Shown: one piece after another, positions 1 through 16,766 of the stretch
How the letters are laid out: each line of letters opens with the position of its first letter
Position numbering within the stretch: the first letter of the stretch is position 1
NCBI GenBank assembly: GCA_003535195.1
Contig: DOHN01000002.1
Coordinates: forward strand, 25,999 to 42,764
Direction: 5' to 3'
DNA: 16,766 nucleotides
Source of the DNA: Ruminiclostridium sp.
GTDB lineage: Bacteria; Bacillota; Clostridia; DSM-8532
Made by a program: the position numbers and the translations under genes
Notes under the pieces: generated by a model
Told to the model about the DNA's origin: nothing
What the model saw: the letters and a program-made list of their open reading frames with translations, nothing else
Database searches by the model: none

Positions 1-17
1 TTTATTTCCGCATTCAT
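1..17 (-). CDS. Start of a downstream gene in the sugar-uptake operon (partial)
   Basis: Only the first five codons (M-N-A-E-I) are present before the window ends. The start is supported by an AGAGGTGA ribosome binding site five bases upstream of an ATG at 17; the neighbouring ATGs in the other frames hit stops at once. The gene follows the sugar-binding lipoprotein on the same strand, so an ABC transporter ATPase or permease is likely by position. That assignment is inference only. Confidence 0.55.
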
Positions 18-64
18 TTCATCACCTCTGCTAAATAAATGTATCCCTGGGAAGTCCTTTTTTA

Positions 65-103
65 CGCCCACCGCTCTTAAAAAAGCGGTGGGCGCTCTTT
101 TTT
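65..103. terminator. Strong intercistronic hairpin, terminator-like in the + direction
   Basis: A perfect 11-bp inverted repeat (65-75 with 84-94, 8-base loop) lies between the binding-protein stop and the next start. The run of T needed for intrinsic termination follows the stem only on the + strand (98-103). On the minus strand, where the flanking genes lie, the stem is followed by an A-tract. For the sugar operon it is therefore more likely an mRNA-stabilising or partly attenuating hairpin than a full terminator. It could also stop antisense transcription entering from the left. Confidence 0.55.
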
Positions 104-127
104 CGTTACATGCCGTACCGGCTCTAG

Positions 128-1135
128 TTATTTAACACCCCAGATCTCAAGATACTTACTGGTAAGGTCCGGCGTCACCAACTCATAATCTATAAGTATT
201 TCCTTTTCAACAGACTCGCCCTTTAACAGCGATACTGCTGCTCCGAGAGCGCCATATGCCTGGCCATGAGCATCCTGGAATACGGTAACCACATACTGGC
301 TGTCTTTTGCCAGATACTGCAAAGCGTCAGGAGATGCATCGATGCCGCCGACGATGATGTCTTTATTGCCTGCATCCTGCAAGACAATATATGCACCGAT
401 TGCCATCTCATCGTTGTTGGATGCAATAGCATCCACTTCGATACCGGATGACAGCAGGTCTTCCATAAGTGCCATACCTTCATCCCGGTTCCAGTTTCCA
501 GTCTGTTTAAATACGACCTCAAGGCCGTCATACTTATCAATGACTTCCATGAATCCTTCAGTACGTTTAATAGCAGCCTCCTGGTTCTCACCTCCTGTAA
601 ATATAGCGATTTTTCCCTTGTAATCAAGATGTTTTGCAAGATATTCCATTTCCAGAACACCCGACTGCTTTGAGTCGCCATAGCAGCCGCAATCAGCCTT
701 TTCCTGATTTGCAAACGGTCTGTTGACGCTTATAGCATAGATGCCGGACTCTTTACACATGTCAACAATAGGGCCGGTGGCTTCGGAGTCATAAGGATTG
801 ACCACGATTGCGTCTGCACCTTGAATGATCATATTCTCAACAACTGCGAGCTGCTCTGCCAAATCATTTTTTGCATCACTGAAGATGAAATCATATTCCG
901 GGTGCTCAGTTGCGAACTTGTGCGCTTCGTCATAGAGATAAGAGAGCCATTGGTCATCTGCATCCGCGACACAGAACCCGATGGTCTGTTTTTCGGCCGG
1001 CTCAACCGGCGCAGATTCACTGGGCGTACCGCCGGATTGTCCTGCGGACGCGGGCGGGGTGTCCTGACCACAAGCCACTAAGGTTATAGCCATGATCAGA
1101 GACAGTACCAAAATTGCCAACTTCCTGATTTTCAT
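128..1135 (-). CDS. Sugar ABC transporter substrate-binding lipoprotein (ribose/galactose-binding type)
   Basis: This is a 335-residue extracellular sugar-binding protein of the periplasmic-binding-protein type I family (Peripla_BP_4, RbsB-like) that would deliver a sugar to an ABC importer. Residues 1-22 form a lipoprotein signal: a KIRK positive start, a hydrophobic stretch, and an LVAC lipobox with Cys22 as the lipidation site. A Ser/Pro/Gly-rich linker follows, then the two-lobed domain from about residue 50 (IGFCVADADDQW). Typical blocks seen are QGADAIVVNPYD, TGGENQEAAIKRTEGF and AIASNNDEMAIGA. The ATG at 1135 is chosen over an upstream in-frame ATG at 1243 because AGGAGGAG lies seven bases before it, the signal peptide starts there, and 1243 falls inside the operator. 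A LacI-type repressor gene lies just upstream. The sugar cannot be read from the sequence. Confidence 0.93.
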   Translation of the reverse strand: MKIRKLAILVLSLIMAITLVACGQDTPPASAGQSGGTPSESAPVEPAEKQTIGFCVADADDQWLSYLYDEAHKFATEHPEYDFIFSDAKNDLAEQLAVVENMIIQGADAIVVNPYDSEATGPIVDMCKESGIYAISVNRPFANQEKADCGCYGDSKQSGVLEMEYLAKHLDYKGKIAIFTGGENQEAAIKRTEGFMEVIDKYDGLEVVFKQTGNWNRDEGMALMEDLLSSGIEVDAIASNNDEMAIGAYIVLQDAGNKDIIVGGIDASPDALQYLAKDSQYVVTVFQDAHGQAYGALGAAVSLLKGESVEKEILIDYELVTPDLTSKYLEIWGVK

Positions 1136-1213
1136 AGTTCTCCTCCTAATAAAATTTATTGATTTTGAATAGCCGTTTCGACTATAAAATCCTTTAATTA
1201 GGGTGTCTATAAA

Positions 1214-1243
1214 ATAGTAGTAATGTTTGCAATCCCTGGTCAA
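1214..1243 (-). promoter_or_regulatory. Predicted sigma-A promoter of the sugar-binding protein gene
   Basis: Read on the minus strand, TTGACC (1238-1243) and TACTAT (1214-1219) are separated by 18 bp, which puts the start site near 1207 and gives a 5' leader of about 70 bases. The operator palindrome abuts the upstream edge of the -35 box, so a bound repressor would compete with RNA polymerase. Confidence 0.6.
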
Positions 1244-1259
1244 CGTGCCCGGGCAACTA
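1243..1259. promoter_or_regulatory. LacI-family operator, copy 1 (sugar-binding protein gene)
   Basis: The 17-bp element acgtgcccgggcaacta has a 10-bp perfect palindrome (TGCCCGGGCA, 1246-1255) with the central CG typical of LacI-family operators. An identical 17-bp copy lies at 2406-2422 in front of the repressor gene. The copy here overlaps the first base of the -35 box. Confidence 0.8.
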
Positions 1260-1345
1260 TCGGTCGCGATATATCTTGTTTTTGGCTCGGACAGCCTTTA
1301 GCCGTGGTGTAATTTAATTGTAGAATGAAGTTTCAACGATGAGCA

Positions 1346-2377
1346 TCAATGATGTAAATTTTCTTTCGTGACAATTTCCAAATTCGTATAAATATGTTCC
1401 AATTCTGGCATTTTGTTTTGAAAAAAGTAATCAAAAAGTATTTTCAATGGCAAATAACCCTGATTAAAAGGGTCCTGCGTTATCGTAAAGCTCACTATCT
1501 TTTCATTGATTAAATGAACGATCTCCGGTACCGTATCATTGCATATGTACTCCAGATCGTACCTTTTCTTGCTTCTTATTGCCTTTCCGATAGCTGCCAT
1601 GTGTTTCGCGGTGGTAATATATACGCCCTTTAAATTTCTATAGTTCTCAAATAGCTTTACTGTTTTTTCATAAGCTTCCATAGCATTTGAAATATTTCTT
1701 ACAGTTTCAACAATTTTAATATTGGAGTATTCCTCCTTAATAATGTCCGTGAAGCCCACAATTCTCTCATTTAACGCTTTGTACTTATCTTCACCTGTAA
1801 TGACAGCCACCTCTCCTCCATCGGGCAGCAGCTTTCCCATAAGAAATCCGGCGATCCTGCCGCTTTTCTCCAGGTCCTGGCCAATAAAGCACAGACGGTC
1901 TATATCCATAATATCCGTATTAATAGTGACTATTTTTATTCCAGCTTCATTCAGCCTTTTAAGACTATTCTTAATGGCAGTATCATTCAGCGGGGTTATG
2001 ACAAGCGCAGAAATTCCGCTTTCAGAGAATTTATCTATGCAGTGAACCTGTTCTTCAACGCTGTCTGTATCCATCAAACAAAAATCAACAGAAAGTCCGA
2101 AATCCCTAAGTTCTAAATAAGCCTGTCTTGCGCCTTTATATATGTCCTGAAATACCTGATCATTTTTATCAACGATAATAATGCCGATCTTTATCCGCTT
2201 CTTCTGGTAGGCAAGTGCCTTTCCCGCCAAATTAGGCTTATATCCCAATTCAGAGGCTATTCTCTGGATCTGTTCCCTGACTTCGTCGCTGACGCCGTAC
2301 CGATTATTCAGTACTTTGTCAACAGTCCCTCTTGAAACTCCTGCTTTTTCAGCTATCTTCCGGATAGTTACAGCCAT
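1346..2377 (-). CDS. LacI-family transcriptional repressor of the adjacent sugar transporter
   Basis: This 343-residue protein has the standard LacI/GalR layout. An N-terminal helix-turn-helix (VTIRKIAEKAGVSRGTV) and hinge region with the NLAGKALA segment occupy about residues 1-60. A periplasmic-binding-protein-like effector domain follows from about residue 65 (KIGIIIVDKN) to the end, so its inducer is probably a sugar. The SRGTVDKVLNNR variant of the recognition helix is seen in regulators placed beside ribose-type ABC transporters. The start is set at the second of two adjacent ATGs (2377), so the protein begins MAVTIRKIA as is usual in the family; GGGTGAG lies just upstream. The ATG at 2380 or a TTG at 2389 would add one or four residues. 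Matching operators before this gene and before the transporter gene suggest autoregulation and repression of uptake. Confidence 0.93.
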   Translation of the reverse strand: MAVTIRKIAEKAGVSRGTVDKVLNNRYGVSDEVREQIQRIASELGYKPNLAGKALAYQKKRIKIGIIIVDKNDQVFQDIYKGARQAYLELRDFGLSVDFCLMDTDSVEEQVHCIDKFSESGISALVITPLNDTAIKNSLKRLNEAGIKIVTINTDIMDIDRLCFIGQDLEKSGRIAGFLMGKLLPDGGEVAVITGEDKYKALNERIVGFTDIIKEEYSNIKIVETVRNISNAMEAYEKTVKLFENYRNLKGVYITTAKHMAAIGKAIRSKKRYDLEYICNDTVPEIVHLINEKIVSFTITQDPFNQGYLPLKILFDYFFQNKMPELEHIYTNLEIVTKENLHH

Positions 2378-2405
2378 CATCTCACCCAAATATTAGTTAC
2401 TTTTT

Positions 2406-2422
2406 ACGTGCCCGGGCAACTA
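2406..2422. promoter_or_regulatory. LacI-family operator, copy 2 (repressor gene)
   Basis: This is identical over 17 bp to the element at 1243-1259, with the palindrome TGCCCGGGCA at 2409-2418. It sits just downstream of the predicted start site of the repressor gene, at roughly +6 to +22, a position that would block transcription. Confidence 0.8.
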
Positions 2423-2434
2423 AAAAATGCCAAT

Positions 2435-2463
2435 ATTATATAAATTCTACAAACTATAAAAAA
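2435..2463 (-). promoter_or_regulatory. Predicted promoter of the LacI-family gene
   Basis: On the minus strand a perfect TATAAT (2435-2440) is preceded, 17 bp upstream, by a weak T-rich -35 region (2458-2463). The start site would be near 2428, immediately before the operator. The -10 match is strong and the -35 is poor. Confidence 0.5.
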
Positions 2464-2740
2464 ATCCTTCTTGTTTATGAAAATTTTTTTATTTTTTTAA
2501 CAAGTATTTATGGGCAGCCGGTGTAATTTAAGCCCAAATGCTCATCTCACCATGGTTTCCGGTGGTCAGATCCAATTTGAAGCCAAATAAAAGTCTAGTA
2601 ACCTTTCACCTTATTCATTGGATACGGTGACTTGAAACCACTTTAAGAGATACGGTAAAGGAAACTGAGAGATAACCTATAATTACTCCTAATAATGGAA
2701 AAAGGTATTGCGGGTTTTTTGCTCTTATGGTAGTTCATAA
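2464..2740. other. Non-coding spacer between the repressor promoter and the cassette array
   Basis: I see no convincing gene here on either strand. A short motif, gatacggt followed by ga or aa, occurs twice (2621-2630 and 2649-2658). The stretch adjoins a half attC-like site and may hold the decayed remainder of that site or of lost cassettes, but no clear similarity is visible. Confidence 0.4.
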
Positions 2741-2783
2741 TAATACTTCTTGCTGTGCCCCTTGCCTAAAAGCTTTGTTATGC
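2741..2783 (-). repeat. attC-like half-site A
   Basis: This is the distal part of the repeat family: 34 of 43 positions match 3271-3313 without gaps. It contains the conserved outer box (GCATAAC on the minus strand, 2777-2783) followed by AAAGCTTTTAGGC. No partner box or CGTAAAA arm is found at lower coordinates, so the element appears truncated or diverged. It begins 23 bases after the stop codon of the 13-residue-repeat gene, the usual place for an attC site. Confidence 0.55.
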
Positions 2784-2806
2784 GAAGTACCCTGCTATTG
2801 ATTTGA

Positions 2807-3094
2807 TTAGCATGTTATGTTCCCTTGATTTCTCTTTTCTTTTTCTATATATGATTCTGATTCAACATATTTACCATCAATACCGATAAACGAGCCTTGC
2901 GCATGATACATACCATCTGACCCTAAATAGGAACCTTTGAGATGATACTTGCCATCAACCCCACGAAAAGAACCCTCGTAATGATACATATTATCACTTC
3001 CCAAAAAGCATCCTTTGGGATGATATATACCATCAACCCCAAGAAATGAACCTTGTGGGTGATACTTTCCGTCGACTCCAAGAAATTTTCCCAT
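2807..3094 (-). CDS. Small protein made of six 13-residue repeats (cassette gene)
   Basis: This 95-residue protein of unknown function consists almost entirely of six 13-residue repeats (residues 3-80) with consensus S-[FY]-x-G-[VSI]-D-[GN]-x-Y-H-x-x-G. A charged tail (YIEKEKRNQ) follows. There is no signal peptide or membrane segment. The regular aromatic, Gly, Asp and Tyr spacing suggests a repetitive beta structure, but I do not recognise a family. The ATG at 3094 has GGAGGG seven bases upstream. The stop is 23 bases from an attC-like half-site and the start is 56 bases from another element, as in an integron gene cassette. The ORF is well formed and has a good ribosome binding site, so it is probably translated if transcribed. 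Confidence 0.8.
   Translation of the reverse strand: MGKFLGVDGKYHPQGSFLGVDGIYHPKGCFLGSDNMYHYEGSFRGVDGKYHLKGSYLGSDGMYHAQGSFIGIDGKYVESESYIEKEKRNQGNITC
2855..3088 (-). repeat. Six tandem 39-bp units coding 13-residue repeats
   Basis: Six in-frame 39-bp units encode residues 3-15, 16-28, 29-41, 42-54, 55-67 and 68-80. Units have diverged in DNA but keep the Gly-x-Asp and Tyr-His positions. This suggests old duplication with selection on the protein. The sixth unit loses the YHxxG end. Confidence 0.85.
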
Positions 3095-3150
3095 TTATAA
3101 CCCTCCTCAAATAGAATAATACTACCATGAGCTTAATATCAGGATATTTC

Positions 3151-3313
3151 GCCTAACGTTCCGGTTTTACGACACCGGCGAACCGGACAAGCGAAGTCCT
3201 TCCCTTTAGCACTGCTTGAAGCCCGGTGAGATGATGTGGGCAGCAATGACCTCATGAACCTCTTTTTACGTCATACTTCCGGCATGCCCCCTTGCGTAAA
3301 AGCTTTGTTATGT
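3151..3313 (-). repeat. attC-like element B (full length, 163 bp)
   Basis: On the minus strand it opens with ACATAAC (3307-3313), AAAGC and TTTTACGC. It closes with CGTAAAA, a 7-base spacer (CCGGAAC) and GTTAGGC (3151-3157). GTTAGGC matches the attC core site GTTRRRY exactly, and ATAACAAA resembles the opening of Vibrio cholerae repeats. The two inner 7-bp arms are perfectly complementary. The first 52 positions at the 3151 end match element C at 43 positions. A local CCGGTT/AACCGG hairpin lies inside. It ends 56 bases upstream of the next cassette gene. Confidence 0.65.
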
Positions 3314-3485
3314 ACAATAATCAATTTACAGCCCTAAAACCTTGCCGGTATTACTGAGTATTTAATCTCAAGGCCCGTAGGGTAACTATTTGCTAAATCC
3401 ACAATACCTGATATTGTTAAGTCACTATTGTTAAATGAACCCTTTCACAATAAACTATGCGAACTAAAGATTATGCTCATTTTGT

Positions 3486-3698
3486 TCATTTATTGTCTTT
3501 CATTTGGCGAATTTCTTTGATAATCCAGACCGTGCATATTACAATTACAATACAAAGCAATAATCCGGTAAACCCGATTGCTCTTATGCTTAAATCATCT
3601 GCCATAAATGGAAAAAAGTTAAACATTGCACCCGCATACCACGCTACAATGAACCCAACAGTTATCGCTATAACTTCTCTTAGAAAATTAGGTTTCAC
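3486..3698 (-). CDS. Small two-helix membrane protein (cassette gene)
   Basis: This is a 70-residue protein with two predicted membrane helices, about residues 8-28 (VIAITVGFIVAWYAGAMF) and 40-61 (AIGFTGLLLCIVIVICTVWII). A short basic tail (KEIRQMKDNK) follows. The family is not recognised. The start is placed at a GTG (3698) because GGGAGGT lies at the correct distance upstream; the longer reading from a TTG at 3716 would put this ribosome binding site inside the coding region. It lies between attC-like elements B and C, about 170 bp from B on its 3' side, and fits a cassette-borne hypothetical gene. Small membrane proteins are common in integron cassettes. Confidence 0.7.
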   Translation of the reverse strand: MKPNFLREVIAITVGFIVAWYAGAMFNFFPFMADDLSIRAIGFTGLLLCIVIVICTVWIIKEIRQMKDNK

Positions 3699-3792
3699 TT
3701 TCCTGTTACCTCCCAAGCTAATATAAATAATCTTTACGTCGCAATATTTTACTAATGTGAACAGAAATCCTTCAAAGCCAATTCTTCCAATT

Positions 3793-3811
3793 TCACCCCT
3801 GGATGGGGTGA
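3793..3811. other. Short perfect hairpin upstream of the small membrane protein gene
   Basis: TCACCCC (3793-3799) and GGGGTGA (3805-3811) form a 7-bp stem with a 5-base loop. There is no T-tract on either side, so this is not an obvious terminator. It lies between attC-like element C and the membrane protein gene, in the position of a leader or operator. Confidence 0.35.
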
Positions 3812-3828
3812 TTCAAGCTGGGAATTAT

Positions 3829-3961
3829 ATATAACGTCCCGGTTTTACGACGCCGTCGAACCGGACCAGCGGAGCCCTTCTTCTTAGCGGCTTGCCGCCC
3901 GGTGAGACGGTGTGGCAGCAAGACCCGTTAGTACGCCCAAAGCGTAAAAGCTTTGTTATAT
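3829..3961 (-). repeat. attC-like element C (full length, 133 bp)
   Basis: The outer boxes are perfectly complementary: ATATAAC (3829-3835) with GTTATAT (3955-3961). Inside them, TTTTACG (3843-3849) pairs with CGTAAAA (3943-3949), leaving internal loops of 7 and 5 bases. This nested outer-box, spacer, inner-box layout is that of an attC single-strand hairpin. The centre differs from element B by about 30 bp, as expected for attC sites, whose middles vary. It starts 44 bases past the stop of the next gene upstream in reading order. Confidence 0.65.
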
Positions 3962-4005
3962 GATGCACCCTGCACTTCAAAGCAAAGCTTATGGTTTACC
4001 CCTTT

Positions 4006-4347
4006 TTACATCAGACATTTATATAAATTGCAGTTCTTTAAATAATTTTTCCTTGCTTCCTTTAGGAGCCTATAGACCTCTTCACCAGACACACAACTAT
4101 TTACATACCCCACATAATCACATGTCCATATTGGAATATTATTGTTGTTTTCATATATATATTCAACTCCACTGTATGGATTAAAACCTCTATATGAATC
4201 CGTAAATAATAGATCTCCTATTTGGAGTTTAAAACCCCAATCATATAAGACAGATTTTGTATATGGGTTATATGTTGAACTTTTCTTAACATAACATTCA
4301 AGTCTGCCTTTAATAAGCATTCTCATTAGTTCATCTACTGAAACCAT
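4006..4347 (-). CDS. DUF5680-like small protein (cassette gene)
   Basis: This is a 113-residue protein with no signal or membrane segment. The centre and end (GDLLFTDSYRGFNPYSGVEYIYE, then NIPIWTCDYVGYV, then EEVYRLLKEA) resemble DUF5680: a D-x-Y/F-x-G-x-x-P-Y-x-G-x-E block, a hydrophobic I-P-I-W strand and a C-terminal helix. That family has no established function and the match is from memory. The start is set at an ATG at 4347, with GAGGT eight bases upstream; an in-frame ATG at 4371 has no ribosome binding site. The DNA is clearly AT-richer than the ATPase operon. It is the gene nearest the recombinase remnant, so it would be the first cassette. Confidence 0.72.
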   Translation of the reverse strand: MVSVDELMRMLIKGRLECYVKKSSTYNPYTKSVLYDWGFKLQIGDLLFTDSYRGFNPYSGVEYIYENNNNIPIWTCDYVGYVNSCVSGEEVYRLLKEARKNYLKNCNLYKCLM

Positions 4348-4374
4348 TTTCAAATACCTCAAAATAATCATTTA

Positions 4375-4440
4375 GCTTAACTAACCATTTATAAATGAGT
4401 CTTCAGCGCATTGCTCTTAAAGCAGGGTGTCTCACATAAC
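4375..4440 (-). other. Possible attI-like recombination region
   Basis: Between the recombinase remnant and the first cassette gene the minus strand holds GTTATGT (4434-4440), like the outer box of the attC-like elements, and GTTAAGC (4375-4381), an exact GTTRRRY core just before the cassette gene. Either could be the attI crossover point. These are short matches and could be chance. Confidence 0.3.
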
Positions 4441-4534
4441 TACTTCATACCAGCACACCGTGACGGGTAAGATGCTAATTGGGGTGGGTATCTGCCGGTG
4501 GTGGCGGGTAAGTATATATATCTGTGGTGGACAT

Positions 4535-4770
4535 CTAGGACTTTTCCCACTGCATAAGCCTGTCCAAGGGGCTCAAGATCTTGCCGATGCCCTTCTTTGC
4601 TACATGTGTATAAATCTCTGTCGTCTTACTGCTGCTATGTCCTAAGAGCCCCTGAATGTAGCGTAATCAGTGCCTTCTTCCAGAAGATGAGTTGCAAATG
4701 AATGTCTGAGAGAATGAATTAATACTTCCTATATTATACCAGGTTTTTGCATACGATCTTAAAAAGCACT
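4535..4770 (-). pseudogene. Tyrosine recombinase C-terminus, possibly an integron integrase (broken)
   Basis: Two reading frames together encode the last 80 or so residues of a tyrosine recombinase. The first holds IHSLRHSFATHLLEEGTD, with HxxR of the catalytic set. A one-base deletion near 4661-4663 shifts to the second frame, YIQGLLGHSS...TEIYTHVAKKGIGKILSPLDRL, with the LLGH histidine and the nucleophilic tyrosine, then a TAG at 4535. A further in-frame stop lies upstream of IHSLRH. The N-terminal domain and first arginine box are absent: the ATPase operon terminator begins where they should be. The SPLD tail after the tyrosine resembles IntI proteins, but the IntI-specific extra helix lies in the lost part, so a XerC/XerD-like or phage recombinase cannot be excluded. 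Confidence 0.85.
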
Positions 4771-4783
4771 TATTATTGTCTTA

Positions 4784-4826
4784 TAGAAAAAGCGATAAAC
4801 CCCGTACATAACAGAATCTATCGCTT
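4784..4826 (-). terminator. Intrinsic terminator of the V-ATPase operon
   Basis: On the minus strand AAGCGATA (4819-4826) and TATCGCTT (4790-4797) form an 8-bp stem with a 21-base loop, followed by TTTCTATAA. It begins about 33 bases after the subunit D stop codon. The loop is long, but the position and T-run fit. Confidence 0.65.
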
Positions 4827-4858
4827 CATATTTTGATTTACTTTAAAACAACTTATAT

Positions 4859-5524
4859 CTATGCCTCAAGTTGTCTTTCCTTATAATGATGGGCCTGCTC
4901 CAGCATCATGTCCTTGACCTTCATCAGCCGGGTCAGATTGCCCCGCTCATTTTCATCGAGTTTCATGACAATATATTTGATGGTCTCCTCCAGATTGGGG
5001 ATCATCACATACTCCAGCGCGTTGACACGGCGGCGGGTCTTTTCAATTTCATCAGCCAGGAGCTGTGCCGTCTTTTCCAGTTCAGCAAGCTTCAAAAGAT
5101 GGGGAGTAACCTGCTGAAGTGCAGACAAGGCGCCATCCAGCTCACCGGATGTAGCTGCAAAGCCGTAGGGAAAGATATCCTCCCCGCCTCCCTCTGTCGA
5201 AAACTCGAAAACGGGAACCTCAACGCTCATGATATTTCGGGATGAGGCCTCTAAGGTCACCTTCTGCTTTGGATAAATGAGAGCCTCTTCCAGATGGGTA
5301 TCGCTCATGAGGGCACGGGCCATTACAAAGCGCGAATTGACATCCTTCATCATCGTTTCGACAATTTCGCGTTCCTTTCGGTTTTCTCTGACCACCCCCA
5401 GGAACTTTTTCATCAATTCATCCCGCTTGTCTTTCAGAAGCTTATGACCACGCCTTGCTGTTCTAAGTCTTTTTTTCAGATTGGTCAGCACCATGCGTGT
5501 GGGGTTAACGTTAAGCCTTGCCAT
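4859..5524 (-). CDS. atpD: V-type ATP synthase subunit D (central shaft)
   Basis: This 221-residue protein is the rotor shaft subunit that turns inside the A3B3 head and links it to the membrane ring through C and F. It begins MARLNVNPTRMVLTNLKKRL, the conserved N-terminus of the ATP-synt_D family, and ends in a second long helix with NALEYVMIPNLEETIKYI. Both ends are helical and would form the antiparallel coiled coil of the shaft. Length is normal for the family. The ATG at 5524 is chosen because of this conserved start and AAAGGAG eight bases upstream; an in-frame ATG at 5590 would overlap the hairpin in the B-D gap. It is the last gene of the operon, followed by a terminator. Confidence 0.96.
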   Translation of the reverse strand: MARLNVNPTRMVLTNLKKRLRTARRGHKLLKDKRDELMKKFLGVVRENRKEREIVETMMKDVNSRFVMARALMSDTHLEEALIYPKQKVTLEASSRNIMSVEVPVFEFSTEGGGEDIFPYGFAATSGELDGALSALQQVTPHLLKLAELEKTAQLLADEIEKTRRRVNALEYVMIPNLEETIKYIVMKLDENERGNLTRLMKVKDMMLEQAHHYKERQLEA

Positions 5525-5561
5525 TGACTTTACTCCTTTTAACTTTGATTGAAAGTCTCCT

Positions 5562-5604
5562 ATGATGGGGACTATTGCCTTTATCTGCAAAAAGGCCCCA
5601 TCAT
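5562..5604 (-). other. Two-part hairpin in the gap between subunits B and D
   Basis: ATGATGGGG (5562-5570) pairs with CCCCATCAT (5596-5604) over 9 bp. Inside, CCTTT (5578-5582) pairs with AAAGG (5591-5595). No T-run follows on the minus strand, so it is not a standard terminator. The B-D gap of about 100 bases is the longest in the ATPase gene series, so the hairpin may set transcript stability or processing, or the relative amount of subunit D. Confidence 0.5.
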
Positions 5605-5626
5605 CATTTAAAGCTCCGGAGTGATG

Positions 5627-7012
5627 CTATAAAGTGCTTTTGTTATCCGGGTAGTATTTTTCTATCAACTCTGTCTTAATACGCTTCAGCTCGGATACAG
5701 GAAGTATGGATAACAGCTGCCAGCCAAGGTCCAGTGTTTCTTCTATGCTGCGGTCTGTTTCATAGCCCTGGGATACATATTGCTTTTCAAATTCGTCGGA
5801 GAACTTGGCATAGAGTTTATCCACATCGGTCAGAGCCGCTTCGCCCAATATGGCCGCCAGCTCTTTACTTTCCTTGCCCCGGGCGTATGCCGCAAAAAGC
5901 TGATTCATTGTATCGGCATGATCTTCTCTGGTCTTTCCTTTTCCGATACCCTTATCCTTCAGACGCGAAAGAGAGGGTAAAACGTCAATAGGAGGAGTCA
6001 GACCCTTCTTGTGCAGCTCACGGCTTAATATGATCTGGCCTTCAGTGATATAGCCTGTCAGGTCCGGGATTGGGTGTGTCTTGTCATCCTCGGGCATGGT
6101 CAGAATAGGAATCAAAGTAATGGATCCTTCCTTGCCCTTCATACGTCCCGCGCGCTCATATAGGGTAGCCAGGTCGGTATACAGATACCCGGGATAGCCG
6201 CGGCGTCCGGGCACTTCCTTTCTGGCGGCGGAAACCTCACGCAGCGCTTCTGCGTAGTTGGTGATATCGGTTATAATAACCAGAACATGCATATCTTTTT
6301 CAAAGGCAAGATATTCTGCAGCGGTCAATGCCATACGGGGTGTCGCGATACGTTCAACTGCAGGGTCGTTTGCCAGATTCATAAAGAGAACGGCACGTTC
6401 AATGGCCCCTGTTCTCTTGAAATCGCTGATAAAAAAGTCGGCTTCTTCGAAGGTAATACCAACAGCGGCAAAGACAACGGCGAATTTGCTGTCGGTGCCC
6501 AGAACTTTGGCCTGACGCGCGATCTGAGCGGCCAGGTCGGCATGCGGCAAACCGGACGCCGAGAAAATCGGCAGCTTCTGGCCGCGAACCAGGGTATTGA
6601 GTCCGTCTATGGCAGATAAGCCTGTCTGGATAAACTCATTGGGGTAATCCCTGGCCGTGGGGTTCATGGGCAAGCCGTTGATATCCATTCGTTTATCGGG
6701 TATAATAGCCGGCCCGTTATCAATGGGCTTTCCAAGCCCGTCAAAAACACGGCCAAGCATATCGATGGAAACGGGAAGCTCCAGGTTGCGCCCCAGGAAT
6801 CGGACTTTACTGTTGGACAGGTTAATTCCGACGGCGTTTTCAAAAAGCTGAACCAACGCCGTATTGCCATCCACTTCAAGAACTCTGCAACGCCTGATCT
6901 CACCGTTGGAAAGCTCTATCTCGCCCAATTCGTTAAAGGTGACCCCTTCCACATTGCGGACGAGCATCAAGGGGCCGGCTACTTCAGCTATAGATCGATA
7001 TTCTTTGAGCAT
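5627..7012 (-). CDS. atpB: V-type ATP synthase subunit B (non-catalytic head subunit)
   Basis: This 461-residue protein alternates with subunit A in the A3B3 head and completes its nucleotide sites. The N-terminal beta-barrel is at residues 1-75 and the nucleotide-binding-fold domain from about 75 to 350. In place of a P-loop it has [13 protein letters not shown] (151-163), the degenerate form that defines B subunits. PSLSRL, with its arginine near the A-subunit active site, and a helical C-terminus follow. Length is standard. The ATG at 7012 has AAAGGAG ten bases upstream and lies 29 bases after the subunit A stop, in one transcription unit. Confidence 0.98.
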
Positions 7013-7041
7013 TACGCTTTTCTCCTTTCTGATGGGCAGGT

Positions 7042-8814
7042 CTATGACCTGTCATTCCTTCCAATAAGGGCTTCAATCTGAGTCGAAAGCTCATTTTCTA
7101 TTTCAGTCAATTCGGTGTCTACCTCATCCTCGGGAACATATTTCATTCGACTGATTTTTTCCCTTACGGATATTGAAAAGAGGCTCTTTATATCCACACC
7201 CTTTTTAATTGCTTCCTGAGACTTATGATAAAAGGAAAGGATAATTTTGAGCATTCTAAACTGCTTATTTAATGTGGTATAGGTATCCACATCATTAAAG
7301 GCATTCTGCTGCAGATAGTCCTCACGAATGGATCTTGCGGCCTCCAGCGTCACACGGTCACTGGGTGAAAGGGCTTCGACGCCGACCAGCTGAACAATTT
7401 CCTGAAGCTCGGCTTCCTCCTGCAGTATGCGCATCATATCCCCCCGGTACGTAATCCAGTCCCTGGAAATATTGTGTCTGTACCAGCCGGATAATTTGTC
7501 CTGATAAAGGGAATAGCTCTGCAGCCAGTTGATGGCCGGGAAATGCCTCTTGTAGGAAAGATTGTAATCAAGCCCCCAGAACACTTTAACGATTCTTAAG
7601 GTGGCCTGTGTAACAGGCTCGGAAATATCGCCGCCAGGCGGTGAAACTGCTCCGATAGCACTGATGGCGCCCAATCTTTCGCCGGAGCCGAGGGTCTTTA
7701 CTTTTCCTGCACGCTCATAGAACTGAGACAAACGGGATGACAGATATGCCGGATAACCTTCTTCACCGGGCATTTCTTCCAAACGTCCCGACATTTCGCG
7801 GAGGGCTTCAGCCCAGCGGGAAGTGGAGTCTGCCATAAGAGCTACGGTATAGCCCATATCCCTGAAATATTCTGCAATGGTGATACCTGTATAGATGGAG
7901 GCTTCGCGGGCAGCAACAGGCATATCCGACGTATTGGCTATGAGCACTGTCCTCTTCATCAGCGGCTGACCTGTCTTTGGGTCATGCAGCTCCGGGAATT
8001 CCATCAAAACATCAGTCATTTCGTTGCCGCGCTCGCCGCAGCCGATATATACCACCAGGTCCGCCTCGGCCCACTTGGCAAGCTGATGCTGAACGACGGT
8101 TTTTCCGCTTCCGAAAGGACCCGGGATAGCGGCTACTCCGCCTGAAGCAATGGGAAACAGAGTATCTATGATACGCTGTCCGGTGATCAGCGGTTCTGTG
8201 GGTGAAAGCTTTTCTTTATACGGACGTTCTTTTCGAACAGGCCATTTCTGCATCATGGTTAAATTGACCAATTTTCCGTCCGGCCCTTTTACTTCAGCAA
8301 CAGTGGAATCCACTGTAAAATCTCCGGATTCTATTCGTTCAATGGTCCCCTCAATACCGAAGGGCACCATGATCCGATGCTGGAACACTTCATTTTCCTC
8401 AACCGTTCCGATAATATCCCCTGCCTGAACGGTATCTCCCGGTTTTACCGCCGCTTTAAAAGGCCAGCGCTTCTCCCGGTCCAGCGCATTTACTTGGATG
8501 CCGCGGGTGATATTATTTCCTGACGATGCACGTATCGATTCCAACGGTCTTTGAATGCCGTCAAAAATATTTTCAATAAGGCCGGGTCCCAGTTCCACGC
8601 TCAACGGTGCATTTGTGGAAACCACAGGAGCGCCGGGACCCAATCCCGAAGTTTCCTCATAAACTTGAATAGAGGCTCTGTCTTCATGGATTTCCAGAAT
8701 CTCTCCGATCAGATTCATTTCCGATACATGCACTACGTCCAGCATATTGCAGTCCCGCATATTTTCTGCAACAACCAAAGGTCCCGACACCTTGACGATT
8801 CTGCCTTGATTCAT
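7042..8814 (-). CDS. atpA: V-type ATP synthase subunit A (catalytic)
   Basis: This 590-residue catalytic subunit hydrolyses ATP, or makes it in reverse. Domains in order: N-terminal beta-barrel (1-75); the non-homologous bulge domain typical of V/A-type A subunits (about 110-190); the nucleotide-binding domain with Walker A GPFGSGKT (232-239), [11 protein letters not shown], the Walker B region [16 protein letters not shown], and [10 protein letters not shown]; and a helical C-terminus. All expected catalytic motifs are intact. The ATG at 8814 follows an AGGAATGG site. It lies 48 bases after subunit F and 29 bases before subunit B. Confidence 0.98.
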
Positions 8815-8862
8815 AACAATTCCATTCCTTTCACAATATCCGAGGTGGCTCGAATTAAGATT

Positions 8863-9183
8863 TTAATCATTCTGAGACAAAATGTCTGCTCCAACTGCCT
8901 TCTCGATACTTTCCTTCACTGATTTCATACCGATGCCAAGCGATCCCTTGCTTCCCGGAATGAGGATAATGGCAGGGAAATAGCTGTTTCTGTAGAAGGA
9001 TATCTCCTCCATGATTTCGCTTGCAGCATCCTCTGTTATATAAATAAGAGCATAGCCCTCTTCCGCAAGTCTCTTAAGCAGATTTGCCGATTCTTCCCCG
9101 GACCTGGTGGGGAAAATGTCAAAACCAATTGCCTTAAAGCCCAGGATACTATCCTTGTCTCCCATGACCGCAATTTTATGCAT
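8863..9183 (-). CDS. atpF: V-type ATP synthase subunit F
   Basis: This 106-residue protein matches the small ATP-synt_F family: MHKIAVMGDKDSILGFKAIGFDIFP, then a central region with YALIYITEDAA and FPAIILIPGSKGS. The Rossmann-like subunit binds the D shaft and helps couple head and ring. The coding start overlaps the end of subunit C by eight bases (9176-9183), so the two are likely translationally coupled. Length is normal. It is followed by subunit A after 48 bases. Confidence 0.95.
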   Translation of the reverse strand: MHKIAVMGDKDSILGFKAIGFDIFPTRSGEESANLLKRLAEEGYALIYITEDAASEIMEEISFYRNSYFPAIILIPGSKGSLGIGMKSVKESIEKAVGADILSQND

Positions 9184-10192
9184 AGCCCAACCTCAGCCTT
9201 TCCTTGATGGTTTCCTGTGAAATTTTATTGATTTTGCCCGTCAATATAAGGCGGGCATTCTTTATTTCGGTCTCTTTCATAAATAAGTATGCAATAACCG
9301 GTTCAATACCCATGGTTACGTATTTGCTTCTCTTTAAGAAGAGAAGTATTGAATCATCCAGGGTCTTCTCAACCTCTGATATTCCATTGGGATGTTTGAC
9401 AGCCTTTAAAAGGCTCTCGGAAAGATCAGAATAATCGGTATGCTTAAGTTCTTCCAAAAACTGCTCCAAAGTACATTCTGCCAGCTCATCAAGAGTTTTT
9501 TCAGCGATGCTGCCTCCCGGAATTAAAGCACTTCTGATAAATTCCCCTGATTTTGAAAGGAGCCTGGCTCGAACAAATATACGGATATTAGCCGTATCAG
9601 TCATCCTTTTGACAAGTTCAATCAGAAAGGGCTCCTCCGCATTCCGGGCATCCTCCATCATGTTTTCATAGCCGGCTTTGTCTAAAATAAAGTCGACAGT
9701 TTGAGGATCACCCGTCTGGCTGAACGCTTCCAGACTGTCCATAATAGCTTTGCCGAATATTTCAGGCAGCTCTTCAAGCTTTCTGTCGGCAATTGATTTT
9801 AAAAGCTTTTCCGGCTTTAGAGTGCCCAGCCGGGATAGCCTTTTTGAAACATCGATGCCCATAAATTCTGCTTTTATAATAAGCTTTGCGTTCAGATAAT
9901 CATACTGCCGCAAAAAAAGATCCAAAACCTGCGGCTCGGGAAGAATATCAGAGAGCAGGGCATAAGCTTTCTTCATTTCGCCTGAGAGAAGCATTTCAAT
10001 ATCATTCTCTCCCCCTTTACCGATTTCCGGATGATCCGAGCCATAGCCAGACTCTATCAGAAGCTTCATGGCATCCGAAGGATCAGCGGTATCTAAAAGC
10101 CGTTCCAACCTGCTTCGGCTCATCAGCTTTATCTCTTTAGCCCGTATCCGGGCTGTGGCATAAGCATAATCCTCATCTTTGATTCTGGCCAT
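9176..10192 (-). CDS. atpC: V-type ATP synthase subunit C (ring socket)
   Basis: This 338-residue protein belongs to the vATP-synt_AC39 family, the funnel-shaped subunit that seats the D-F shaft on the membrane K-ring. It opens with YAYATARIRAKEIKLMSRSRLERLL, a typical family N-terminus, and is mostly helical. RQYDYLNAKLIIKAEFMG and PVIAYLFMKETEIKNARLIL are recognisable family blocks. The ATG at 10192 has AAAGGAG seven bases upstream. It starts 14 bases after the subunit E stop and overlaps subunit F at its end. Confidence 0.95.
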   Translation of the reverse strand: MARIKDEDYAYATARIRAKEIKLMSRSRLERLLDTADPSDAMKLLIESGYGSDHPEIGKGGENDIEMLLSGEMKKAYALLSDILPEPQVLDLFLRQYDYLNAKLIIKAEFMGIDVSKRLSRLGTLKPEKLLKSIADRKLEELPEIFGKAIMDSLEAFSQTGDPQTVDFILDKAGYENMMEDARNAEEPFLIELVKRMTDTANIRIFVRARLLSKSGEFIRSALIPGGSIAEKTLDELAECTLEQFLEELKHTDYSDLSESLLKAVKHPNGISEVEKTLDDSILLFLKRSKYVTMGIEPVIAYLFMKETEIKNARLILTGKINKISQETIKERLRLGYA

Positions 10193-10206
10193 ACGAACTC
10201 CTTTGC

Positions 10207-10809
10207 TTAATCTTCAAATAAAATTGCGGCTACTTCAGACTCCAAATTGGGTCTTGCCATATTTAATATGACATCAAGAGTACAATTTATCTCCATATCA
10301 CCATACCGGATAATAAAGCCACCGGAAGTATTCAATGTTTCCTCTCCCAACTTCAATACCGCTTTCTTCCCTTTTTCGGCAAGCCTGCTGTTCACGGCCG
10401 CGACAAAGCCGCCGCCCAGGCGCGCTTTGTCTTTTTCATTGAACAGTATGGTCCCTTCTTCTTCTTTTGCCGCATCTAAAGCAATGCTTTCCAAAAAAAG
10501 CCGGTACTGATCACCGGGCAAGCCGCTTAAACGCGAAAGAGCATTACTGAATGCCTCATCTATGCTATCCTGGCGGGCTTTTAATATTTTCTTTTTGTCT
10601 TCCATTCCCTCTGCAGCATGAAAACGCTGTTTTATTCGAACAGCTTCTTCTTTGGCCTTTTCAGTCATGACGGTAACCCTCTGAAAGGCTTCCTTTTCAG
10701 CGTTTCCTATAATGCTTTGGGCCTCCTGTCCGGCGTCAGCCAGAATGGTTTCCCGCAAATCTCTGGCATCCGCTAAAATCCTGTCTTTTATTTTCTCGGC
10801 TCCACTCAT
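10207..10809 (-). CDS. atpE: V-type ATP synthase subunit E (peripheral stalk)
   Basis: This 200-residue subunit of the peripheral stalk holds the head still against rotation, paired with the small H/G-type subunit. The N-terminal half (about 1-95) is a long charged helix rich in Ala, Glu, Lys and Arg, as expected for a coiled-coil stator. The C-terminal half is a compact domain ending GGFIIRYGDMEINCTLDVIL. Length matches the vATP-synt_E family. The ATG at 10809 has GAAGGGG upstream and is 17 bases after subunit K. Confidence 0.94.
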   Translation of the reverse strand: MSGAEKIKDRILADARDLRETILADAGQEAQSIIGNAEKEAFQRVTVMTEKAKEEAVRIKQRFHAAEGMEDKKKILKARQDSIDEAFSNALSRLSGLPGDQYRLFLESIALDAAKEEEGTILFNEKDKARLGGGFVAAVNSRLAEKGKKAVLKLGEETLNTSGGFIIRYGDMEINCTLDVILNMARPNLESEVAAILFED

Positions 10810-10826
10810 TGCATAGGCCCCTTCAT

Positions 10827-11303
10827 TTAAATTTTACCCAACATAAGGATTGAGACAACAAGGCTCAAAATGGCAAACATCTCAACCATCAGCGCATAGA
10901 TAATACCGCTTCCAAGAGCTTCAGGCCTCTTGGCAACCAGATGAATGCCCGCCGTGGCAACTTTGCCCTGGTAAATTGCGGACACATAACCCACTATACC
11001 TACCGGCAGACCTGTAGCCAAAAGAGAAAGGCCCTGCTCAAGGGTAGAAACATTGCCCATTTTACCTATAATCATGAATGCGATAACAAACCCATAAATG
11101 GACTGGGTTGCGGGAAGAGCCTGCAGAATCATCGTCGCACTGAACCTGCTCGGTTCCTCAGCAACGACTCCTGCGGCAGCCTGACCGGCAATACCACAGC
11201 CCTTTGACGAACCTAAAGCGGCCACCAAAAAGGCAATGGCAGCGCCCAGTAAAGCGTACACTTTCGGGTTAAGAAAAAGATCAGCAAATCGTAGTTCTGG
11301 CAT
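10827..11303 (-). CDS. ntpK: V-type ATP synthase subunit K (membrane rotor ring, Na+-type)
   Basis: This 158-residue proteolipid has four membrane helices arising from a duplicated hairpin. The first hairpin has GSSKGCGIAGQAAAG and the second TAGIHLVAKRPEALGSGII. Ion-binding residues are visible: Leu63, Thr66 and Gln67 in LPATQ, Gln112 in AIYQGKVA, and Glu141 in MVEMFAIL. These correspond, with a constant offset of two, to Leu61, Thr64, Gln65, Gln110 and Glu139, the Na+ ligands of Enterococcus hirae NtpK. Na+ is therefore the likely coupling ion. As in other V-type rings, only the second hairpin carries the carboxylate. An ideal AGGAGG precedes the ATG. Confidence 0.95.
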   Translation of the reverse strand: MPELRFADLFLNPKVYALLGAAIAFLVAALGSSKGCGIAGQAAAGVVAEEPSRFSATMILQALPATQSIYGFVIAFMIIGKMGNVSTLEQGLSLLATGLPVGIVGYVSAIYQGKVATAGIHLVAKRPEALGSGIIYALMVEMFAILSLVVSILMLGKI

Positions 11304-11329
11304 TTTTGTAATCCTCCTAAAATTATGTT

Positions 11330-13330
11330 TTATACAATACCGGTCTTTAATCCGGAATTCAGAAACAAATTATTTTCAGTCTTTATAATGATATATTTTG
11401 TATTGGCTTTCAAGGGCTTAAAGGCCTGGCCCCCGCCTTCAAGAAACTTACCGAAAAACTCCAGAAACTGAAGTCTGCTTGAATGTACATACGCGCCCAG
11501 AGCATTCAGGGCAAAATTCAGTGTATGTCCAAAGAGCAGTATAGGAACCATTACAAGCAGCTTTACAATGAAGTTTCCGCCCAAGGCTGCGCTCAGCGTA
11601 TTGACAATATCGCCGATAATTGCAGAGGCAAGGCCCAGAGCCAATATTCTTGTATAGGAAAGGCAATCGCTGAAAAAGCTGACTACATCGTAAAGCCTTG
11701 GTAAGCCTCCAAATATTTTCCCAAAAATATTTTTTGATTTTCTTCCGTTTGTGGCAAGTACCAACACCACGCCGACAATAAATATTTTATAGCCGGCCTG
11801 TACAATCCCGCTCGAGCTGGAAATGCTGATACCCGGCGCAAATGGAAGCAGGGACAGAATAAACCCTGTAAACATGACATAAATAAAACCTACGTCAAAT
11901 ACCGCATCCAAAATCTGACCGCGGCGTATCAAATTCAGCGCCTTCATAAAAAGTCCGGTATACATATGAATAATGCCTATAAGTATGGAATAACTCATCA
12001 TAAGCTCGGGCTGTTCCGTCGGGACGATCCATAGGGCCGTTTTACTAAGAGAGGCAATACCGAACCAGCTGCCGAAAAGGAATCCCGCCAAAATGGTTGA
12101 AAGGCCACAGAAGAATAAAAGCTTCATAAAAACCCTGGTGGAATCTTCCAGGCGATATTTCTTTAATATAATCCCGGTAAAGAGGGCAATCAAAATCCCA
12201 TAGCCCCCATCACCAAGCATCAGCCCGAAAAAGAAAATGTAGAATGGAAAAGTAATAGGACTGGGGTCAATTTCGAGACTGGATGGCACGCCATACATAT
12301 TAATAATAGGTGAAATAGATTCCACAACAGGCCCGTTCTTCAAAAGTACGGGGAATTCTTCATCCTTTGCAGGCGCTTCTATCTCAACCATACAAAAATA
12401 ATGCTCGTCCAGATATTCCGTGACCTTAGAGGAATGTTCAGCCGGCAGCCAACCCTTGAGTAAAAACGCCGACCTGGTGGAAATCAAACGGCTTTTGGCC
12501 TCAATTTTCGCCCGGTCCATCTGAAGGCTGTCATAAATGGTCTCAAGCCTTTCGCGCTCATCGGCCATTTTTATAATACCTTTGATTTTTTCCTCCCGCT
12601 CCTTGAGGAGGGATTGCAGCCTTTCTTCTAAGCGAGCCTTGCTTCTCTTTGCATTTCCTTCCACATCCCGCAAAACGATCCGGTTCCACCCCCAAGCTCT
12701 GGCCAGACTCAGCATTTCCGTTTCAATGGATTTATGCCCGATCAACATAACATAATGGTGATCGGCATCGCTTTTACCTGTTAAAAGATCCGATTCGGGG
12801 AATTCCCCCTGAATCGCTTCCTGAAATTTCTTTAAATCTGTCCCTGAGGGTAAGCTTCCCGTATAGCAGAAAGTATAACGAGTGTTTATGACATCCAGAG
12901 GAATATCCAATTCAAGCCAAGGGTTCAGCGAAGTCAACAGAGTTTTGATACGATTTTCTTCACTTTTCATCTTAGCGATTTCATCTTCAAAGCGATTAAT
13001 TTTATCAGCATCAGCCAATATTTTATTCTTATTCTTGAGAATAGCCGAATAATCTGATTCTGAAACAATCCTTCTGGCAGAAAACATGGGTTTCTTAACA
13101 GGAACATATTGGCTGAGAATATCCAGTGCCCGCAAAATTTCTGTCAACGAGTTATCTATTTTTGCTAAATCATTCTGCACATTGGGATTTTGAATCCTGT
13201 CCCTGAGTTCTTCATCGGGCTCAACCTGGTCAATTTCCACCACGCCCATCTTCATCAGTGACTTCAGCAGTTCAGATCGCTCTTCGATAAGCCCCAGCAC
13301 AGCAATCTTATTCATCTTAACTACTGACAC
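11330..13330 (-). CDS. ntpI: V-type ATP synthase subunit I (membrane stator)
   Basis: This 666-residue stator subunit, equivalent to eukaryotic subunit a, forms the ion half-channels against the K-ring. The first 340 or so residues are a cytosolic region with coiled-coil stretches that binds the peripheral stalks. The rest holds about seven or eight membrane helices. The conserved SYTRILALGLASAIIG carries the essential arginine (about residue 561), and the family block GAYVHSSRLQFLEFFGKFLEGG is present. The start is a GTG at 13330, giving MSVVKMNKIAVLG, a common family start. An ATG at 13315 is the alternative. The GTG overlaps the end of subunit H by ten bases, so the two are likely coupled. 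Confidence 0.95.
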   Translation of the reverse strand: MSVVKMNKIAVLGLIEERSELLKSLMKMGVVEIDQVEPDEELRDRIQNPNVQNDLAKIDNSLTEILRALDILSQYVPVKKPMFSARRIVSESDYSAILKNKNKILADADKINRFEDEIAKMKSEENRIKTLLTSLNPWLELDIPLDVINTRYTFCYTGSLPSGTDLKKFQEAIQGEFPESDLLTGKSDADHHYVMLIGHKSIETEMLSLARAWGWNRIVLRDVEGNAKRSKARLEERLQSLLKEREEKIKGIIKMADERERLETIYDSLQMDRAKIEAKSRLISTRSAFLLKGWLPAEHSSKVTEYLDEHYFCMVEIEAPAKDEEFPVLLKNGPVVESISPIINMYGVPSSLEIDPSPITFPFYIFFFGLMLGDGGYGILIALFTGIILKKYRLEDSTRVFMKLLFFCGLSTILAGFLFGSWFGIASLSKTALWIVPTEQPELMMSYSILIGIIHMYTGLFMKALNLIRRGQILDAVFDVGFIYVMFTGFILSLLPFAPGISISSSSGIVQAGYKIFIVGVVLVLATNGRKSKNIFGKIFGGLPRLYDVVSFFSDCLSYTRILALGLASAIIGDIVNTLSAALGGNFIVKLLVMVPILLFGHTLNFALNALGAYVHSSRLQFLEFFGKFLEGGGQAFKPLKANTKYIIIKTENNLFLNSGLKTGIV

Positions 13331-13641
13331 GACTTATTCACAACCCTTCCCACAATAAATTCAACAGCTGCATTGAGCTTTTCCCGTGATTTTTGCCGGA
13401 TCTGCTCATCCACTCTCTCTTTACCACTCTCCTGAAGATTTTTTTCCTGAACTGCCTCCTGCTTTGCTTTTTTCAGCAGCTCCTCGGCCATGACTTCCCC
13501 CTCTGTCAGGGATTTCTCTAAAATTTCTTCCGCCTTTTTTCTAGCTTCCGAAAGAATTTCGAGAGATTGTTTTTTGGCTTCTTCTTCAATTCTGAGAGCT
13601 TCTTCCTCACTTTGAATAATCTCTTGGAGAACGTTGTCCAT
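13321..13641 (-). CDS. atpH: V-type ATP synthase subunit H/G-type (peripheral stalk)
   Basis: This 106-residue highly charged helical protein has heptad-like Ala, Glu and Lys patterns (ALRIEEEAKKQSLEILSEARKKAEEIL). It matches the small stalk subunit that pairs with subunit E, called AhaH in archaea and clostridia. The C-terminus (KLNAAVEFIVGRVVN) is typical. The ATG at 13641 has GGAGG seven bases upstream. It is the first ATPase gene and lies only 18 bases after the stop of the diguanylate cyclase, with no room for a separate promoter in the gap. Confidence 0.92.
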   Translation of the reverse strand: MDNVLQEIIQSEEEALRIEEEAKKQSLEILSEARKKAEEILEKSLTEGEVMAEELLKKAKQEAVQEKNLQESGKERVDEQIRQKSREKLNAAVEFIVGRVVNKSCQ

Positions 13642-13659
13642 TGAAAACCTCCACGCTGT

Positions 13660-14847
13660 TTAAGCTTTAGTTAATGTATTCCTACCACTTTTTTTTGATT
13701 GATACAGTGCTTCATCCGCTTTTCTAATGACATCCTGGCAAGTCTTTAATAAATGCGTTTTCTGAGCGACCCCTATACTGACGGTAACATGAATTGTTCC
13801 CCGACCTTTTGAAGTATTGCAACTATTTGTTTCAGGGCTTTCCTTGAGACAATTCTCAACACTTACTAAAAAGGGCTTGGAAGCTATCGCTTTACGCATT
13901 TTATCCAATCTTTGAATAGCCTCATTATAGGATAAACTTGTATATAATGCAACAAATTCTTCGCCTCCGTATCGAAATATTTTGCCTTCTCCCACTGTTT
14001 TCTTCATCATAGAGGCAGTCATCTTAAGGATTTCATCTCCGATATTATGCCCATAATTATCATTTATCCTCTTAAAATGGTCCAGATCAATCATGCCGAC
14101 GACATATCGATTACCAAGTTTTAAAAATTCCTGCTCCAGAGCCCGCCTGGAAAGGACACCTGTTAAAGCATCATAAAACGCCATAGAATAGGATGTATCG
14201 AGAAGAGCAAATAATATGACAAAAAAGGCGGAGGCCGTAAAAATGGAGCCCAGCACCGGGCGGGCCGGAAAATAAAAAGCGATATAAGACATCAGCAGAA
14301 CCACAATATAAATAAGGTCCATATATTTCTGCTTTTTGATAAAATCAACCAGAATAATGCCGATGGCCAGCAAATACAAAACTACTGCGGGGGCCCCGAT
14401 CCCTGCAGCGGCTTCACCAACGCCTGTATCGGCCCCGGAACCCGACTTTCCAAGGATATTGATAAATATCCAGATCAGCTGAGCTGTGATCAAAATGGCC
14501 TTGTTTCTCCCATAAGTGCTGACAATCCCTCTTTCCTTGGAAAATGCCAGCCATACGGTATTGATGGGCAGGAGAATGCTGGTCATCATTACAGCTTGAG
14601 CAAGCGTGGCGGGACGGTCTGCCGACATGCTGATCATGATATAAGTGATTAAAATAAAGCAGGTCAGATAAAAAGAATTGCTGCTTTGAAACCAAATGCT
14701 GATGCCGACTGTTGCCAGCGCAATGACATAGGGGAGAATTTTAATAAGGGTCTGGATGGTATCAGAAGCGACCTCAGCCATTGCGGCCGAAGCCCATGCA
14801 ATCAGAAGGACTATGAAAGGCGCTGTGTATCCCACGATCCTACGCAT
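13660..14847 (-). CDS. Membrane-bound diguanylate cyclase (GGDEF domain)
   Basis: This 395-residue protein would make cyclic di-GMP from two GTP. Residues 1-220 hold six or more hydrophobic helices forming an integral membrane sensor that I cannot assign to a named family. The GGDEF domain runs from DALTGVLSRRAL (about 226) to the end. It has GMIDLDHFKRINDNYGHNIGDEIL with the metal and substrate residues, RYGGEEF with GGEEF at 294-298, and VTVSIGVA and KADEALYQSKKSGRN. It should be active. At the place of the inhibitory I-site (RxxD ahead of RYGGEEF) the residues are V-G-E-G, so product inhibition through that site is not expected. A loop of about 20 residues rich in Ser, Asn and Gly sits at 335-350. 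The ATG at 14847 follows GAGGG. Its own predicted promoter lies upstream and the ATPase genes follow. Confidence 0.95.
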   Translation of the reverse strand: MRRIVGYTAPFIVLLIAWASAAMAEVASDTIQTLIKILPYVIALATVGISIWFQSSNSFYLTCFILITYIMISMSADRPATLAQAVMMTSILLPINTVWLAFSKERGIVSTYGRNKAILITAQLIWIFINILGKSGSGADTGVGEAAAGIGAPAVVLYLLAIGIILVDFIKKQKYMDLIYIVVLLMSYIAFYFPARPVLGSIFTASAFFVILFALLDTSYSMAFYDALTGVLSRRALEQEFLKLGNRYVVGMIDLDHFKRINDNYGHNIGDEILKMTASMMKKTVGEGKIFRYGGEEFVALYTSLSYNEAIQRLDKMRKAIASKPFLVSVENCLKESPETNSCNTSKGRGTIHVTVSIGVAQKTHLLKTCQDVIRKADEALYQSKKSGRNTLTKA

Positions 14848-14899
14848 TTATCCCTCGTACCTCACATATTTTACTTAAAGACAATATGATGATACTATT

Positions 14900-14928
14900 A
14901 TTCTACATTTATCTGCTGATTAACGCAA
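14900..14928 (-). promoter_or_regulatory. Predicted promoter for the cyclase and V-ATPase genes
   Basis: On the minus strand TTGCGT (14923-14928) and TAGAAT (14900-14905) are spaced by 17 bp, giving a leader of about 55 bases before the cyclase ATG. No other good promoter is seen between the terminator at 14984-15021 and the cyclase. The leader holds no riboswitch I can recognise. Confidence 0.55.
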
Positions 14929-14983
14929 CTTTTTTATGGTTTCCCCTCCTTCGCCGCAGATTTTGACCAAGGTGTCCGGCGCA

Positions 14984-15021
14984 TAAAAACAAGGAAGCAA
15001 GGAAATTCTCCCTGCTTCCTT
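14984..15021 (-). terminator. Intrinsic terminator of the cysteine-rich protein gene
   Basis: AAGGAAGCA (14991-14999) and TGCTTCCTT (15013-15021) form a perfect 9-bp stem with a 13-base loop. On the minus strand it is followed by GTTTTTAT. It lies five bases past the stop codon of the cysteine-rich protein gene and separates it from the cyclase-ATPase operon. Confidence 0.9.
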
Positions 15022-15026
15022 TCCTT

Positions 15027-15875
15027 TTAACATCTAGGCTCTTCCAACCCCGGAAAATCGAATTTTTGCGGGGGGAAGAATTGATCCAGCGGAAATTCGA
15101 TGGTATCAAAGATTTCGCAAGGATTCTCATCAGTAGAAGCAATGCACTCCTTGTTGGGGTAGCAGAAATTGAATGCAGGTATCAGAAGCTGGACAAGGCG
15201 TACAAGTTTAATGATGGAGAAAAGGCCAATAGTCACAACAACTCTCCTCTGAGGTCCATTGATCAGATTGGTAACCTCGCTTTTTTCTTCATCGCATCCG
15301 CATTGGTGTCTTTCATGCACTCTCTTAATACGGGTATTGAGAATAATAGGCTCTGCAACCTCGACCTTGATAATCGGGAGATTATCCTGTTCTACCAGGC
15401 CGCCGCATCCATCATTGCATCCCTCGCAGCGAATGGGCAGTGTATTGTGTGGATCCACACTTCTGAAGATCTTGATTTTGCCTTCAGATCCAAAGAGAAT
15501 GACTGTCTTTGAAAACCATACAAAGCCAACTTTAGGAGAGGAATTAACAATGTTGCCTGTGACATCCTTGTAGCAGAATTCAACCACTACGCGGATCTTA
15601 TAACGTACATTAACAGTAAAGAAGCCTCTCTTGAAAGGAACATCCTCAAGGTCGGCCAGTATTGCCACAACTTCGGCATCTTTTGTTTTTACCTTGACTG
15701 CATTGCTGATCAGGTCCTGAACATTATCCACAAAGTCTACAACCGCATCCTCAACGCAATCTTTTTCGCGGCAATTGTCATACACCTTTTCCACATGAAC
15801 ACAAACGGCTTCTCGTAACTTGCATATGTCTTCGCCGCCTATCAGTCCCGGAACGACTTGTTCTTTACAGCCCAT
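15027..15875 (-). CDS. Cysteine-rich clostridial protein, possibly spore surface
   Basis: This is a 282-residue protein with 15 cysteines and no signal peptide or membrane segment. Cysteines cluster near the N-terminus (VYDNCREKDCVED), in the middle (RCEGCNDGCGG, HQCGCDEE) and at the end. The central part alternates hydrophobic and charged residues as in beta strands (DVPFKRGFFTVNVRYKIRVVVEF, SKTVILFGSEGKIKIF). The VYD-C-x-x-K-D-C and VPF-x-RGF patterns recall a family of clostridial cysteine-rich proteins, some of which are exosporium or coat components; this is from memory. The start is the ATG at 15875, with GGAGG eight bases upstream, rather than one at 15911 without a site. The gene stands alone, with its own terminator and possibly a late sporulation promoter. 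Confidence 0.8.
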   Translation of the reverse strand: MGCKEQVVPGLIGGEDICKLREAVCVHVEKVYDNCREKDCVEDAVVDFVDNVQDLISNAVKVKTKDAEVVAILADLEDVPFKRGFFTVNVRYKIRVVVEFCYKDVTGNIVNSSPKVGFVWFSKTVILFGSEGKIKIFRSVDPHNTLPIRCEGCNDGCGGLVEQDNLPIIKVEVAEPIILNTRIKRVHERHQCGCDEEKSEVTNLINGPQRRVVVTIGLFSIIKLVRLVQLLIPAFNFCYPNKECIASTDENPCEIFDTIEFPLDQFFPPQKFDFPGLEEPRC

Positions 15876-15916
15876 TTTATCGGTCCTCCATTTCAGAATA
15901 ATTGCCTTCACATTGT

Positions 15917-15943
15917 CATAATATGCCTTTTAGCTGATTTGGT
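15917..15943 (-). promoter_or_regulatory. Possible sigma-K or sigma-E type sporulation promoter
   Basis: On the minus strand AC (15942-15943), 16 bases and CATATTATG (15917-15925) match the sigma-K pattern AC-N16/17-CATANNNTA except for the last base. CATATTAT is also close to the sigma-E -10 box. It lies about 40 bases before the ATG of the cysteine-rich gene. The match is short and degenerate. Confidence 0.35.
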
Positions 15944-16041
15944 TACAGACCGTCATATTCATCAAGGGACATAAATAAGCTTAATATTGGCAGGCAGTTA
16001 TAGTTTTTATATGCCATTCTATTATAAAGGGGTTGTGCAAG

Positions 16042-16766
16042 GTGTCTTTTTATGAAAAGGTCCGATACATATTAAAAAACAGTATGGGTATTATCACCTG
16101 CATCTGGTATAAAAACGGCCTGTTCATGAGTATGCTGGATGGAAAAAACAAATGGGGCCCGCCCTTCCTTTTATCGGACAGCGCCACCTCGGATTTTTCC
16201 GCGCTGCTGGATTCCACCGATAATATCAGCGCCTGCTTTGTAGACTATTCAGGCCGCCTCCTGCACATTACTGCCTGTGAGGAGAAAGCAGAACCGGTGG
16301 TTCTCCTGGAAAGCCGCATCAGCGGGAGCTCACCCTACAATGTCAATTTAGTGGAGGCAGACGGCTATAACCATGTGCTTTATGTGGTATCTCATAACCG
16401 CAAACAGCTTCTGACCTACCAGCGGATTGAGCGGTCGGGTTATTCCATGCCTGAAGTGGAAGGAATCATCGTTCGGGAAGGTAAAAACTATGCAGTCTGC
16501 TCTGATGGTTCATCCATCCACCTGTTTTTTGTCACCGATGTGCAAAATGTAAGCCTTTTGGTGCACCGGAAAATCACCGACGGGAAGGCCTCCAAACCGG
16601 CCACCACCCCCTTTCCCTATAACAGCTCACTGCGGCTCCAGGCTGTCAAGACCAAAGAGGGCCCCCTTTATATTCTTGCATCTCCCGACGACGGTCAGGA
16701 CAATACCATTATATTCCGGTTTGATCCCATCTTATATAAATTTTCAAAGGCGCTGGAAGTACACAA
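16042..16766 (+). CDS. Hypothetical protein, 5' part (runs off the window)
   Basis: An open frame of 241 codons without a stop continues to the window end on the plus strand. The start is a GTG at 16042 (V-S-F-Y-E-K-V-R-Y-I-L) with AAAGGGG nine bases upstream; an in-frame TTG three codons earlier is possible. There is no signal peptide. The sequence consists of short alternating hydrophobic and polar stretches such as CFVDYSGRLLHITACEE, HVLYVVSHNRKQLLTYQRI and SIHLFFVTDVQNVSLLVHRKI. About 45-residue periodicity in these strands suggests a beta-propeller or similar repeat fold. I do not recognise the family. It is transcribed divergently from the cysteine-rich protein gene with about 165 bp between the starts. 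Confidence 0.72.
   Translation, partial: MSFYEKVRYILKNSMGIITCIWYKNGLFMSMLDGKNKWGPPFLLSDSATSDFSALLDSTDNISACFVDYSGRLLHITACEEKAEPVVLLESRISGSSPYNVNLVEADGYNHVLYVVSHNRKQLLTYQRIERSGYSMPEVEGIIVREGKNYAVCSDGSSIHLFFVTDVQNVSLLVHRKITDGKASKPATTPFPYNSSLRLQAVKTKEGPLYILASPDDGQDNTIIFRFDPILYKFSKALEVH

Follow-up and report, generated by a model that had tools for sequence, protein, structure and literature searches.

A probable remnant of a sedentary chromosomal integron in Ruminiclostridium sp. and related clostridial cassette arrays with integrases lacking the IntI-specific insertion

Integron parts are described as extremely rare in Firmicutes: the IntegronFinder 2.0 survey, in the excerpts of it available to us, records one complete integron, that of Limnochorda pilosa, and a few CALINs in this phylum (PMC9024848). 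The retrieved passages of another source present I2 as an element found in no other protein, whose acquisition made the integron integrases, and state that direct proof of this causation is unavailable because deletion of I2 abolishes IntI1 function (PMC7790495). A tyrosine recombinase subgroup named 'integron-like' has also been defined; there the insertion is called essential for integron function and, in the part of the source at hand, no array is tied to the members without it (PMC8138268). The full-text literature searched, with preprints outside its scope, yielded among the matches listed no report of an I2-less clostridial integron lineage.

In this study we analysed a window of 16,766 nucleotides (contig DOHN01000002.1 of Ruminiclostridium sp.), together with related loci from other genomes. 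We read the window as containing the remnant of a decayed sedentary chromosomal integron, which belongs to a distinct clostridial integron lineage, I2-less and co-directional, and we consider this reading about 85% probable. As the integrases of these arrays lack a part thought essential for integrons, the lineage bears on the question of how integrons arose.

The locus in the window

The window is part of a 66-kb contig of a MAG comprising 213 contigs and 81.6% complete. The initial annotation had recognized three small minus-strand genes, split by the attC-like elements B and C (with a piece of a third element, A) and lying beside a broken tyrosine recombinase; the repeats, the ORFs, the R1 covariance model and tblastn confirmed this arrangement (Table 1). 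Between 4782 and 2741, read along the minus strand, the C-terminus of the broken recombinase is followed by the attI-like region, cassette 3, attC C, cassette 2, attC B, cassette 1 and the first arm of attC A. In the sense of the genes, the order is thus the ordinary one, i.e. gene and then attC, which corrects the earlier suggestion of an inverted arrangement.

Table 1. Features of the integron remnant in the window.
Feature	Positions	Strand	Description
Integrase remnant	4550..4782	-	last ~78 codons, split over two frames (4782-4666, 4666-4550); tblastn; weaker profile match to 4851
attI-like region	4426..4540	-	core G4440|T4439 (GTTATGT); alignable with its counterparts in 12 loci
Cassette 3	3835..4439	-	DUF5680 gene 4006-4371; borders are the G|TT of attI and of attC C
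attC C	3829..3961 (133 bp)	-	R'' ATATAAC ... R' GTTATAT; R1 108 bits (training sequence)
Cassette 2	3157..3834	-	76-aa ORF 3486-3716, the least certain gene call
attC B	3151..3313 (163 bp)	-	R'' ACATAAC ... R' GTTAGGC; R1 95.4 bits (training sequence)
Cassette 1, truncated at its own attC	2741..3156	-	repeat-protein gene 2807-3094 behind GAGGAGG
attC A, first arm only (~43 bp left)	2741..2783	-	R'' GCATAAC; repeat family D2

The right arm of the repeats is present in three copies (2743, 3273, 3921), and the left arm and centre in two (3154/3832, 3214/3890) with 84-85% identity. All three genes are encoded on the minus strand, and a clear Pfam family was found only for the third one (DUF5680, E 1.3e-11). 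The middle gene is overlapped by an 89-aa plus-strand ORF (3457-3726), and a GGGAGGT motif precedes a GTG start inside it. The locus is flanked on one side by what we take, from features of its subunits other than D, to be a V-type ATPase operon, and on the other side by a gene for a LacI-type regulator. A search of the window against Rfam gave three matches, all at chance level, and a tRNA search gave none. The integron of the window is a decayed one: both its integrase and its last attC are broken.

The plasmid relatives of element B amount to a single 29-bp match, genome G011 carries just 87 bp resembling the leader of cassette 2, and R1 had no match in the ~1.5 kb flank downstream of the V-ATPase D gene in 11 congeners. 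Within the genome of origin, the elements occur at the window locus only, the next matches having an E of 0.33 or worse.

The site family, its arrays and the cassette register

The R1 model, of 100 positions, derives from 10 elements, B and C among them. It found 184 sites in the window and 40 fetched loci, 182 of them beyond B and C, and 165 of the 184 were carried forward. Counting the genome of origin in each case, a DNA search matched 9 of 99 genomes, while R1 matched 7/32 genomes of the family (E <= 0.01), 34/391 of the class (E <= 1e-4) and 8/299 of the phylum (E <= 1e-5). Beyond the class, matches were present in 7 of the other 298 phylum genomes sampled; a motif search for an integrase in the stretches fetched from G652, G470 and G577, all outside the class, found none. 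Conversely, R1 had no match in the integrase-bearing stretches of G328, G354 and G305. A pattern scan of named genomes returned 107 stretches; among the 80 listed, several come from other phyla and are probably due to chance. The stretches include ones from Alkaliphilus peptidifermentans, A. serpentinus, A. pronyensis, A. transvaalensis, Anaerovirgula multivorans, Natronincola peptidivorans and Geosporobacter ferrireducens.

Among the 165 sites examined, every locus with three or more sites (20/20) has them on one strand. GTT is found near the R' end in 146 of these sites, at the expected place in 145, a regularity that partly follows from the model; a candidate R'' is present in 130 of the 146.

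Stems with strong covariation are present in the sites. In a MAFFT alignment of 12 sites, the R, L and central stems showed standard pairs in 81.4% of cells, compared with 73.9% after shuffling and at most 38.9% after sliding. In 147 sites aligned to the model, an alignment that leans toward the model, the central helix was 94.3% paired, and 9 of its 10 pairs had changes on both sides. Across 130 sites, the L''/L' duplex scored 6.49 within a site, whereas shuffled partners gave 4.30 (sd 0.13). Allowing one bulged base in the L stem added three or more pairs in 3/130 clostridial sites, and 127/130 have no such bulge; the control for this result is small, since among the 5 canonical loci scanned two canonical attCs were caught, both in locus L284 and both with the bulge. 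Single-strand folding was strong in one relative (z -4.39) and moderate in C (z -2.0 and -2.5). The folds of B and two relatives were no better than those of shuffled sequences, which we count against our reading.

If the cassettes are circles cut between G and TT, each R'' has to match the R' that bounds its own cassette upstream, not the adjacent R' of the same element. This register was examined in the 95 pairs with a neighbour within 2600 bp. The in-cassette fit was 3.24 of 4 variable positions, with 55/95 pairs perfect, while the in-element fit was 2.21 of 4, with 13/95 perfect. Shuffled pairs scored 1.96 (sd 0.08); none of 10000 shuffles reached the in-cassette value, and 20 reached the in-element value, which in that control is slightly above chance. 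When the shuffling was confined within loci (87 pairs, 13 loci; 2.25, sd 0.098), the in-cassette fit of 3.28 was again never reached (0/5000), and the in-element fit of 2.22 was at chance level. The window alone, with in-cassette fits of 3, 3 and 3 of 4 and in-element fits of 4 and 2 of 4, is not decisive by itself.

The cassettes have a pitch of 627-2668 bp (median 956). From the 95 cassettes, 94 ORFs of at least 50 aa were obtained, and the longest ORF has the orientation of the array in 82/94 cassettes, or in 77/84 if ORFs of at least 100 aa are considered; cassette 2 of the window was scored as opposite because of the longer plus-strand ORF that overlaps its gene. Only 3 homologous pairs were found among the 94 cassette proteins. 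Among the 78 scanned proteins that are at least 80 aa long and run with the array, the matches listed (25 families in each scan) comprise GNAT acetyltransferases (PF00583) in 14/78 proteins, DUF5680 in one, as in the window, and models of defence proteins matched by some cassette products. Two cassettes are shared between genera: that of G235 and G337 (90.7% identity over 806 bp) starts within 6 nt of the border in both, and that of G110 and G345 (82.5% over 851 bp) begins right at the border in one genome and, in the second, at the attI core. In both pairs the shared block thus starts at a cassette border.

The integrase family and the attI-like site

A recombinase with a called length of 292-388 aa is present in 12 loci; a further locus, L253, carries a different type. 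The sites lie downstream of the intact recombinase, on the same strand, in 9 of these 12 loci, and the other 3 are located at contig ends or before Ns. The array-type integrases appear to have a HARP-like N-terminal domain. All five clostridial integrases tested score above the 220-bit cut-off of NF040815 and, with 207.9-225.4 bits, stay below the 265 bits required by TIGR02249, a value that none of 24 genomes exceeded. In genome searches TIGR02249 matches as two pieces, 2-180 and 231-315. According to the alignment, both the failed cut-off and the divided match are explained by a missing IntI-specific insertion, which holds the I2 helix: it is absent from all 15 array-type integrases (the 12 locus enzymes and three from named genomes) and present in 5/5 IntI. 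That the integrases of this lineage lack the insertion had not been foreseen by the initial annotation. The two-piece match was also obtained, at E <= 1e-25, in 5/6 named clostridial genomes, Anaerovirgula being the one without it.

The remnant in the window cannot itself show the absence of the insertion, because it lies downstream of the insertion position. Its summed tblastn scores were 95.9-109.0 bits with the 15 array-type integrases, 75.8-85.8 with 5 IntI and 30.4-66.2 with 4 Xer proteins; TIGR02249 matches it in pieces, with 40.8 and 30 bits. By these scores it is closest to the array-type family.

In a midpoint-rooted tree of 38 rows, IntI grouped together in a clade (100/99), opposite the array enzymes with their relatives (89/66), and four clostridial Xer stood apart. 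The nearest solved sequences are XerA 4a8e (132 bits) and IntI4 2a3v (129 bits). A model of the full-length integrase had a pTM of 0.57, with uncertain domain packing, and its best fold matches were XerA and IntI. Relatives of these integrases are very numerous (7989 proteins at E <= 1e-30 of 7998 candidates), and LexA-type boxes precede the integrase genes in 3/13 loci.

The proposal that the parts formed one system was borne out by the one-strand arrays, by the intact recombinase upstream of them and by co-occurrence. Relatives of the L241 integrase were found at E <= 1e-50 in 22/391 genomes, and sites were detected in 18 of these 22 versus 16 of the 369 others (Fisher p 2.8e-18), the 391-genome sets of the site, IntI and integrase searches being taken as identical because their sizes and handles agree; one of the 18 genomes (G137) owes its place to a different type of recombinase. 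On the other hand, such an integrase is missing at E <= 1e-50 from 16 of the 34 site-bearing genomes, among them the genome of origin, and no site was detected in 4 of the 22 integrase-bearing genomes; both counts speak against our reading. The L241 integrase had no match at E <= 1e-50 in the genome of origin, where an intact copy may nevertheless exist elsewhere, since the MAG is 81.6% complete.

It had also been suggested that longer arrays with an intact intI should be sought in relatives. Longer arrays with an intact recombinase do exist; no canonical IntI was found at E <= 1e-45 in the 391 class genomes, with at most five candidates scored per genome. The control genomes of that search were also silent. 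The profile does work, because it exceeds its cut-off in 3/20 other genomes.

The region behind the integrase stop can be aligned across the 12 loci and the window, with a G|TT core 66-138 nt past the stop. Repeats are clear in several of these attI-like regions, e.g. TATTCACGAACTTATGTTCGTAGATACC and its near copy in L241. The cores were first spotted by eye and then tested over all GTT positions; in the window there is only one GTT within 150 nt after the integrase remnant. In 8 loci, including the window, the attI core agrees with the R'' of the first detected attC at 29/32 positions, and when every GTT in 150 nt was allowed, 4 of 40320 permutations gave a value as high. Six loci fit at 4/4 variable positions and the window at 3/4; L229 fits at just 2/4, which again counts against our reading.

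Interpretation and comparison with known integrons

The view that the window holds a decayed integron array in a clostridial chromosome is supported by the register of its relatives, the attI-like site and the broken integrase. Based on sequence comparisons, the array system seems to behave like an integron and displays the integron features tested, while its integrase falls outside IntI by both the profile cut-off and the insertion. We propose that a tyrosine recombinase which lacks the I2-holding insertion and has a HARP-like domain at its N-terminus joins the attC of a cassette to an attI just behind its own gene. Cassettes would enter between the G and the TT of the core GTTNNNN and would pile up as an array with the same reading direction as the integrase gene. 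The recombinase of the arrays is probably the active enzyme, attC is presumably used as a folded single strand, and the HARP-like domain may read the folded site in place of I2. A necessity of the insertion in IntI, reported in the passages of PMC7790495 seen, counts against this proposal.

According to the same source, as far as available, IntI1 needs I2 to capture cassettes (PMC7790495), and XerC/D-like proteins do occur in these genomes. One might therefore regard the arrays as real integrons whose cassettes are moved by XerC/D or an unseen recombinase, the I2-less enzyme being a bystander. We find this unlikely in view of the attI-like site that follows the recombinase gene in 12 loci and of the co-occurrence of recombinase and sites. 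Canonical integrons move between phyla, and a canonical integron, with an I2-bearing IntI, could have arrived from another phylum and decayed. Firmicutes are indeed among the phyla listed with integrons in the portion of PMC8618304 at hand, and the window remnant lies wholly downstream of the position where an insertion would be visible. Such an origin is disfavoured by the negative IntI search of the 391 class genomes (E <= 1e-45) and by the lower scores of the remnant with IntI, and B and C fall in the clostridial site family; we consider it very improbable.

Even less credit can be given to a dispersed repeat of the MITE or REP type, or to repeated operon terminators, next to an unrelated recombinase. 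Stem structures with strong covariation are what such elements would also show, but the R boxes correspond across a cassette rather than inside an element, and attI matches the first cassette, both of which are at variance with this explanation. Neither of the two findings named beforehand as fatal to an integron appeared: the repeats are not dispersed singly but form one-strand arrays, and the genes are not a conserved operon, since so few of the cassette proteins are homologous. A dispersed repeat and a conserved operon were both rejected on the register test, the unrelated cassette proteins and the one-strand arrays.

Returning to the I2-less lineage, we slightly favour a broader view, with odds a little better than even, in which Clostridia harbour a second integron lineage, where an N-terminal HARP/XPB-like domain allows folded sites to be captured without I2 and the L stem of attC lacks an extrahelical base. 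This lineage would stand near an I2-less integron ancestor or represent an independent solution to single-strand recombination. If natural I2-less integrons with bulge-free L stems do exist, the role of I2 in making integron integrases becomes testable. The view of integrons as extremely rare in Firmicutes, as expressed in the excerpts of PMC9024848, would also change, and searches that require the IntI-specific domain would presumably overlook the clostridial integrases.

Among the known systems, the Limnochorda pilosa integron and the Firmicutes CALINs resemble the present arrays as integron parts in the same phylum, a comparison made by description only from the available part of PMC9024848; some of them could belong to the clostridial lineage. 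The family NF040815 covers the five tested clostridial integrases; it differs in that its name spans Xer and integron integrases and says nothing of arrays. A likeness to archaeal XerA is seen in the rank of 4a8e among the nearest solved sequences. In Treponema integrons, again compared by description only and from the passages of PMC3607928 at hand, intI is transcribed toward attI, in the same direction as the cassette genes, as it is here; they differ in being treated as integrons with intI. With canonical chromosomal and mobile integrons, the clostridial arrays share the integrase gene, attI, the attC arrays and the G|TT crossover, as well as cassettes that mostly hold one gene read with the array and a diverse content rich in GNAT acetyltransferases. 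They differ from them in an integrase that lacks the IntI-specific insertion, appears to carry a HARP-like N-terminal domain and reads toward the array, and in the bulge-free L stem of nearly all their attC sites.

Elements within the array and beside it

The LacI-type regulator gene next to the array is flanked by two identical copies of a 17-base palindromic word, ACGTGCCCGGGCAACTA, one upstream of this gene and the other upstream of the adjoining sugar-binding protein gene (0 copies expected from shuffles). The palindrome is probably the operator of the regulator. The product of the cassette 1 gene is built of 13-residue repeats (39-nt units), and its 8 homologues at E <= 1e-5 are all short and unnamed.

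The first part of cassette 2 has a counterpart in a congener (87 bp, 81.6% identity), located downstream of the same V-ATPase gene as in the window and preceded by GTTATAT. A hairpin in this stretch retains its pairing despite base changes. The ORF that follows in the congener looks RidA-like by eye.

Coordinates of the features
Sequence	Position	Feature
Window	1243-1259; 2406-2422	palindromic word
Window	2807-3094	cassette 1 gene
Window	3750-3835	cassette 2, first part
L323 (congener G011)	1094-1178	cassette 2 counterpart
L045	6062-6244	long site
L046	771-955	long site
L241 (G298)	3931-5379; 10246-11694	482-aa ORFs
L286 (Chryseobacterium plasmid)	4983-6026	recombinase
L348 (G305)	5620-6351	recombinase
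L349 (G050)	624-1355	recombinase

Long sites and a flanking ORF pair

Two loci carry a longer variant of the site, 183-185 bp in length, in which the central hairpin differs and the R and L boxes pair without a mismatch; the L045 copy folds with a z of -4.39. In genome G298, two near-identical ORFs, which by eye look like IS91-type transposases, lie one on each side of the integrase and first cassettes.

Recombinases in other genomes and on a plasmid

Two genomes of different families share a recombinase with identical match coordinates, one in-frame TAA in each, and open stretches of equal length with the same end, which points to recent transfer or contamination. A recombinase of the I2-less type, followed by small genes all in one direction, is encoded on a Chryseobacterium plasmid, and its N-terminal domain is the same as that of the clostridial integrases.
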